From: Catellicoccus marimammalium M35/04/3 | GTDB lineage: Bacteria; Bacillota; Bacilli; Lactobacillales; Catellicoccaceae | DNA length: 64,000 nt | Direction: 5' to 3' | Assembly: GCF_000313915.1 (NCBI RefSeq) | Contig: NZ_AMYT01000021.1 | Span: 1-64,000 of the forward strand | Shown: piece by piece, positions 1 through 64,000 of the stretch | How positions within the stretch are numbered: position 1 is the first letter of the stretch | Layout of the letters: each line of letters opens with the position of its first letter | Program-made: the position numbers and the translations under genes | Notes under the pieces: generated by a model | What the model was told of the DNA's origin: nothing | Seen by the model: only the letters and a program-made list of their open reading frames with translations | Databases searched by the model: none

Positions 1-2263
1 TGCTGATTCTTACGTTAAAGTAGCTAAAGATTGGAACACATATAGTGACCACTTCTATACTAAAAAAGCAAAATTAGCAGATTATAAAGGTAAAAACTTA
101 ACTGCAAAATATGTATATACTTACGGAAATGGTAAGAAATATGCTTCATTATACGATGGAGACACATGGGTAGGTTATGCTAACGTTCAAGCTTTAGCAT
201 CAAATACTGATGAAGAAACACGTAAAGCTATTGATGCTGCAAATGATGCAATCAAAAAAGCTGAAGATATCTTAAGCAAAGCACAAGCTTCAAAAGAATC
301 TAAAGAAGCTGCACAAAAAGTAATCGATGCTGCTAAAGAAACTGTTAAAAAAGGTAACTTAGAAGACATCAAGAAAGTTCCTGCACAAATCGCAGAAGCT
401 ATTAAAGGATTAAAACCAGGTGCTACAACAATCGATATCCAACGTGTTGAAGAAGCAATTAAATCTGGTGAAGAAGCAATTAAATCTGTAGAAAGCCAAG
501 GAATTGGTTCACAAGATAAAGAACGCGTTCAAGCTGTAAAAGATGCAATTGAAAATGCTAAAAAAGTAATTGCTGACATGAAGAAAGGCGACGCTTCAAC
601 TGAAGATGCAGATAAAGCAATCCAAGCTATTGAAGACGCAATTAATGAATTAGGTGCTCCAGCAACAACTATTTCATTAGAACAATTACGTGAAGCTATT
701 CATGAAGCTGAACGTTTATATAGAGCTACTGAAAATGCAGCAGTTACAGGACGTGATGAATTAGGTAAAGAAATTAAAGCAGCTAAAGATTTATTAGCAT
801 CAGCTAAAGACGGTAAAGTAACAAATAAACAAGTTACAGACGAAATCAAAAAATTAGAAGATGCAATGAATAACGTTAAATTTGATAAAAAAGATTTATT
901 GGATGAAGTTGCAGCTGTTCAAAAATTAGCTTCAAACGTTTACATGACTAAAGATGGCGAAGAAAAATTTGTTAAAGCTATGACGGCAATCATGAACTTA
1001 GATGCTAATAGTGATAACTATGGAAAATTCTTAGAAGCTAAATCAGTGTTAGCTGACGCTAAAGCAGGTTTAGAAAAACAACCTAACAAAGCGGATGGAG
1101 AAGCTTTAAACAAAGCAATGAACCGTGTTAAAGAATTAGCTAAATTACCTAACCAAGGTAAAGATTTATACGGAACTCCTGCATTAAAAGAAGCTTACAA
1201 CAAAGCAAATCAATTAATGACAGAAATGAAAAAAGTAACTGATAAAGAAAATAAAGCTACAGTGAAAATTTCTAAAGCTGAAGTAGAAAAAGCTACTCAA
1301 GATTTAAACTTAGCATTCGATAACTTAGGTTTAAATGAAGATGCTTTAAATACATTCATCAAAGCAGCTAAAGATTTAGAATCTAAAGATGACAAATTTA
1401 CAAATAATGTAGAATTCAAAAAAGCTGTAGTAGACTTAGAAGTAGCAGCTAAAGATACTCATTTTGAAAATTACGGTAAAATCGTTGATGCAGCTAGAAA
1501 AGTTTATGACATGATGATCCAAGATTTACAAACTGTATATAACGGAGTATTACCTTGGAATAATAATCAAGCAGAAGTAAATCCAGAAGTTAATGTGATT
1601 TCTCCTAAATTAGGTGTGAAAGCTATTAAAGAAGATACAGCAGCTACACCTGGTACTACTTTATCTCAAAAAGAATTTGTATCAGATATTGTTTCTAAAG
1701 CTGGACATGTAGCAGATTACTATACTAAGGATTCATATGATAAATTTGCTACAGCATTGACAGTAGCACAAACAATTCTTGCAGATGCAAAAACTAAAGA
1801 TAAAGTAAGTTCTTCTGCTTCAGTTTCAGCGCAAGCAGGTGTTCAAGTAAACAATGCAATGAAAGAATTAGTTGATGCACAAGAAGGATTACGTTTTAAT
1901 AAAGATAAATTAATTGAATTTTCAAATAATGGTCATGCCGCAGTACAAAAATGGCAAATTGAAGCTAAAAAAGCAGTTTCACAAAAACAAAAATCAGGAG
2001 CAACAGCAACTGTATCTACAGTAGAACAAGTTGAAGCTAATGGTAAAGCAGCTAACCAAGGATTCTGGGCTTTAGGTTACCAACAAAATGGTAAATGGAT
2101 GGGTCACAAAGATGAATCAGGAAAAACTTTCTTAGAAGGTTTAACAGATGAACAATTAAAACCTAACAAAGAAAATGCAGAAAAATTAGCTCAAATGATG
2201 TATAATGCAGAAAATGACTACTATACATATGCATATACTGTAGCACCTCAATTAAAAAAATAA
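1..2263 (+). CDS. FIVAR-repeat surface protein with SH3/GW-like wall-binding repeat (5' truncated)
   Basis: The reading frame is open from the first bases of the window (first full codon at position 2), so the true start and signal peptide lie outside. The first 60 or so visible residues are the last copy of an SH3/GW-like repeat ending in DGDTWVGYANV, almost identical to copies in the genes at 11254 and 14401. The rest is Lys/Ala/Glu-rich helical repeats of FIVAR type. The C-terminus (AANQGFWALGYQQNGKWMG region) differs from the BspA-like ends of the two paralogues. There is no LPXTG motif, so retention probably depends on the N-terminal repeats. A strong terminator follows. Likely an extracellular, wall-associated protein; ligand unknown. 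The helical part from about residue 65 shares the KESKEAAQKVIDAAKETV module with the gene at 14401 but not with the one at 11254, so these genes are mosaics. Confidence 0.85.
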   Translation, partial: ADSYVKVAKDWNTYSDHFYTKKAKLADYKGKNLTAKYVYTYGNGKKYASLYDGDTWVGYANVQALASNTDEETRKAIDAANDAIKKAEDILSKAQASKESKEAAQKVIDAAKETVKKGNLEDIKKVPAQIAEAIKGLKPGATTIDIQRVEEAIKSGEEAIKSVESQGIGSQDKERVQAVKDAIENAKKVIADMKKGDASTEDADKAIQAIEDAINELGAPATTISLEQLREAIHEAERLYRATENAAVTGRDELGKEIKAAKDLLASAKDGKVTNKQVTDEIKKLEDAMNNVKFDKKDLLDEVAAVQKLASNVYMTKDGEEKFVKAMTAIMNLDANSDNYGKFLEAKSVLADAKAGLEKQPNKADGEALNKAMNRVKELAKLPNQGKDLYGTPALKEAYNKANQLMTEMKKVTDKENKATVKISKAEVEKATQDLNLAFDNLGLNEDALNTFIKAAKDLESKDDKFTNNVEFKKAVVDLEVAAKDTHFENYGKIVDAARKVYDMMIQDLQTVYNGVLPWNNNQAEVNPEVNVISPKLGVKAIKEDTAATPGTTLSQKEFVSDIVSKAGHVADYYTKDSYDKFATALTVAQTILADAKTKDKVSSSASVSAQAGVQVNNAMKELVDAQEGLRFNKDKLIEFSNNGHAAVQKWQIEAKKAVSQKQKSGATATVSTVEQVEANGKAANQGFWALGYQQNGKWMGHKDESGKTFLEGLTDEQLKPNKENAEKLAQMMYNAENDYYTYAYTVAPQLKK

Positions 2264-2282
2264 TTAATTGAATACATAAAAA

Positions 2283-2309
2283 CCCTAGAAATGTCTCTAG
2301 GGTTTTTTC
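2283..2309 (+). terminator. Rho-independent terminator after the first surface gene
   Basis: CCCTAGA (2283-2289) pairs with TCTAGGG (2296-2302), followed by a T run. It lies 20 bases after the stop codon. Confidence 0.85.
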
Positions 2310-2350
2310 TTTTCCCAGATGTTTTTTTATATACTATGACTTTGTGATAA

Positions 2351-2356
2351 TATAAT
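2351..2356 (+). promoter_or_regulatory. -10 box of the LPQTG gene at 2388
   Basis: Perfect TATAAT 31 bases before the start codon, between the preceding terminator and an AAAGGGGAAA ribosome binding site. No convincing -35 is present, as the upstream stretch is only T-rich. Confidence 0.5.
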
Positions 2357-2387
2357 CATAGGGTATAAAGAAAGGGGAAACTATAAA

Positions 2388-3920
2388 ATGAAAAAAAGGA
2401 AGTTATTCTATTTAGGGACGGTCCTGATTTTACTTTTAGGACTCTTTGTCCCTTCTTTGTCTTCCACGATTTTTGCTAAGGAAGTGTCATTAATAGGGAC
2501 AGATCACCCAATTGTAACAACTGACAGTGGACAATCTGTAGGACCGAATCAGAGTACAAATCGATATAAATATTATAAGGTATCTTATGATTGGTCAGTG
2601 CCAAAAGGAGAAACTATAGAAGCAGGAGATACAGCTACTTTTCCATTACCTAAAAATATTCAAATTTTAAATGATACTACATTTGATGTGACAACAAAAG
2701 ATGGGAAAGTAATTGGTAAGTTTACAATTAAAAAAGGAGCTTCTAGCGGTGTATTGACTTTTAATGATTATATTTCTAAACATCATTTACAAAATGTTAA
2801 AGGAACACTAGAATTTTGGGGAAATGGCATTCAAGGAAGTTCCTATGAATATCAGGAAATTAATAAAGTTTCTTGGGTAGATGATAATGGGAAGCCAACG
2901 TGGTATATTTTGTATAATCCAAATTCTGAAAAAAGAACGAATGTCACCATTACAGATCAATTATCGGGACCACAAAAGTTAGATAAAGACTCTATTGAAA
3001 TTCAATTTGGTACTGTGGCTAATGGAAAATTTGTTGCTGACTCTCCACAACCAAAAGTAGAGTATACTATTGTGAAAAGAGAAGATGGATTTACATTAAA
3101 AATTCCGAAGTTAAATCGAGCTGTACAAGTTATTTATCATTCTACACCTACAAAAGCAGGAGATTTAAATTTATCAAACAAAGTTCAAGGAAAATCTGAT
3201 CAATTAGGAGTAAAGCAAAATTCTTCTTCGATTCAGGTAGGAGGTTCAGGAAATGCTAGTGGGGATAAACCAATAGAACCTAGCACCTCAGAGATTTCAA
3301 GCAGTGAAAAAGAAAGTTCAAATAGTGATTCTATGACAAGCTCAGAGAATACAATGACTTCTAATAGTGATGAAAGTCAATCAAGTATAGAAACTACAGA
3401 TTCATCAATTCAAGATACAATATCAAGAAGTGAAGAGGATACGATAGAATCAACAAAAGAAACTTCTGTCCAACCTATTCCTTCTACAACATCTACAGAA
3501 TACAGTGAAGATTCAATAATAAAACCTACAACTTCATCAGATTTTAGTACAGATATAGTAGAAGATACTAGTTCAACAAATGAAGGAACAAAAGTAACAA
3601 CTTCTATTAGCACAGATTCTAAAAGAAAATCAGATTCTAACGATGAAGACTTCGTAGGAAAAGGATCTGAAACGGATTCTTTTGCTAATGAAGAGTCTTC
3701 TACTACTACAGAAGAAGGAACTTTGATAAATACATATTCTAGTCAAAAGGCAAAGATAATTCCAAAATCAAATCATTCATCAGAAGATACCTCAAATTCT
3801 AATGATGATTTGCCTCAAACAGGAGCAAAGAGTAAAAAATATTTGATGCTTATAGGAACAATGCTAGTTTCATTAGTAACTATCTTTGGAATTTTCTGTG
3901 CTCAAAAAGAAAAAGAATAA
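2388..3920 (+). CDS. LPQTG-anchored adhesin with Cna-type A domain and Ser/Thr stalk
   Basis: 510 residues. Residues 1-31 form a Sec signal peptide (MKKRK, hydrophobic core, cut near FAKE). Residues about 32-280 resemble the Ig-like ligand-binding A-region fold of Cna/SdrG-type adhesins (a TFPLPKN strand, then DVTTKDGKVIGKF, and a second lobe starting KVSWVDDNGKP). It is a short relative of the A region of the 41862 gene, with the same order of motifs. Residues about 285-470 are a low-complexity Ser/Thr/Glu stalk, then LPQTG at 475-479, a hydrophobic segment and a short charged tail, the standard sortase A signal. Single-gene unit with its own -10 and terminator. Expected to sit covalently on peptidoglycan and to bind a host or matrix protein, but the ligand cannot be told from sequence. 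Confidence 0.88.
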   Translation: MKKRKLFYLGTVLILLLGLFVPSLSSTIFAKEVSLIGTDHPIVTTDSGQSVGPNQSTNRYKYYKVSYDWSVPKGETIEAGDTATFPLPKNIQILNDTTFDVTTKDGKVIGKFTIKKGASSGVLTFNDYISKHHLQNVKGTLEFWGNGIQGSSYEYQEINKVSWVDDNGKPTWYILYNPNSEKRTNVTITDQLSGPQKLDKDSIEIQFGTVANGKFVADSPQPKVEYTIVKREDGFTLKIPKLNRAVQVIYHSTPTKAGDLNLSNKVQGKSDQLGVKQNSSSIQVGGSGNASGDKPIEPSTSEISSSEKESSNSDSMTSSENTMTSNSDESQSSIETTDSSIQDTISRSEEDTIESTKETSVQPIPSTTSTEYSEDSIIKPTTSSDFSTDIVEDTSSTNEGTKVTTSISTDSKRKSDSNDEDFVGKGSETDSFANEESSTTTEEGTLINTYSSQKAKIIPKSNHSSEDTSNSNDDLPQTGAKSKKYLMLIGTMLVSLVTIFGIFCAQKEKE

Positions 3921-3929
3921 AAGATTGAA

Positions 3930-3965
3930 GAACAGAGAAATAAAATACTCTGTTCTTTTTTGTTT
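3930..3965 (+). terminator. Rho-independent terminator
   Basis: GAACAGAG (3930-3937) pairs with CTCTGTTC (3948-3955), followed by a T-rich tract, directly after the LPQTG gene. The rest of the gap to 4206 is A-rich DNA with no clear promoter consensus. Confidence 0.85.
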
Positions 3966-4206
3966 TTGATTCAAAAATAAAATACATTTGTTTTTAAGGT
4001 TTAGATGAGTAGAAAATGGAAAAAAAGAAGAAAAAGATATTTCTTTATAATTCAAAAGAGGAATGGTAATAAAATTATATTGTCTTTAAAAGGTAAAAGC
4101 GTAAAGAAAAAAATGATACATAAAATTGTATATTTATTGATAAAATAAAAGTATCAAATACAAAATCGAACGATAAAAATAAAAAGGAAAAAAGAGGAAA
4201 ATAGAA

Positions 4207-7200
4207 ATGAAAAAGAAGATACCTATTACCGCAGCAAGCTTGATGGGATTGCTTTTTGCTCCAGCTGTGATGGAAGCGGAAGCAAAAGATAAAAGTAAAA
4301 GTTTATACTCAGAACATCAAGCACCAGAAATTTATGGTACGAAAAAAGCAATTGTTCACCAATCAGATAAAATTTCTATTATTGATCCTCGTTATCGTGT
4401 ATTAGCGATGGATTTTGAAGATGGAGATTTAACAAATAAGATTCAATTGGTGTCTATTGATAATAATCAAGATTATCATTCTCTCATCGATGCTAAAACA
4501 GGAGAATTAAAAAACTTATCTTTAGGAAAACATACTTTATTATATCGAGTAACAGATAAACATGGGAATACGACTGAATTTACAACAGAAATTGATGTGA
4601 AAGAAGATTCGAAAGAACATTCAAAAGATACAATTGAAAAAACAATTCGCTCTGCTCCGTATTCAGGAAATACAATGAATACACTAATGAAACGTGGAGA
4701 TGAGCATGATCGTCAAATGCTAGGAATTCAATTAGATCCTGGTCAAGGTATTGATATTAAAATTAAAGATAGACCATCAGGTGGTGGAAATCTATACGTT
4801 GATATTATGACTGATGGAAATAAAAAAGATGTTTACCACCAACAAATTAATGGAAATTCCAGACATTTAAGAGCAAAAACAATTGATGAAGCTTCAAATA
4901 TAAAAGGAACAAAAGATCCTGCAGGAGTACCTTTTATTTCTACACCAAGAAATAATTATGAACAAGGAAGTGATGCTCGTCCTTATACGGTAGAATACAC
5001 GGTAGGACATGAAGCACGTCGCTTGCCTTATTATCATACAGGAGACAATCAAGAGTTATTTTTTAACTTTTGGGAAAAAGAAACAAAAGCACATCGTAGA
5101 GAAGTAAAATTAAATAATAATAAATCAGAAGTAAGAGATACTGGTTATGCGGTGTTAGAAGGACAACATCATTTAATGTTGATTCCTGCAAATACAAGAG
5201 AAGAAATTAAGAAAAGATTTGCAGGAGAACGTACTTTAGATGATTTAAATACTGAATTTGTCCGTTTATTTAAGCAATATGATACTTTTGTAGGATTAGA
5301 ACTAGATCCAGAAGATCGTATTAATCAACGTACTTATACAAAATATTATATGCGTCCAGACCAAAATGGATTGCCAGGTTCAGCTGCTTATTATGTTTCT
5401 CCGTGGATTGCCCAAACTGGAGATAAAATGACTTGGTTTAGTACGATGGGATGGGGAACGTTCCATGAAATCGGTCACGGATATCAAGGAAGAAATCATG
5501 TAGATACGATTGATTATATGGAAGTAACAAATAACATTCTTGCGTATTATGCTCAACATAATGAAAAAATTGCTGGAAAGCTAAATAGCTATTGGATGGA
5601 TATGGATAAAGATGCAGAAGGTTGGCAAAAGCATCGTATGAATGCTTTGAAGAGTCGTTTACCTGGATCTGAGGGAGAAGTAGAAATTAATGAAATGCGT
5701 TGGCGTTTGTATGCTAAGGGAATGGATGTAAAAGCACGTCTTTTCTTCTTCTTAAACATGTTAGAATCTTTGAATCCAAAAAATCCAAGTGAACCTTGGG
5801 GAAAAGTGAATGAACAAATTCGTATCCAAAAACGAGATACAGGAAATACAGATACAATTCCGAATCAACTATTGCGTGCTTTTTATGAAAAATATGGTGT
5901 AGATATTACTCCTTATTTGATTGAATGGGGAACGAATCGTCCTCTAAGTAATAAGAAAAATTATGATATGCAACGAAATGGAGACCAAATGGTACAATTG
6001 CGTGACGTTGTATACAATAAAGAAAAATTGAAAGAAATCACAAGTGAATTAGGAGTAAAAGAATATGGATTAGTTCGTACGAGTGATTTAATAAAACGAA
6101 ATGTAGAAGGAAAAGCAAAAATCCGACTAAAAGTATCAGATGAAGATATGGAAAAACTAAAAGGTAAGAAAATCCTTCTATATAATAAAGGGAAAATTGT
6201 TAAAGAGGTGACAATTGGTGATTCCAAAGACATTGATGTGAAGATTCCCGTAGGAGCTTATGCTGTAGAATTTCCTAAAATTTATGATGGGGATGATTAT
6301 AAATATACTTATGAAATGCCATATGTCTTCTCAACTGACCAAGAAGTAGATCAAAAAGCGAAAACTACATTTCCACAGTACTATACAAGTTGCTACTATA
6401 AAAAAGAGAAAAAGAAAACGTTATCCAAAGATTCTATGGTTGTACTAGGGAAAGATAGTAAATCAAAAGAAGTATCTGCTATTAGCGCAACTATTTATCC
6501 AGATGAAAAACATGGACGAAGTGAATTGAAATTTAAAATTAATAATGACGCCAAAGTTGTAGGGAAGACAACAGTAAGTCTTTATACTCAGCTTGTTCCT
6601 AATACTGATTATTTTCTTAGTGCACCAGATGTAGTATACACTGCAGAAAAAGATGGAAAATTTACTAGAACGGATGGAAGAAAAGATAATTTCCAAATTG
6701 CCGATAATGATATTCTTGCCATTACCACGACAGATGATAATTATCAAAATGTACGTAATTATAGTGAAACTGGTAAAGAATATGAATTTAATCGCCCAAA
6801 AACAGAAACTACCTACTATCGTATGAGCAATAAAGGGTTCCGCGAAGCACATTTAAAACCTATAGAAGTAGAAGATTTACTATATCAACAAGAGAAGTTA
6901 AAAACGCTAAAAGAATTAGAAAGTAAGGTCAATAATTTACCTGAAGATTTCTATTCTAGTCGTAATGATTATGCTCCTTTAAAATCAGAAATTATTGCTT
7001 TATATAATAAATTAAAAGGAGAAGACCAAAAGAAATATCAATCTATAGTTGAACAAATTCAGCAAGGTGGGAAACCACAAATTAATTGGAAATCTGCAAA
7101 ATCAGCAGATGAAAAATTAGTAGTTTCTGATAATAGAGTCAATGATATTGATTGGTATAACGAAATTTCTGTCATTGATCCTGAAGATGGTCGTGTGCCA

Positions 7201-10065
7201 AAAGATAAAATCAAAATTTCTGAGGATACAAAACGTTGGACAACTCCAGATGAATATAAGATTCATGTAAAAGCAACAGACATGGATGGAAATACGTCAG
7301 AACAAGACTTAACCGTTCAAGTAGTACCGGAAAAAGACTTTGAGGAATCTCATACTAAAGAATGTGAAAAACAAATTGATGCTTTAGACTTCTTAGATTC
7401 GGAAGAAAAATCACAAGCTAAAGAACAATTGAAAAAAGCTTATACTGCTACTGATTTAAAAGAAGTAGTGACTAAAGCAAAATCAGCGAATGATATCCGT
7501 GTTGTAGATGCTCAAAATAAGGTCATGGAACATCTTTCTAAATATAAAGATTTAAGTGGAGAAGAACAAGAAAAAATTCAATCTGCTTTAAAACAATGTC
7601 AGACCAAAGAAGAAATGAAAAACTTGCATACAAAAGTTAAAAAAGATGTAGAGACAAGAATTCAAAAAGAATATGATAATTCTCTACAAAAATTAGATGA
7701 ATGCTCTGAAATTACAGATTCTGAAAAAGAAAAAGTCAAAGAGAAATTAAAAGAGACAACAACACGAGATGACATGAAAAAAATTATGGTTGAAGTGGAA
7801 AAAGAAAATCACGAACGTCAATTAAAAGATAAAGAGTCGATTTTCCAATCATTATGCAAAAACTATAAAGATTTATCAGATTCTGAAAAAGACGCAATCA
7901 AATTAGCGCTTGATCAGGCAACAACTAAAGAACAATGGCAAGAAATTCGTAAAGAAGTGATAGAAAAAGTAGAAACTCGTCTACAAAAAGAATATGAAAA
8001 TTCTATAAAAGCCATTGAATCTCTAGATAAACTTTCTTCAGATGAGCGAGCAGAAACGATTGCAGCATTAGAAAAATCACAAACAAGAAAAGAAATGCAA
8101 ACAATTGTTAAAAAAGCTACAGATGAAAATAATCAACGAAAAGAAGAAGTTGAGTCAGGAATTAAAGAACAAATCCAACAAATGAAAGATTTAAGTCCTC
8201 AAGAAAAAGAAGAAGTATTTTTAGCATTAGATAAACTTTCTAGTAAAGAAGAAATGGAAGCTATCCTATCTGTAGTAAAAGAAAAAGTAAAACAACGTGT
8301 TGAACATGCTTATCTTCTTGCTCAACAACAAATTTCAGCTTTTGGCTTCTTGCCAAAAGAAAAACAAGAAGAATTAGAAGCGAAATTAAAACAAGTAGAG
8401 TCACGAGAAGAAATTGCTAAAATTGTAAAAGAAGCAACACAGGAAAATGAAACGCAGAAAGAAGCAGAACAAAATAAAGTTATTGATATGATTCAAAATT
8501 CTAGCTTGAGTGAAGAAGAAAAAGCAGATTGGGTTCAAAAAGTCGAAGCTGCAACTTCAAAAGAAGAGTTAGAAGAAATTAAAGAAACAGTAGATAAAGT
8601 TGAAGAAGAAAATAAAGATCAATGGCAAGAACAAAAAGAACAATTAATAAAAGAACTTTCTTACTATTCTTTCTTAACTACAAAAGAGAAAAATATAGCG
8701 AAAGAAGCAATCTTGCAAAGTAAATCTTTAGAGTCATTAAATCATATTCGCAAAACGCTACAAAAAGTAGAACAAGAACGTTTGAATCAAGGAAAAGAAG
8801 AACTAACTGAAGCGATTCTGAAAGAAAATGCTTTGTCTACCGAAGCAAAAGAATATTTCTTAGCGCAATTAAAAGATGCCCGTACAAAAGAAGCACTAGA
8901 ACAAATTCAAAAAGAAGCATGGAAATTAATTGCAGATAAAGAAAATCAACTTCATCCATTAAAAGCGCAAGTAAAAGAGTGGATTGAAAAGAATAGTTTC
9001 CTAACAGATACTGAAAAATTAAATGCTCAACGTAAATTAAATGCACTTCAAAGTGAAAAAGCAATTTATCATTTTGCTGAAGAGTTACAAGACAAAACAA
9101 AAGAAATTCGTAAAGTTTTGGAAGAAAAGATGCGCGATGGAATTCAAGCGTTAACTTTCTTATCAAAAGAAGATAAAGCGTATTATATTCAATTCATTTA
9201 TCAAGCACAAGATAAAAGAACGATGGAGTCTATCTTTTCTTATGCAAAAGAAATGAATCGTTACTATGAAGGAAATGAATTAAATAAAAAGCAACGTGAA
9301 TTAAAAGCACGCATTCAACGCTTAACTCTTCCTACTGAAGAAAAAGAAAAATTACTTCAAAAAGTGATTGATGCAAAATATTTAGCAGAATTGGAAATGA
9401 TAGAAGGAAGTATTCAGTCTGCTGAGAAAGAATATTTAGAAAAACAAAAACAAGAAGTAGAAAAAGAATTAGCTTCTTATCAATTAACCACAGAGCAACG
9501 CCAATCTCTGTTACATCAATTAGAAAAAGCTCAATCTGAAGTGGAATGCAAAGAGATTATTCAAAAAGCCAAAGAATATCATAAAGAAAACACGAAACCA
9601 AAATTCCATAAAGATCATGGATATGTAACCTTTAAGAATAACCATACTACTATTTGGAATGATGTTTTCTTAGAAAAAGAGCGTAGTCATTCTAGTAAAT
9701 ATTTAGGCCAAATTTTGAAAGTAAAAGGATTTTACATTATTCAAGGACAAAAATATTACACATTATATACTTCAGATAATCAATGGATTGGATATGTTAA
9801 AGCAAGTGAATTAAATGAAATGGAAGATCCATGGACACTACGTTCTACTTCTTCTTTTAAAGTAAAAGTAAATCGTAAAAACTATACTATCTGGCGTAAT
9901 TTGTCTTTTAAAGTGAAAAAATCAGATACTAATACACATTATAAAAAAGTATACAAAGTGAAACGTACCTACTATCACTTCAACGGTTATACTTATTACA
10001 GTTTGTATGATCATAAGGATCAATGGGTTGGATATGTAAATAAAGACGCAGTTGTCAAAAAATAA
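4207..10065 (+). CDS. Secreted M60-family (enhancin/mucin-type) zinc metallopeptidase with helical repeats and wall-binding repeats
   Basis: 1952 residues. Signal peptide about 1-27 (cut near EAEAKDK). Residues 35-140: Ig-like domain (FEDGDLTNKI, YRVTDKHGNTTEF). Residues about 150-570: M60-like peptidase domain with HEIGH at 420-424 and a candidate third ligand Glu439, which fits the family gluzincin pattern HExxH-x(8-28)-E. Residues about 960-1040: a second Ig-like domain. Residues about 1050-1800: about 14 three-helix repeats, each with an [FL]LSxxEK turn and T-x-E-x-I ending, recalling GA-type modules. Residues about 1800-1952: two SH3/GW-like repeats ending DNQWIGYVKA and KDQWVGYVNK, the same type as in the neighbouring FIVAR proteins. 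No LPXTG. Known M60 enzymes cleave mucin-type glycoproteins; that substrate is inferred here. Start chosen with AGAGGAAAA about 6 bases upstream. Confidence 0.9.
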   Translation: MKKKIPITAASLMGLLFAPAVMEAEAKDKSKSLYSEHQAPEIYGTKKAIVHQSDKISIIDPRYRVLAMDFEDGDLTNKIQLVSIDNNQDYHSLIDAKTGELKNLSLGKHTLLYRVTDKHGNTTEFTTEIDVKEDSKEHSKDTIEKTIRSAPYSGNTMNTLMKRGDEHDRQMLGIQLDPGQGIDIKIKDRPSGGGNLYVDIMTDGNKKDVYHQQINGNSRHLRAKTIDEASNIKGTKDPAGVPFISTPRNNYEQGSDARPYTVEYTVGHEARRLPYYHTGDNQELFFNFWEKETKAHRREVKLNNNKSEVRDTGYAVLEGQHHLMLIPANTREEIKKRFAGERTLDDLNTEFVRLFKQYDTFVGLELDPEDRINQRTYTKYYMRPDQNGLPGSAAYYVSPWIAQTGDKMTWFSTMGWGTFHEIGHGYQGRNHVDTIDYMEVTNNILAYYAQHNEKIAGKLNSYWMDMDKDAEGWQKHRMNALKSRLPGSEGEVEINEMRWRLYAKGMDVKARLFFFLNMLESLNPKNPSEPWGKVNEQIRIQKRDTGNTDTIPNQLLRAFYEKYGVDITPYLIEWGTNRPLSNKKNYDMQRNGDQMVQLRDVVYNKEKLKEITSELGVKEYGLVRTSDLIKRNVEGKAKIRLKVSDEDMEKLKGKKILLYNKGKIVKEVTIGDSKDIDVKIPVGAYAVEFPKIYDGDDYKYTYEMPYVFSTDQEVDQKAKTTFPQYYTSCYYKKEKKKTLSKDSMVVLGKDSKSKEVSAISATIYPDEKHGRSELKFKINNDAKVVGKTTVSLYTQLVPNTDYFLSAPDVVYTAEKDGKFTRTDGRKDNFQIADNDILAITTTDDNYQNVRNYSETGKEYEFNRPKTETTYYRMSNKGFREAHLKPIEVEDLLYQQEKLKTLKELESKVNNLPEDFYSSRNDYAPLKSEIIALYNKLKGEDQKKYQSIVEQIQQGGKPQINWKSAKSADEKLVVSDNRVNDIDWYNEISVIDPEDGRVPKDKIKISEDTKRWTTPDEYKIHVKATDMDGNTSEQDLTVQVVPEKDFEESHTKECEKQIDALDFLDSEEKSQAKEQLKKAYTATDLKEVVTKAKSANDIRVVDAQNKVMEHLSKYKDLSGEEQEKIQSALKQCQTKEEMKNLHTKVKKDVETRIQKEYDNSLQKLDECSEITDSEKEKVKEKLKETTTRDDMKKIMVEVEKENHERQLKDKESIFQSLCKNYKDLSDSEKDAIKLALDQATTKEQWQEIRKEVIEKVETRLQKEYENSIKAIESLDKLSSDERAETIAALEKSQTRKEMQTIVKKATDENNQRKEEVESGIKEQIQQMKDLSPQEKEEVFLALDKLSSKEEMEAILSVVKEKVKQRVEHAYLLAQQQISAFGFLPKEKQEELEAKLKQVESREEIAKIVKEATQENETQKEAEQNKVIDMIQNSSLSEEEKADWVQKVEAATSKEELEEIKETVDKVEEENKDQWQEQKEQLIKELSYYSFLTTKEKNIAKEAILQSKSLESLNHIRKTLQKVEQERLNQGKEELTEAILKENALSTEAKEYFLAQLKDARTKEALEQIQKEAWKLIADKENQLHPLKAQVKEWIEKNSFLTDTEKLNAQRKLNALQSEKAIYHFAEELQDKTKEIRKVLEEKMRDGIQALTFLSKEDKAYYIQFIYQAQDKRTMESIFSYAKEMNRYYEGNELNKKQRELKARIQRLTLPTEEKEKLLQKVIDAKYLAELEMIEGSIQSAEKEYLEKQKQEVEKELASYQLTTEQRQSLLHQLEKAQSEVECKEIIQKAKEYHKENTKPKFHKDHGYVTFKNNHTTIWNDVFLEKERSHSSKYLGQILKVKGFYIIQGQKYYTLYTSDNQWIGYVKASELNEMEDPWTLRSTSSFKVKVNRKNYTIWRNLSFKVKKSDTNTHYKKVYKVKRTYYHFNGYTYYSLYDHKDQWVGYVNKDAVVKK

Positions 10066-10067
10066 AA

Positions 10068-10100
10068 AATAAGCTCTAGAATTTTCTAGAGCTTATTTAT
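10068..10100 (+). terminator. Rho-independent terminator after the M60 peptidase
   Basis: Fourteen-base perfect inverted repeat: AATAAGCTCTAGAA (10068-10081) against TTCTAGAGCTTATT (10084-10097). Confidence 0.85.
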
Positions 10101-10158
10101 TTATTGTGAAAGAAATGAAATAATAAAGAAGAAAAAATAAAAAAGGGAAAAGGGAATT

Positions 10159-10926
10159 ATGGAGTACTATTCATTTTTAGATGAAATTGAAAAAGAAGAA
10201 ATGAAAAAAATGGCGGATGAAATTGATTCAGAAGAAGCTTATTATACAATCCAAGATGCATTGAAAAACTTAGATTATACACGACTTGTAGAAAAAAGAG
10301 AACTTATCGAAAAACAAATTGAAAAAAGAGAAGATTTGTCACCATTAGCACAAAAATATTGGTCTTATAAAATTGAAAATTCAAGAACACAAGATACTCT
10401 GCGTAAACTTCAATATCGTATTTCTTATTTATCAGCAGAAGATAAAGAACAGCTTGAACAAATCAAGATATGGGAAAAAGAAGATATCTTACAAGATGAT
10501 TTTTTTACAAAAGAAGAAAGAGAAATGCAAATAAAGACATTACAAGCACTGATTTATCAAGAAGGAGTTTATTCTTTCTTGTTTCAGAGGAATGAAGAAA
10601 GAAAAGAGCGATATTTTCAAACTATACAAGAATCATCAAAGCTTATAGATATAACTACTTTTTTATCTGAAAAAGAAAAGCAATACTTTATTTCCTTATT
10701 AGCTAAAGTAGAAACAAAGGCAAAAATGAAGGAAATTGTGCAAAAGGCAAAAAGAAAAAATTATTCTTATGAAGAACAAAGAATATCTCAGAAAAAAGAA
10801 GCAATACTTACAGCAGTGCGTGATTCCTCTTTAGAAGAAAAATGGATTTATCAAATACAAGAAGCAAAATATATTGCTGAATTAGAAGCAATTATTGAGC
10901 AATTAAAATGGCAGTTTGATCAATAA
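10159..10926 (+). CDS. Non-secreted helical-repeat protein related to the M60 peptidase repeats
   Basis: 255 residues, Lys/Glu-rich and predicted all-helical, with no signal peptide or membrane segment. Its repeats match the [FL]LSxxEK three-helix units of the M60 protein: TTFLSEKEKQYFISLLAK and EAKYIAELEAIIEQL parallel the M60 segments LTFLSKEDKAYYIQFIYQ and DAKYLAELEMIEGSI, in the same order. About five to six degenerate repeats are visible. It lies 93 bases after the peptidase behind the peptidase terminator, with its own AAAGGGAAAAGGG ribosome binding site. It looks like a duplicated and diverged 3' part of the peptidase repeat region that kept a start codon but lost export. Function unknown; it may be a relic under weak selection. 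Sure that it is an open coding frame, not sure that it is functional. Confidence 0.7.
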   Translation: MEYYSFLDEIEKEEMKKMADEIDSEEAYYTIQDALKNLDYTRLVEKRELIEKQIEKREDLSPLAQKYWSYKIENSRTQDTLRKLQYRISYLSAEDKEQLEQIKIWEKEDILQDDFFTKEEREMQIKTLQALIYQEGVYSFLFQRNEERKERYFQTIQESSKLIDITTFLSEKEKQYFISLLAKVETKAKMKEIVQKAKRKNYSYEEQRISQKKEAILTAVRDSSLEEKWIYQIQEAKYIAELEAIIEQLKWQFDQ

Positions 10927-11253
10927 TAAGAGAACCAAAAAAATGATAATATTAAAGCCTTTCTTATTATTTTTTAAATTTTATATAATTAAAAAAATTT
11001 TTCCTATAGTATGTTAAAAATTGGAAATGACTTCCCACAATAATTCATTATAATGAAATTAACATCAAGAGATTTGAAAAGTACTAGAAAGAACAGTGTT
11101 TTCTATTTTCATATCTTTGAATTTTGCTTAAAAGTTAGATATATAGTTGAAGTTAAATAATTCAAATTATTATCACTTTTGAGATTTAAGAGTTAGAATG
11201 TGGATGTAAATAATTTATTTATAGGGAAAAATTTAAAATTAAGAGGTAAGAAT
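10927..11253 (+). promoter_or_regulatory. Intergenic region with -10 box and long leader for the 11254 gene
   Basis: About 330 bases, over 75% A+T. TATAAT at 11049-11054 is the best -10 and would leave an unusually long leader of roughly 195 bases; its -35 is weak. No clear terminator is seen after the 10159 gene. No small gene recognised. Confidence 0.4.
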
Positions 11254-14193
11254 ATGAGTAAAAAAGCAATTTTAAGCGCATTACTAGTTTCTTCTGCATT
11301 ATTAGGGGCTACAGCTGCTAACGCTGCTACTTCTGATATTAAAGCAGAAAGCAAAAAAGTAACAGTATGTACAGACAAAGCTAAATTATACAAAGATTCA
11401 AAATTAAAAGAATCAACAACACCTAAAAATGGTACTGTCTATCAAGTAGATGGCTATCGTAATATTGATGGTAAACATGTATATCGTGTATACCAAACAG
11501 ATAAAGATGGTAAAAAAGCTTATCGTGGATACATCGATAGTAAAGATACAAAAGATTTCAACGCTGAAAAAGCAAAAGGTCAATTTGTATTAAATGGAAA
11601 AGCTAACGTATGGAAAAACTTTTACTGGACAGAAAAAGATACTAATACTGCAGAACGTGTAGTATTTGCGAAATATGAATATACATTAGGTAACGGTGCA
11701 AAATATTACTCAGTATATTCTAAAGACGCTGAAGGAAAAGAAGTATGGCAAGGGTATACTTCAAAATCTAACTTAAAAGAAGTTACTTCAACAAAAGAAA
11801 GTAAATATGTTGCATTGAAAAAAGATACTAAATCTTATGCAAACTTATACTTCCAACAAACAAAAGGAAACTTCGATGTGAAGAGTGGTGTAAACTTTAA
11901 AGTTACTCGCTACTACACAATTGATGGTAAAAAATATTACTCAACAGAACAAGCTAAAGGGGCATGGACAGGTTATGTAGATTCTTCAGTAGTAGAAGAT
12001 CTAACAGCTGAAAAAGTAGCCGCAGCAGATTCTAAAGTACAAGTAGAAAAAGACTGGAACACATATAGTGACCACTTCTACACTAAAAAAGCAAAATTAG
12101 CAGACTACAAAGGTAAAGACTTAACTGCAAAATATGTATACACTTACGGAAATGGTAAGAAATATGCTTCATTATACGATGGAGACACATGGGTAGGTTA
12201 TGCCAATGTAGAAGCTTTGAAATTCATTAGCGATGATGTAACTTCAGCAAATATTGAAGACTTACAAAATGCAATTAAAGATGCACAAGAAGTAGTGAAA
12301 AATGATGCAGATTTAACAGGAGTAGATAAAGTTAAAGACGCATTAGCAGCAGCTGAAAAAGTATTAGCAGATGCGAAAAAAGGTAATGCAACACAAGCTC
12401 AAATTAATGATGCTGTGAAAAATATTCAAGATGCAATCAAAGCTGTAAAAGTGGATAAAGCAGATTTAGAAAAAGAAATCAAAGAAATCGAAGCTTTAGC
12501 GAAAAATGTTTACTTAACAAAAGATCAAGAAGATCAATTAAATAAAACATTAGCTGATGTACAAAAAGTAGCTGATGATTTATCACAAGAAAACATTGAT
12601 GCAGTGAAAAAAGCACAACAAACATTAGTAAAAGCAAAAGAAGAATTACAAAAACAACCTACAGCAACTGAAGGTAAAGCTTTAAATGATGCATTACAAA
12701 AAGCACAAAAATTAGATAAATATGGAGATGTCCTATTCCAAAACTTTGGTCTTGTAAAAGCAACATATAATGATGCAGAACAAATCATGAATGAATTGAA
12801 AAAAGATTCAGATAAAGGAAACACAGCGACAACACCATTAACAGCAGCTGATGTGAAGAAAGTTACAGATGCATTAAATGATGCATTAAACAACTTACAA
12901 ATCAATGCTGAAAACACAAAATGGTTCTACAACCAAGCAAAAGGTGCAATTGCTAAATTAGACTCAGCAGATCAAGATGCTGCAAATAAAGCATTACAAG
13001 CATTTGTAGATGTTGCTAAAAAAGGAACAGCTAAAAACTTCAAACAAATCGTAGAAGCAGCAAATAATTTAGTAAATGCAATCAATGATGCTCAAAACAA
13101 AGAATTAAAAGCAGCTATTGATAAAGCAAATGAAATCATCAAAGAAAATGATGCAGCAAAACCAGGAAACCAAGGTACTAACGAAGACTTCTATACAGAA
13201 AAAACATTTAATGCATTAAAAGAAGCTGTAGCGGAAGCTCAAAAAGCATTAGACTTAAAAGTTTCAGACATTCATAAAGATAATATGTATGACAAACAAA
13301 CTACAAAAGTTGCTTTAAACAATGCTATTAAAGGATTACAAATCGCTCATTGGAAATACACTGAACAAGATGGAAAAATTATCTTAACAGAATATATTCC
13401 TTTAGCAATTAATGGAAATCAAAAGGCTGCAAACAATATCATTTATCGTCAAGATAAAATTGTTATTCCTGGTAAATTAAAAGGTAAATCAGTAGAATTA
13501 GATATTCAAACAGTGGATAATTATTTATATCCAATTGTTAAAAGTGGAGAAAAAACTTCTGACGGTAAAACTATTAATGGTCAGAAAGTTCCAGTAACCT
13601 TTAAAGAAGTCGATGGTCAAAAAGTAACTACAGGAAAACAATTAGATGGAACATTTGCTTACATGGGAACTATTGATGTGTCTGGATTAGATACTTCAAA
13701 TGCGGAATCCTTTGCTAGCACATTTAAAGGTAATACAAGTGCAACGATTAAAGGAATTGAAAACTTAAATACTGCAAAAGGTAAAAACTTTGGTGAAATG
13801 TTCTCATCTGCTCTTTCTATCTCATCATTAGATTTATCTAAATGGAATATGGAATCAGCAACAACTATTAAATCTATGTTCTTCAATACACCAAAATTAA
13901 CTAACCTAAACTTAAGTGGGTGGAAATTAACAAATATTTCAGATTCATTCCCACAATCAAAAGTATTTGGTTCTAAGGATACATTGGAAGGTAAAGATAC
14001 AGGATCAGCTCCAAAATATAATTCCTTCTGTGGAGTAATTCATATTAACTCTAAAGTACAAGAAGGGAAAGACCGTGTTTGGATTGATGGATTAACATTC
14101 CCAACAGATTCACATGCGAAAAAGGTAATTGATATGGCATTGGATCAATCTATTACTGGAGATTTTAAACATACAAAACCAACTAAAAAATAA
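11254..14193 (+). CDS. Secreted wall-associated protein: four SH3/GW-like repeats, FIVAR-like helices, BspA-like (DUF285) C-terminus
   Basis: 979 residues from the ATG at 11254, which is preceded by AGAGGTAAG and begins a clean signal peptide (MSKKAILSALLVSSALLGA, cut after ANA). An in-frame ATG at 11200 has no signal-like sequence and is rejected. Residues about 30-325: four SH3/GW-like repeats each ending in a Y/W-x-GY motif (KAYRGYID, EVWQGYTS, GAWTGYVD, DTWVGYAN). Residues about 325-690: FIVAR-type helical repeats (LTGVDKVKDALAAAEKVL is typical). Residues about 790-920: BspA-like DUF285 leucine-rich repeats (IDVSGLDTSNAESF, LDLSKWNMESATTIKSMFF, LNLSGWKL). No LPXTG. DUF285 regions occur in host-interaction proteins; the specific ligand here is unknown. 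Confidence 0.88.
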   Translation: MSKKAILSALLVSSALLGATAANAATSDIKAESKKVTVCTDKAKLYKDSKLKESTTPKNGTVYQVDGYRNIDGKHVYRVYQTDKDGKKAYRGYIDSKDTKDFNAEKAKGQFVLNGKANVWKNFYWTEKDTNTAERVVFAKYEYTLGNGAKYYSVYSKDAEGKEVWQGYTSKSNLKEVTSTKESKYVALKKDTKSYANLYFQQTKGNFDVKSGVNFKVTRYYTIDGKKYYSTEQAKGAWTGYVDSSVVEDLTAEKVAAADSKVQVEKDWNTYSDHFYTKKAKLADYKGKDLTAKYVYTYGNGKKYASLYDGDTWVGYANVEALKFISDDVTSANIEDLQNAIKDAQEVVKNDADLTGVDKVKDALAAAEKVLADAKKGNATQAQINDAVKNIQDAIKAVKVDKADLEKEIKEIEALAKNVYLTKDQEDQLNKTLADVQKVADDLSQENIDAVKKAQQTLVKAKEELQKQPTATEGKALNDALQKAQKLDKYGDVLFQNFGLVKATYNDAEQIMNELKKDSDKGNTATTPLTAADVKKVTDALNDALNNLQINAENTKWFYNQAKGAIAKLDSADQDAANKALQAFVDVAKKGTAKNFKQIVEAANNLVNAINDAQNKELKAAIDKANEIIKENDAAKPGNQGTNEDFYTEKTFNALKEAVAEAQKALDLKVSDIHKDNMYDKQTTKVALNNAIKGLQIAHWKYTEQDGKIILTEYIPLAINGNQKAANNIIYRQDKIVIPGKLKGKSVELDIQTVDNYLYPIVKSGEKTSDGKTINGQKVPVTFKEVDGQKVTTGKQLDGTFAYMGTIDVSGLDTSNAESFASTFKGNTSATIKGIENLNTAKGKNFGEMFSSALSISSLDLSKWNMESATTIKSMFFNTPKLTNLNLSGWKLTNISDSFPQSKVFGSKDTLEGKDTGSAPKYNSFCGVIHINSKVQEGKDRVWIDGLTFPTDSHAKKVIDMALDQSITGDFKHTKPTKK

Positions 14194-14264
14194 AAAATAA
14201 GAATCAACTTCTAATAAAGAAGTTCAAAAATAAAAATATTTAAAAGACAATTTTACTTTTACCG

Positions 14265-14297
14265 AAAAAGTCAGTGTAATACGCACTGACTTTTTTT
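14265..14297 (+). terminator. Rho-independent terminator
   Basis: AAAAAGTCAGTG (14265-14276) pairs with CACTGACTTTTT starting at 14284, ending in a run of seven T. Confidence 0.85.
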
Positions 14298-14400
14298 CAT
14301 ATCTTTTCTTAAATTATGAACTTTCTAAAATTTATAAATGTGAGTAAAATTTTATTAAATAAGAAATTAATAAAAAATTCACATATTAAGGAGATAAGTG

Positions 14401-17400
14401 ATGAGTAAAAAAGCTATTTTAAGCACCCTATTAATCTCAAGTGCTTTATTAGGAGCTACAGTTGCTAATGCTGCAACTTCTGAAATTAAAGCAGAAAACA
14501 AAAAAGTTACTGTATCTACAAGCCATGCAAAATTCAAAATTAAAAGAATCAACTACCCCTAAAAATGGTACTGTATATCAAGTAGACGGATACCGTAATA
14601 TTGATGGTAAACATGTATATCGTGTATACCAAACAGATAAAGATGGTAAAAAAGCATATCGTGGATATATTGATCGTAAAGATACAAAAGATTTTAATGC
14701 TGAAAAAGCTGAAGGTCAATTTGTATTAAATGGAAAAGCTAACGTGTGGAAAAACTTCTATTGGACAGCTAAAAATACTGACAATGCAGAACGCGTAGTA
14801 TTTGCAAAATACGAATATACATTAGGAAATGGACAAAAATATTACTCAGTATATTCTAAAGATGCTGAAGGAAAAGAAGTATGGCAAGGATATACTTCAA
14901 AATCTAACTTAAAAGAAGTTACTTCAACAAAAGAAAGTAAATATGTTACTTTGAAAAAAAATACAAAATCATTTGCCAACTTATACTTCCAACAAACAAA
15001 AGATAGTTTTGATGCAAGTAAAGGAGTAAACTTCAAAGTTACTCGTTACTATACGATCGATGGTAAAAAATATTACTCAACAGAACAATCTAAAGAAGCA
15101 TGGACAGGTTATGTAGATTCTTCAGTAGTAGAAGATCTAACAGCCAAAAAAGTAGCAGCTGCTGATTCTAAAGTTAAAGTAGCTAAAGAATGGAACACAT
15201 ATAGTGACCACTTCTACACTAAAAAAGCAAAATTAGCAGACTATAAAGGTAAAGATTTAACTGCAAAATATGTATACACTTACGGAAATGGTAAGAAATA
15301 TGCTTCATTATACGATGGAGACACATGGGTAGGTTATGCCAATGTAGAAGCTTTAGATGTAGTTACTGAAGATAAACCAACAAATCCAGAAAAACCAGAG
15401 GTAAAACCAGAACAATCTGAATTAGAAAAAGCGAAAAAAGCTGCAGAAGAAGCAATTAAAAAAGCAGAAGCTGAATTAGCTAAATCAAACGCTTCAAAAG
15501 AATCTAAAGAAGCTGCACAAAAAGTTATCGATGCTGCTAAAGAAACAGTTAAAGGTGATAACTTAGATGCAATTAAGAAAATTCCAGCTCAATTAGATGA
15601 AGCAATCAAAGCATTACAACCTGCAGATGTAAAAGCATTAGAAGATGCTATTAAACGTGCAGAAAGTTTAGTTGGAACTCCTGGTTTAACTGGAACAGAT
15701 GAAGTAAAAGCTAAATTAGACGTTGCGAAAAAAGTGTTAGAAGAAGCGAAAAAAGGTGCAGCTTCTAAAGAAGACATCAAGAAAGCAACAGATGAATTAG
15801 AAAAAGCAATTGCTGGTGTGAAATTAGACACTACAAACTTAAAAGATGCATTAGAAGCGACAAAACAATTAGCAAAAGACTACTATTTAACAAAAGATCA
15901 AGAAGCTAAATTAAATAAAGTCTTTGATGAAATCCAAAAAGTTGTAGACGACGCTAAAACAGATAAAAAAGCTGTTGATGCAGCAAAAGCAAAATTAGAT
16001 AAAATTGCGGATGCTTTAAAAGTTCAACCAACTTATACTCAAGGTCAAGCATTAAGTGAAGCAATTGCCAAAGCAAACAAATTAAAAGCACACGAAGAAG
16101 CTGCTAAAGTTTTATTTGAAGACTTCAACGGATTAAAAGTTGCTTACAAAGAAGCTACAGATACAATGACTGAATTGAAGAAAGATCCTCAAGCTTTTGG
16201 AGCAACTAATACAGCAACAAAAGAAATGACAGCACAACAAGTTGAAGAAGTTGCGAAAAAATTAAATGATGCATTAGACAACTTGAAGATCAATGCCGAA
16301 AATACAAAAGCGTTCTATGATGAAGCGAAAAAAGCAATTGATAAATTAGCTACAGAAAATCAAACAGACCCTAAAGCTAAATTAGATGCTTTTGCAGAAG
16401 CTGCGAAGAAAGGAACAGCAAAAGATATCAATGAAATCTTAGATACTGCTAAAGCTTTAGTAAATGCAATCGATGCGGCGCAAAACAAAGAATTGGAAGA
16501 AGCTATCGATAAAGCAGAACGTATCATTAAAGAAAATGATGCAGCTAAAGAAGGAAATCAAGGTACTGATGAAGACTTCTATACAGCAGATACATTTAAT
16601 AAATTAAAAGAAGAATTGAAAAAAGCTCAAGAAGCAATTCAATTAACTCCAGCAACAATTACAAAAGAAACAGCTCATAATAAAGCTAATTCTAAAGATG
16701 CTTTAGATAAAGCTATTAATGATTTACAAATTAATCATTGGGATTCTGAAGTAAAAGATGGGAAAGTTGTATTAACAAAATATAAACCATTAGCTATTGA
16801 TGAAAGTCAAAAAGAGAAAAATGGTATTATTTATCGTAAAGATAAAATTGTAATTCCTGGTAAATTAAAAGATATGCCAGTAGAATTAAATATCAAGTAT
16901 CAAGATCCATCTACATATTTAAATCCTATTATTGACGATACTGATTTAAAAGAAAAAGTAGTTGTTAATGCTCAACAAGTTCCAGTAACATTCAAAGAAG
17001 TAGACGGACAAAAGGTTACTACTGGAGATAAACTATGGGGAACATTCTCTTACATGGGAACAATTGATGTATCTGGACTAGATACTTCAAATACAACTTC
17101 TTTCTTTAAAACATTTTGTGCTAATACAAGTGAATCAATTAAAGGGATTGAAAACTTAAATACTTCAAAGGCTACAGACTTCAGTTCTATGTTCTCGGAT
17201 GCCAAAAGCTTAACAACATTGGATTTGTCTAAATGGAATACGGATAATGTAGGAAAAATTACTTCAATGTTCTTTGATACACCAAAATTAACTCATTTAG
17301 ATTTAAGTGGTTGGACATTGCCAAAAGTTCCTAATAATTGCCCACAATCTAAAGTATTTGGCGATAAAAATACTTTATCAGGTGTAGGGACAGCACCGAA

Positions 17401-17593
17401 ATATAATTCATTCTGTGGTGTTATTCGCTACCCAGATATGGATAAAGATGCCAAAGATAATAACTTAAACAAAGCACCTGTATGGATTGATGGATTAATT
17501 TTCCCAACAAATGAACGTGCTAAACATATTATTGAAATGGACTTAGATGATTCTATTACTGGAACAATGGATCATACGAAACCTAAAAAATAA
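14401..17593 (+). pseudogene. Frameshifted paralogue of the 11254 surface protein
   Basis: ATG at 14401 follows a strong AAGGAGAT and starts a good signal peptide (MSKKAILSTLLISSALLGA, then ANAATSEIKAENKKVTV). The frame stops at 14560-14562 after 53 codons. From about 14540 the homologous sequence continues in the +1 frame to 17593, with the same architecture as the upstream paralogue: SH3/GW-like repeats (the first truncated), FIVAR-like helices and a BspA-like C-terminus. Aligned to the 11254 gene, 11 bases are missing between GCAAAATT and CAAAATTAAAAG. In the intact copy the missing stretch is flanked by ATT, so a short-homology deletion is plausible. The long downstream frame could only begin at internal codons near 14462 without ribosome binding site or signal peptide, so export is lost unless the frame is restored. 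The remaining 1000 or so codons contain no other stop, so the lesion looks recent. Confidence 0.8.
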
Positions 17594-17608
17594 TCCAACA
17601 ATATAAAT

Positions 17609-17642
17609 AAAACACCTAGACATCGCGTCTAGGTGTTTTTTC
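17609..17642 (+). terminator. Rho-independent terminator
   Basis: AAACACCTAGAC pairs with GTCTAGGTGTTT around loop ATCGC and ends in a T run; 15 bases after the stop codon. Confidence 0.88.
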
Positions 17643-17649
17643 ATCTTTT

Positions 17650-18050
17650 AATATATCGATATATCAGAATATCGATATTCTGATATCTTAATATACCCAT
17701 AATATATCGGTATACCGATATATTAACGTTTTCATGTATAGAATCATGAAAACGTTAAAGTGTTAAAGTGTTAAAGTGTTAAAGTGTTAAAGTGTTAAAG
17801 TATGAAATTATATAAAAGATAAAAAGGTACATGGCTACATGTATCTTTTTATCCATGTAGCCATGTATCTTTGTAGCTAAAATAAACTTTCTTTGAAAAG
17901 TATACTTGTACACATGTATACATTCATACATCAGCACATCGATACATCAATACATTCACACATTGATATATTCATCTATCGCTAACTAAAAAACTTTCCC
18001 TAAGGCATACATGCATGTTATGCATACAACTATACTACTGTACTACTAAA
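17650..18050. repeat. Octamer-periodic, palindrome-rich non-coding block
   Basis: This 400-base gap has no gene. It is built of degenerate 8-base units that keep one register throughout. Counting from 17657: CGATATAT, CAGAATAT, CGATATTC, TGATATCT; at 17753 CGTTAAAG then five perfect TGTTAAAG (17761-17800); from 17825 AGGTACAT, GGCTACAT, GTATCTTT, TTATCCAT, GTAGCCAT, GTATCTTT; from 17913 CATGTATA, CATTCATA, CATCAGCA, CATCGATA, CATCAATA, CATTCACA, CATTGATA; at 18033 TACTACTG and TACTACTA. Superimposed are perfect palindromes at 17661-17686 and 17700-17725, and hairpins at 17723-17758 (14-bp stem, 8-base loop) and 17828-17867 (14-bp stem). Function unknown; it separates the convergent surface and reverse-strand gene groups. 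Confidence 0.8.
17761..17800. repeat. Five perfect tandem copies of TGTTAAAG
   Basis: Forty bases of exact 8-base tandem repeat, preceded by one variant copy CGTTAAAG at 17753-17760 that also belongs to the right arm of the 17723-17758 hairpin. Confidence 0.97.
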
Positions 18051-18070
18051 TGTCTTCCAAAATCCCACTA

Positions 18071-18100
18071 AAAAAGCTCTCTATCAAGAGAGCTTTTTTT
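18071..18100. terminator. Bidirectional Rho-independent terminator
   Basis: AAAAAGCTCTCT (18071-18082) and AGAGAGCTTTTT (18087-18098) form a perfect 12-bp stem with A and T runs on the two sides. It closes the reverse-strand DUF302 gene whose stop is at 18099. Confidence 0.9.
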
Positions 18101-18482
18101 ATTTACAACGTTCTAAGTAGCCCGCATAAAATTGGCACATATGATCCAAAATTTGTTGTCCTTGTTCATTCAAACGGTCATGATGGACAAATTCTTTTGG
18201 ATTTTTGTAAATCACTTTGGTTCCCTTGTTGTCCCCAATGAGTAATAACTTCAATGGTAATTCAAAAGTGATTTGGTCATCTTGTTGCATTAACAATGTC
18301 CCAACTTTTGGATTGCCAAAAATATAATAAAGCGTAGGTTCAATCGTTAAATCCACTTGGCGTGCTTCTTTGCATTGGTCGATTTTATCAAAAATCTTCA
18401 TTCCACGTTCAGTGACCCAAGCTTCAAAACGACGAGCTGCTTCTTCAATCGATAAATCAATATGTTCTTCAATGTATTCCAT
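18099..18482 (-). CDS. DUF302 family protein
   Basis: 127 residues, cytoplasmic, no signal peptide. The central PTLYYIFGNPKVGTLLM followed by ITFELPLKLLLIGDNKGTKV and a VIYKNP strand is characteristic of DUF302 proteins, small dimeric alpha/beta proteins of unknown function, some redox-linked. It lies 12 bases after the cupin gene on the same strand, so the two are probably one operon ending at the 18071 terminator. The ribosome binding site GGAGGGAAATCTC lies just ahead of the ATG. Family call fairly sure, function unknown. Confidence 0.8.
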   Translation of the reverse strand: MEYIEEHIDLSIEEAARRFEAWVTERGMKIFDKIDQCKEARQVDLTIEPTLYYIFGNPKVGTLLMQQDDQITFELPLKLLLIGDNKGTKVIYKNPKEFVHHDRLNEQGQQILDHMCQFYAGYLERCK

Positions 18483-18494
18483 GAGATTTCCCTC

Positions 18495-18818
18495 CTAGCG
18501 TTTGACTAACATCATTTGGAATGGACGAACCGCATATAACGCATGTACGGCATGAGGAGGAATAATAATCGCTTCTCCTTCATGTAGTGTATAAATATCA
18601 TCATCAATGGTTACTTCTGCTTCTCCAGATAAGAAGGTTAAAATCGCTGTTTTTTCTGTTTCATGCGCAGGGATTTTTTGTCCTCCATCTAAAGAAATCA
18701 ATAAAGCATCCACTTCTGTTTGTAATAACACCGGTTGACTGGTGAATTCTCCTTCTTTCACTGGTAATACCTCAGACCAACGGAATACTTCTTTTGGTGC
18801 TTGTTCTTCTAAAAACAT
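18495..18818 (-). CDS. Small cupin-domain protein
   Basis: 107 residues, a single conserved beta-barrel cupin. Motif 1 region KIPAHETEKTAILTFLSGEAEVTI and motif 2 GEAIIIPPHAVHALYAVRPFQMMLV are clear. Metal-binding His are retained in part: H..E in motif 1 and the P-x-H-x-x-H of motif 2. The substrate of such small cupins cannot be told from sequence. First gene of a two-gene unit with DUF302; AGGAGGAA precedes the ATG. Confidence 0.8.
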   Translation of the reverse strand: MFLEEQAPKEVFRWSEVLPVKEGEFTSQPVLLQTEVDALLISLDGGQKIPAHETEKTAILTFLSGEAEVTIDDDIYTLHEGEAIIIPPHAVHALYAVRPFQMMLVKR

Positions 18819-18877
18819 AAATATTCCTCCTTTTCATTCGAAGTCTTCTCGACCTCTAAAGCGACTATAACACAAAA

Positions 18878-18910
18878 AAAGAGGAATCAACATCAATTTG
18901 ATTCCTCTTT
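18878..18910. terminator. Bidirectional Rho-independent terminator
   Basis: AAAGAGGAATCAA (18878-18890) pairs perfectly with TTGATTCCTCTTT (18898-18910). It follows the stop of the YfhO gene on the reverse strand. Confidence 0.88.
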
Positions 18911-18915
18911 AAAAA

Positions 18916-21582
18916 TTATGAAAGATATCGCTCTTTACGATACTTCCGTTGATAGAAGAAAAAGGCCGTTGTACAAAGAACAAATAAGACAATACCAACT
19001 TTTAATCCTTGTGGGAAGAAAGAAAGTTCAATCTTATGTTTTCCTTCTGGAACAGAGAAAGTTAAGAAGCCATCACGGAAGGATTGAGCTTCGACTTTCT
19101 TATCATCGACATAGACGGACCATCCTTTATCAAATGGAATGGTTGTAAAGACATTCGTTTGTCCTTTTTCCATCGTAATCGTTGCTTCTGCTTTTCTTCC
19201 TTTTACTTTAAACGGTACTTCGTTTTCTTTTAGGGTCTTAAAGGCTTTTTCATAAGCTTTAAGATTTAAGTTAATAACGGGTGGAGAGACTAATTTCACT
19301 TCTCCTTTGCCTTCTAAGGTTAGGCGGAAGCGAAGTTTTGTATTCTTATCAAAATAACCAAGGTTGTAATATTGTCCAGTCATCTTAATATCGCTCTTAT
19401 GTCCGCCACCGACTTTACTTACGGTCGCACTTGTGCCAGAAACCGCACCGAAGTTTTCTGGGAAGATACTAAAGTAAGCTTGACTCCAAGCAGGAATAAA
19501 GACTTCATAGATTAAGTTTTGTGGTTTTGAAGAATCAATCGCTTTAAAAGTCGCAATGCCTTTTTCTGTACGCACGATACTATTTTCTTCTTCCACTAGT
19601 TTTGGTCGAGAACTTGTGTAGTAAATATTGTTTTGACCACTTAGAGCATTCACTAAGTTCTTTTGATCGCCTAAGTTATCATTATCTACCCATTTAATGT
19701 CTTGATATGCATTTGAAGTTTTTACTCCTAAAGGTAAGGCATATTGATTTTCAAATAGACGATAGTCACCTTTCTTGTCTACTTCTTTAAAGCCAAACTT
19801 CGTCACTGGCGATTTACTGATGTTATAACGAACGCCAAGTAAACTATCCATTAATAGTGTATTGTTCTCATAACGAGCGTTTAGAGCCGTTCCACGAGCA
19901 CGGAAACCAAGTTGGTTCATTAATGAAGAAGAGTTACGATTTCGAATCGAAGAGAACATCCCTACACCACTGTAATTGAAGTTAAAAGAATCATTCACAG
20001 AAATTGGATCTAGGTCTTCTAGACGATATTTCACACCGTGAGAGAGTTCTTTACTTTTTTCAACGAGAGGTAAAATATCTTTTCTTGGTTCAGTGTATAA
20101 TGAGCGACTTGCATAGTTCCAATCGTCTAAAATTCCATTTAACATGAAATAACCATTGGTAGTCGCTTCGACGGTCATGGTAAAGAGTGTTAAAAAGCCA
20201 ATCCAATGGAACGGTAAAATTTTTCTTTGGTAACAAATGAAAAATAGGGTATAGAAACAAAGAAAAATCATTGTTAAGTAATATTGAATCGGTTGGATAT
20301 AAACATAAGTTCCGTTTTTATGGATAAACCAAAACAGACTAAAAATAAAAATCCAAGCGATACTAATACCTGCAACTTGGAAGCTATTTTCCTTCGTCCA
20401 AGCTTCTAGTCCATAAGCGGCAAGCACAAGAATTAAGAACGAGAACAAGAAACTATAACGGAATAAGAACATGTATGGAGAATGGAATCCGTGCCAAACA
20501 AGATTCAAAGGTTCGATATAGAAACTTGCGACTAATAATGCTCCTAATAAGAAAAAGCCGACTTTTTGGACGATGGTCAGAGTCTTTTTAAAGAAGGCAA
20601 AGACCGCAAAAATCAATGGTAAAAGTCCAATATAGATAAATGGGATAGAATTGTATTTCGTTGTATCATACACACCCACCATATTTTTAGCAATTAAATC
20701 CCAAATTCCTGTCGCATCGGTTTTCCATTTGGCAATTTGGGTTAACGTTTCACCGTTGTTTCGTAGATCTAAAAACATTGGTAAAATCATAATCATCGCC
20801 GCAAACCCAGCTAAAAGGGCTGTAATCAAATATGGGATAATGATTTTTTTGTGTTCTTTCCAGTGATTTGCGTAACAAATCAAGAAATAGAAGAACGAGA
20901 ATAATCCAATCATAAAGCCAAAGTAGTAGTTAGAAATAAATAAGAGTAAGTAACTTACAAAAAGTACGGTTGGCTTTTTCCCTGCAAAGAGACGATGAAT
21001 TCCTAAAATTACCAATGGTAAATAAACAAAGGCATCTAACCACATAATTAATTCTGATTGGGCTAGAGTAAAGGACATCAAACTATATGTCGTTGAAAGT
21101 CCTAATTGTAAGGTCGTACGAAGCTTTGGAAAGACTTCGCGGACAAAAACAAAACAAGCCAGTCCAGCACAAGCAATTTTTAACAGAGTTAAAAAGTAAA
21201 GGGCATCTGGCATGTGGCTGTTGTTAAAAAAGACTACAAGGGGAGTAAATAATCCTCCTAAATAATAAGAAATTAGGGCGTAATAGTTTAGTCCTAATCC
21301 GGCATTAAAAGTATAAAACGGACTTTGATCTCCTTTTAATACGTTGTTAAAGCTGGCATGGAAGTTTGAAAATTGCGAAAACGCATCGCTTGCTAAAATC
21401 GAGCGACTACTTCCAGGGTAAATTCCTAAACTTGCGTAGAGTCCTACCATCACAATTAAGGGGATGAAAAACGCAAAGAGTAGAGGAATTTTATTTTGTT
21501 GTAAATAGTGTTTTACATTGTGAAATAACTTTTGCATCATTCTTTTGAAAAGCGCTAGGCTCCTCCTTTCTATTTTTTTCAT
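18916..21582 (-). CDS. YfhO-family polytopic membrane glycosyltransferase-like protein
   Basis: Up to 888 residues. Hydrophobic segments run from about residue 33 to 480, including LLFAFFIPLIVMVGLYASLG and the luminal SLGIYPGSSRSILASDAFSQF stretch with an acidic residue typical of GT-C enzymes. A large extracellular domain follows, and one last membrane helix sits near the C-terminus before KYRKERYLS. YfhO proteins in Firmicutes are implicated in lipoteichoic acid or wall polymer glycosylation; that role is family knowledge. The start is uncertain. The ATG at 21582 is only a few bases past a TATAAT on the reverse strand, and an AGGAGG (21566-21561) lies inside the frame about 20 bases before the paired ATGs at 21540 and 21537. 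The protein may therefore be 14-15 residues shorter. Confidence 0.85.
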   Translation of the reverse strand: MKKIERRSLALFKRMMQKLFHNVKHYLQQNKIPLLFAFFIPLIVMVGLYASLGIYPGSSRSILASDAFSQFSNFHASFNNVLKGDQSPFYTFNAGLGLNYYALISYYLGGLFTPLVVFFNNSHMPDALYFLTLLKIACAGLACFVFVREVFPKLRTTLQLGLSTTYSLMSFTLAQSELIMWLDAFVYLPLVILGIHRLFAGKKPTVLFVSYLLLFISNYYFGFMIGLFSFFYFLICYANHWKEHKKIIIPYLITALLAGFAAMIMILPMFLDLRNNGETLTQIAKWKTDATGIWDLIAKNMVGVYDTTKYNSIPFIYIGLLPLIFAVFAFFKKTLTIVQKVGFFLLGALLVASFYIEPLNLVWHGFHSPYMFLFRYSFLFSFLILVLAAYGLEAWTKENSFQVAGISIAWIFIFSLFWFIHKNGTYVYIQPIQYYLTMIFLCFYTLFFICYQRKILPFHWIGFLTLFTMTVEATTNGYFMLNGILDDWNYASRSLYTEPRKDILPLVEKSKELSHGVKYRLEDLDPISVNDSFNFNYSGVGMFSSIRNRNSSSLMNQLGFRARGTALNARYENNTLLMDSLLGVRYNISKSPVTKFGFKEVDKKGDYRLFENQYALPLGVKTSNAYQDIKWVDNDNLGDQKNLVNALSGQNNIYYTSSRPKLVEEENSIVRTEKGIATFKAIDSSKPQNLIYEVFIPAWSQAYFSIFPENFGAVSGTSATVSKVGGGHKSDIKMTGQYYNLGYFDKNTKLRFRLTLEGKGEVKLVSPPVINLNLKAYEKAFKTLKENEVPFKVKGRKAEATITMEKGQTNVFTTIPFDKGWSVYVDDKKVEAQSFRDGFLTFSVPEGKHKIELSFFPQGLKVGIVLFVLCTTAFFFYQRKYRKERYLS

Positions 21583-21602
21583 TCCACTTCATTATAACAA
21601 AA

Positions 21603-21629
21603 AAAGAAGATAGCCGAACTATCTTCTTT
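21603..21629 (-). terminator. Rho-independent terminator, reverse strand
   Basis: AAAGAAGATAG (21603-21613) pairs with CTATCTTCTTT (21619-21629); on the reverse strand it ends in a T run. It probably ends the HD-hydrolase transcript about 210 bases downstream of that gene. The rest of 21630-21841 is A+T-rich with a small GTGAGA/TCTCAC hairpin near 21640 and no recognisable gene. Confidence 0.65.
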
Positions 21630-21841
21630 GAACGTTTGTGAGAAAGCTCTCACGAATCGGAATGAATATGAATAGAAAGTTACTATTCTTTTGAATAAAA
21701 AAAGAATATTTTGTTATGTATAAGTATTTCACAAGCACTGATACATGCAATAGAGAAAAGGAAAAAACATCCTCTTCTTTACACTTTTATTTTAACGAAA
21801 ACATAAATAAAAGTAAAGATTAAATGTGTAAATTCCTAATT

Positions 21842-22459
21842 TTATTTTAATGAATCGGGTAAGTCTACTTCCCAATCTGCCCAAAATTGTACTAAATAGG
21901 TACGCATAAACTCAATGCGTTGGCGGGCAACCTTTGTGCCAGTTAGGGTGCTCATATACTGGTCTAATTGTAATAATTTATTGTAAAAATATTGGACGCT
22001 GTTATTGCGATTTTCTGGATCATATAGAGGCTGGTCATGTTTAGCACCATAAGAAAAGATACGGGCAATACCAATCGCACCTAGATCATCCAATAAATCA
22101 GCATCATTAATACAACGGCCAAGGAAAGAAAGAGGAGCTTCTTTATGTAATGAGTTGCGGAATTTCGCAAAATGTTTCATTACGCGAATAATTTCAGAAC
22201 TTTCTCCTGGGGTAAAGCTTTCTTCTGCTAATAAAGACTGTACGGTTTCAATATAAGCTTCGTCTTCTTGGTGATGGGCAAGTGTATCATGTAGATAGCC
22301 CATCGCTAATAACATATCTTCATCATGTTGGTGCACGACTTTGACTTCACGACGATAAATTTCAATCGCCATTTGCGCGACACGTTGTGCATGAAAGAAA
22401 TCGTGTTGATCGGTGACATTCACTAACTGTTCTTTAGCAAATTCAATGATTTTGTTCAT
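21842..22459 (-). CDS. HD-domain phosphohydrolase (YpgQ/YedJ-like)
   Basis: 205 residues from the ATG at 22459, which has AAAGGAGAAAATT immediately upstream; a longer in-frame extension to 22570 lacks such a site and has no conserved look. HD signature: His in HDFFHAQRV (motif 1), the HD doublet in GYLHDTLAHH, and a later Asp in INDADLLDDLGAIGIARIF. The C-terminal YGAKHDQPLYDPENR is typical of the YpgQ/YedJ group, which are metal-dependent nucleotide or pyrophosphate hydrolases. Monocistronic, reading toward the 21603 terminator. Substrate not determinable. Confidence 0.82.
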   Translation of the reverse strand: MNKIIEFAKEQLVNVTDQHDFFHAQRVAQMAIEIYRREVKVVHQHDEDMLLAMGYLHDTLAHHQEDEAYIETVQSLLAEESFTPGESSEIIRVMKHFAKFRNSLHKEAPLSFLGRCINDADLLDDLGAIGIARIFSYGAKHDQPLYDPENRNNSVQYFYNKLLQLDQYMSTLTGTKVARQRIEFMRTYLVQFWADWEVDLPDSLK

Positions 22460-22532
22460 AATTTTCTCCTTTATATAAAATTGTATCCATAACTCTAACG
22501 AAATGTGCTCTAGGTTTACAACCGACATTGTA

Positions 22533-22538
22533 TATAAT
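22533..22538 (+). promoter_or_regulatory. -10 box for the small hydrophobic peptide gene
   Basis: TATAAT about 30 bases ahead of the ATG at 22569. A TTTACA at 22515-22520 is too close (12-base spacer) to be a normal -35. Confidence 0.45.
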
Positions 22539-22568
22539 AATAAGTGTAGATGAAAGGGTGAGGTCGAC

Positions 22569-22649
22569 ATGGAAGAAATTCAACTTTTATTGCAGTTTGG
22601 TTTATTCTTAGTCAGTTTCATTGGTCTAATGCATGAATTGTTTCATTAA
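22569..22649 (+). CDS. 26-residue hydrophobic peptide, holin-like/type I toxin-like
   Basis: The peptide is MEEIQLLLQFGLFLVSFI followed by GLMHELFH. It has a charged N-terminus, one membrane segment and a short polar end, resembling the short holin-like toxin peptides of Lactobacillales with their L-x-x-x-FG-x-F core. It forms a complete mini-transcription unit: -10 at 22533, AGGGTGAGGT ribosome binding site, ORF, and a perfect terminator at 22662. In type I systems the toxin mRNA is paired by an antisense RNA from the same locus; no such RNA promoter could be identified with confidence here. The assignment rests on size, hydrophobicity and context, so it stays tentative. Confidence 0.5.
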   Translation: MEEIQLLLQFGLFLVSFIGLMHELFH

Positions 22650-22661
22650 CGACTCATCTAC

Positions 22662-22690
22662 AAGAGGGAGACAAACTCCCTCTTTTTTTA
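22662..22690 (+). terminator. Rho-independent terminator after the small peptide
   Basis: AAGAGGGAG (22662-22670) with CTCCCTCTT (22676-22684) and a T run; only 12 bases after the 26-codon frame. Confidence 0.85.
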
Positions 22691-22853
22691 TTTACATATT
22701 ATATACTATTTTGGGGTTGAAAAGCGAAAAATAAAAATAAATCTAATAATCACTTAAGAAAAAGCAAAGGACTATTCAAATCCAAAAGAAAAAATAAAGA
22801 ATGTGGTAGAATAAATTTAAGAACAACATTACTATTGAACAAAGGAGGGACCA

Positions 22854-22870
22854 TCAACTTTTCAAGTTGA
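22854..22870 (+). promoter_or_regulatory. Hairpin between the radA ribosome binding site and start codon
   Basis: AAAGGAGGG (22841-22849) is 28 bases from the only sensible ATG (22878). In between, TCAACTT and AAGTTGA form a perfect 7-bp stem with loop TTC. Folding would bring the site to a spacing of about 11 bases, so the hairpin may set translation of radA. Confidence 0.5.
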
Positions 22871-22877
22871 CAACGAT

Positions 22878-24257
22878 ATGGCAAAAAAAGCAAAAACTCG
22901 GTTTGTTTGTCAAGAATGTGGGTATACAACCTTTAAATATATCGGCTGTTGCCCAAACTGTGGTCAATGGAATACCATCGTAGAAGAACGAGAAGAGACG
23001 GTCCCTGTCAAAGAGGATCGGCATAATCGTGTTTCTCTACAAGGAGAAAGAAGCAAGCCGCAAAAATTAACATCGATTCAACATAGCAAAGTGGATCGTA
23101 TCCAGACAGAATTAAGTGAACTCAATCGCGTATTGGGAGGAGGCGTCGTTCCAGGCTCTTTAGTTTTAATTGGTGGGGATCCAGGAATCGGAAAATCAAC
23201 CCTTCTGTTACAAATTTCACAACAACTCACCTTGGCAGAACAAAAAGTGTTATATGTAACAGGGGAAGAAAGTGGCGAGCAAGTAAAATTACGTGCTGAA
23301 CGTCTATCTCAAAAGGGAAATGACTTTTATATCTATCCTGAAACCAACATGACAGAAATTCGTCATGCGATTGAAGATTTACAACCAGACATCGTAATTG
23401 TGGATTCTATTCAAACGATGGTGGAAGAAGACATCACAAGTGCTGCAGGAAGTGTCAGTCAAGTACGTGAAACCACCGCAGACTTGATGAAGATTGCTAA
23501 AACAAATGGCATTGCGATTTTTATTGTTGGACACGTCACAAAAGAAGGAGCTCTTGCTGGGCCAAGAATGTTAGAACACATGGTCGACACGGTACTTTAT
23601 TTTGAAGGGGACCGTTATCAATCGTTCCGTATTTTACGAGCGGTGAAAAATCGTTTTGGTTCAACCAATGAGATTGGTATTTTTGAAATGCGCCAACAAG
23701 GATTGGTCGAAGTCAAAAATCCATCTGAAGTCTTTTTAGAAGAACGATTAGAAGGAGCGAGTGGTTCAGCGATTGTCGTAGCGATGGAAGGAACACGTCC
23801 AATTTTAGTAGAGATTCAAGCCTTATTAAGTCCGACACTCTATGGAAATGCGCGTCGTACTTCTTCTGGTTTGGATTATAATCGCATTAGTTTGATTTTA
23901 GCTGTTTTAGAAAAACGAAGTGGACTTTCCTTACAAAACCAAGATGCCTATTTAAAAGCAACGGGAGGCGTGAAGCTGGATGAGCCAGCGATTGACTTAG
24001 CAATCGCGATGGCGATTGTTTCTAGCTATAAAGAACAGGAAACGCAATCCAAAGACTGCTTTGTCGGTGAAATTGGCTTAACAGGAGAAATCCGTAGTGT
24101 AACTCGTGTGGAACAACGAATTCAGGAAGCGAAAAAATTAGGCTTCCAACGTATTTTTATTCCCAAAAACAACTTACAAGATTGGAAACCAATTGCTGGA
24201 ATTGAAGTAATTGGAGTAGCGACAATAAAGGAGGCGATACGCTATGTCTTCCAATAA
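22878..24257 (+). CDS. radA: DNA repair protein RadA
   Basis: 459 residues, full length for RadA. N-terminal four-Cys zinc finger (C11, C14, C25, C28), Walker [10 protein letters not shown] near residues 100-108, Walker [11 protein letters not shown], the RadA-specific KNRFG motif ([17 protein letters not shown]) and a C-terminal Lon-like domain ([19 protein letters not shown]). RadA is a RecA-like ATPase that helps branch migration and D-loop extension in recombination, and in related bacteria it supports transformation. The next gene overlaps its last 14 bases, as in the radA-yacL order of Firmicutes. The ribosome binding site lies unusually far upstream behind a hairpin. Confidence 0.97.
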
Positions 24258-25416
24258 GAAAAAAGAAGAAGAAGCTTTGAAAAAAGAGCGCCATAAACGC
24301 TGGTTTTTACGCTTCTTTATCGTAATGATTGGAATTTCTTGTGGAATCGCGTTTCTACCGTGGCTGTGGAAACTATTACATCTTGATTTCCCATTATTAC
24401 AATCAACGTTAAGTAATGCCTTAATTGGTGGAGCAATTTTCTTACTCCTTGCCTTTTTCTTTGAAAAGAAATTGATTGCTTGGATTAGAAACTTAGAACT
24501 GGATATGAAAAAACGCAGCCTGACAAGCTTGTTAGGAAGTGCGATTGGTGGAATTTTAGGATTGTTAGTCGGTTCACTGTTGAGTTTACCGTTCTATCGT
24601 TTACAGATTCCTTTTGTCAATAACGTCATTCCAGCGTGTATTATGTTACTTTGCGGATACCTTGGGTATTACACAATTAAAACCAAAGGAGATGAACTGA
24701 ATCATCTCTTCCGTCGTCAAGAAAAAGAGAAATCTACTTCTACAAAAGGAGAGGTGCTAGAACGCAAAGAAGGCGATAACTTTAGAAAATATAAGATTTT
24801 GGATACAAGTGTAATTATTGATGGTCGTATTTACGACATTGCAAAAACTGGATTTATTGAAGGAACAATTTTAATTCCCAAATTTGTCTTATATGAACTA
24901 CAGTACATCGCTGACTCTGCTGATAGCCTAAAACGTGTCCGTGGACGTCGTGGTTTGGATATTTTAAACCAACTACAAAAAGAAGAAGGCATCCAAGTGG
25001 AGATGTATGAAGGAGATTTTGAAGATATTGATGAAGTGGATACAAAATTAATCAAGTTGGCAAAACTATTAGATGGAATAGTGGTCACAAACGACTTTAA
25101 CTTAAATAAAGTTTGTGAATTCCAAAACGTAAAAGTGTTAAATATCAATGCGTTAGCCAATGCCGTTAAACCGGTAGTAATTCCAGGAGAACAAATGACG
25201 GTAACGATTGTCAAAGAAGGTACAGAACGTGCTCAAGGGGTAGCGTACTTAGATGATGGTACGATGATTGTCGTAGAAGAAGGAAAGAACCACATGAATG
25301 AAACGATTCCTGTGGTTGTGACTACCGCTTTACAAACCGCAGCGGGTCGTATGATCTTTGCTAAACCTTTACATACAAGAAAAAATCTCAAAGAAAATGT
25401 GAAAGAAAAAGAATAA
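24244..25416 (+). CDS. Membrane-anchored PIN/TRAM domain protein (YacL-like)
   Basis: 390 residues. Four predicted membrane segments lie between residues about 22 and 140. Then comes a PIN nuclease-like domain from about 180 ([20 protein letters not shown], with acidic active-site residues; [16 protein letters not shown]), and a TRAM RNA-binding domain from about 320 ([31 protein letters not shown]). This matches the YacL family, conserved after radA/disA in Firmicutes. PIN suggests RNase activity on an RNA target at the membrane, but the substrate is not established here. AAAGGAGGCGATAC sits inside the radA end, so translation is coupled. Confidence 0.92.
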
Positions 25417-25446
25417 AGGTTGGAGTTTAGTCTCCAACCTTTTCTT
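25415..25446. terminator. Rho-independent terminator between convergent genes
   Basis: AAAGGTTGGAG (25415-25425) pairs with CTCCAACCTTT (25432-25442), followed by T-rich sequence. It overlaps the end of the reverse-strand sigma-like gene. Confidence 0.85.
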
Positions 25447-25912
25447 TTTGATAAAATTCTTGTAGATGAAAAAGGCATTTTTTCTTCCAATAATGGAGTT
25501 GACAGAGGGTATAAGGAGAGTGTCCTGCAATTTCTTGTAAGGTTTCTCCATAATGAAAGTAATGATGGAGAATAATCCATTCGATTTGCGTCAGTTTCGC
25601 TTGTACTTCATAGTACAAAAGGTTCCAAAAGAGTTCCTCTTCTTCAGAAAAGGTTGTGGTCGGTTGATTTTGTTCTTCAACCGCCGTCGCAATTTCTCGA
25701 CTGCGTCGTTGGGTACGATATTTTTCATCTTGAATCCGCCAAACCATCGCTTGTAATAGATAGCTCTTTTTTGCGTCAGGCTTCTTTTGTATAACTTTCC
25801 ATCCTTCTTCTAGTGCAATCTGTTGGTAGTCTTCGTAATTACAATTATGGCGGTAGATATGTGCTTGATATAACGCTTGTCGAGATAAACGAATCCATTC
25901 TTCATTATCCAT
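25427..25912 (-). CDS. Sigma-70-like small regulator (ComX/SigH-like)
   Basis: 161 residues from ATG 25912, chosen because GGAGGGATTTTA lies directly before it; the upstream extension is hydrophobic and unsupported. N-terminal part resembles sigma region 2 (CNYEDYQQIALEEGWKVIQ, then AMVWRIQDEKYRTQRRSREI like a 2.3-2.4 helix). C-terminal part resembles region 4 (LTQIEWIILHHYFHYGETLQEIAG, then a helix with HYWKKKCLFHLQEF). Length fits minimal sigma factors such as SigH/ComX. No anti-sigma gene is adjacent. Divergent, with about 150 bases between, from the unknown gene at 26062. A second sigma-like gene occurs at 50731. Family assignment is from pattern only. Confidence 0.6.
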   Translation of the reverse strand: MDNEEWIRLSRQALYQAHIYRHNCNYEDYQQIALEEGWKVIQKKPDAKKSYLLQAMVWRIQDEKYRTQRRSREIATAVEEQNQPTTTFSEEEELFWNLLYYEVQAKLTQIEWIILHHYFHYGETLQEIAGHSPYTLCQLHYWKKKCLFHLQEFYQKEKVGD

Positions 25913-26061
25913 TAAAATCCCTCCTTTTTTCACCCCTAGTATGACAAAAAAATAAAATAAAAACAAAAATGAAATGTGCTTTGAAAATTATAAAAAAAGG
26001 TTATTTTATAAGGAAAATTAAAATACAATAAAGGATGAAAAGAAGGAGGAGGAGGTCTCAC

Positions 26062-26604
26062 ATGAAACAAATGAGCAATCAAGTATTCTGTCAAGAATAT
26101 GAAGCAGCCTATCAAGAATGGAGAATGTTTTTACAATATGCCAATCAAAGTAAGCATTTGCCGGTATATAACGTTCCTTTCTTTACAGGTGATGGAATTT
26201 GGGTTTATTTTATGCAAGGAACCGAACGCATTTGGTTGAATTTAGCAGGAATCACGATGTGGCATAAAGAATTTGATCAACTTGCCGTGCGCATTTATTT
26301 TTGTGACCACACCTCATATGCCCTAAATTGTGATATCCGTGTCTTATATAATCATCTAAAAACTGCGGCGTATTTTTTGGATTATGGTCGGGAATTATTT
26401 CCCTGTATTCCTGTAGAGACAAAGGAGTGGCAGGAACAGAATCCAAAACTTTGGGCTTATTTAAAAAATAAAAATTATCATCTTCGTGGCAATCCAAAGC
26501 GTCTCTCTGAGCTTGGAGAACGTTTGAATTGTCGCACGTGTTGTAAATATTTGGTGGAAAAACAAAAAAAGATGGAAGAAAACATGGAAGAAGAGGATTA
26601 TTAG
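26062..26604 (+). CDS. Uncharacterised protein, possibly remotely ComK-like
   Basis: 180 residues from ATG 26062, which follows AGGAGGAGGTCTCAC. An upstream in-frame ATG at 26035 would translate that ribosome binding site as MKRRRRRSH and is rejected. No signal peptide or membrane helix. Aromatic-rich, with a central stretch ERIWLNLAGITMW, then AVRIYFCDHTSYALNCDIR and NHLKTAAYFL, and a C-terminal CRTCC cluster. The spacing of strand, polar turn, strand and helix in the centre recalls the core of ComK competence regulators, but identity is low and this is a guess. It is divergent from a sigma-like gene, which fits a regulatory role. Own terminator follows. Confidence 0.55.
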   Translation: MKQMSNQVFCQEYEAAYQEWRMFLQYANQSKHLPVYNVPFFTGDGIWVYFMQGTERIWLNLAGITMWHKEFDQLAVRIYFCDHTSYALNCDIRVLYNHLKTAAYFLDYGRELFPCIPVETKEWQEQNPKLWAYLKNKNYHLRGNPKRLSELGERLNCRTCCKYLVEKQKKMEENMEEEDY

Positions 26605-26610
26605 AAGAAA

Positions 26611-26650
26611 AAAAGGATGGTAAGCACTGTGCTTACTATCCTTTTGTGTT
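26611..26650. terminator. Bidirectional Rho-independent terminator
   Basis: AAAAGGATGGTAAGCA (26611-26626) pairs with TGCTTACTATCCTTTT (26630-26645) with one G-T pair; it lies between convergent genes. Confidence 0.85.
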
Positions 26651-26656
26651 TTAGTA

Positions 26657-28060
26657 TTATAAATCATAAATTCTTTTTGTTAAGTCTAATAAGTCTTCTT
26701 TTACATGGTTTAAAGAAAACGGTACAATATTCTCTCTTGATTTTTCTTGAATATTTCGATCACAAACAATGATAGATTGGCTATTCAAGTTATCTTGTGG
26801 AATTTCTTTGATTGAATGATAAAATTTTGGATCCACAATAATAGTTTTGTCTTGTAGCATCGTTGACAAAATATTGTACAAGATATGGAATTGTTCGCTA
26901 TTGGATGCAATGATAAAGATATTTTTATGAATGCTGGAGTATTGCTTCAATAAATATAAATGATAGAAAAATTCAAAAGAAATATCATCGTTTAATAGTA
27001 AAGGTTTATTTTTACTTTCATTCCAATTGCGGACAATGGATTGATACTTATCATCATAATAAAAATAATCAATATAATGATAAGAAAAGCATAGCTTCAA
27101 AGGAAATCCAATATATTGGAAAGTAATGAATTTTTGAAGCGTATAGTAGAACAAATTCGTACGCAAAACTAGATGACTCATATCTAAAGAAGAAAAGATA
27201 AATTTTCTTAAAATATGAATATCATTATCTTGGTCTAGTTCAAATTGAAGATTTAAATGGTTATTTAACATAGAACCATTTACTTTGGGCTCATATAAAT
27301 AGTAGCAGACAAGAGATAAAAAGAAAGCTTCCTGTTCCAATTCTTCATTGCTCATCGTATCATCACATGGTAAAAAATCTTTCGTATCTTCTGCTTTAAT
27401 TTCTACATTCAAAGGTAATAATTTTTCTAAATCGATGTTTAAAGGATAGAGCGTTGCTCGATCTAGAAATAGATAAACAGCAAAGACTAATTGGGTAAAA
27501 TTACTTTGCGTAATAGATTTCATTACGACTAATTTACTAGCGATTTGAATCGCTTCATCTAACCAATCTTGCTCAAAAATAGAATCTACTTCTGATAGGT
27601 TAAGATAGCGAGATAAACAAATGAGAATCATTCTTTTCTTTAATTCATTATCTTTTAGTTGCTCTTCATCTATAAAGTTTCGAATTTTTGTACAAACCTT
27701 ATGAGCTAAAGAAGGAGATACATTTTCTATTCTGGCGATTTCTGAAGGAATAACCTCTTCATCCATTAACGTTAAAAATAAATATTTTAAAAATAAGGAT
27801 TGATTTAAAATATTGCGCAGAATAGTGGTTAAATCTATTTCTTCTTTAAAATGAATTGTAATATCTCCTGTTTTTGTATAAATTTGGTCAATACAATCTT
27901 TAAATTGTTCTGAAAAATAGAACAAATCATTACGAATCGTCATTTGTGAGACGTTTAAATCTTTAGCTAGGGTTTCTAAAGAAATATCATTTGTAATGAA
28001 TAAATTTGATATAATCACTGCCCGACGTAAAATTGTTTTTTCAATGTAATTGTAAATCAA
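26657..28060 (-). CDS. Mga-like transcriptional regulator (first copy)
   Basis: 467 residues from a TTG at 28060, preceded by GGAGGGATAAC; this start matches the paralogue at 34273, and the longer ATG at 28081 would overlap that ribosome binding site. N-terminal winged HTH with the recognition pattern ISLETLAKDLNVSQMTIRNDLFYFSEQF, preceded by IYNYIEKTILRRAVII. The long central region is in the position of Mga/AtxA PRD-like domains, and the C-terminal part (IIVDPKFYHSIKEIP, QSIIVCDR) is a possible EIIB-like fold. Mga-family proteins activate surface protein genes in streptococci and enterococci. Here the gene is divergent from the LPQTG gene at 28458 over a 397-base gap. About half of its residues match the second copy. 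Confidence 0.82.
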   Translation of the reverse strand: MIYNYIEKTILRRAVIISNLFITNDISLETLAKDLNVSQMTIRNDLFYFSEQFKDCIDQIYTKTGDITIHFKEEIDLTTILRNILNQSLFLKYLFLTLMDEEVIPSEIARIENVSPSLAHKVCTKIRNFIDEEQLKDNELKKRMILICLSRYLNLSEVDSIFEQDWLDEAIQIASKLVVMKSITQSNFTQLVFAVYLFLDRATLYPLNIDLEKLLPLNVEIKAEDTKDFLPCDDTMSNEELEQEAFFLSLVCYYLYEPKVNGSMLNNHLNLQFELDQDNDIHILRKFIFSSLDMSHLVLRTNLFYYTLQKFITFQYIGFPLKLCFSYHYIDYFYYDDKYQSIVRNWNESKNKPLLLNDDISFEFFYHLYLLKQYSSIHKNIFIIASNSEQFHILYNILSTMLQDKTIIVDPKFYHSIKEIPQDNLNSQSIIVCDRNIQEKSRENIVPFSLNHVKEDLLDLTKRIYDL

Positions 28061-28457
28061 GTTATCCCTCCGTTGAATCAAAATTCAGAAAGGAATAATA
28101 GTGTACATGAATTTTTTTCATACTATATAAAGAATTTTATCAGGGTACGAAGGATTTCTTCTTCCTTCATAAAGTACTATAACGCATTTAAAAGTTTGTG
28201 ACTTTTTATTTTTATTTATTTCTATAAAAATTCTCAAAAAATTAAAAAGTTAAACTGTATGTAAAAATACAGAAATGATAAGAAAAACAAAAATAAATAA
28301 GTGTTTTCCACTTGTGATTTTTTCTGTTGAAAAAAATAAAATTGAGAAAATGATGAGAAAATTAAAATACAAAAAAAACTAGACTTTTAATTTCGATAGA
28401 ATAGGATTGTGATATGAACCATATCGACAAAAAGGGTATTAAAAAGGAGAAAATATA
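28061..28457 (+). promoter_or_regulatory. Divergent regulatory region of Mga-like gene and LPQTG gene, with shared box and -10
   Basis: A 397-base, strongly A+T-rich gap. TAGAAT at 28397-28402 is the best -10 of the LPQTG gene; the -35 position (28374-28379) is only A residues, which implies an activator. ATTGAGAAAATGATGAGAAA at 28341 lies 56 bases before this -10. The same spacing and a near-identical box occur before the 30129 gene. No extra gene is seen. Confidence 0.5.
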
Positions 28458-29453
28458 ATGGAATTTAAAAAATTATTAGTATCATCTGCAGTATTAGCAG
28501 GTGTTATTGGGGTATCTGCTGCAACAAATACTGATACTGTAAGTGCAGACACTATCATTAATGGAACAGGATCAGAGGTAGTTTTACCAGATAATGGTGT
28601 GGATAACAACTTTGGCGTAGATCAAAAACCTGAATATGATAATGGAATCGTTGAAGGACCATCAACACCAGGTGCTAATGACGGAATTGATGAAAACTTT
28701 GGCGTAGACCAAAAACCTGAATATGATAACGGAATTGTCGTTGGACCAACAACACCAGGTGCTAGTGACGGAATTGATGAAAACTTTGGCGTAGACCAGA
28801 AACCTGAATATGATAACGGAATTGTTGTTGGACCATCAACACCAGGTGCTGGTGATGGAATCGATGAAAACTTTGGCGTAGATCATAAACCAAGCGTTGA
28901 TCCAGAATTTGGCCAAGGCGAACCAAATCGTGAACCATTAGATCCAAACTTCGGTCAAGGCGAACCAGAAAACAAACCAGAAAAACCAAATAAACCTGTA
29001 ATCGTTGGACCAACAACACCAGGAGCAGATAATGGTATTGATGATAATTACTTAATTGATCAAAATAAAGATCAAAATAAAGACCAAAACAAAGATCAAA
29101 ATAAAGATCAAAATAAAGATCAAAATAAAGACAACACAACAGAGAACACAACAAAACCAGGAACTTCTGATATCAAAGATACAGTAGTTGCGCCAGTGAT
29201 TGATGGATCATTTGATCAAGTCAAAGCAGATACAACAACAGGAACAGAAGCACCAGTTTACACTGATTTAGCAAACACAGATGCAAAAGAAACAGTGAAA
29301 AAAGTAGCTGCTGCTACAACAACAGATGAAGCTAAATTACCACAAACAGGTGTAGAAGACGCTGCTGCCGTTTCAGCTGCAGGTGTAGCTTTAGTAGCTG
29401 CTGCATCATTAATGGGTTACTCTGTATTTTCTAAAAAACGCAAAAATAGCTAA
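28458..29453 (+). CDS. LPQTG repeat surface protein A
   Basis: 331 residues. Signal peptide MEFKKLLVSSAVLAGVIGVS, cut near VSADT. Residues 51-137 are three tandem 29-residue repeats (NFGVDQKPEYDNGIV...DGIDE), then DPNFGQGEP units and six DQNK units. A conserved PVIDGSFDQVKADTT stretch precedes LPQTG at 294-298 and an unusual Ala-rich membrane segment ending SVFSKKRKNS. Signal peptide and anchor are nearly identical to those of the 30129 and 31451 genes, so these arose by duplication with exchange of the middle. The acidic Asp/Pro/Gly repeats look like an extended flexible stalk; no known ligand-binding domain. Followed 22 bases later by a DUF4176 gene, probably in the same transcript. Confidence 0.9.
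   Translation: MEFKKLLVSSAVLAGVIGVSAATNTDTVSADTIINGTGSEVVLPDNGVDNNFGVDQKPEYDNGIVEGPSTPGANDGIDENFGVDQKPEYDNGIVVGPTTPGASDGIDENFGVDQKPEYDNGIVVGPSTPGAGDGIDENFGVDHKPSVDPEFGQGEPNREPLDPNFGQGEPENKPEKPNKPVIVGPTTPGADNGIDDNYLIDQNKDQNKDQNKDQNKDQNKDQNKDNTTENTTKPGTSDIKDTVVAPVIDGSFDQVKADTTTGTEAPVYTDLANTDAKETVKKVAAATTTDEAKLPQTGVEDAAAVSAAGVALVAAASLMGYSVFSKKRKNS
28608..28868 (+). repeat. Three 87-base tandem coding repeats
   Basis: Copies at 28608-28694, 28695-28781 and 28782-28868 encode NFGVDQKPEYDNGIV then VGP(S/T)TPGA(N/S/G)DGIDE. A degenerate fourth copy begins at 28869. The unit is a multiple of three, so copy number can change without frameshift. Confidence 0.9.
29058..29129 (+). repeat. Six 12-base tandem repeats encoding DQNK
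   Basis: GATCAAAATAAA units with only C/T or A/C changes; likely length-variable by slippage without loss of frame. Confidence 0.95.
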
Positions 29454-29475
29454 TTGCTAGTATAGGAACTTATTT

Positions 29476-29796
29476 GTGGTAAATACAATTTTAACCATTG
29501 GTACTGTCGTTCGTCTATTTCATTTAGATTGTGATGTAATGATTATTGGACGTTATCCTATTGTGCAAAAAAATGGACAAGAAGGATATTTTGAGTACAG
29601 TGGTTGTGTATATCCAGATGGCTTTTACGGTAAAGATTTGTTCTTATTCAATCAAGAAGATATTGCCTATATTTTAGCCTATGGATATTGTTCAGATAAA
29701 GAAATTGAATTATTAGGAGAAATGAAAGTAAATCAACATGCCTTACTTGATTTGCATCGTTTCTCTATTGCCGAATGGAAAAATATGGGAGCATAA
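29476..29796 (+). CDS. DUF4176 domain protein
   Basis: 106 residues, GTG start 22 bases after the LPQTG gene, with a weak AGGAAC ribosome binding site that suggests translational coupling. It reads ILTIGTVVRLFHLDCDVMIIGRYPIV, then YFEYSGCVYPDGFYGKDLFLFNQEDIAYILAYGY, a good match in order and content to the DUF4176 family. Members often sit beside type VII secretion genes; none is visible here. No signal peptide or membrane segment, so cytoplasmic. Role next to a sortase substrate unknown. Confidence 0.8.
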   Translation: MVNTILTIGTVVRLFHLDCDVMIIGRYPIVQKNGQEGYFEYSGCVYPDGFYGKDLFLFNQEDIAYILAYGYCSDKEIELLGEMKVNQHALLDLHRFSIAEWKNMGA

Positions 29797-29818
29797 TCCT
29801 TTCTGCAGTCATGAAAGA

Positions 29819-29853
29819 AAAGAAGAAGAGGCTTTTGGGTCTCTTCTTTTTTT
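29819..29853 (+). terminator. Rho-independent terminator after DUF4176
   Basis: AAGAAGAG (29823-29830) pairs with CTCTTCTT (29841-29848), followed by T7. Confidence 0.75.
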
Positions 29854-30128
29854 ATTGACAAAATACAATAAATATTTTTCTTTTTTTCTTTCTTTAAGAA
29901 ATTAAAATAAAGCGAAGGACAAAAGACAGTGTGTGCGTAACAAATTGAACAATGGTATTCATTGTGGAAAAATTACATTAAAAAAATCTCATTTTGTAAT
30001 TGAGAGAATAGAGAAAAGAATCAAAAAATGAAAATTCTGCTTTTCTTCTTTTGCTAGAATATCCATGTGTTATATGAGATGTCTGTATAGCATTTCTTAA
30101 AAAGGGTATTTTAAAAGGAGAAAGTACA
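29854..30128 (+). promoter_or_regulatory. Upstream region of LPQTG gene B with box and -10
   Basis: TAGAAT at 30055-30060 with no -35. ATTGAGAGAATAGAGAAAAG at 29999 lies 56 bases upstream of it, as before the 28458 gene. The ribosome-binding region AAAAAGGGTATT...AAAAGGAGAAA is also shared with that gene. Confidence 0.5.
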
Positions 30129-31343
30129 ATGGAATTTAAAAAATTATTATTATCATCTGCAGTATTAGCAGGTGTTATTGGTGTATCTTCTGTCGCAGAT
30201 ACAACAGTAAATGCAGATACTGTTGAAGCAAATACAAATGCAGTGCAAACAAACGCACCTCAAGCAAATCAAGCAAATATTATTACAGTTAAAAATACAA
30301 AAGCGGCTCCTGTAGATCCAAACTTTGGTCAAGGCCAACCTGAAGATGTAGTGGATCCAGGATTCAATCATCCAAATAAACCTACAGTGGATCCAGATTT
30401 TGGTCAAGGTCAACCTGAAGATGTAGTAGATCCAGGATTCAGTCATCCAGAACATCCAACAGTAGATAACTCATCTGAAAAAGATGAAAACATAGATCCA
30501 GATTTTAATGTAAATCCTAATGATGACACTGTAGTTGGCGATCCAAACTTTGGTCAAACACCAGAAAATAATGGACATGCGATGGATCCAGGGTTTGACG
30601 TAAATTACAAACCAGATGGAGATGTTATCGGTGATCCAAACTTTGGTCAATCTGAATCAAACGGCGGAACATCAGACAAAGATGAAAATATCGACCCAGA
30701 CTTTGGTGTAGATGCTGGAGACGATACAGTAGTTGGTGATCCAAACTTTGGTGTGGATCAAAATCGTGAACCATTAGATCCAAACTTTGGTCAAGGCGAA
30801 CCAAATCGTGAACCATTAGATCCAAACTTTGGCCAAGGCGAACCAGGAAACAAACCAGAAAAACCAAGCAAACCTGTAATTATTGGACCAACAACACCAG
30901 GAGCAGATGGTGGTATTGATGATAATTACTTAATTGATCAAAACAAAGATCAAAACAAAGATCAAAATAAAGACCAAAATAAAGATCAAAACGAAGACCA
31001 AAACAAAGATCAAAATAAAGATCAAAATAAAGGCAACACAACAAAACCAGGAACTTCTGATATTAAAGATACAGTAGTTGCGCCAGTAATTGATGGATCA
31101 TTTGATCAAGTGAAAGCAGATACAACAAAAGGAACAGAAGAACCTGTTTATATTGATTTAGATCATAAAGATACAAAAGAAGCTGTGAAAGAAGTAGCTG
31201 CCAAAGCAACAACAAACGAAGCTACTTTACCACAAACAGGTGCGGAAGATGCTGCGAAAATTTCAGCTGCCGGTGCTGCTTTAATCGCTGCTGCATCATT
31301 AATGGGTTACTCTGTATTTTCTAAAAAACGCAAAAATAGCTAA
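30129..31343 (+). CDS. LPQTG repeat surface protein B
   Basis: 404 residues. Signal peptide nearly identical to protein A (MEFKKLLLSSAVLAGVIGVS). After ITVKNTKAAPV, a motif also found after the signal of the 34583 protein, come many variants of VDPNFGQGQPEDVVDPGF and DPDFxVxxxDDTVVGDPNFG, then DPNFGQGEP units, eight DQNK units (one DQNE), the PVIDGSFDQVKADTT stretch, and LPQTG at 367-371 with an Ala-rich anchor. It is a tandem paralogue of protein A with a different repeat set. Cell-wall anchored, extended acidic/Pro-rich, ligand unknown. Own upstream box and -10, and a strong terminator after. Confidence 0.9.
   Translation: MEFKKLLLSSAVLAGVIGVSSVADTTVNADTVEANTNAVQTNAPQANQANIITVKNTKAAPVDPNFGQGQPEDVVDPGFNHPNKPTVDPDFGQGQPEDVVDPGFSHPEHPTVDNSSEKDENIDPDFNVNPNDDTVVGDPNFGQTPENNGHAMDPGFDVNYKPDGDVIGDPNFGQSESNGGTSDKDENIDPDFGVDAGDDTVVGDPNFGVDQNREPLDPNFGQGEPNREPLDPNFGQGEPGNKPEKPSKPVIIGPTTPGADGGIDDNYLIDQNKDQNKDQNKDQNKDQNEDQNKDQNKDQNKGNTTKPGTSDIKDTVVAPVIDGSFDQVKADTTKGTEEPVYIDLDHKDTKEAVKEVAAKATTNEATLPQTGAEDAAKISAAGAALIAAASLMGYSVFSKKRKNS
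30936..31031 (+). repeat. Eight 12-base tandem repeats encoding DQNK/DQNE
   Basis: GATCAAAACAAA-type units; two more copies than in protein A, consistent with slippage. Confidence 0.95.
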
Positions 31344-31383
31344 TTAGCAAAATAAGAGAATTATAATCCCTTTTGTAAGTTTG

Positions 31384-31421
31384 AAAAGAGAGGTCATTTT
31401 TGTAATGATCTCTCTTTTTTT
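31384..31421 (+). terminator. Rho-independent terminator
   Basis: AAAAGAGAGGTCATT (31384-31398) and AATGATCTCTCTTTT (31404-31418) pair with one G-T and end in T run. The next gene starts only 30 bases later, so it may depend on read-through. Confidence 0.8.
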
Positions 31422-31450
31422 AATTCAATGAGTAAAGGAAAAAAGAGAGT

Positions 31451-32215
31451 ATGGAATTTAAAAAATTATTAGTATCGTCTGCCTTATTAGCAGGAATGAT
31501 GGGTATATCTGCAAATACAGTAAGCGCAACAGAAAAAAGCATAGCAGATGAATGTCTAAATGTAGATGAAGTAGAAATTGACCCAGGTCATGATGTAAAT
31601 TACAAACCAAATCAAAGTTCTGAACAGACGACAGAAGATAGTATTTGGTTAGATTATCCTGGAGATGGTATTTATGCCCCAGATCCAAATACTGGGAAAT
31701 ATCCATCGCTAGATTTTCCATCAAATAACAAAAAAGAACCAAATAAAGAATCAGGAACGATTATTGTTGGACCAACTACAAAACCAGGAGATGGAGAGAA
31801 TGATCTAGATTGTCCCGGAGATGGAGCTTATTCTCCAGATCCTGAAAAACCAATTTATTCAAGTGAAATTTCTGAAGAATCTACTTCTCATAAAGATCAA
31901 GAAATCAAAAAAGAAAATCAAGCGACTTCTTCTACGCAAGAAACTACAAAAGAAGTTCAGGAAAATACTCCAATAACTTCTAAGGAAACTACAAAAGTAT
32001 TATCTACTGCTAAAAAAGATAAAAATCCTTCTGTTTCAACTGTAGCTATTAAAGAAACAACAAAAGAAGGTAATACTACGGAAATAAATGAGGGTACTTT
32101 ACCACAAACGGGTACAGAAGATGCTGCGAAAATTTCAGCTGCTGGTGCTGCTTTAATCGTTGCTGCATCATTAATGGGTTATTCTGTATTTTCTAAAAAG
32201 TCAAAAAATAGTTAG
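31451..32215 (+). CDS. LPQTG surface protein C
   Basis: 254 residues. Signal peptide MEFKKLLVSSALLAGMMGIS, cut after VSA. The mature N-terminus has EIDPGHDVNYKPNQ and two related units (DYPGDGIYAPDPNTGKYP and DCPGDGAYSPDPEKPIY), then a Thr/Lys/Glu-rich stalk and LPQTG at 217-221. The anchor is almost identical to proteins A and B. It has no promoter of its own that I recognise and sits right behind a terminator, so expression probably comes from read-through or a weak promoter. Third member of the paralogue cluster. Confidence 0.88.
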   Translation: MEFKKLLVSSALLAGMMGISANTVSATEKSIADECLNVDEVEIDPGHDVNYKPNQSSEQTTEDSIWLDYPGDGIYAPDPNTGKYPSLDFPSNNKKEPNKESGTIIVGPTTKPGDGENDLDCPGDGAYSPDPEKPIYSSEISEESTSHKDQEIKKENQATSSTQETTKEVQENTPITSKETTKVLSTAKKDKNPSVSTVAIKETTKEGNTTEINEGTLPQTGTEDAAKISAAGAALIVAASLMGYSVFSKKSKNS

Positions 32216-32303
32216 TGATAAGAATAAAAGAACTATAAATTGTGTTTTATAACAAATAATTGTCATGTTCTAGCTTTTTTAATAATGGAAAGTAGGTCAT
32301 ATT

Positions 32304-32816
32304 ATGAAAGGTATTAACCTATTGAAATTATTGATGATGTTTCCCCTTCTAATAGAAATGATTTTTATGCCTGGGGTAGCTCAAGCTGTAGAAGAGAAAA
32401 ATAGAACGAACGATGAGGTCCAAGAAATCATTCTAGATCAAAAAACAAATACACTCTATACCCCTGATCAATATAAAGCAGAAAAGACTCGTTATACACA
32501 AGAAAAGAAAAAGAAAGAGATTGTATCTGAACAATCAAATGTGGTTCTAAACCAAAAAGAAGTAAATTCCACTTCGATAGAGAATGCTTGTGTAAAACAA
32601 ACTCCAGTCTTTATTAAATTTAAACGAGATCCAAAACAAAGTGTAAAAGAAAGACAAAATAAAATAGAGAAAATAGAAGAAAAGATAGAAACCAATGAAT
32701 TGTTACCACAAACAGGGATGAAATCTCAGCCTATGCTTGTTATTTTAGGATGGATGTTTTGGTTGGTAATGATTTATCTAGGATGGATAAGAAAAAAATT
32801 TATTTCTGCAAAATAA
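32304..32816 (+). CDS. Small LPQTG surface protein D
   Basis: 170 residues. The signal peptide includes MMFPLLIEMIFMPGVAQA. The short, highly charged mature part (many Lys/Glu/Gln) has no recognised domain. LPQTG at 134-138, then an unrelated membrane segment (MLVILGWMFWLVMIYLG) and RKKFISAK. Its anchor differs from proteins A-C, so it is not a recent copy. It follows protein C by 88 bases on the same strand and ends at a bidirectional terminator. Such very short sortase substrates can be pilus tips, bacteriocin-like peptides or decoys; no choice can be made here. Confidence 0.8.
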   Translation: MKGINLLKLLMMFPLLIEMIFMPGVAQAVEEKNRTNDEVQEIILDQKTNTLYTPDQYKAEKTRYTQEKKKKEIVSEQSNVVLNQKEVNSTSIENACVKQTPVFIKFKRDPKQSVKERQNKIEKIEEKIETNELLPQTGMKSQPMLVILGWMFWLVMIYLGWIRKKFISAK

Positions 32817-32817
32817 T

Positions 32818-32846
32818 AAAAGAGGTCGATGGACCTCTTTTTTGTT
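32818..32846. terminator. Bidirectional Rho-independent terminator
   Basis: AAAAGAGGTC (32818-32827), loop GATG, GACCTCTTTT (32832-32841); between convergent genes. Confidence 0.88.
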
Positions 32847-32866
32847 TATAAAAAAGAAAGTAAATA

Positions 32867-34273
32867 CTAGGATTTACTCTCTTCATCAATGTTGTAAATT
32901 TTACGATGGATTTCTAATAAATCTTCATTAAGATGATTGAATGAGAAAGGAATGATTTGTGTAGATTCCTGTTCTCGAATATGACGGTCACATACGATAA
33001 TCGTATTTTGATCTTGATTTTCTTTTGGAATTTCTTCAATCGAATGGTAATGATGATGGTCAATGATAATCATCTGATTTTGAATCAGCGTAGTCAATAT
33101 ATTATAAATCATATGGAAATGTTCTCTTGTAGGAGAAACGATATAAATGTATTTATGAATATTATTGTATTCTTCTAGCAATTCTAAATAATAGAAAAAC
33201 TCGAAAAGAATATCTTCGTTATTTGAATACTGTGGATTTTCCATTTCCCAGGACATTAAAAATTGTTGGTAGTTTTCTTGTTGTAAGTAATCTAAAAGAT
33301 AAGTCTTGGAAAAAGCAAGTTGTAATGGAAAACCTAATTTTTGAAATGTTAAAAATTTTTGCAATACGTAGTAAAACAAATGAGTTTGAAACACAGAATG
33401 ATTTAATGGTAGATAAGCAAAAATCAATTCTCTTAATTTTTGAAATTCAGGATGCGATTCTAATTTAAATTGAATATTTGGATGAATAGAAGTTAATGGA
33501 TTATGGGTATCAGATTCCGATAGATAGTAAATTATTAAAGATAAGAAAAAAAATTCTGTTTCTTGTTCTTCTTCTGATAGTCCTAACCTAGGTATTAAAG
33601 ATTTTATTTCTTCTATTGAAAGAAATTGTGCAAAATCCTGTTTTTGAATTTCTAATTGATATAGGGTTGCTCGATCAAAATATAAGTAAATAGCTACCAT
33701 TAGTTGTGTTTGATTCAATTTATGAACTATCTTATCTCCAAGAATTTGATTTGAAAGTCTCATTGCTTGATCTAACCAGTTCGGATCGAAGATATCGGAT
33801 AATGTATCCAAAGGAATATAATGAGATAAGCAAATTAAAACCATTCTTTTTTTGCATTCATTTTCTTTTAGCGACTCTTCTTCTATAAATTGCTGTATAT
33901 GATTAAATAATTTGTGAGCAGAAGAAAAAGAAATATTTTCTCTATTGGAAATTAAGCGAGTAGAAATTGTTTCTTCCATTAAGGCTAAAAATAGATAGCG
34001 CAAAAATAATGATTGACTTAGTAAATCGCATAAAATATCACATAAATCGATTTCTTTTTTAAAATGAATTTGTATTTTTCCTGATCGAGTATATAAATAA
34101 TCAATATAGGACGAGTAGTGTTCTGAAAAATATAGTAAATCATTACGAATGGTCATATGAGAAACTTCTAATTCTTGAATGAGATCATCTAAACATATTT
34201 TATTTTTTAAAAAAAGTTGAATGATGATAATGGAACGACGAAGAATTCCCTTCTCAATATAAGAATAGATCAA
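32867..34273 (-). CDS. Mga-like transcriptional regulator (second copy)
   Basis: 468 residues from a TTG at 34273 preceded by GGGAGGGAAAG. Same organisation as the 26657 gene: IYSYIEKGILRRSIII, winged HTH ICLDDLIQELEVSHMTIRNDLLYFSEHY, central PRD-like region, C-terminal MIIIDHHHYHSIEEIP and NTIIVCDRHI. Divergent from the LPQTG gene at 34583. The pair of regulators, each divergent from a surface gene, suggests duplication of a regulator-target unit. The paralogy is plain in nearly every segment. Confidence 0.82.
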   Translation of the reverse strand: MIYSYIEKGILRRSIIIIQLFLKNKICLDDLIQELEVSHMTIRNDLLYFSEHYSSYIDYLYTRSGKIQIHFKKEIDLCDILCDLLSQSLFLRYLFLALMEETISTRLISNRENISFSSAHKLFNHIQQFIEEESLKENECKKRMVLICLSHYIPLDTLSDIFDPNWLDQAMRLSNQILGDKIVHKLNQTQLMVAIYLYFDRATLYQLEIQKQDFAQFLSIEEIKSLIPRLGLSEEEQETEFFFLSLIIYYLSESDTHNPLTSIHPNIQFKLESHPEFQKLRELIFAYLPLNHSVFQTHLFYYVLQKFLTFQKLGFPLQLAFSKTYLLDYLQQENYQQFLMSWEMENPQYSNNEDILFEFFYYLELLEEYNNIHKYIYIVSPTREHFHMIYNILTTLIQNQMIIIDHHHYHSIEEIPKENQDQNTIIVCDRHIREQESTQIIPFSFNHLNEDLLEIHRKIYNIDEESKS

Positions 34274-34582
34274 TACTTTCCCTCCCTTAATAAAAAATAT
34301 TCCGCTTTTATAAGTCTTTTAAAAATGAATCAAAGATAAGTATACCAATGATTTTATGAGAATATTTTTATTTTTTTTAATTTTTTTAATGATATCAAAA
34401 AAAATGGAATCGTTATGTATGATTTCTCAACAAATTTCATAAAATCATGCCATATGGAGTCAAAATACAAAAAAGAAAGATGAATTTCAATGAAAAATAA
34501 AAAGAAAAACAAAATTAGTGAAAATTGTCTTTTTACAATAGGTTTGTAATAAGAAATTACAAAAAAGGGAGAGAGACAAATT
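34274..34582 (+). promoter_or_regulatory. Divergent regulatory region of second Mga-like gene and SEC10-like LPQTG gene
   Basis: 309 bases, A+T-rich. TACAAT at 34534-34539 is a possible -10; the -35 is poor. A weak ATGAAAAATAAA match occurs near the place of the ATTGAGA boxes upstream of proteins A and B. The ribosome binding site is AAGGGAGAGAG. No gene seen. Confidence 0.4.
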
Positions 34583-36919
34583 ATGGATTACAAAAAATTA
34601 CTATTTGCATCTACCGTCTTAACAGGAATGTTAAGTCTAGGGACAGCGAATAACGCAAAAACAGCCCATGCGGATACGATTGATACCAACCATACGGTAG
34701 AAGCGAATACAGAAGTGGCACCACAAAGTAATGTTATTACGGTGAAAAATACAAAAGCCACTTCTGCACCAGTCGCAGAAGTACCTATTGTAGAAAACGT
34801 GACACCTGCGACAGAAACAAAACAAGAAGTAGCTCCTATGGTAGAAGAAACAAAAGCTCAACCAGCAGCAGAAGAAAAAGTCACTCAAAGTCAAATTCAA
34901 AATCAAATTGATAAAGAAACTAATCACATGAACCAAGACCAAAATAAAGTTGGTCAATTGGAAAATGAAAATCAAAACTTAAAAGATGAAATCCATAAAG
35001 TGGATCAAGAACATCAAAATAAAGTGGATGAAATTAATCAAGAAGCCGATAAACAATCAAAACCAATACATGATCAAATCGATAAGATTGAACAAAGTCA
35101 AATTAATACGGAAAAAGATAAGGTTCAAAATGATATCAACCATAAAAAAGATGAATTGAGTCAAACACAAAATAATAGTGCAAAAACAGAACAAACCATC
35201 AAAGATAAGAAAGATGAGCTAGACAAACTAAACAAAAATGAACAAACTTCTGTTATGGGAAGTATTGTAAACAGTGATTTTGGTGGACTTCATAAACCTG
35301 TTTATGTGGGGCAAATTAAACCTGGAACAGATATTACAATTGAAAATCCCAATGAGGAAAAAGAAAATAAAGAGAATGTAGAATGGGCAGAAAAATATAA
35401 CGGGAAAGAGCCTATTAAAAATTATAAATTAACTGAACAACAAGCTTGGGAAGCTAATGTTTATTTGATGAATCGTATCAATGCTGCACGTAAAAAAGCA
35501 GGACAAGATGAATTTAAAATTACTCGTGAAGCATTTAATAAGGTAATGCGTCGTGCAGAAGATGTAACAACTAACTTTAATCATGATATGAATTCTATTA
35601 ATAGAATATTTGGTAGTGATTGGACAGGAGAAAATTTAGGCTTTGCAGGTCAGTGGCAAGATTATTCAACAGTAATTAATCATGCGTTAGGGACTATTGA
35701 GTATATGCTGAATTCTGATGGACCTAGCTGGGGGCATAGAGAAAACTTTATGGATGATTATAATAAGCGTGGATTTGGTACTGTCCAAGGAGCTTTTGGA
35801 ATCATGTGGTCTAGTAAATCTGAACGTTGGGTATTAGTTTTTGATACGATGAAATATCATGGAGAAAAAGATTGTAGTCATGATTTAGACAAATATTTAG
35901 ATCGTAGTGGAAATCAAAGTAAAATTGATAAATTAAAAGCTGAAATTGCTCAAGAAGAAAAGAAATTAGAAACAAGCCACCGAAAAGAAAACGACTTAAA
36001 AAAAGCAATTGAAGATTTAGAAGCGAAGAAAAAAGATATCCAATTTGATAAAAATAAATTAAATGATAAAGATAAAGCAGTATATGAAGACTATGAAGCT
36101 AAATTAGACAAAATTTATAAACAACATGAATTAGATTATGTTAAAGAAGTAAATGAATATGGTCAAAAAGTTGCGCCATTACGTGGCCAATATATGGACA
36201 ACGACAAAGAAATTCAACGTTTAAACAAAGAAATCAAACAACATAGAGAAAAAATTGCGGACTTAAAAGCACAATTAAAAGAAGAAGGCAATAAACCAGC
36301 GCCTAAGCCAGAAACACAACCAGAAACTAAGCCAGAAAAACCTGGAGATACTATTATTGGTGATGATGTAGTCAATAAACCAGACAATAAACCAAATAAA
36401 CCAGACAATAAACCAAAACCAGAAAACCCAGGAGATAACATTATTGGAAATGATGGCATTAGTAAACCTGTGAAACCACAAAAACCAAAACCAGAAAATC
36501 CAGGAAATGGTATTATTGGAAACGATGGTATTAGTAAGCCAGTAATTCCAGGGGAAGAAAAAGATCCAAATAAAGGTGTAGGAGATAAAGAAACTAATCA
36601 TCCAGAAACTCCAGTAGTGGATGGAAATGTAGTGCATGGAAATAATTCTACGAGTTCAACGACAGGTACAACTACAGATGCGGTTTCATCTACTCAAGGT
36701 ACTACAGGTCATTTAGTTTCTTCTGCGAAAAAATATGTAGTTACTCCAGAAGTAGAGGCAGCAGAAATCATCCCTACAGCGACAAAAGCGACAAATAGCG
36801 ATAATTTACCACAAACAGGAAGTTCAAAAGGGGAAACTTTAGCAGCTTTAGGTGTCATGACGGTAACTATGAGTTCTTTATTAGCAGTTGCGACATTCCG
36901 TCGTCGTAAAGAACATTAA
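34583..36919 (+). CDS. LPQTG protein with coiled coils and SEC10/PgrA-like (CAP-type) domain
   Basis: 778 residues. Signal peptide 1-32 (cut near AHADT), then VITVKNTKA as in protein B. Residues about 110-235: coiled coil rich in Asn/Gln/Lys. Residues about 280-420: CAP/SCP-like domain (AWEANVYLMNRINAARKKAGQ, GENLGF, SWGHRENFM, FGIMW, WVLVFDT), as in SEC10/PgrA surface exclusion proteins of enterococcal conjugative plasmids. Residues about 440-570: second coiled coil. Then Pro/Lys/Asn repeats (KPENPGDNIIGNDGISKP and variants), LPQTG at 742-746, a membrane segment and RRRKEH. No conjugation genes are in the window, so a surface exclusion role is not supported; cell-surface anchored binding protein is the safe call. 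Confidence 0.85.
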   Translation: MDYKKLLFASTVLTGMLSLGTANNAKTAHADTIDTNHTVEANTEVAPQSNVITVKNTKATSAPVAEVPIVENVTPATETKQEVAPMVEETKAQPAAEEKVTQSQIQNQIDKETNHMNQDQNKVGQLENENQNLKDEIHKVDQEHQNKVDEINQEADKQSKPIHDQIDKIEQSQINTEKDKVQNDINHKKDELSQTQNNSAKTEQTIKDKKDELDKLNKNEQTSVMGSIVNSDFGGLHKPVYVGQIKPGTDITIENPNEEKENKENVEWAEKYNGKEPIKNYKLTEQQAWEANVYLMNRINAARKKAGQDEFKITREAFNKVMRRAEDVTTNFNHDMNSINRIFGSDWTGENLGFAGQWQDYSTVINHALGTIEYMLNSDGPSWGHRENFMDDYNKRGFGTVQGAFGIMWSSKSERWVLVFDTMKYHGEKDCSHDLDKYLDRSGNQSKIDKLKAEIAQEEKKLETSHRKENDLKKAIEDLEAKKKDIQFDKNKLNDKDKAVYEDYEAKLDKIYKQHELDYVKEVNEYGQKVAPLRGQYMDNDKEIQRLNKEIKQHREKIADLKAQLKEEGNKPAPKPETQPETKPEKPGDTIIGDDVVNKPDNKPNKPDNKPKPENPGDNIIGNDGISKPVKPQKPKPENPGNGIIGNDGISKPVIPGEEKDPNKGVGDKETNHPETPVVDGNVVHGNNSTSSTTGTTTDAVSSTQGTTGHLVSSAKKYVVTPEVEAAEIIPTATKATNSDNLPQTGSSKGETLAALGVMTVTMSSLLAVATFRRRKEH

Positions 36920-36942
36920 GAGAGTTTATTATTATCAGTAAC

Positions 36943-36975
36943 AAAAGAGATAGGAAATTCCTATCTCTTTTTCTT
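36943..36975 (+). terminator. Rho-independent terminator
   Basis: AAAAGAGATAGGAA (36943-36956) pairs with TTCCTATCTCTTTT (36958-36971), then a T-rich tract. Confidence 0.88.
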
Positions 36976-37074
36976 TTAGAAGAATATAGATTGAAGCCAA
37001 AAAATATTTTGTTCTTTTTTGCGAAAAAGAAAGAAATCTTTCAAGAATACATACTATCTTTCTTAGATATTGTG

Positions 37075-37080
37075 TATAAT
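37075..37080 (+). promoter_or_regulatory. -10 box for the zinc-ribbon gene at 37177
   Basis: TATAAT about 100 bases before the ATG; -35 not convincing. Confidence 0.4.
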
Positions 37081-37126
37081 TATACTTGTTATAGAAAGTA
37101 AAAAAAGGAGAAACAGAAGAACGATT

Positions 37127-37180
37127 ATGATTCCTTTTACGTATAGAAAAGATGAAGCGTTCTTTAGGAAGATAAAATGA
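37127..37180 (+). CDS. Possible 17-residue leader peptide
   Basis: ATG at 37127 opens MIPFTYRKDEAFFRKIK; its stop TGA overlaps the next start as ATGA, a usual sign of translational coupling. AAAGGAG lies 16 bases upstream, rather far. It could be chance; no function is proposed. Confidence 0.3.
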   Translation: MIPFTYRKDEAFFRKIK

Positions 37181-38445
37181 AGAAATGTAAGAATTGTCAT
37201 ACTGAATTACGTGATGAAACCGAATTTTGTCCGGAATGTGGCGAAAAAGTAAAAAGTTCCAAAGATCCAAAACAAGAATGGATTATTGTTATTGCGATTA
37301 CGGTCGTCGTTCTTTTATTAGGTGGCGGACTATGGTGGTTTATGAAAAATGAAGAAAAACCAAAAACACCTGCGAAAAATGAACCAAAACAAGAACAAAA
37401 GAAAGACGTTATTAAAAAAGATAAAAATGTAGTTCCACCAAAAACTATTGAAGCTCAATTTGCAGAAAATCCAGCCTTTTTAGCTGCTTCTGTTTCATGG
37501 TATGGAACAACCGTTGAAGGAGAGGCAAAATGGTCTAACTGGCACCAAAAAGACTTAAAAGTGCGTGAAATTCCTTTAGATGAAAAAGCGAAAAAAGCCG
37601 CAAAAGCAGACTTCTATTGCACTTATGAATTACCGAAAAAACAAGGACAAGGGTATGTATTAACCGATGGTGGAAAAGAAGTAAATCTATATTCTGAATA
37701 TCCAAAAGATGCAAAAGTAACGCCAATGGCAACGATTTCCTTGGATAAATTAGCTGAAAAAATGTCAGAAGACAAAGTAGTGACTGCAGTAACAGAATAT
37801 AGTAATCAATTAGAATTTATTGAAGCTAAGAAGAAAGAAAAACCAAAGAAAAAAGCGAAGAAAAAAGAAAAAGCAGAGCCAAGAGAAACAGAACAACAAA
37901 AATTATTGAATGAAGTTATGGAAAAATGGCAAAAAACGGTTGATCAAATGTATGAACCTGCGACATTAGATCCAAAAGCGGAAAGTATTCAATTTAAAGA
38001 TCAAAAAATTGTGAATAAGATTGAAGATAAGAACGATTGCTTATTATCTATGGAAGGAAAATTTGCGGATGTTTCTATGCAAGAAACTTCTTCTGGCTAC
38101 CAAGTGATTGGTGCTTATTATGGCACAAGTGAAAATGCGAAAGGATATCGCTACCTATTTGTTCTTCATGATGGCAAACCAGAAGTCTATGTCGCTCATT
38201 TACCAGAGGCTGTAGGAGATACTGCTCGTGGAGATGCGATGAACTTTGTTCCAACGCAAGATAAAGCCTTGATCGATGCTTTTACAGACTTGATGGATGA
38301 AGAGAAAACAAAGACAAAAGAAAAATCTGTAGATACAAAAGACACAACAGAAGTAGAAGAAGAAGTAGAAGTGAAAGAAACGATAGATGAAGATGGTTCT
38401 TCTATCGATGAATCTGTCATTATTGAAACTACTTATGCAAACTAG
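37177..38445 (+). CDS. Zinc-ribbon membrane protein with DUF4767-like domain (1)
   Basis: 422 residues. N-terminal zinc ribbon with two CxxC pairs (CKNCHTELRDETEFCPECGEK), one membrane helix about residues 31-55 (IIVIAITVVVLLLGGGLWWF), a Lys-rich linker, a domain from about 85 (LAASVSWYGTTVEGEAKWSNW), and a DUF4767-like part from about 245 (LLNEVMEKWQKTVDQMY, then GYQVIGAYYGTSENAKGYRYLFVLHDGKPEVYVAHLPE). The acidic tail ends in ETTYAN. The ribbon is likely cytoplasmic and the large part outside. A close paralogue is at 39647. Such proteins are frequent in Enterococcaceae and lack a known role. Start has AGGAAG about 6 bases upstream. Confidence 0.8.
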   Translation: MKKCKNCHTELRDETEFCPECGEKVKSSKDPKQEWIIVIAITVVVLLLGGGLWWFMKNEEKPKTPAKNEPKQEQKKDVIKKDKNVVPPKTIEAQFAENPAFLAASVSWYGTTVEGEAKWSNWHQKDLKVREIPLDEKAKKAAKADFYCTYELPKKQGQGYVLTDGGKEVNLYSEYPKDAKVTPMATISLDKLAEKMSEDKVVTAVTEYSNQLEFIEAKKKEKPKKKAKKKEKAEPRETEQQKLLNEVMEKWQKTVDQMYEPATLDPKAESIQFKDQKIVNKIEDKNDCLLSMEGKFADVSMQETSSGYQVIGAYYGTSENAKGYRYLFVLHDGKPEVYVAHLPEAVGDTARGDAMNFVPTQDKALIDAFTDLMDEEKTKTKEKSVDTKDTTEVEEEVEVKETIDEDGSSIDESVIIETTYAN

Positions 38446-38475
38446 AAAAGACGAGGAGTATTCCTCGTCTTTTTT
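38446..38475. terminator. Bidirectional Rho-independent terminator
   Basis: AAAAGACGAGGA (38446-38457) pairs with TCCTCGTCTTTT (38462-38473). Confidence 0.88.
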
Positions 38476-38476
38476 A

Positions 38477-38686
38477 TTATTGGTTTTCTTTCCAAGGGAA
38501 TTGATCTGCTTTACGAAAAATGCATAGGGTCTGCCAAAAAGTACAAAAGACCATGTTTTTGAAACGGGTCCATGTTTTGTTTTTGGAAACTAAAAATTCA
38601 AAAAAGTGGATGCAAAATAACATACAAAAACGCCCTAGCAAAAAAATGATAAAAGAGAAAAGAATAAAAATAAAAATTGCGCCCAT
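38477..38686 (-). CDS. Possible 69-residue membrane protein
   Basis: Lies in a 430-base gap between two plus-strand genes. The first 30 residues are very hydrophobic (MGAIFIFILFSFIIFLLG), then a Lys/Trp/Phe-rich part. AAAGGACGG lies about 8 bases before the ATG on the reverse strand, and a bidirectional terminator starts right after the stop, which favours a real gene. No family recognised and no clear promoter. The rest of the gap (38687-38875) is T/A-rich with no other feature. Confidence 0.4.
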   Translation of the reverse strand: MGAIFIFILFSFIIFLLGRFCMLFCIHFFEFLVSKNKTWTRFKNMVFCTFWQTLCIFRKADQFPWKENQ

Positions 38687-38875
38687 CGTTAATCCGTCCT
38701 TTGTCTGTATTTTTCTTTAGTTTAACTCTTTTTTCTTTTTGTGTCTGAGTTTTTATGCTTGAAGGAGTTCTTTTATTTCTTAATAAAGAAGAGAATTTTT
38801 CAAATAAAAATTATAGTGGAATCTTCGATTTTTTATTATAGTTCTATGAATATCTATGATTAAAGGAGAAAAAAG

Positions 38876-39628
38876 ATGAGTTTTTGTCCAAATTGTGGTC
38901 ATGAAACGAAAGAAAATGCTAAGTTTTGTGACCGATGTGGTAAAAATTTAAACGAAAATGAACCATCAAAAAAACCAAAAAAGAAAAGAGGAATGATTAT
39001 CATTGTGATTCTTTTCCTTCTTTTATTACTTCTCTTTGGTTTTTATTTTTTAATGAAACCTAAAGAAGATCATTCAAAAGAGCATCAAGAAAGTATTTCT
39101 TCAGTCTCAAGTGTTCAATCTTCTTCTAGTACAAAAGAAAAAGAAAGTACAACACCATCGACTACAGAAGTGACAGAATCTACAACCGAGGAAAAAGAAA
39201 CGCAAGTGACAGGAGAAGAAATTGGAAGCAACGTACGTAATTTACTTGCGGCAAGTATTTTATATGTCAAAGAGAATCCACCAGGAAGTCTTTGGAATGG
39301 TAATGATTATGCATACAAAGCAAAAGGAACAAAAGAGGCGAAACCAGAATATTTCAATGAAGGTGGAAGTTATGGATATGTCTTTGAAAATAAACAAGTG
39401 GTAGGTGCAGGAGGCAGTCCAATGTTTGTTCCTAGTGAAGATGGCCAAAAAATGTATTTTTACACTACAGGTGGAGTTCCTACAGTGGATGATGATGGAA
39501 ACTCTTATATGGAGCCAAGAAACCCAGAAGATAAAGTATCTGTAGATGAACTCGCTACGTTTATCAATACACAAGGGAAAACAGAAGAATATCAAAATTT
39601 AGTACAACGAATGACGATTAATGGATAG
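38876..39628 (+). CDS. Zinc-ribbon membrane protein without DUF4767
   Basis: 250 residues. Zinc ribbon CPNCGHETKENAKFCDRCGK, membrane helix about 39-60 (IIIVILFLLLLLLFGFYFL), a Ser/Thr/Glu linker, then a domain from about 120 (NLLAASILYVKENPPGSLWNGNDYAYKAKGT) that parallels the SWYG region of the two neighbours but lacks their DUF4767 part. It ends MTING, like the ING end of the 39647 protein. TAAAGGAGAAAA precedes the ATG. Co-directional with the next gene 18 bases on, so an operon. Function unknown. Confidence 0.78.
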   Translation: MSFCPNCGHETKENAKFCDRCGKNLNENEPSKKPKKKRGMIIIVILFLLLLLLFGFYFLMKPKEDHSKEHQESISSVSSVQSSSSTKEKESTTPSTTEVTESTTEEKETQVTGEEIGSNVRNLLAASILYVKENPPGSLWNGNDYAYKAKGTKEAKPEYFNEGGSYGYVFENKQVVGAGGSPMFVPSEDGQKMYFYTTGGVPTVDDDGNSYMEPRNPEDKVSVDELATFINTQGKTEEYQNLVQRMTING

Positions 39629-39646
39629 TGAAAAGAAGGGAAGAAA

Positions 39647-41146
39647 ATGAAGAAATGTAAAAAATGTGGGACAGAATTGCGCGATGGCGCAGAATTTTGT
39701 TCTGAATGTGGCGCAAAAGTAAAGGCCAAAAAATGGGTTCCTTGGACGATTGGTGGTGTCGTTGTTGTTTTATTAGGAGGAGGAATTTGGTTTTTTGCTC
39801 AAAATGATGACGCAAAAGACATAACCGAGGGAGAACCAAAACAAGAAACAGTAGCGTCAAAAGAAGAGGAATCTTTAGAGAAAAAATTGGTAGAAAATCC
39901 AACGTTTCTAGCTGCGGCTGTTTCTTGGTATGGAAGTACTACTCAAAACAATGAAGGATGGGATAATTGGAAATTAAAAACAACCGCTGTAGAACAGTGG
40001 AAAATGGATCCTAGATGTCAAAATACAGAAAAAGGCGATGGATATTATTATGCTTTTAAAGCAAAAGAGGAAAGAAATAATTTTTCTGGTTATGTGATTT
40101 CTAAAGATAAACATACGATTTATCTTTATAGTCGCTATTCTGTCGCTGAAGGAGTACCAGAAAAACCATTCGCAACGATTACCATTGCAGATTTAGCTAA
40201 AAAAATCGAAGAAGAGGGAAAAACTTCAGAAATTGAAAAGCAAGCCAAGGAAATCAAAGTGTCAGGTGAAGACAAAGAAGAGAAAAAAGAAGAAAAAGAC
40301 CCTGTTTTAGAACTTGGGAATAAACAAGTGGAATTGCATGATTATATGGAAAAATGGCAAAAAGCAATGGGGCAAGAATATACTGAAGCTCCCGTAGACC
40401 CAGATGAAGATGGCATCATCGAAATGAAAGATGTAACGATTACAAATCATTTAGATGGAAAAGAGGATGCATTACTTTCTATTGAAGGAAAATTTGTAGA
40501 TGTATCTATTGTTAAGCCAAGTAAGCAAGGCTATCAAGTGGTTGCGGCTTACTCTGGGGTAAGTGAAAATGCGAAAAAATATCGTTATCTTTTTGTTTTA
40601 CATGATAATAAACCAGAAGTATTAGTAGCGACTCTACCTGCAGCGATTGGGGAAACCAAAAAAGGGCCAGCGATTAATTTTGTGCCCACTAAAAATGAAG
40701 CTTTGCCTTCTGCTTTTGCGGAAATTGTAAAAACAGGAAAAGCACCTGAGGCACCAAAGAAAGCGAAAAATGTCGTTAATTCTTTAGAAGATGCCAAGGA
40801 AATTTATAAAAAAGCTTTAAATAGGGATTGTGAGGAAGGAACAGAGCCATATCCAGATGCACCAGGAATGGGAAAAAATGGAGAGCCTATACCTGGAGAA
40901 ATGAGCTCTAAATGGAAAGAAAATTCTGATGGAACATATACTTATTTTTATTCTGTAAATAATGGTGGAGCGATTCGTGGTCATACTACCATCTATCCAG
41001 ATGGTTCCGTAGAAAGATTTACTGCACATAACGGACAATTTATTGGTGGAAAATGTACTTACCAAGATGTAGAAGACGGAACGGCTGAAAAGAAATTGAT
41101 GGGTTTAGGTGATGAAGAATTAGCAAATGCAGGAATTAATGGCTAG
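39647..41146 (+). CDS. Zinc-ribbon membrane protein with DUF4767-like domain (2)
   Basis: 499 residues. CKKCGTELRDGAEFCSECGAK ribbon, membrane helix about 32-48, domain FLAAAVSWYGSTTQNNEGWDNW, DUF4767-like domain from about 230 (DYMEKWQKAMGQEYTEAPVDP, YQVVAAYSGVSENAKKYRYLFVLHDNKPEVLVATLP). An extra C-terminal domain of about 120 residues absent from the 37177 paralogue (TYTYFYSVNNGGAIRGHTTIYPDGSVERF) resembles secreted extensions in lactic acid bacterial DUF4767 proteins. AAGAAGGGAAG is the ribosome binding site; second gene of the pair with 38876. Cell-envelope protein of unknown role. Confidence 0.8.
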   Translation: MKKCKKCGTELRDGAEFCSECGAKVKAKKWVPWTIGGVVVVLLGGGIWFFAQNDDAKDITEGEPKQETVASKEEESLEKKLVENPTFLAAAVSWYGSTTQNNEGWDNWKLKTTAVEQWKMDPRCQNTEKGDGYYYAFKAKEERNNFSGYVISKDKHTIYLYSRYSVAEGVPEKPFATITIADLAKKIEEEGKTSEIEKQAKEIKVSGEDKEEKKEEKDPVLELGNKQVELHDYMEKWQKAMGQEYTEAPVDPDEDGIIEMKDVTITNHLDGKEDALLSIEGKFVDVSIVKPSKQGYQVVAAYSGVSENAKKYRYLFVLHDNKPEVLVATLPAAIGETKKGPAINFVPTKNEALPSAFAEIVKTGKAPEAPKKAKNVVNSLEDAKEIYKKALNRDCEEGTEPYPDAPGMGKNGEPIPGEMSSKWKENSDGTYTYFYSVNNGGAIRGHTTIYPDGSVERFTAHNGQFIGGKCTYQDVEDGTAEKKLMGLGDEELANAGING

Positions 41147-41165
41147 TAAGTAAATAAACACATAA

Positions 41166-41195
41166 AAAGAGAGCTGAAATTCAGCTCTCTTTTAC
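41166..41195. terminator. Bidirectional Rho-independent terminator
   Basis: AAAGAGAGCTGAA (41166-41178) with TTCAGCTCTCTTT (41180-41192); shared by convergent genes. Confidence 0.88.
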
Positions 41196-41197
41196 TA

Positions 41198-41428
41198 TTA
41201 TTCTGTAATTTCTTCTTCTGTTACCATTTGATATTTGGCATCTTTTGGTTGTAAGAAGAGTACTTCTTTTCCTTTTTGGAAAGTTCCTTTCACTGCCGCC
41301 ATTTCTTGCATCGCGCGGTCGACTTCTGCTTTTTTCAATCCTTCTTTAAAGTAACGAGGACGGAAATGTTGCATTTTATTTTCACTAGTAACAAAAGTTA
41401 ATACTAAATCACGATCTTTGACTTCCAT
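41198..41428 (-). CDS. DUF2922 family small protein
   Basis: 76 residues from ATG 41428, which follows AAGGAGGTTTTTCTC; the ATG at 41446 lies upstream of that ribosome binding site and is rejected. Sequence MEVKDRDLVLTFVTSENKMQ with GLKKAEVDRAMQEMA and KYQMVTEEEITE agrees with DUF2922. The usual partner DUF1659 is directly upstream. Function of the pair is unknown. Confidence 0.78.
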   Translation of the reverse strand: MEVKDRDLVLTFVTSENKMQHFRPRYFKEGLKKAEVDRAMQEMAAVKGTFQKGKEVLFLQPKDAKYQMVTEEEITE

Positions 41429-41452
41429 GAGAAAAACCTCCTTCAAATGGTA

Positions 41453-41671
41453 CTATGCTTCTTTTTCTGGAACGAGTTCATAAATTTCACGGCTAGCTCC
41501 ATCATATTGTAAATCTTCCTTCATCAATTGATGGATTGCTTTACCAAAACGATGAATATTTTCATCACTGGCTTTTTCTGTTAAATAAGGCACAGAGACG
41601 TGCACTTTTTTCTCAGGATCTGCTACATAACTGAAATGATAAATGACATTTGCTTTTTCAAAATTTGACAT
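41453..41671 (-). CDS. DUF1659 family small protein
   Basis: 72 residues: ANVIYHFSYVADPEKKVHVSVPYLTEKASDENIHRFGKAI and a C-terminal REIYELVP. AAAGGAGCGATT precedes the ATG. First gene of the DUF1659-DUF2922 pair, 24 bases before the DUF2922 start, a gene order common in Bacilli. Function unknown. Confidence 0.75.
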   Translation of the reverse strand: MSNFEKANVIYHFSYVADPEKKVHVSVPYLTEKASDENIHRFGKAIHQLMKEDLQYDGASREIYELVPEKEA

Positions 41672-41861
41672 TTTTAATCGCTCCTTTATGTTGATTGAAG
41701 CTCCCGGGCGCTTTCACTTATATATAAACGAATCAAAGATAAGATTTTTTGGGTAGAAACTGAAAAAAAATAAATTTTTTTTAATAGAGAATACAATGTT
41801 AAGTTATTTGCTATACAATGAAGGGGAAAATATAGATTAAGTGGAATAGAGGAAAAGGAAT

Positions 41862-44800
41862 ATGAAAAAGAAAATTTTGTGTTGTTTTTTGTCTATATTG
41901 TTAGTAGTTATTAATGTTTTACCTCTTAGTACCCCCTTTGTCTTTGCACAAACAAGGACTAATCTAAATGCTTCAGGGATTATTGATTCCATCACCATCG
42001 AACCCCATGATGTACAAGATGGAAGTAATGTCAAAGTTGAGGTTTCTTTCTCTGAGAAATCTTCGCAACAAATCAAACCTGGGGACACCCTTACTTTACA
42101 ATTACCCAATGATAGTAGTGGTGCACTAGAGGCGTATAACCATAGTTATGATTTAAGAACGTCTGATGGTAAAACCATTGGCCGAGTAGTAATTTCTAAT
42201 GGTCAGGTGCAAGTGACTTTCACTGATGAAGTTGAAAAACTAGACCATGTACATGGAAATTTTGAATTTACTTGTACTGCAAATAATAAAACAGGAAAAG
42301 ATGGAACCGAAGGACGTCCAGTAACGATTACTAGTGATTTTGGTATTTCTGGAATTACTCCACCATCAGTTACGATCCAACCTTCAGAGACGGTTGGACC
42401 TGGAGGAGGTAAATATCCGTTTTATTATAAGACAGGGACCATTGAAAAAGATGCTAATCATGAGGTAACTTATTGGCTAAATGCGAATTTAAATAAAGAC
42501 TATCTTTCTTCTGATATTGTGATTGAAGACCAAATTGGTTCAGGTCAAGAGATGCTATGGGATAAATGTGAAATTTATCTAGATAGTACGATGAATTCAG
42601 ATAGTGCTCATAACTGCACACTAACCCCTCAAGAATTCGTCGAAAAAGGATATGGGAAAATCGAGTTAATCGATGGAGATAAAAATCATTTCAAAATCAC
42701 TATTAATCAAGATAAAATTCGCTATACGACCGTAACAGTACGTTATCGTACAAAGATTACTGATTTATCACAAAAAGAATTTGAGAACCAATCAAAAGCT
42801 ACTTACAAGAAGTTTTATGATAATCAACCAACTACAGACAATAGTAATATTTCCATCGACAATGTTTATCTTGGCGGTAGTGGTGGTGGAGATACTCCGA
42901 CCAGTAAAACTGAACTGAATGTTAAAAAACAATGGATCGATGCCAATGACCAAGATGGAATTCGTCCAGAGTTCATCGAGGTACAATTATATGCCAATGG
43001 AAAACCAAAAGGAGAAAAAGTAGTTTTAAATGACAGTAATCATTGGTTTTACACTTGGAAAGATTTACCAACAAAAGAAAATGGACAAAAAATTGAATAT
43101 ACCGTTAAAGAAGTAAGTAATGTTCCAGGATACACCACAAAAGTGGAACGTGTAAATCGTTCTTTTTTAATTACCAATACGCATGAACCAGAAAAAACAG
43201 AAGTTCGGGGCTTAAAAGTATGGCAAGATAATCATAATCAAGATAATGTCCGCCCCTCTTCTATTATCGTTCGTCTATATGCGGATGGTGTCGAAGTAGA
43301 TCAAAAAGTCGTGACGGGTGTGAGCGATGAATGGAAGTATGAATTTACAAATTTACCAAAATATAAAGACGGTAAAAAAATTCAATACATTGTCCGAGAA
43401 GATAAAATTCCTAATTATGTAAGTACAAATAAAGAAAGTATCATTGTGAATACACACAAACTGAATAAAACGAGCATTGATGTGTTAAAAGCTTGGGATG
43501 ATAAAGACGATCAAGATGGCAAACGTCCAACTTCGATTCAAGTTCAATTGTACGCGAATGATACGATTAAGGTTGGTCATCCTGTAACTCTAAATGAAAA
43601 TAATCATTGGAGTTACAGTTGGGACGGATTAGATGAAAATAAAGATGGCAAAAAAATTCGTTACAGTGTCAAAGAAATTTCTAAGATTCCAGGATATGAG
43701 ACTTCTATTACAGATGAAGGGAATGGTACCTTTGTCATTACTAACCGTCATGAAGTAGAATATACCTCCATCAAAGGTAAGAAAATTTGGCGCGATGGAC
43801 AAGACCAAGATAAACAACGTCCAGCGAAATTAATGATTCACTTGTATGCCAACGGAAAAGAAGTTTCTACTCAAGTGATTACAGGAACAGGAGATACATG
43901 GAACTATGAATTTACCCATCTGCCAAAATATGAAAATGGGAAAGAAATTCAATATACCGTTACAGAAGACCGAATTCCTAATTACACAGGTCAAATTGAA
44001 GGAACTACGATTACCAATACACATAGTCCTAATGAAACACATATCAGTGTATTAAAACGTTGGGAAGATGAAGGAAATCAAGATGGAAAACGTCCTTCCT
44101 CGATTCAGGTTCAACTTTATGCGAATGGAAAAGAGAAAGGTACTCCTATCACTTTAGATGAAAAAAATAAATGGAGCTACACGTGGGATCATTTACCTCA
44201 AAATGAAGCAGGAAAAGAAATTCATTACGAAGTCAAAGAAATTTCTAACGTTCCAGGCTATACTTCTAGCCAAACCATTCGTCCGGATGGCACGATTGTT
44301 TTGACTAATACTTATGCGCCAGAACAAACTGAGATTAAAGGAAAGAAAATTTGGCAAGACCATAATAATGAAGACCAAAAACGTCCCAAGGCGATTTTAG
44401 TTTTCTTATATGCCGACGGTGTTCAAGTAGATAAACAATTAGTACATGGAGAAGGAAATGAATGGCAATTTTCTTTCAAAAATCTGCCAAAATATAAAGA
44501 GGGCAAAGAAATTCATTATTCCATCAAAGAAGAGAAAGTTCCAGAATATACAACAAAAATTGAAGGAACCACCATTACAAATACGTATCAACCAGAGACA
44601 ACTCAGATCTCGGTGAAAAAAGAATGGAAAGATGATAATAATGCGGAAAATAAACGTCCTTCCTCAATTCAAGTACAATTGTATGCTAATGGAAAACCAC
44701 AAGGAGAAGCGATTGAACTCAATGAAAAAAATCACTGGTCTTATCAATGGACAGGATTGAAAGAAAATGAGACAGGCAAAAAAATCATTTATACGGTCAA

Positions 44801-45923
44801 GGAAAAATCGATACCAAAAGATTATACAAGTACAGTGACCAAAGAAGGACTGACTTCATTTATTATTGTGAATACTTTTGTCCCGCCAGTGACTCCACCA
44901 GTCACACCACCAGAAAAACCAGAAACAACAGAAATTCGAGGGGAAAAAGTGTGGGAAGACCATCATAATCAAGATGGAGTAAGACCAGAATCGATTGAGA
45001 TTCATCTTTATGCCAACGGAAAAGAAGTGGCGAAAAAAGAAGTGACAGGTACAGGTGATCGTTGGTCTTATGAATTTACGAATTTACCAAAATTTGAAGA
45101 GGGAAAAGAAATTCAATATACAGTGACCGAAGATAAAATTCCAAATTATACAGGAAAAATTGAAGGCACGACCATCACCAATACCCATGCGCCAAATGAG
45201 ACGCATCTAACCGTGATGAAGCGTTGGGAAGATAACAACAATGAAGATAAAAAGCGTCCAGAAGCCATTAAAGTTCAATTGTATGCGGATGGAAAAGAAA
45301 AAGGAGAACCTGTTTTCTTAAATGAAGAGAACCAATGGAGTTATACTTGGAGTCATTTGCCAGAAAAGGTAGATGGGAAAAAAGTAAACTATGAAGTAAA
45401 AGAAGTAACAAAAGTACTAGGTTATGAAACGAGTCAAAAAGTAGGAGAAGATGGCACAGTGGTCATTATAAATACATATACAAAACCACCAAAACCACCC
45501 GTTCCACCGGTGACTCCGCCAGTAGAAAGTTCTGATACGGAGTCGACAAAAGAAGATGCGACAGAATCTTCTGTTCCTGTAGAGAGCACAGAAACAACGA
45601 CTCCAATCGAATCAACAGAAACAACAAAACCAGTGGAATCTACAGAAAGTACAGAAACAACTTCTTCCACTCATAGTACCGAATCAAGTACAACAGAAGA
45701 AAGTGAATCTTCTACTTCTTCATCATCAGAAAGTACAAGAGAAGGAGAAATCTTTCCACCAAAAACAAGTTCTTCAGCCAAACCAACAAAAGAAGAACGC
45801 AAAGAAAAGGGAAAATTACCTCAAACAGGAACTCGTTCTTCTTTAGAATTTATTCTAGTGGGATGGGCTTTGGTTTCAAGTGCGGTCATTTTATTCTTTT
45901 TATATAAAAAATATCGTTCTTAG
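41862..45923 (+). CDS. LPQTG collagen-adhesin-like protein with nine Cna-B repeats
   Basis: 1353 residues. Signal peptide 1-30 (cut near VFAQT). Residues about 35-345: two-domain A region of Cna-type adhesins (IDSITIEPHDVQDGSNVKVEVSF, GDTLTLQLPND; then GPGGGKYPFYYKTGTIEK). Residues about 350-1205: nine Cna-B repeats of 80-90 residues, each starting K-x-W-x-D-x-x-x-Q/E-D-x-x-R-P and ending I-x-N-T; conserved Lys, VKE-type Glu and final Asn fit intramolecular isopeptide bonds. Two repeat types alternate: LKxW...VQLYANG and RG/KGxKxW...LYADG/HLYANG. A Pro/Ser/Thr-rich stalk follows, then LPQTG at 1319-1323. An adhesin of the Cna family; collagen binding is possible but not shown. Alternating repeats suggest expansion by pair duplication. 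Confidence 0.93.
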   Translation: MKKKILCCFLSILLVVINVLPLSTPFVFAQTRTNLNASGIIDSITIEPHDVQDGSNVKVEVSFSEKSSQQIKPGDTLTLQLPNDSSGALEAYNHSYDLRTSDGKTIGRVVISNGQVQVTFTDEVEKLDHVHGNFEFTCTANNKTGKDGTEGRPVTITSDFGISGITPPSVTIQPSETVGPGGGKYPFYYKTGTIEKDANHEVTYWLNANLNKDYLSSDIVIEDQIGSGQEMLWDKCEIYLDSTMNSDSAHNCTLTPQEFVEKGYGKIELIDGDKNHFKITINQDKIRYTTVTVRYRTKITDLSQKEFENQSKATYKKFYDNQPTTDNSNISIDNVYLGGSGGGDTPTSKTELNVKKQWIDANDQDGIRPEFIEVQLYANGKPKGEKVVLNDSNHWFYTWKDLPTKENGQKIEYTVKEVSNVPGYTTKVERVNRSFLITNTHEPEKTEVRGLKVWQDNHNQDNVRPSSIIVRLYADGVEVDQKVVTGVSDEWKYEFTNLPKYKDGKKIQYIVREDKIPNYVSTNKESIIVNTHKLNKTSIDVLKAWDDKDDQDGKRPTSIQVQLYANDTIKVGHPVTLNENNHWSYSWDGLDENKDGKKIRYSVKEISKIPGYETSITDEGNGTFVITNRHEVEYTSIKGKKIWRDGQDQDKQRPAKLMIHLYANGKEVSTQVITGTGDTWNYEFTHLPKYENGKEIQYTVTEDRIPNYTGQIEGTTITNTHSPNETHISVLKRWEDEGNQDGKRPSSIQVQLYANGKEKGTPITLDEKNKWSYTWDHLPQNEAGKEIHYEVKEISNVPGYTSSQTIRPDGTIVLTNTYAPEQTEIKGKKIWQDHNNEDQKRPKAILVFLYADGVQVDKQLVHGEGNEWQFSFKNLPKYKEGKEIHYSIKEEKVPEYTTKIEGTTITNTYQPETTQISVKKEWKDDNNAENKRPSSIQVQLYANGKPQGEAIELNEKNHWSYQWTGLKENETGKKIIYTVKEKSIPKDYTSTVTKEGLTSFIIVNTFVPPVTPPVTPPEKPETTEIRGEKVWEDHHNQDGVRPESIEIHLYANGKEVAKKEVTGTGDRWSYEFTNLPKFEEGKEIQYTVTEDKIPNYTGKIEGTTITNTHAPNETHLTVMKRWEDNNNEDKKRPEAIKVQLYADGKEKGEPVFLNEENQWSYTWSHLPEKVDGKKVNYEVKEVTKVLGYETSQKVGEDGTVVIINTYTKPPKPPVPPVTPPVESSDTESTKEDATESSVPVESTETTTPIESTETTKPVESTESTETTSSTHSTESSTTEESESSTSSSSESTREGEIFPPKTSSSAKPTKEERKEKGKLPQTGTRSSLEFILVGWALVSSAVILFFLYKKYRS

Positions 45924-45930
45924 ATAAAAA

Positions 45931-45973
45931 GCGAACATTTCTTCGATGAAGAAGAGATGTTCGTTTCTTTTTT
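45931..45973 (+). terminator. Rho-independent terminator
   Basis: GAACATTTCTTC (45933-45944) pairs with GAAGAGATGTTC (45951-45962) with one mismatch or wobble, then T-rich sequence. Confidence 0.75.
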
Positions 45974-46005
45974 ATAATAAATAAGAAAAAACCGGTCGGA
46001 TAAAC

Positions 46006-46034
46006 TTGCAAGCGATAAGAAAAATCGCTAGTAT
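46006..46034 (+). promoter_or_regulatory. gltX promoter with inverted repeat in the spacer
   Basis: TTGCAA (46006-46011), 17 bases, TAGTAT (46029-46034). AGCGAT (46011-46016) and ATCGCT (46024-46029) form an inverted repeat filling the spacer, a possible operator. Confidence 0.5.
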
Positions 46035-46068
46035 TAATAATGAATATAAGAAGAAAGAGGAATAACTA

Positions 46069-47541
46069 ATGAGTGATAAAGTTCGTGTGCGTTATGCACC
46101 AAGTCCAACAGGGCATTTACATATTGGGAATGCTCGTACAGCCTTATTTAACTATTTATTTGCGCGTCACAATGATGGCGAAATGGTAATCCGTATTGAA
46201 GATACAGATACAAAACGCAATATTGAAAATGGGGAACAAAGCCAATTAGAAAACTTAGAATGGTTAGGGGTAGATTGGGATGAAAGCCCAGCAAACCCTG
46301 GAAAATTTGGTCCTTATCGTCAATCAGAACGTAAAGATATTTACATGCGTTACATCAATGAATTATTAGAAAAAGGATTGGCGTATAAATGCTACTGCAC
46401 TGAGGAAGAATTAGAACAAGAACGTGAAGCACAACGTGAACGTGGAGAAATGCCTCATTATGCAGGAACTTGTGCTCATTTAACAAAAGAACAAGAAGCT
46501 GCTTATGAAGCAGAAGGAAAAGAATATGTTATTCGTTTCCGTGTACCAGAAGGAAGAACGTACGCTTGGGACGATATGGTAAAAGGAAATATTTCTATCG
46601 ATAGTAAGAGTGTAGGAGGAGATTTTGTCATCTTAAAACGTGACGGCATGCCTACTTACAACTTTGCGGTAGTTATCGATGATCACTTAATGGAAATTAC
46701 TCATGTTTTACGTGGGGATGACCATATCGCCAACACACCAAAACAAATGATGATTTATGAAGCATTAGGATGGGACGTTCCTCAATTTGGTCATATGACA
46801 TTAATCATCAACAGCGAAACAGGGAAAAAATTATCTAAACGTGATGAAACCATTTTACAATTCATCGAACAATATCGTGATTTAGGATACTTACCAGAAG
46901 CAATGTTCAACTTTATTGCTTTATTAGGTTGGTCTCCAGAAGGGGAAGACGAAATCTTCTCTAAAGAACAATTAATTTCTTTATTCGATGAACATCGTTT
47001 AAGTAAATCTCCAGCTGCGTTTGATGCTAAAAAATTAGAGTGGATTAACAACCACTACATGAAAGAATTAACCTTAGATGAAGCAACTGCTCTTTGCCTA
47101 CCATTCTTACAAAAAGAAGGATTAGTGGAAGAACATCCATCAGAAGAAAAAATGGCTTGGGTTAAAGAATTAGTAGCGTTATATCAACCACAAATGTCTT
47201 ATGGCGCAGAAATCGTTCCTTTATCTGAATTATTCTTTGCGGACTATCCAACATTAGGCGATGTAGAAAAAGAAGTCTTAAAAGAAGAAACAGCTCCAGT
47301 AGTCATTGAAGCTTTCATGAATAAAGTAGAAGCAATGCCAGCAGAAGACTTAGATGCTCCTGCAGTCAAAGCAATGCTAAAAGAAGTACAAAAAGAAACG
47401 AAAGTAAAAGGACGCGGTTTATTTATGCCAATCCGTGTCGCAACCACAGGTGTGATGCATGGACCAGATTTACCTGGAACCATCTCTTTATTAGGAAAAG
47501 AAAAAACATTAAGTCACTTGAAAGAAGTATTAGGTAAGTAA
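46069..47541 (+). CDS. gltX: Glutamyl-tRNA synthetase
   Basis: 490 residues, full length. Class I signature [15 protein letters not shown] and the KMSKS-like KLSKRDET near residue 254. It charges tRNA-Glu and, in Firmicutes lacking GlnRS, usually also tRNA-Gln for later amidation. Followed by cysS, mrnC, rlmB and yacP, as in other Bacilli. Ribosome binding site AGAAAGAGG about 8 bases before the ATG. Confidence 0.97.
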
Positions 47542-47603
47542 GGAGAGGCAGGATTTCCTGCCTCCCTTTCTTATAAAGAGCGACTTTTAGAAACGAGGTT
47601 AGT

Positions 47604-49007
47604 ATGAAACTTTATAATACAGAATCCCGACAAAAAGAAGAATTTATTCCTTTAGAAGAAGGAAAAGTAAAAATGTATGTCTGCGGTCCAACCGTTTATA
47701 ACTACATTCATATTGGAAATGCTCGTAGTGCAGTAGCTTTTGATGTGATTCGTCGTTACTTGATGTATCGTGGCTATGAAGTAGAATATATTTCTAACTT
47801 CACAGATGTTGATGATAAAATCATCCGTCGTGCCAATGAGTTAAATATTTCTCCTGTAGAAGTAGCGAACCGTTATATTGAAGCTTACAAAGAAGATACG
47901 GCAGCGTTAAATGTTTTACCTGCAACTCAAAATCCACGTGTAATGGATTATATGGATCAAATCATTGCTTATATTTCTGATTTAATCGAAAAAGGCTATG
48001 CCTATGAAAGTGATGGCGATGTGTACTTTTCTACTCGTTCTTTTGCGGACTATGGAAAATTAAGTCATCAATCAATTGACGAATTAGAAGTAGGTGCTAG
48101 CCAACGCACAGGAGAAGAACAAAGTAAGAAAAAAGATCCTTTAGATTTTGCGTTATGGAAACAAGCCAAACCAGGCGAAATCAAATGGGAATCTCCATTT
48201 GGGGAAGGTCGTCCAGGATGGCATATTGAATGTTCCGTAATGGCAAACTCTATTTTAGGAGAAACGATTGATATTCACGGTGGTGGACAAGACTTAGAGT
48301 TCCCACACCATGAAAATGAAATTGCGCAAAGTGAATGTCATAATCACGCTACTTTTGCTCATTATTGGTTACATAATGGATATGTTACCGTTGGCGATGG
48401 GGAAAAGATGAGTAAGTCTTTAGGAAACTTCACTACCGTGCGTGATTTGTTAGAAAAAATGCCAGGGAATGACTTACGTTTCTTTATGGCAACGACGCAT
48501 TACCGTCGCCCATTACAATTTAGTGCTGAAACATTAGAAGAAGCCAAAAATAATATGGAGCGCTTACAAAATGCGGTGGAAACTTGCCGTTTTTATGAAA
48601 AAAATGCGGCAGAACAACAAGAAAAAGATCCGATTCATTTAACGATGATGGAAGGATTACGTGCTGCTTTCATCAATGCGATGGATGATGACTTTAACGT
48701 AGCCAACGGAATGACAGCCATTTACGAATTAGTGAAATGGGTCAACCAATATGTCAAAGAAGAACCAACAAGTAAAGTCGTGTTAGGAGACGCCTTAGCT
48801 TTATTTGCGGAATGGTATGACGTATTAGGTTTGACTTGGAAAGAAGAAGATTTATTAGATGAAGAAATCGAAGCGTTAATTGAAAAACGCAACGAAGCAC
48901 GTAAAAATAAAGATTTTGCGACGAGTGATGCCATTCGTGATGAATTAAAAGAAAAAGGAATTCTATTAGACGATACTCGTCAAGGAACGAAATGGAGACG
49001 TGTGTAA
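47604..49007 (+). CDS. cysS: Cysteinyl-tRNA synthetase
   Basis: 467 residues. HIGN at 36-39 within [17 protein letters not shown], zinc-site regions including the conserved WHIECS stretch and [15 protein letters not shown] near 268-272. Joined to gltX by 62 bases that hold a GGCAGGATTTCCTGCC hairpin without a T run, perhaps a processing site. Its stop overlaps the mrnC start as TAATG. Confidence 0.97.
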
Positions 49008-49405
49008 TGGCAGTAGATTATAAACAATTAAATGGCCTTGCCTTAGCATATGTGGGAGATGCGGTATATGAGCAATATATTCGTGATTATTTAGTCTCTC
49101 AAGGAAAAACAAGACCGAATCAATTGCATCATGCAGCAACTCGTTTTGTTTCTGCCAAAGGACAAGCGCGTTTAATGAAACAATTATTAGAAGAAAACTG
49201 GTTAACGGAAGAAGAAGAATTAATTTATCGTCGTGGACGCAATGCTAAAAGTCATACGGCAGCGAAAAATGCCGATATTACAACCTATCGTATTGCGACA
49301 GGATTTGAAGCGTTAGTAGGCTATCTTCACTTAACCGGTCAAAAAGAACGAGAACAAGAATTATGTCAATGGTGTATTGATAAAGGGGAAAAACATGGAA
49401 AATAA
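49007..49405 (+). CDS. mrnC: Mini-ribonuclease 3
   Basis: 132 residues from ATG 49007, which overlaps the cysS stop and follows GGAGACG. RNase III-like catalytic part [43 protein letters not shown]; no dsRNA-binding domain, as usual for MrnC. It matures 23S rRNA in Bacilli. Conserved position after cysS. Confidence 0.93.
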
Positions 49406-50144
49406 AGAAGAAAATATCGTTTTTGGTCGCCATGCGGTATTCGAAGCGCTTCAACAAGGAAAAGGAGATAAACTCTTTGTCCAACAAGAATTAAAAGGAG
49501 AAAAAATCCAACAAATTTTAGCAAAAGCCAAAGAAAAGAAAGTTCCAGTGGTCAAACAACCAAAAGCGAACTTAGAAAAAATGGCGGAAAAAGGCAATCA
49601 CCAAGGAGTTGTCTTACGAACGACTCCTTTTGCCTACGCTGATTTTGTAAGCACAGTAAAAGCGATTTGTGAACAAAAAGAAGATCCCTTCTTTTTAATT
49701 TTAGATCGTATTGAAGATCCTCATAATCTCGGTTCGATTTTACGAACTTGTGATGCGACAGGAGTCGATGGAGTGATTATTCCTAAACATCGTGCTTGTG
49801 GAATTACACCAATTGTCGCTAAAACTTCTACAGGGGCAATTGAACATGTTCCTGTCATGCGAGTAACCAACTTAACGCAAGCGGTGAAAAAATTAAAAGA
49901 CGAAGGATTTTGGATCTTTGGAACAGACATGCAAGGGTCTGATTACCGTAGCTGGAATGTTTCTGGCAAAGTGGCGTTAATTATTGGGAATGAAGGAAAA
50001 GGGATGCAAGCGACATTGAAAAAAGAAGTCGATGAACTATTAACCATTCCAATGGTTGGACATGTGCAAAGTTTAAATGCAAGTGTGGCTTCTGGTTTAT
50101 TGCTTTATGAAATGTATCGTTTCCGTCATCCTTTAGGCAAATGA
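49395..50144 (+). CDS. rlmB: 23S rRNA 2'-O-ribose methyltransferase RlmB
   Basis: 249 residues from ATG 49395, after AAAGGGGAAAAAC, overlapping mrnC by 11 bases; a TTG 18 bases further up is not preferred. Substrate-binding part [20 protein letters not shown], then SpoU trefoil-knot motifs [32 protein letters not shown] and [14 protein letters not shown]. It methylates 23S rRNA, G2251 in E. coli numbering. Confidence 0.95.
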
Positions 50145-50668
50145 AGCACCAAGTATTGATTGTCGATGGCTATAACATGATTGGAGCTTGGCCCAATTTG
50201 ATTCCTTTCAAGAAAAAAGATGAATTAGAAGAGGCAAGAGAAGCGCTCCTCAAAGATTTATCAGAATATGCGAAGTTTAAAGGAATAGAAGTCATCGTTG
50301 TTTTTGATGCTCAGTTTGTCCCAGGAATTACACAAACTTATGAGCAGTATAAGCTACAAGTTGTTTTTACGGCCAAAGATGAAACGGCAGATACGTATAT
50401 TGAAGCACTGGCAAAAGAACGAATGAATGTCTTAACTCAAGTCACTGTAGCAACGAGTGATTTGGCAGAACAGTGGCAAATTTTTTCCGTCGGAGCCTTA
50501 CGAAAATCTGCTCGAGAACTTTATAAAGACGTTCATCGAGAAAAAAAGGCGATTGAAAAAGAAGCGTATCAAACACAGTTTCAAAATTATAAACGCAATG
50601 TCCCTTGGGATGAAACACAACTGGATTCTTTACAACAATTAATGGAGAATTTACAAGGGAAAGACTGA
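50141..50668 (+). CDS. NYN-domain endoribonuclease (YacP/Rae1)
   Basis: 175 residues, ATGA overlap with rlmB. NYN/PIN-like: LIVDGYNMIGAW, VVFDAQF, ETADTYIEALA, VATSDLAEQ; the acidic set is intact. In B. subtilis the homologue Rae1 cleaves mRNA on the ribosome. Position between rlmB and a sigma factor gene is conserved. Confidence 0.92.
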   Translation: MKHQVLIVDGYNMIGAWPNLIPFKKKDELEEAREALLKDLSEYAKFKGIEVIVVFDAQFVPGITQTYEQYKLQVVFTAKDETADTYIEALAKERMNVLTQVTVATSDLAEQWQIFSVGALRKSARELYKDVHREKKAIEKEAYQTQFQNYKRNVPWDETQLDSLQQLMENLQGKD

Positions 50669-50671
50669 GGG

Positions 50672-50699
50672 TTGTTTTGTTTTTTTATTGCGTTATAAT
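50672..50699 (+). promoter_or_regulatory. Promoter of the sigma-like gene
   Basis: TTGTTT (50672-50677), 16-base spacer, TATAAT (50694-50699), then AGGAGCGAG before the ATG at 50731. Confidence 0.6.
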
Positions 50700-50730
50700 G
50701 GTGGTGTTCGCTAGAAGATAGGAGCGAGCA

Positions 50731-51285
50731 ATGATTGCCTACACACTACGTCATGTCTATTGTTGTTCCCAACAAATAGAGTACTATTTTTGTTACCTTT
50801 GTCATCTTACCTATCATGCGATGTATCGAGCAAAACAAAAATATCATCTTTATTATTGGGACGAACAAGACCGGGAGCAGGAGGCAATGATTGTTCTGTT
50901 TCAATTAATTCACCAATTTCAAGATAAAAGAAGTTGGAAAAACCAAGATTTTGAACGTGTCTTTTTTAGCTACTTTCATCACAGTTTGTCCAATCATTTT
51001 TTAAATGAGTGGCGTTATGAAAGAGCAGCCAAACGCAATGTGAATCAAACGACGACTTGGGTAGAACAAGAGAGTCTGACGTATTGTGAAGTAGACACGT
51101 ATGAAGCTATCGTAACGCAATTATGGTGGCAACAATCCATTTGTACGATAGCAACGTATGAAGTTTGTCAATTACTCCTTTCTCGTTTGGAAGGAAAATC
51201 TTTACGCACTTGTTCAAAAGAACTTCATCGTGGAACAAAATATACGACAATGTTGCTAAAACAAATTAAAGAACAACTACAATGA
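50731..51285 (+). CDS. Divergent SigH/ComX-like sigma factor
   Basis: 184 residues in the exact place of sigH in Bacilli (after yacP). Region 2-like: YHLYYWDEQDREQEAMIVLFQLIHQF and SYFHHSLSNHFLNEWRYERAA; region 4-like: ICTIATYEVCQLLLSRLEGKSLRTCSKELHRGTKYTTMLLKQIKEQL. Strongly diverged with many aromatic residues and Cys at the N-terminus. In Lactobacillales such genes act as competence sigma factors; whether this one does is inference. Single-gene unit with promoter and terminator. Compare with the other sigma-like gene at 25427. Confidence 0.75.
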   Translation: MIAYTLRHVYCCSQQIEYYFCYLCHLTYHAMYRAKQKYHLYYWDEQDREQEAMIVLFQLIHQFQDKRSWKNQDFERVFFSYFHHSLSNHFLNEWRYERAAKRNVNQTTTWVEQESLTYCEVDTYEAIVTQLWWQQSICTIATYEVCQLLLSRLEGKSLRTCSKELHRGTKYTTMLLKQIKEQLQ

Positions 51286-51309
51286 GAGTGGATTTCCACT
51301 CTCTTTTTT
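51284..51309 (+). terminator. Rho-independent terminator
   Basis: GAGAGTGGA (51284-51292) with TCCACTCTC (51295-51303) and six T; it begins inside the stop codon. Confidence 0.88.
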
Positions 51310-51327
51310 GTAAAATCCGACAGTTTT

Positions 51328-51422
51328 ATTCGGAAAAATTCGTTTTGTTTTGAACCGAATGAATTAAAACGAAGGTATTTTTCCGTTTGTTCGCTCATTT
51401 ATGATATAATAAAACGAACAAT
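51328..51422 (+). promoter_or_regulatory. Promoter with CGAA-core inverted repeats, probable PurR boxes
   Basis: TATAAT at 51405-51410 upstream of ispE. Around it are three inverted pairs: ATTCGG (51328) with CCGAAT (51355), TTCGTTTT (51339) with AAAACGAA (51366), and TTGTTCG (51387) with CGAACAA (51415). CGAAC cores in inverted pairs are the form of PurR boxes in Firmicutes, and purR is the fourth gene downstream. Confidence 0.55.
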
Positions 51423-51438
51423 AAAAGGATGGAGAGAA

Positions 51439-52314
51439 ATGGTGGAAGTAAAAGAAACGGCTTGGGGAAAAATCAATATTGCCTTGAATATTCAAGGGAG
51501 TCGCATGGATGGATATCATGATGTACAAACCGTAATGACGAGTGTCGATCTAGCAGATCATCTCTCTTTTTCACTGCGAGAAGATGGGAAAATCCAGCTA
51601 GAAATGGATAATAGTTTTTTACCGCGCGATGGTAGGAACTATATTCTACAGGCAGCCACGCTCTTACAAGAAACCTATGGTATTGTTCAAGGAGCGAATA
51701 TTTCGTTATATAAAAAAATTCCTGTTTCTGCAGGAATGGGTGGTGGTAGCAGTGATGCTGCAGCGACATTGCGAGGATTAAATCGTTTATGGCAAATTAA
51801 CGCTCCATTAGAAGAGCTCGCACGAATTGGGGCAGATATTGGGAGCGATGTCGTTTATTGTTTATATTCTTCCACTGCTTATGCGGAAGGAATTGGCAAT
51901 GAATTAACGTTTTTACCTAAGATGCCACATTGTTATTTATTACTAGCAAAACCGGCAGTAAGTATTTCAACGCCAAAAGTTTTCCAGGCGTTATCTTTAG
52001 AATCACTTCCGATTTGCGAAGTGCAAAAGGTACGAGAAGGAATAGAAATGGGCGACTACGCAGAGATTTGCCATTATGCTGGGAATGATTTAGAACCTGT
52101 GACGACTCAACTATGTCCTGAACTATTGCGGATTCGTAAAACGTTAGAAAAAGTAGGGGCGGATGCCGTATTTATGTCGGGTACTGGACCTACGATGGTA
52201 GGTTTATTTAAAAAGGAACAAAAAGCACAGCGAGCAATGAATGCTTTACGTGGTTTTTGTAAAGAAATTTATTTAACACGACCCGTTCATCAAAGGAGGA
52301 ATGAGGATGAGTGA
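51439..52314 (+). CDS. ispE: 4-diphosphocytidyl-2-C-methyl-D-erythritol kinase
   Basis: 291 residues, GHMP kinase. [25 protein letters not shown] at the start, ATP loop [22 protein letters not shown]-terminal [12 protein letters not shown]. Fourth step of the MEP pathway to isoprenoids. No other MEP gene is in the window, and many Lactobacillales use mevalonate with a lone ispE-like gene kept beside purR, so the in vivo role may differ. First gene of the ispE-adcC-adcB-purR group. Confidence 0.92.
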
Positions 52315-52993
52315 TCCATATTTAGTCGTTGATAACTTACAATTTTCTTATGATAAAACACCAGTCTTAAGCCATATCTCTTTTGATGTGAAACCAGGAG
52401 AATTTGTGGTGTTAACCGGAGAAAATGGAGCCGCAAAATCAACGTTACTAAAAAATATTTTAGGCTTATTAAAACCCAAAAAAGGGTCGGTTCATTTGGC
52501 CGCTAAAAATATTGATGGGAAAAAGATGGTAACGGGATACATTCCCCAACAAATTGCGTCCTTTAATGCAGGATTTCCAAGTACAGTATTAGAACTTGTG
52601 CAATCCGGACGTTATCCTCGTGGGAAATGGTTCCGTCGTTTAACCAAAGAAGACCATCAGCGAGTAGAAAAAGCATTACAATCAGTTGGTATGTGGGATT
52701 ATCGTCATCGTCGAATTGGCGAACTTTCTGGTGGACAAAAACAGCGAATTTGTTTAGCTCGTTTATTCGCATTAGATCCAGATTTATTAATTTTAGATGA
52801 ACCAACGACAGGAATGGACGATGAGACTCGCCATAAATTTTATGAATTATTGCGCCATAATGCGCATGAGCACCATAAAGCAATTTTGATGGTTACCCAT
52901 GATTATGAAGAAATTGAGCCTTATATTGACCGTCAAATTCATCTTGTGCGGAAGGAGGATTGTCCATGGAGATGTTTTCATATGCATTCATGA
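52307..52993 (+). CDS. adcC: Zinc/manganese ABC transporter ATP-binding protein (AdcC/ZnuC)
   Basis: 228 residues from ATG 52307, 7 bases after GGAGG; the ATG at 52301 is too close. Walker A is GENGAAKST, with Ala in place of the usual Gly, as in other AdcC proteins; Q-loop GYIPQQIA, signature LSGGQKQR, Walker [14 protein letters not shown], switch His in MVTHDYEE. Overlaps ispE by 8 bases and the permease gene by 28. The substrate-binding lipoprotein and regulator are not in the window, so zinc versus manganese is not certain. Confidence 0.88.
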
Positions 52994-53778
52994 TTCGGGC
53001 TTTATTTGCCTCTTTATGTATGGCTGTATTAGCTCCATTATTGGGCGTTTTTTTAGTTACAAGACGACAATCATTAATGGCAGATACATTAAGCCATGTT
53101 TCTTTAGCAGGAATTGCCCTTGGCTTCTTTTTAGGAGTGAATCCAACGATTACTACGTTAGCGATTGTTATTTTAGCCGCTGTGCTTTTAGAGATTTTGC
53201 GTTTTATGTATAAATCTTATTCAGAAATTTCTACCGTCATGATAATGTCTGGTGGATTAGCACTCGCTTTATTATTAATGGGCTTATCCGATGATGCGCC
53301 GATGAAAATTAATCAATTTTTATTTGGTTCCATCATTACGATTTCAAACGCACAAGTCGTTTTATTGTTAGTATTAACGTTAACGATGTTAGTACTATTT
53401 CTTTTATTTAAGCGTCCCATGTATGTGTTAACCTTTGATGAAGACATTGCCCATGTAGATCAATTACCGGTGCGCTTTATGTCTTTATTATTTAATATCT
53501 TTACTGGGGTAGCGATTACCATTATGATTCCAATTGCTGGGTCTTTATTAGTGTCTGCGGTTATGATTTTACCTGCCGCAATTGGAATGAAACTAGGGAA
53601 AAGTTTTAATAGTGTGGTCTTTTATGGCATTGGAATTGGTCTTTTAGGAATGATTGGCGGATTAGTCACTTCTTACCAATTAGATGTCGCTCCAGGAGCC
53701 ATGATTACCTTAATTTTTATTGGCTTATTTTTACTTTGTTCACTTGGCCAGTGGATGATTCGCAAAGTACGATCATAG
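52966..53778 (+). CDS. adcB: Metal ABC transporter permease (AdcB/ZnuB)
   Basis: 270 residues from ATG 52966 with GGAGG 7 bases upstream. About eight membrane helices; family motifs [32 protein letters not shown] and [19 protein letters not shown]-3 family permease for zinc or manganese, partner of the preceding ATPase. Confidence 0.9.
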
Positions 53779-53789
53779 GAGGAAATAGA

Positions 53790-54626
53790 ATGAGTGAAGA
53801 GCACATGAAAATTCGTAGAAGTAGTCGTTTAGTCGATATGACCTATTATTTTTTAGAACGTCCTTATCAATTAACACCGTTGACTTATTTTGCCAAACGC
53901 TACTCTTCTGCCAAATCTTCTATTAGTGAAGACTTAGCCATCATTAAAAAGACGTTTGCGGAACGTGGCATTGGAGTATTAGAAACGTTACCTGGAGCAG
54001 CAGGTGGAGTGCGCTATATTCCTAAAATGACGGATGCGGAAGCACGAGCATTTTTACAATCGCTTTGTGACCGTCTTTCAGAAAAAGACCGTTTGCTTCC
54101 AGGGGGATATGTTTTCTTATCTGACTTACTAGGGGACCCAAAAATTTTACGTGAAATTGGACGCTTAATTGCTAGTAAGTATGGCGAACAAAAAGTAGAT
54201 GCCGTCATGACGGTGGCAACAAAAGGAATTCCGATTGCTCAAGCCGTAGCTTCTTATTTGAACGTTCCTTTTGTGATTGTCCGTCGTGATTCCAAAATTA
54301 CTGAAGGCTCTACGGTTAGTGTCAATTATGTTTCTGGCTCTAGTGCCCGAGTCGAAAAAATGGAATTATCCAAACGTAGCTTAAAAGAAGGTAGTCGTGT
54401 GCTTGTGGTGGATGATTTTATGAAAGGTGGCGGTACCGTAAACGGTATGAAGAGTATGATTGAAGAGTTTAATGCCACTTTAGTAGGGATTGTCGTTTTT
54501 GCGGCTTCTTCTTTTAAAGGAAATCGCTTAGTGGATGACTATACTTCTCTATTAAGTGTAGAAAAAGTGGATGTTCCAACCAAAACCATTACGGTAGTTC
54601 CAGGAAATTACATGGAATTATTATAA
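53790..54626 (+). CDS. purR: Purine operon repressor PurR
   Basis: 278 residues from ATG 53790 after AGGAGGAAATAG. N-terminal winged helix (SSRLVDMTYYFLERPYQLTPLTYFAKRYSSAKSSISEDL) and PRT-fold effector domain with the PRPP motif VLVVDDFMKGGGTVNGM. It represses purine genes and is released by PRPP; it often controls its own operon, which fits the CGAA repeats before ispE. prs, which makes PRPP, lies 1.5 kb downstream. Confidence 0.95.
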   Translation: MSEEHMKIRRSSRLVDMTYYFLERPYQLTPLTYFAKRYSSAKSSISEDLAIIKKTFAERGIGVLETLPGAAGGVRYIPKMTDAEARAFLQSLCDRLSEKDRLLPGGYVFLSDLLGDPKILREIGRLIASKYGEQKVDAVMTVATKGIPIAQAVASYLNVPFVIVRRDSKITEGSTVSVNYVSGSSARVEKMELSKRSLKEGSRVLVVDDFMKGGGTVNGMKSMIEEFNATLVGIVVFAASSFKGNRLVDDYTSLLSVEKVDVPTKTITVVPGNYMELL

Positions 54627-54667
54627 AAAGAAAAGATGAAAATTAGAAAGTATGAGGGGGAAAAACG

Positions 54668-56041
54668 ATGAATCGTTATGTTGTCGTTTTAGCAGCAGGA
54701 CAAGGAACACGTATGAAATCTAAATTATATAAAGTGTTACATCCTGTGGCAGGAAAATCAATGGTAGACCATGTGGTTTCCCAAGCAGAAGAAATTCAAC
54801 CAGAAAAAATTGTTACGGTGGTTGGATGTGGAGCAGAAAAAGTTCAATCTTTATTACAAGACCGTGTAGAATATGCGTTACAAGAAGAGCAATTAGGAAC
54901 GGGACATGCCGTATTGCAAACTGCTCCAATGTTAGAAGGAAAAGAAGGCACAACGTTAGTTATTTGTGGTGATACACCATTATTACAAGCAAGTACATTA
55001 CAAGCCTTATTTGAAGAACATGAAGCAAGTAAAGCCAAAGCAACGATTTTATCTGCGTTTATGGAAGACCCAACAGGATATGGCCGTATTGTGCGCGATG
55101 AAAACGGTGCGGTGCAAAAAATTGTCGAACAAAAAGATGCGACAGAAGAAGAAAAAGCAATTCAAGAGATCAATACTGGAACTTATTGCTTTGATAATGA
55201 AGCATTATTTACTATGTTACATCAAGTGGGAAATGATAATGCTCAAGGTGAATATTACTTACCAGATGTGATTGGGCTATTACAAAATGCTGGGGAAAAA
55301 GTAAGTGCTCACATTATGGAAGACCCAGAAGAATCTTTAGGGGTTAACGACCGTGTAGCTTTAGCAAAAGCAAACCAAAGCATGTTTTTACGTAATGCGA
55401 TTGCTCATATGCGCAATGGCGTAACAATTGTTGATCCAAGTCACACTTATATTGAAAATGATGTTGTGATTGGTGCTGATACAGTGATTGAACCTAATGT
55501 TCAATTAAAAGGAAAAACAGTGATTGGTTCCGATTGTTTCATTGGCAGTAACTCTGTTATTGTCGATAGTGAATTAGCCGATGAAGTAGCGATTTATGCT
55601 TCTCATTTAGAACAAGCAAAAGTAGGTCGTGGTTCTGATGTTGGACCAATGGCTCGTTTACGTCCAAATGCAGAATTAAAAGAACGTGTTCACATTGGAA
55701 ACTTTGTAGAAGTGAAAAATGCGACGATTGGAAATGGAACCAAAGCAGGACACTTAGCATATATTGGGGATGCCACACTTGGTGAAAACATCAATGTTGG
55801 TTGTGGTGCTATTTTTGTCAACTATGATGGTGTCAATAAACACCATAGTGATATTGAAGATGGCGCATTCATTGGTTCTAATGCCAATATTGTTTCTCCT
55901 GTTCATGTTGGGAAAGATGCCTTTATCGCTGCTGGTTCTACCATTAATAAAGATGTACCTAGTGAAGCAATGGCGATTGCTCGTGAACGTCAAACAAATA
56001 AAGAAGAATATGTTCACCAATTACCACAATTTAAAAAATAA
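54668..56041 (+). CDS. glmU: Bifunctional GlmU
   Basis: 457 residues. N-terminal uridyltransferase [26 protein letters not shown]-terminal left-handed beta-helix with acetyltransferase site ([34 protein letters not shown]). It makes UDP-GlcNAc for peptidoglycan and teichoic acids. RBS GGGGG-type at 54656. Ends at a strong terminator. Confidence 0.96.
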
Positions 56042-56071
56042 AAAAAGGGAAGGCGAAGCCTTCCTTTTTTT
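56042..56071 (+). terminator. Rho-independent terminator after glmU
   Basis: GGAAGGC (56048-56054), loop GAA, GCCTTCC (56058-56064), flanked by A and T runs. Confidence 0.88.
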
Positions 56072-56168
56072 CGTCCTTACCTTGATTTTCCATAGAAAAA
56101 TATCTAAAATGAGAGATGTAATTATAGAATATTTGTTTATAAAAGCAGTAAAGAAAGTGGAGGAAATC

Positions 56169-57140
56169 ATGACTGAACATTATTCAGATCCCAAATTAAA
56201 GATTTTTTCTTTAAACTCAAACCGACCATTAGCTGAGAAAATTGCCAACGCAGTAGGCGTTGAATTAGGAAAATGCTCAGTGAAAAAATTTAGTGATGGA
56301 GAAATCCAAATCAATATTGAAGAAAGTATCCGTGGTTCTCACGTTTATGTGATTCAATCAACAAGTAATCCAGTAAACGATAACTTAATGGAATTATTAA
56401 TTATGATTGATGCATTAAAACGTGCTAGTGCAGCAACAATCAATGTCGTAATGCCATATTATGGTTATGCTCGTCAAGATCGTAAAGCTCGCTCTCGTGA
56501 ACCAATCACTGCCAAATTAGTAGCTAACATGTTAGAAAAAGCTGGGGCAACTCGTATGTTAACGTTAGATTTACATGCGGCACAAATTCAAGGTTTCTTT
56601 GATATTCCGGTCGATCATTTAATGGGTGCTCCATTATTAGCAGATTACTTCTTAGATCATGGTTATGTTGGAGATGACACAGTCGTTGTTTCTCCAGACC
56701 ACGGAGGAGTGACTCGTGCTCGTAAATTAGCAGAACACTTAAAAGCACCAATCGCTATTATTGATAAACGTCGTCCACGTGCAAACGTTGCTGAAGTAAT
56801 GAACATCATTGGGGATGTAAAAGGAAAACGTTGTATCTTAATTGACGATATGATTGACACTGCAGGAACGATTACTTTAGGAGCGAGCGCTTTGAAAGAA
56901 GCTGGCGCAACTGAAGTTTTAGCTTGCTGCACACATGCGGTTTTATCAGGACCAGCTTTAGAACGTATTGAAGATTCAGCAATTGAGCATTTAGTTGTGA
57001 CAGATTCAATTTGTTTATCAGAAGATCGTCGCATCGATAAGATTACAGAAATTAGCGTTGGCGGATTAATTGGGGATGCAATCAAACGCATTCATGAAAA
57101 TCGTCCAGTGAGTCCACTTTTTGAACAAAATCGTCGTTAA
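56169..57140 (+). CDS. prs: Ribose-phosphate pyrophosphokinase
   Basis: 323 residues from ATG 56169 after GGAGGAAATC; a longer open frame upstream runs through the glmU end and its terminator, so it is rejected. [58 protein letters not shown] loop [14 protein letters not shown]. Makes PRPP for purine, pyrimidine, His and Trp synthesis. Confidence 0.96.
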
Positions 57141-57160
57141 TTTTAAACGAACCAAAGAAA

Positions 57161-57192
57161 AAAACTGGAGTCTTTGTACTTCGGTTTTTTTG
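57161..57192 (+). terminator. Rho-independent terminator after prs
   Basis: AAAACTGGAGT (57161-57171) pairs with ACTTCGGTTTT (57178-57188) with two G-T pairs, followed by T run. Confidence 0.7.
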
Positions 57193-57202
57193 TCTTTTTT
57201 GT

Positions 57203-57231
57203 TTGGTATCTTTCTATAAAATAGGTATAAT
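57203..57231 (+). promoter_or_regulatory. Promoter of the oatA-like gene
   Basis: TTGGTA (57203-57208), 17-base spacer, TATAAT (57226-57231). Confidence 0.65.
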
Positions 57232-57264
57232 GAAAATATAATTTCCCAAGGAAGAAGGGTGGAC

Positions 57265-59148
57265 ATGTCAGGAAAACTACGGTACATTACGGGGATTGAT
57301 GGCTTAAGAACGATTGCTGTGGTCTTCGTTTTACTATATCATTTATTACCTCAATATTTCCCAGGAGGCTTTATCGGAGTGCCTCTATTTTTTGTGATTT
57401 CTGGGTACTTAATGACTGCAATTTTATTAAAAGAATGGAAAGAAACGAAAAATATTCGTATTGGTAATTTTTATAAACGTCGTATTGCTCGTTTGTGGCC
57501 ACCGTTGATTGCCTTTTTTGTGGCTGCTGGAGCGATTATCATTTGGATTAATCCAGACTATTTAAATCACTTCCGTTCGATTGTAGTGACCACGTTATTG
57601 GGAGTGAATAACTTTTGGCAATTAGCAAGTGATTCTTCTTACTTTGCGAAGATGAGTGAATTATCTCCATTTGCTAATTTATGGTCTTTATCGATTGAAA
57701 ATCAATTCTATTTATTATGGCCGATTGTTTTTATTTTCGCTTTCCGTTGGTTACAAAAAGCACAATCGGACAACGAAGCACAAAAACGTCGTCGTATTTT
57801 AACTGGAATTTTAATTGGTGGAATTATTCTTTCTGCCATTTTTATGGGAGTCAGCTTTAAAACGTTAGGCTTGAACCAAGCGTATTACAATACATTATCT
57901 CGTGTATACCCAATGCTTGGAGGAGCATTATTAGCTTTTGTTTTAGAATTTTGTGGTCGAATCCATGAATTTTTAAGTCGTTGGGGCGGATTATTCATCG
58001 GCTTTAGTACCGTGCTTTTATGTATTGCGCAAGCGTTAACGTTAAAAGGAGAAGCAGGAAGCACTTATTGGTTAGATTTACCTCTTAATGCCATTATTTG
58101 TACTTTATTATTAGGAAGTGTTATTGCCTGTAAACCAGTCAATCGTCTATTTTCTAATCCTGTGTTCCGTTATATTGGTTCACGTAGTTATGAATTATAT
58201 TTATGGCAATATCCAATCATTGTTTTATATGGAAAAATGGTAGGAATTACTGGGAAGCATTTATGGCTTCATGTTTTAATTCAATTGGCACTTGTCTTTT
58301 TATTTGCTGAAATCACACATCGTTTTGTTAGATTCTGGCAAATGGAAGTGCGCACTTATCGTAAACACCGTTACTTTGTTGATAAAAGAATGTTCCTTAC
58401 TTTATTAGCGGTTGGAGTCTTATTTACAGGTAACTTTGTTTATGCTTTTGTCAAAGCACCAAACCAAAAGAAAAATGCTGAACAAGTGAAATTAGAAAAA
58501 CAATTGAATAGTAAGAAAGAAAAATTACAAAAAGCCAATAAAGAAATCAAAGAAAAAGTAAAAGAGAAGAAAAAAACTTACCCACAAAATGAAGAAGTGG
58601 TGAAATATGCTAAATCCATTCAAGTTCCAGGGGCAACAATGACCGATGAAGAAATTAAAGATTGTAACAACATCCCAATTACAATTGTGGGAGATTCTGT
58701 GTTAGTAGGAGCTTCTTCTGATTTCCAAGGATTAGATGCTTTATGCTACATCGATGCTAAAGTGGGACGTCAAATGCAAGAAGCGGTGTCAATTTTACAA
58801 CAATTAAAAGATCAAAATATGTTACAAGAAAATGTAGTCTTGAATCTAGGAAATAATGGCGAGATTGAAGGTGGCACAATGGATGAAATTTTAAAAATTG
58901 TTGGTAAGAGAAAATTATTCTTAGTTAATACCAATGTTAAACGTTACTGGCAACAAGAAGCCAATGATGAAATGAAGACCGTCGCTGACGATCATAAAAA
59001 TGTTTACTATATCGATTGGAAATCTATCGCTGACCAACATCCAGATTGGTTTAGTGAAGATGGAATTCACATGGGACCTTTAGGGAACCAAGTTTATACG
59101 AACTTAATCTTGAAAAATATTTTAGCGGCAGAAAAAAGTGATTCCTAA
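57265..59148 (+). CDS. oatA: Peptidoglycan O-acetyltransferase-like protein (OatA family)
   Basis: 627 residues (a GTG two codons upstream is possible). About eleven membrane segments of the acyltransferase-3 domain (YITGIDGLRTIAVVFVLLYHLLP, GVPLFFVISGYLMT, LWSLSIENQFYLLWP), a Lys-rich linker after about 400, then an extracellular SGNH domain: ITIVGDSVLVGAS (catalytic Ser), GNNGEI, and SEDGIHMG (Asp/His). OatA acetylates MurNAc and gives lysozyme resistance. Own promoter. Confidence 0.9.
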   Translation: MSGKLRYITGIDGLRTIAVVFVLLYHLLPQYFPGGFIGVPLFFVISGYLMTAILLKEWKETKNIRIGNFYKRRIARLWPPLIAFFVAAGAIIIWINPDYLNHFRSIVVTTLLGVNNFWQLASDSSYFAKMSELSPFANLWSLSIENQFYLLWPIVFIFAFRWLQKAQSDNEAQKRRRILTGILIGGIILSAIFMGVSFKTLGLNQAYYNTLSRVYPMLGGALLAFVLEFCGRIHEFLSRWGGLFIGFSTVLLCIAQALTLKGEAGSTYWLDLPLNAIICTLLLGSVIACKPVNRLFSNPVFRYIGSRSYELYLWQYPIIVLYGKMVGITGKHLWLHVLIQLALVFLFAEITHRFVRFWQMEVRTYRKHRYFVDKRMFLTLLAVGVLFTGNFVYAFVKAPNQKKNAEQVKLEKQLNSKKEKLQKANKEIKEKVKEKKKTYPQNEEVVKYAKSIQVPGATMTDEEIKDCNNIPITIVGDSVLVGASSDFQGLDALCYIDAKVGRQMQEAVSILQQLKDQNMLQENVVLNLGNNGEIEGGTMDEILKIVGKRKLFLVNTNVKRYWQQEANDEMKTVADDHKNVYYIDWKSIADQHPDWFSEDGIHMGPLGNQVYTNLILKNILAAEKSDS

Positions 59149-59182
59149 TATGCTAAAATAGAAGGAGTAGAGGAGTGAAGTT

Positions 59183-60442
59183 ATGCGTAAAGAATTAATG
59201 GCAGGAATACAGTGCAGTATTCTACCGGAAAAGAAATTTAAAACGACCCAGCTATGTGTTCGTTTTCGTGCTCCATTAACGTATGAAAACCTAAATACAC
59301 GTTCTTTATTAGCTGCGGTAATGGGAAATAGTGCGAAAAATTATCCAACGATTCAATCGTTAAATGAACGTTTGGCCGATGAATATGGAGCTAGCTATCA
59401 AGCAAGTAGTACTCGCCAAGGGCAAGACCAAATCGTAACGTTCTATTTCCATTTTGTAAATGATCGTTTTTTACCAGGAGAAACGGATGTTTTAGGAACT
59501 ATTTTCACTCTCCTAGAAGAAATCTTGTTCCATCCTGCAGTAGAAAATGGAGCTTTTGATGCGACAATTTTAGAAAGAGAACGTCGTAATTTATTAGAAT
59601 ACATGCAAATGGTCATGGAAGATAAGCAAGATTATGCGATTTTACGAATTCAATCTCTACACTTTAAAGAGTTAGCACAGGCCGCACCTTTTTACGGTAC
59701 GATGGAAGGAATTTCTCAAGTGAGTGGAGAAGAGTTATATCAAGCGTACTTATCGATGTTGATGAATGATGCGATGGAAATTATCATTTCTGGAGATGTC
59801 GATGAAGAAGAAATCTTTGCGCGTTTAGAACAATTTCCATTCACACCACGAGAAGTGGAACTTTGGTCACCTTTTTATCGTCAAGAACAAGAAGAAGATA
59901 TTTTAGAAGAAGTAGAGACTCAACGTCTAACACAATCCAAACTAGCGTTATGCTACCAACATCCATTTTATTATGGAACTCCAGATTATGAAGCATTCTT
60001 AGTCTTCAATGGTTTATTTGGTGGTTATCCTCATTCTAAATTGTTTATGAATGTGCGTGAACGTGAAAGTCTAGCGTATTATGCTTCTAGTCATACGGAT
60101 GCTTATCGTGGAACGTTATTGGTTCAAGCAGGAATCAATAAGAAAAATAAAGAATTTGTTTTAGATTTAATTGATCAGCAACAATATCTATTACAACAAG
60201 GAGATTTTTCCGAGGAAGATTTAGAAAAAACAAAAGCATTATTATGCAATCAATATCGTGCGAGTTTTGATCAACCAAGAAATCTCATCGAAAAAGAAAG
60301 TCGTCGTTTACGCTTCTTAGAAGTGGAAGACCAAGACTTTGAAGCGAAAATTCAAAAAGTAACTCGAGAACAAGTACAAGAAGTAGCGAAGAAAATTACG
60401 TTAGAAACGATTTATTGTTTAGAAGGAGTCGACGATGAATAA
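59183..60442 (+). CDS. M16-family peptidase-like protein, inactive-type (YmfF/YfmF-like)
   Basis: 419 residues. M16 fold (YENLNTRSLLAAVMGNSAKNYPTIQSLNERLADEYGASYQAS, later FNGLFGGYPHSKLFMNVRERESLAYYASS), but without the HxxEH zinc motif. It pairs with the next gene, which has it, and overlaps it by 8 bases, the usual YmfF-YmfH pair of Bacilli. Confidence 0.88.
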   Translation: MRKELMAGIQCSILPEKKFKTTQLCVRFRAPLTYENLNTRSLLAAVMGNSAKNYPTIQSLNERLADEYGASYQASSTRQGQDQIVTFYFHFVNDRFLPGETDVLGTIFTLLEEILFHPAVENGAFDATILERERRNLLEYMQMVMEDKQDYAILRIQSLHFKELAQAAPFYGTMEGISQVSGEELYQAYLSMLMNDAMEIIISGDVDEEEIFARLEQFPFTPREVELWSPFYRQEQEEDILEEVETQRLTQSKLALCYQHPFYYGTPDYEAFLVFNGLFGGYPHSKLFMNVRERESLAYYASSHTDAYRGTLLVQAGINKKNKEFVLDLIDQQQYLLQQGDFSEEDLEKTKALLCNQYRASFDQPRNLIEKESRRLRFLEVEDQDFEAKIQKVTREQVQEVAKKITLETIYCLEGVDDE

Positions 60443-61730
60443 GATTGAATACGAATCATTACAAGAGACGGTCTATACAGAAACGATGGCCAATGGGCTA
60501 AAAGTAACGGTGATTCCAAAACCAGGATTTAATAAGACTTATGGCTTATTTACCACTCACTATGGTTCTGTCGATACAAAATTTGTACCGATTGGATTAG
60601 AACAATTTGCGACGGTTCCGGATGGAGTCGCTCACTTTTTAGAACATAAGATGTTTGAAAAAGAAGAAGGCGATGTCTTCCAAAAATTTAGTGCTCTTGG
60701 CGCCTCTGCAAATGCCTTTACTAGTTTTACTAGAACTAGCTATTTATTTTCAGCAACACAACATGTCCTAGAAAATATTGAATTATTACTTGATTTTGTG
60801 CAAACTCCTTATTTCACAGAAGAAACAGTGGAAAAAGAAAAAGGAATTATCGCACAAGAAATTCAAATGTATGAAGATAATCCAGATTGGCGTTTGAGTT
60901 TTGCGGTGCTAAAAAACTTATTCCCTGATCATCCTTTACATGTGGATATTGCAGGAACGGTAGAAAGCATTCAAGAAATTCGTCCCGAAGATTTATACAT
61001 GAGTTATGATACGTTCTATCATCCAAGTAATATGCAACTATTGGTTGTCGGAGCAGTAGATCCAGAAGCAATTTTTGCGACCGTGCGTAAAAATCAAGCG
61101 CAAAAAGAATATATCGCGATGCCAGAACCTACTCGTTATCATTATGTTCAATCCAAAGAATCTATCATTCATGAAAGCACGTTAGAAATGGAAGTTTTCC
61201 GTCCAAAAGTGGTCGTTGGTGGACGTTACTTTGGACCTTTCCCAGAAGATCCGAAAGAGAAAAAACGCTTCGAGTTTGCGGCTCGTTATGGTTTAGACTT
61301 ACTTTTTGGCGATACGAGTCCAATTTATGGAGAATGGTATGAAGAAGGAATCATTGATGATAGCTTCTATCATGACTTCAATTTAGAAGAAGATTTATGT
61401 TACTTTGAATTAGGGGGCGATAGCAATGATCCGCATCGCTTTGCTCGCCTATTAGAAACTGTTCTTTTCAACTTACCATTACAAGTAATTACTGAAGAAC
61501 GCTTAGAACGTTTGAAAAAACGTCATTTAGGTCGTTTATTCCATTCTCTAAACTCGGTAGAATACATCGCAAATCATTATGATGAAGGCGAAGGTGTGGT
61601 TTTATTTGACCATCCAGAAATTATCAATTCTATCACTTTAGAGGATGTAAAACGAGCATTGAATCAAATCATCGACTATGATACGATGACAAAAGCATTT
61701 ATTATGCCGGTACAACAAAGAGAGGAGTAG
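60435..61730 (+). CDS. M16-family zinc peptidase (YmfH-like)
   Basis: 431 residues. Inverted zinc motif HFLEH in GVAHFLEHKMFEKEEGDVFQKF and downstream acidic ligand region ETVEKEKGIIAQEIQMYEDNPDW. Partner of the previous inactive subunit. Substrate unknown; homologues have been linked to peptide processing. Confidence 0.9.
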   Translation: MNKIEYESLQETVYTETMANGLKVTVIPKPGFNKTYGLFTTHYGSVDTKFVPIGLEQFATVPDGVAHFLEHKMFEKEEGDVFQKFSALGASANAFTSFTRTSYLFSATQHVLENIELLLDFVQTPYFTEETVEKEKGIIAQEIQMYEDNPDWRLSFAVLKNLFPDHPLHVDIAGTVESIQEIRPEDLYMSYDTFYHPSNMQLLVVGAVDPEAIFATVRKNQAQKEYIAMPEPTRYHYVQSKESIIHESTLEMEVFRPKVVVGGRYFGPFPEDPKEKKRFEFAARYGLDLLFGDTSPIYGEWYEEGIIDDSFYHDFNLEEDLCYFELGGDSNDPHRFARLLETVLFNLPLQVITEERLERLKKRHLGRLFHSLNSVEYIANHYDEGEGVVLFDHPEIINSITLEDVKRALNQIIDYDTMTKAFIMPVQQREE

Positions 61731-61734
61731 CGCA

Positions 61735-62640
61735 TTGACTTTAGGAGAAAAATTAAAAAAAGCTCGGGAAGAGAAACATATTTCACTTGCAGAAATGCAA
61801 GAAAAAACAAAAATTCAAGCGCGCTATATTGAAGCATTAGAAAATGACGACTATCAAAATCTACCAGGAGAGTATAATACGCAATTATTTTTACGTGCTT
61901 ATGCTCGTCAAGTAGGTCTAGATCCAGATCAAGTCATTCGTGAATATCAAGGAGCTCCCATTGATGATAATTTAAAAGCTTATGAAGCGACAGCGACTCG
62001 TGGGACAAGAAGTCAACAACAACCAAAAGAAAAGACATGGAAACGATTCATTCCGGCGATGATTTTAGTCGTGATTTTCTTGGTCGTAGTTGGTAGTGTG
62101 AGCTATGCGTTTATTAGTCAACATAAACGTTTTGAAGCGAATAATGATATGAATGCGGAATATAGTGTAGATAATGAAGTGAAAGAGCCAAAAGAGGCTA
62201 AAGAAGAAAAATCTGCACCAAAAGATGCGGAAAAAGAGAAAAAAGAAGAAAAAGCAAAAGAATCTGCAGAAGCAAAGAAAAAAGCAAAAGAAGATAAAGA
62301 GAAGAAAAAAGTTAGTGTAGAATCAAAAGCGGTTAGCACTAACCAAATCAATGTCACGGCAAAAGATATTAAAGGAAAAGCAACCATTACTTTAAATGGT
62401 AGCGGTGGACGTTGTTGGGTGAGTGCTGTTGCTGGTGGACAATCTTTATTCCAAGGAGTAGTAGAAGCTGGAGCACAACAAACGATTAATGTGCCAGAAG
62501 ATACAAAAAATGTCCAATTACAATTAGGAAATGCACCAATGATTGGTGTCCAATTGAATGGTAAAGAAATTAACACCAGCCAACCAACATTATCTAAACA
62601 ATTAACCTTAAGCTTTGACTTAAGTTATTTGAAAAATTAA
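61735..62640 (+). CDS. RodZ-like HTH membrane protein (YmfM family)
   Basis: 301 residues, TTG start after AGAGGAG. N-terminal HTH_25 (MTLGEKLKKAREEKHISLAEMQEKTKIQARYIEALENDDY), membrane helix about 104-127, Lys/Glu/Ala-rich stretch, C-terminal DUF4115-like beta domain (GGRCWVSAVAGGQSLFQGVVEAGAQQTINVP). Cell-shape factor of the MreB system. Conserved place before pgsA. Confidence 0.88.
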   Translation: MTLGEKLKKAREEKHISLAEMQEKTKIQARYIEALENDDYQNLPGEYNTQLFLRAYARQVGLDPDQVIREYQGAPIDDNLKAYEATATRGTRSQQQPKEKTWKRFIPAMILVVIFLVVVGSVSYAFISQHKRFEANNDMNAEYSVDNEVKEPKEAKEEKSAPKDAEKEKKEEKAKESAEAKKKAKEDKEKKKVSVESKAVSTNQINVTAKDIKGKATITLNGSGGRCWVSAVAGGQSLFQGVVEAGAQQTINVPEDTKNVQLQLGNAPMIGVQLNGKEINTSQPTLSKQLTLSFDLSYLKN

Positions 62641-62652
62641 GGAGGAACCACT

Positions 62653-63234
62653 TTGAATTTACCAAATAAATTGACGGTTTTACGTATCTTTTTAATTCCC
62701 GTCTTTATGATTTTTGCGCTTGTTCCTTTTCCAATGGGAAGCGTATCTATTTTAGGAACAAAAATTTTAGTGACTCAATTGATTGCCGCACTGATTTTTG
62801 CGGTAGCTAGTGTTACCGATTGGTTAGATGGATATTTAGCTCGTCGTGACCATTTAGTTACAAACTTTGGGAAATTTGCGGACCCATTGGCAGATAAAAT
62901 GTTAGTAATGACTGCATTTATCTTATTAGTTCAACAAGGAATGGCACCAGGTTGGGTCGTTGCGATTATTGTTTGTCGAGAACTAGCCGTAACTGGATTA
63001 CGTCTAATTTTAGTAGAAGAAGATGGAGAAGTATTAGCCGCAGCTTGGCCAGGAAAAATTAAAACTGCAACACAAATGTTAGCGATTATTTTCCTATACT
63101 TAAACAACGTCTTCTTTAATAACTTACATATTCCAATGGCGCAAATTTTACTTTATGTCTGCTTATTCTTCACTGTTTATTCTGGAATTGAATACTTTGT
63201 GAAAAATAAAGACGTCTTCAAAGGATCAATGTAA
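62653..63234 (+). CDS. pgsA: CDP-diacylglycerol-glycerol-3-phosphate phosphatidyltransferase
   Basis: 193 residues, TTG start after AAGGAGGAACCACT. CDP-alcohol phosphotransferase motif DWLDGYLARRDHLVTNFGKFADPLADK (D-x2-D-G-x2-A-R-x8-G-x3-D-x3-D). Makes phosphatidylglycerophosphate. Multi-pass membrane protein. Confidence 0.95.
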   Translation: MNLPNKLTVLRIFLIPVFMIFALVPFPMGSVSILGTKILVTQLIAALIFAVASVTDWLDGYLARRDHLVTNFGKFADPLADKMLVMTAFILLVQQGMAPGWVVAIIVCRELAVTGLRLILVEEDGEVLAAAWPGKIKTATQMLAIIFLYLNNVFFNNLHIPMAQILLYVCLFFTVYSGIEYFVKNKDVFKGSM

Positions 63235-63235
63235 G

Positions 63236-63697
63236 ATGAATTTAGAAGAATGGAAAAACGAATTTGCCAACAAAGGTTGGACGTTAAGTGTCATGGAGAG
63301 TTTGACGGCAGGAGGTTGTCAAGCTCTCCTAGGTTCTATTCCTGGGATTTCTGCTGTCTTTAAAGGTGGAGGCGTATCTTACACAAATGAAGCGAAAATG
63401 AAATTTGGTGTCTCCAAAGAGGTTTTGGCTACCAAAGGGGCAATTAGTGCTGAATGTGCCAAAGAAATGGCAGAAGCCATTCGCCAATTTATGGGAACCA
63501 CTTGGGGATTGAGTATGACAGGAGTCGCTGGACCGACAAAGGCAGAAGGAAAACCAGTAGGTACGGTTTTTATCGGTTTAAGTAACGGAGAAACCACTAA
63601 AGTTTGGCAAGAACATTTTTCTGGATCTCGAGCAGAAATCCAGCAACAAACGATTACTGCAGCTTGTCGCCATTTAATGGAAACAAGTATAAAATAA
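63236..63697 (+). CDS. CinA C-terminal domain protein (PncC-like)
   Basis: 153 residues. Only the nicotinamide-nucleotide amidase domain: WTLSVMESLTAGGCQALLGSIPG, KGGGVSYTNEAKMKFGV, MTGVAGPTKAEGKPVGTVFIGL. Full-length CinA has an extra N-terminal MoaB-like domain of about 250 residues, absent here; the frame upstream is pgsA. Two bases after pgsA, and 21 bases before recA. Confidence 0.88.
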   Translation: MNLEEWKNEFANKGWTLSVMESLTAGGCQALLGSIPGISAVFKGGGVSYTNEAKMKFGVSKEVLATKGAISAECAKEMAEAIRQFMGTTWGLSMTGVAGPTKAEGKPVGTVFIGLSNGETTKVWQEHFSGSRAEIQQQTITAACRHLMETSIK

Positions 63698-63718
63698 AAA
63701 AGGAAAGAGGGGAAAGTT

Positions 63719-64000
63719 ATGGCAAAAAAAGAATTAGATAGTCGTGAGCAAGCACTAGAAGCTGCGATGAAAGAAATTGAAAAAGAATATGGTAAAGGCT
63801 CTGTCATGCGTTTAGGAGATAAAGCCAATACACAAATTGATACCATTTCTTCTGGCTCTTTAAAAATTGATGAAATTTTAGGAGTAGGTGGTTTCCCACG
63901 TGGCCGTATTATTGAAATTTATGGGCCAGAAAGTTCAGGGAAAACTACCTTTGCGTTACATGCGATTGCTGAAGCACAAAAAAATGGCGGGAAAGCAGCC
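63719..64000 (+). CDS. recA: Recombinase RecA (3' truncated by window end)
   Basis: First 94 residues visible: [20 protein letters not shown], then [15 protein letters not shown] and the Walker [16 protein letters not shown]. Start preceded by AGGAAAGAGGGGAAAG. The frame is open to the window edge. RecA mediates homologous recombination and SOS induction. Confidence 0.97.

Follow-up and report, generated by a model that had tools for sequence, protein, structure and literature searches.

The chromosome of the gull-gut bacterium Catellicoccus marimammalium carries a non-coding block of 429 bp (17643-18071) that is built of octamers almost from end to end, and the question is what kind of element such a block represents and whether it does anything for its host. 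The block lies in the window, i.e. the 64,000-nucleotide stretch of DNA that was analysed, on a 153,794-base contig of the draft genome of the type strain (23 contigs, 1.28 Mb, N50 153,794, largest contig 308,478 bases). The N50 and the largest contig match those in the genome announcement, whereas the G+C content computed here is 33.9%, compared with the 42.0% printed there (PMC3569323). The genes around the block are ordinary chromosomal ones (cupin, YfhO, RadA, a PIN-domain protein, tRNA synthetases and DUF302) along with genes for surface proteins, and the position between convergent gene groups that an earlier note on this DNA had described is borne out by two facing terminators that flank the block (Table 1). 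No par, rep or recombinase genes, or remnants of such genes, were detected around the block (C19:5001-35000), and there is no integrase among the scanned flanking genes. A protein-based search of genome contigs yielded no relatives of the neighbouring DUF302 gene, and no DUF5388 gene was found in the C. marimammalium genome, the latter in a search with a weak control. In the second DUF285 surface-protein gene (14396-17593), the start and the signal peptide (MSKKAILSTLLISSALLGATVANA...) are out of frame with the remainder, the explanation being phase variation, breakage of the gene or an error in the sequencing.

Table 1. The octamer-periodic block, its borders and its sub-arrays (positions in the window).
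Feature	Positions	Strand	Details
Left border: intrinsic terminator of the DUF285 surface-protein gene 14462-17593	17609-17639	+	13-bp perfect stem, loop 5, T-rich tail
Whole octamer-periodic block between convergent terminators	17643-18071	.	lag-8 z 11.7; unique in the genome
Sub-array A: AT-rich octamers TATCGATA, NGATATNN as inverted pairs	17646-17726	.	perfect 26-bp palindromes 17661-17686 and 17700-17725
Hairpin leading into sub-array B	17723-17758	.	14-bp perfect stem, loop 8
Sub-array B: CGTTAAAG, then TGTTAAAG x5, final unit degenerate	17753-17808	+	TRF: 6 perfect copies
Sub-array C: GTATCTTT / TTATCCAT / GTAGCCAT, direct and inverted	17812-17880	+	includes 14-bp-stem hairpin 17828-17867
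Sub-array D: GTATACNN / CATNNATA (reverse complement TATNNATG), about 10 octamers	17897-17984	-	TRF period 8/16/24
Sub-array E: TACAACTA TACTACTG TACTACTA (reverse complement TAGTAGTA)	18005-18050	-	PWM scores at par loci
Right border: hairpin/terminator of the convergent DUF302 gene 18099-18482	18070-18099	-	13-bp perfect stem, A6/T7 on either side

The lag-8 peak above shuffled sequence, which the earlier note had proposed as a check, is present and strong. Identity at lag 8 within the block is 0.556, compared with 0.298 in dinucleotide shuffles (z 11.7), and z is still 9.1 after the removal of the TGTTAAAG array; lags 16, 24 and 32 are elevated as well, and lags 5, 7, 9 and 11 are depressed. 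A search for other octamer-phased blocks, suggested in the same place, found no rival in the genome: over the entire 1.28 Mb, the block gives the top lag-8 signal at 100, 200 and 400 bp (z 8.8-9.9, with the runner-up at 5-6), and there are no further copies of it. Nor is there a comparable block in 1.2 Mb of a relative's chromosome, where the best 400-bp lag-8 value is 0.383, compared with 0.573 here. The octamers between 17657 and 18048 had been described as keeping one phase through several changes of family. The period and the multiplicity of families hold, whereas the common register does not: in phase profiles, offset 0 is the best for none of the 10 pairs of sub-arrays, and the in-register autocorrelation reaches the background by about 64 bases. 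The lag-8 match is weak at stretches such as 17881-17896 and 17985-18004. Period 8 runs throughout the block, and the register is local to each octamer family.

The symmetrical elements are exactly where they had been read from the sequence, namely, the perfect 26-base palindromes at 17661 and 17700, the hairpins with 14-bp stems at 17723 (arms 17723-17736/17745-17758) and 17828 (arms 17828-17841/17854-17867), and the five tandem copies of TGTTAAAG (17761-17800). Near-pure head-to-tail units of a single octamer are confined to sub-array B, the rest of the block being degenerate and partly inverted.

Plasmid centromeres are the DNA sites by which plasmids are shared out at cell division, and it is to the regions of such sites that the sequence matches of the block lead. 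In the blastn search of plasmids, the matches concentrate on sub-array C, which is identical to Apilactobacillus kunkeei plasmid 2 in 39 of 40 bases (E 1e-8) and to the DNA upstream of parA in pWCFS103 in 86% of the positions over 37 bp; shorter matches were obtained with many plasmids of Lactiplantibacillus, Levilactobacillus and Enterococcus. The annotation of the A. kunkeei plasmid uses phage-style locus tags and names no par genes within the stretch read. In the annotated cases (pWCFS103, E. faecalis, Listeria pLIS23 and Exiguobacterium pB), the matched DNA is non-coding and adjoins a ParA gene, mostly one with a DUF5388 or another small partner gene; this is the position expected for a centromere. 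When 395 Lactobacillales genomes were searched, the off-genome matches with E below 1e-3 were those in G155, G700 (twice), G753, G044 and G115, and each of them lies near a parA of the PrgP/DUF5388 type, just upstream of the gene and at a distance of at most a few hundred bases. These matches originate from sub-array B (G700, G155, G044), from sub-array C (G753 and the plasmids) and from the border between the two (G115 and Listeria). The block matched 28 par loci in blastn, compared with 2 each when it was reversed or complemented, and in the control with permuted octamer columns, 23 loci were reached in 1 of the 40 replicates.

The anatomy of the partition loci themselves is similar to that of the block. 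Period 8 is the best in the range of 5-15 in 49 of the 66 collected loci of the ParA + DUF5388/PrgP type, and the octamers of the period-8 loci are very diverse (CTTGTATC, GTATTCAA, TTTACTAC, TCTATAAA, TATAGATT, TAGTGCTG and ATGTATAC, among others). The array of pTEF1 consists of TTTTACTA/TTCTACTA, the reverse complement of the pAD1 iteron TAGTARRR. Perfect spacerless palindromes of at least 22 bases are present in 17 of the 85 par loci, where the genome rate predicts 0.043 per locus, so that the palindromes of the block belong to the same anatomy. Period 8 thus can serve as a simple, searchable mark of ParA/DUF5388 partition centromeres in lactic acid bacteria, enterococci and Listeria, and with this survey orphan chromosomal arrays become systematically searchable, despite the wide divergence of the octamers.

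The specificity of the match was assessed with PWMs derived from distinct plasmid arrays, which were run across the genome, the best three-octamer match being scored as inside or outside the 429-bp block. The best genome-wide match fell in the block for 22 of the 35 plasmid arrays, compared with 4.9 +/- 1.6 (maximum 8, 40 replicates) when the columns were permuted, and in a larger set for 25 of the 44 arrays, compared with 5.5 +/- 2.1 (maximum 10); these counts are to be taken as guides rather than probabilities because the plasmid arrays are not all independent. The signal from the larger set is distributed unevenly among the sub-arrays, with 12 best matches in D (Exiguobacterium pB leading), 6 in C, 5 in B and one each in A and E. 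The PWM of the G700 array scores sub-array B 17.2 bits above any other site in the genome. In the opposite direction, block-derived matrices beat all 400 random genome segments at many par loci. The matrix of sub-array A exceeds 400 random 3.2-kb segments of the genome only at the pTEF2 par locus (17.6 vs 14.9), and this sub-array is the weakest link to plasmids. With the matrix of sub-array E, the scores are 19.7 for the par locus of pTEF1 and 23.0 for L107, compared with a maximum of 13.9 among 400 random segments, evidence that is weak given that this sub-array has few units. Judging by the octamers, the match to real par loci appears strong for sub-arrays B, C and D, and weak for A and E. 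The case for a plasmid-type identity rests on sub-arrays C and D, together with the permutation controls.

The block also appears to be composite. Segments within one plasmid locus have a median similarity of 0.96, or 0.91 at a laxer threshold, whereas for segments from different plasmids the median is 0.70. Among the seven block segments, the median mutual similarity is 0.71, a value that may be lowered somewhat by the periodicity cut-off, which was 0.56 for the block segments vs 0.60-0.66 for the plasmid segments. A single family spanning the block was rejected on the strength of this comparison. The two segments of A are alike (0.94), C is close to the first part of D (0.90; the C/D range is 0.83-0.90), and B stands apart from all other segments (0.51-0.68); hence, three to five families are joined in the block, of which, given the resemblance between C and D, perhaps only three are independent. 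At the stricter threshold, several families in one locus were not observed in any of the sampled plasmid loci.

We conclude that the block is probably an orphan, composite array of plasmid-type centromeres residing on the chromosome; the confidence placed in this identity overlaps with that in the fossil origin considered below because the latter shares the same identity. Of the readings offered in the earlier note, we favour that of an array bound by a protein at sites spaced 8 bases apart, given that both the octamers and their period appear to recur at the centromeres of DUF5388/PrgP-type plasmids. The statement in that note that no named element has this form applies to the chromosomal composite, which is not known to have a name, but not to its parts, which look like centromeres of plasmid type.

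With regard to function, centromere incompatibility seems the most economical proposal and is our leading guess, SGI1 being the precedent. The small centromere-binding protein of ParA + DUF5388/PrgP-type systems would be expected to coat tandem 8-bp sites, and we infer that DUF5388 proteins coat arrays of boxes in this manner. The families in the block look as if they were taken from different plasmids, and when a plasmid or phage-plasmid enters the cell, its centromere-binding protein may bind the block. Such binding might tether the plasmid partition complexes to the chromosome or else titrate the protein, and plasmids with matching centromeres would then be lost, so that the block would act as a passive exclusion decoy. 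We put forward this decoy function tentatively. A more elaborate form of it, which we consider doubtful, is a ‘centromere bank’, that is, a gene-free locus that gathers centromere fragments of several unrelated plasmids and phage-plasmids and keeps out newcomers whose partition systems match, a passive defence made of DNA only. For SGI1 to cause plasmid loss, the parS mimic had to be present at increased copy number (PMC10954446), and therefore, a single chromosomal copy may act weakly. The plasmid-like contig C16, which has no such octamer array upstream of its parA, fits the notion of a resident plasmid that is not targeted, although this is not a proof.

The same resemblance to plasmid centromeres would be expected if the block were a fossil, i.e. 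the partition region or regions of one or several formerly integrated plasmids, with the genes deleted and no present function. This is a distinct possibility, decoy and fossil being equally possible, and it agrees with the reduced genome of the species, which still carries the plasmid-like C16 with repA and parA/parB. However, the rep, par and recombinase genes have left no trace nearby, the arrays, which are intact, run up to two tidy terminators, and one plasmid would be expected to yield one family rather than several.

A less likely origin is that of a generic octamer satellite, arising in a spacer free of constraint through slippage and through template switching at hairpins, whose likeness to centromeres would come merely from AT-rich octamers. 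Such an explanation applies above all to the perfect TGTTAAAG run, and sub-array B alone could be a satellite of this kind. The location of the spacer between convergent terminators is compatible with this origin, as are perfect arrays of block-like units far from such parA genes in Vibrio, Psychrobacter, Bacteroidota, Planctomycetota and viral contigs. It counts against the satellite origin that octamers with permuted columns, in which period and composition are retained, have their best match in the block 4-5 times less often, that the degenerate, inverted and palindromic units resemble centromeres rather than pure satellites, and that the block is unique in the genome and absent from the relative's chromosomal sequence. 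Long octamer satellites (GTATCTTT, GTAGCTAT, GTAGCCAT and GTAGCCTT) were observed away from PrgP-type parA at L178, L184, L192, L196-L198, L213, L232 and L248, in Edaphovirga, Hymenobacter, Phycisphaerales, Saprospiraceae, Flavobacteriales, Psychrobacter and Alkalibaculum, with several such arrays in one Saprospiraceae MAG.

Still less likely, in our assessment, is an array for a ribbon-helix-helix protein of the host's own, encoded by the chromosome or by a resident plasmid (for example, the 109-aa ParB-like protein of C16), that would serve plasmid segregation or tethering. C16 does encode ParA together with a small protein whose C-terminus is RHH-like, and TTAAAGTG is present twice upstream of its parA, but the DNA upstream of this parA has neither a period-8 array nor a significant match to the block, and a single protein would have to read unrelated octamers. 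The 46-kb C16 is plasmid-like in its gene arrangement (L039 14927-17973), in which a rep-like gene is oriented divergently from parA and the gene for the 109-aa RHH-like partner.

The remaining candidates were rejected: a replication terminus or dif (the site resembling dif lies elsewhere, at C15:35849, and the block shows no switch in GC skew), an RNA element (sub-threshold Rfam matches only), a hidden gene (no credible ORF in the block, just short, spurious ones) and a phage origin (no good match among phage records). In the viral contigs, there are no occurrences of the exact patterns from sub-arrays A, C, D and E, and that of B occurs in 3 of them, none with parA nearby. Near the switch in the sign of the GC skew on contig C17, there are two palindromes of 26-28 bp (69657-69684 and 71402-71427) composed of inverted DnaA-box-like sequences (AGTTATCCACAAT).

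Among the known systems, the centromeres of PrgP/ParA + DUF5388 plasmids (the pAD1/pTEF1 RepB-RepC type and the pWCFS103 type) consist, like the block, of tandem degenerate period-8 octamers, direct and inverted, with long perfect palindromes. Family C is shared with pWCFS103 and A. kunkeei, family B with G700 and G155, and family D with Exiguobacterium pB; family E is shared weakly with pTEF1, whose TTTTACTA reads TAGTARRR on the opposite strand. These plasmid centromeres lie beside their own parA/parB and contain one family each, whereas the block is chromosomal, combines several families and has no par genes. The centromere region of the pCF10 PrgP/PrgO system, with AT-rich repeats between repA and prgP, superficially resembles sub-array A; the likeness is good by eye but was rejected because the pCF10 centromere has a period of 9, as opposed to 8. 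Period 9 is found in the PrgP/PrgO centromere regions of the pCF10 type (L177 2780-2900, L254-L256), the related PrgP and DUF5388 systems having period 8.

The parH site of TP228 and other type Ib centromeres share with the block the organization as an array of degenerate short boxes; parH has AT-rich spacers and is coated by dimers of the RHH protein ParG (PMC7308502). It differs from the block in its sequence and host, and in lying on a plasmid together with parF/parG. The parS mimics of SGI1, which hijack the parABS system of IncC plasmids, similarly place mimics of a plasmid centromere in a chromosomal element; they bind the IncC ParB and expel the plasmid, and chromosomal copies of the IncC parS exist also outside SGI1-like elements (PMC10954446). 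SGI1 is a mobile island that mimics one plasmid type with the aid of the helper Sci and an increase in copy number, whereas the block would mimic several types, with no island, no genes and a putative function. The parS mimics known so far concern one plasmid type and one mobile island; the block, if functional, would be a DNA-only plasmid-exclusion device that unites decoys for several types of plasmid in a single place on the chromosome.
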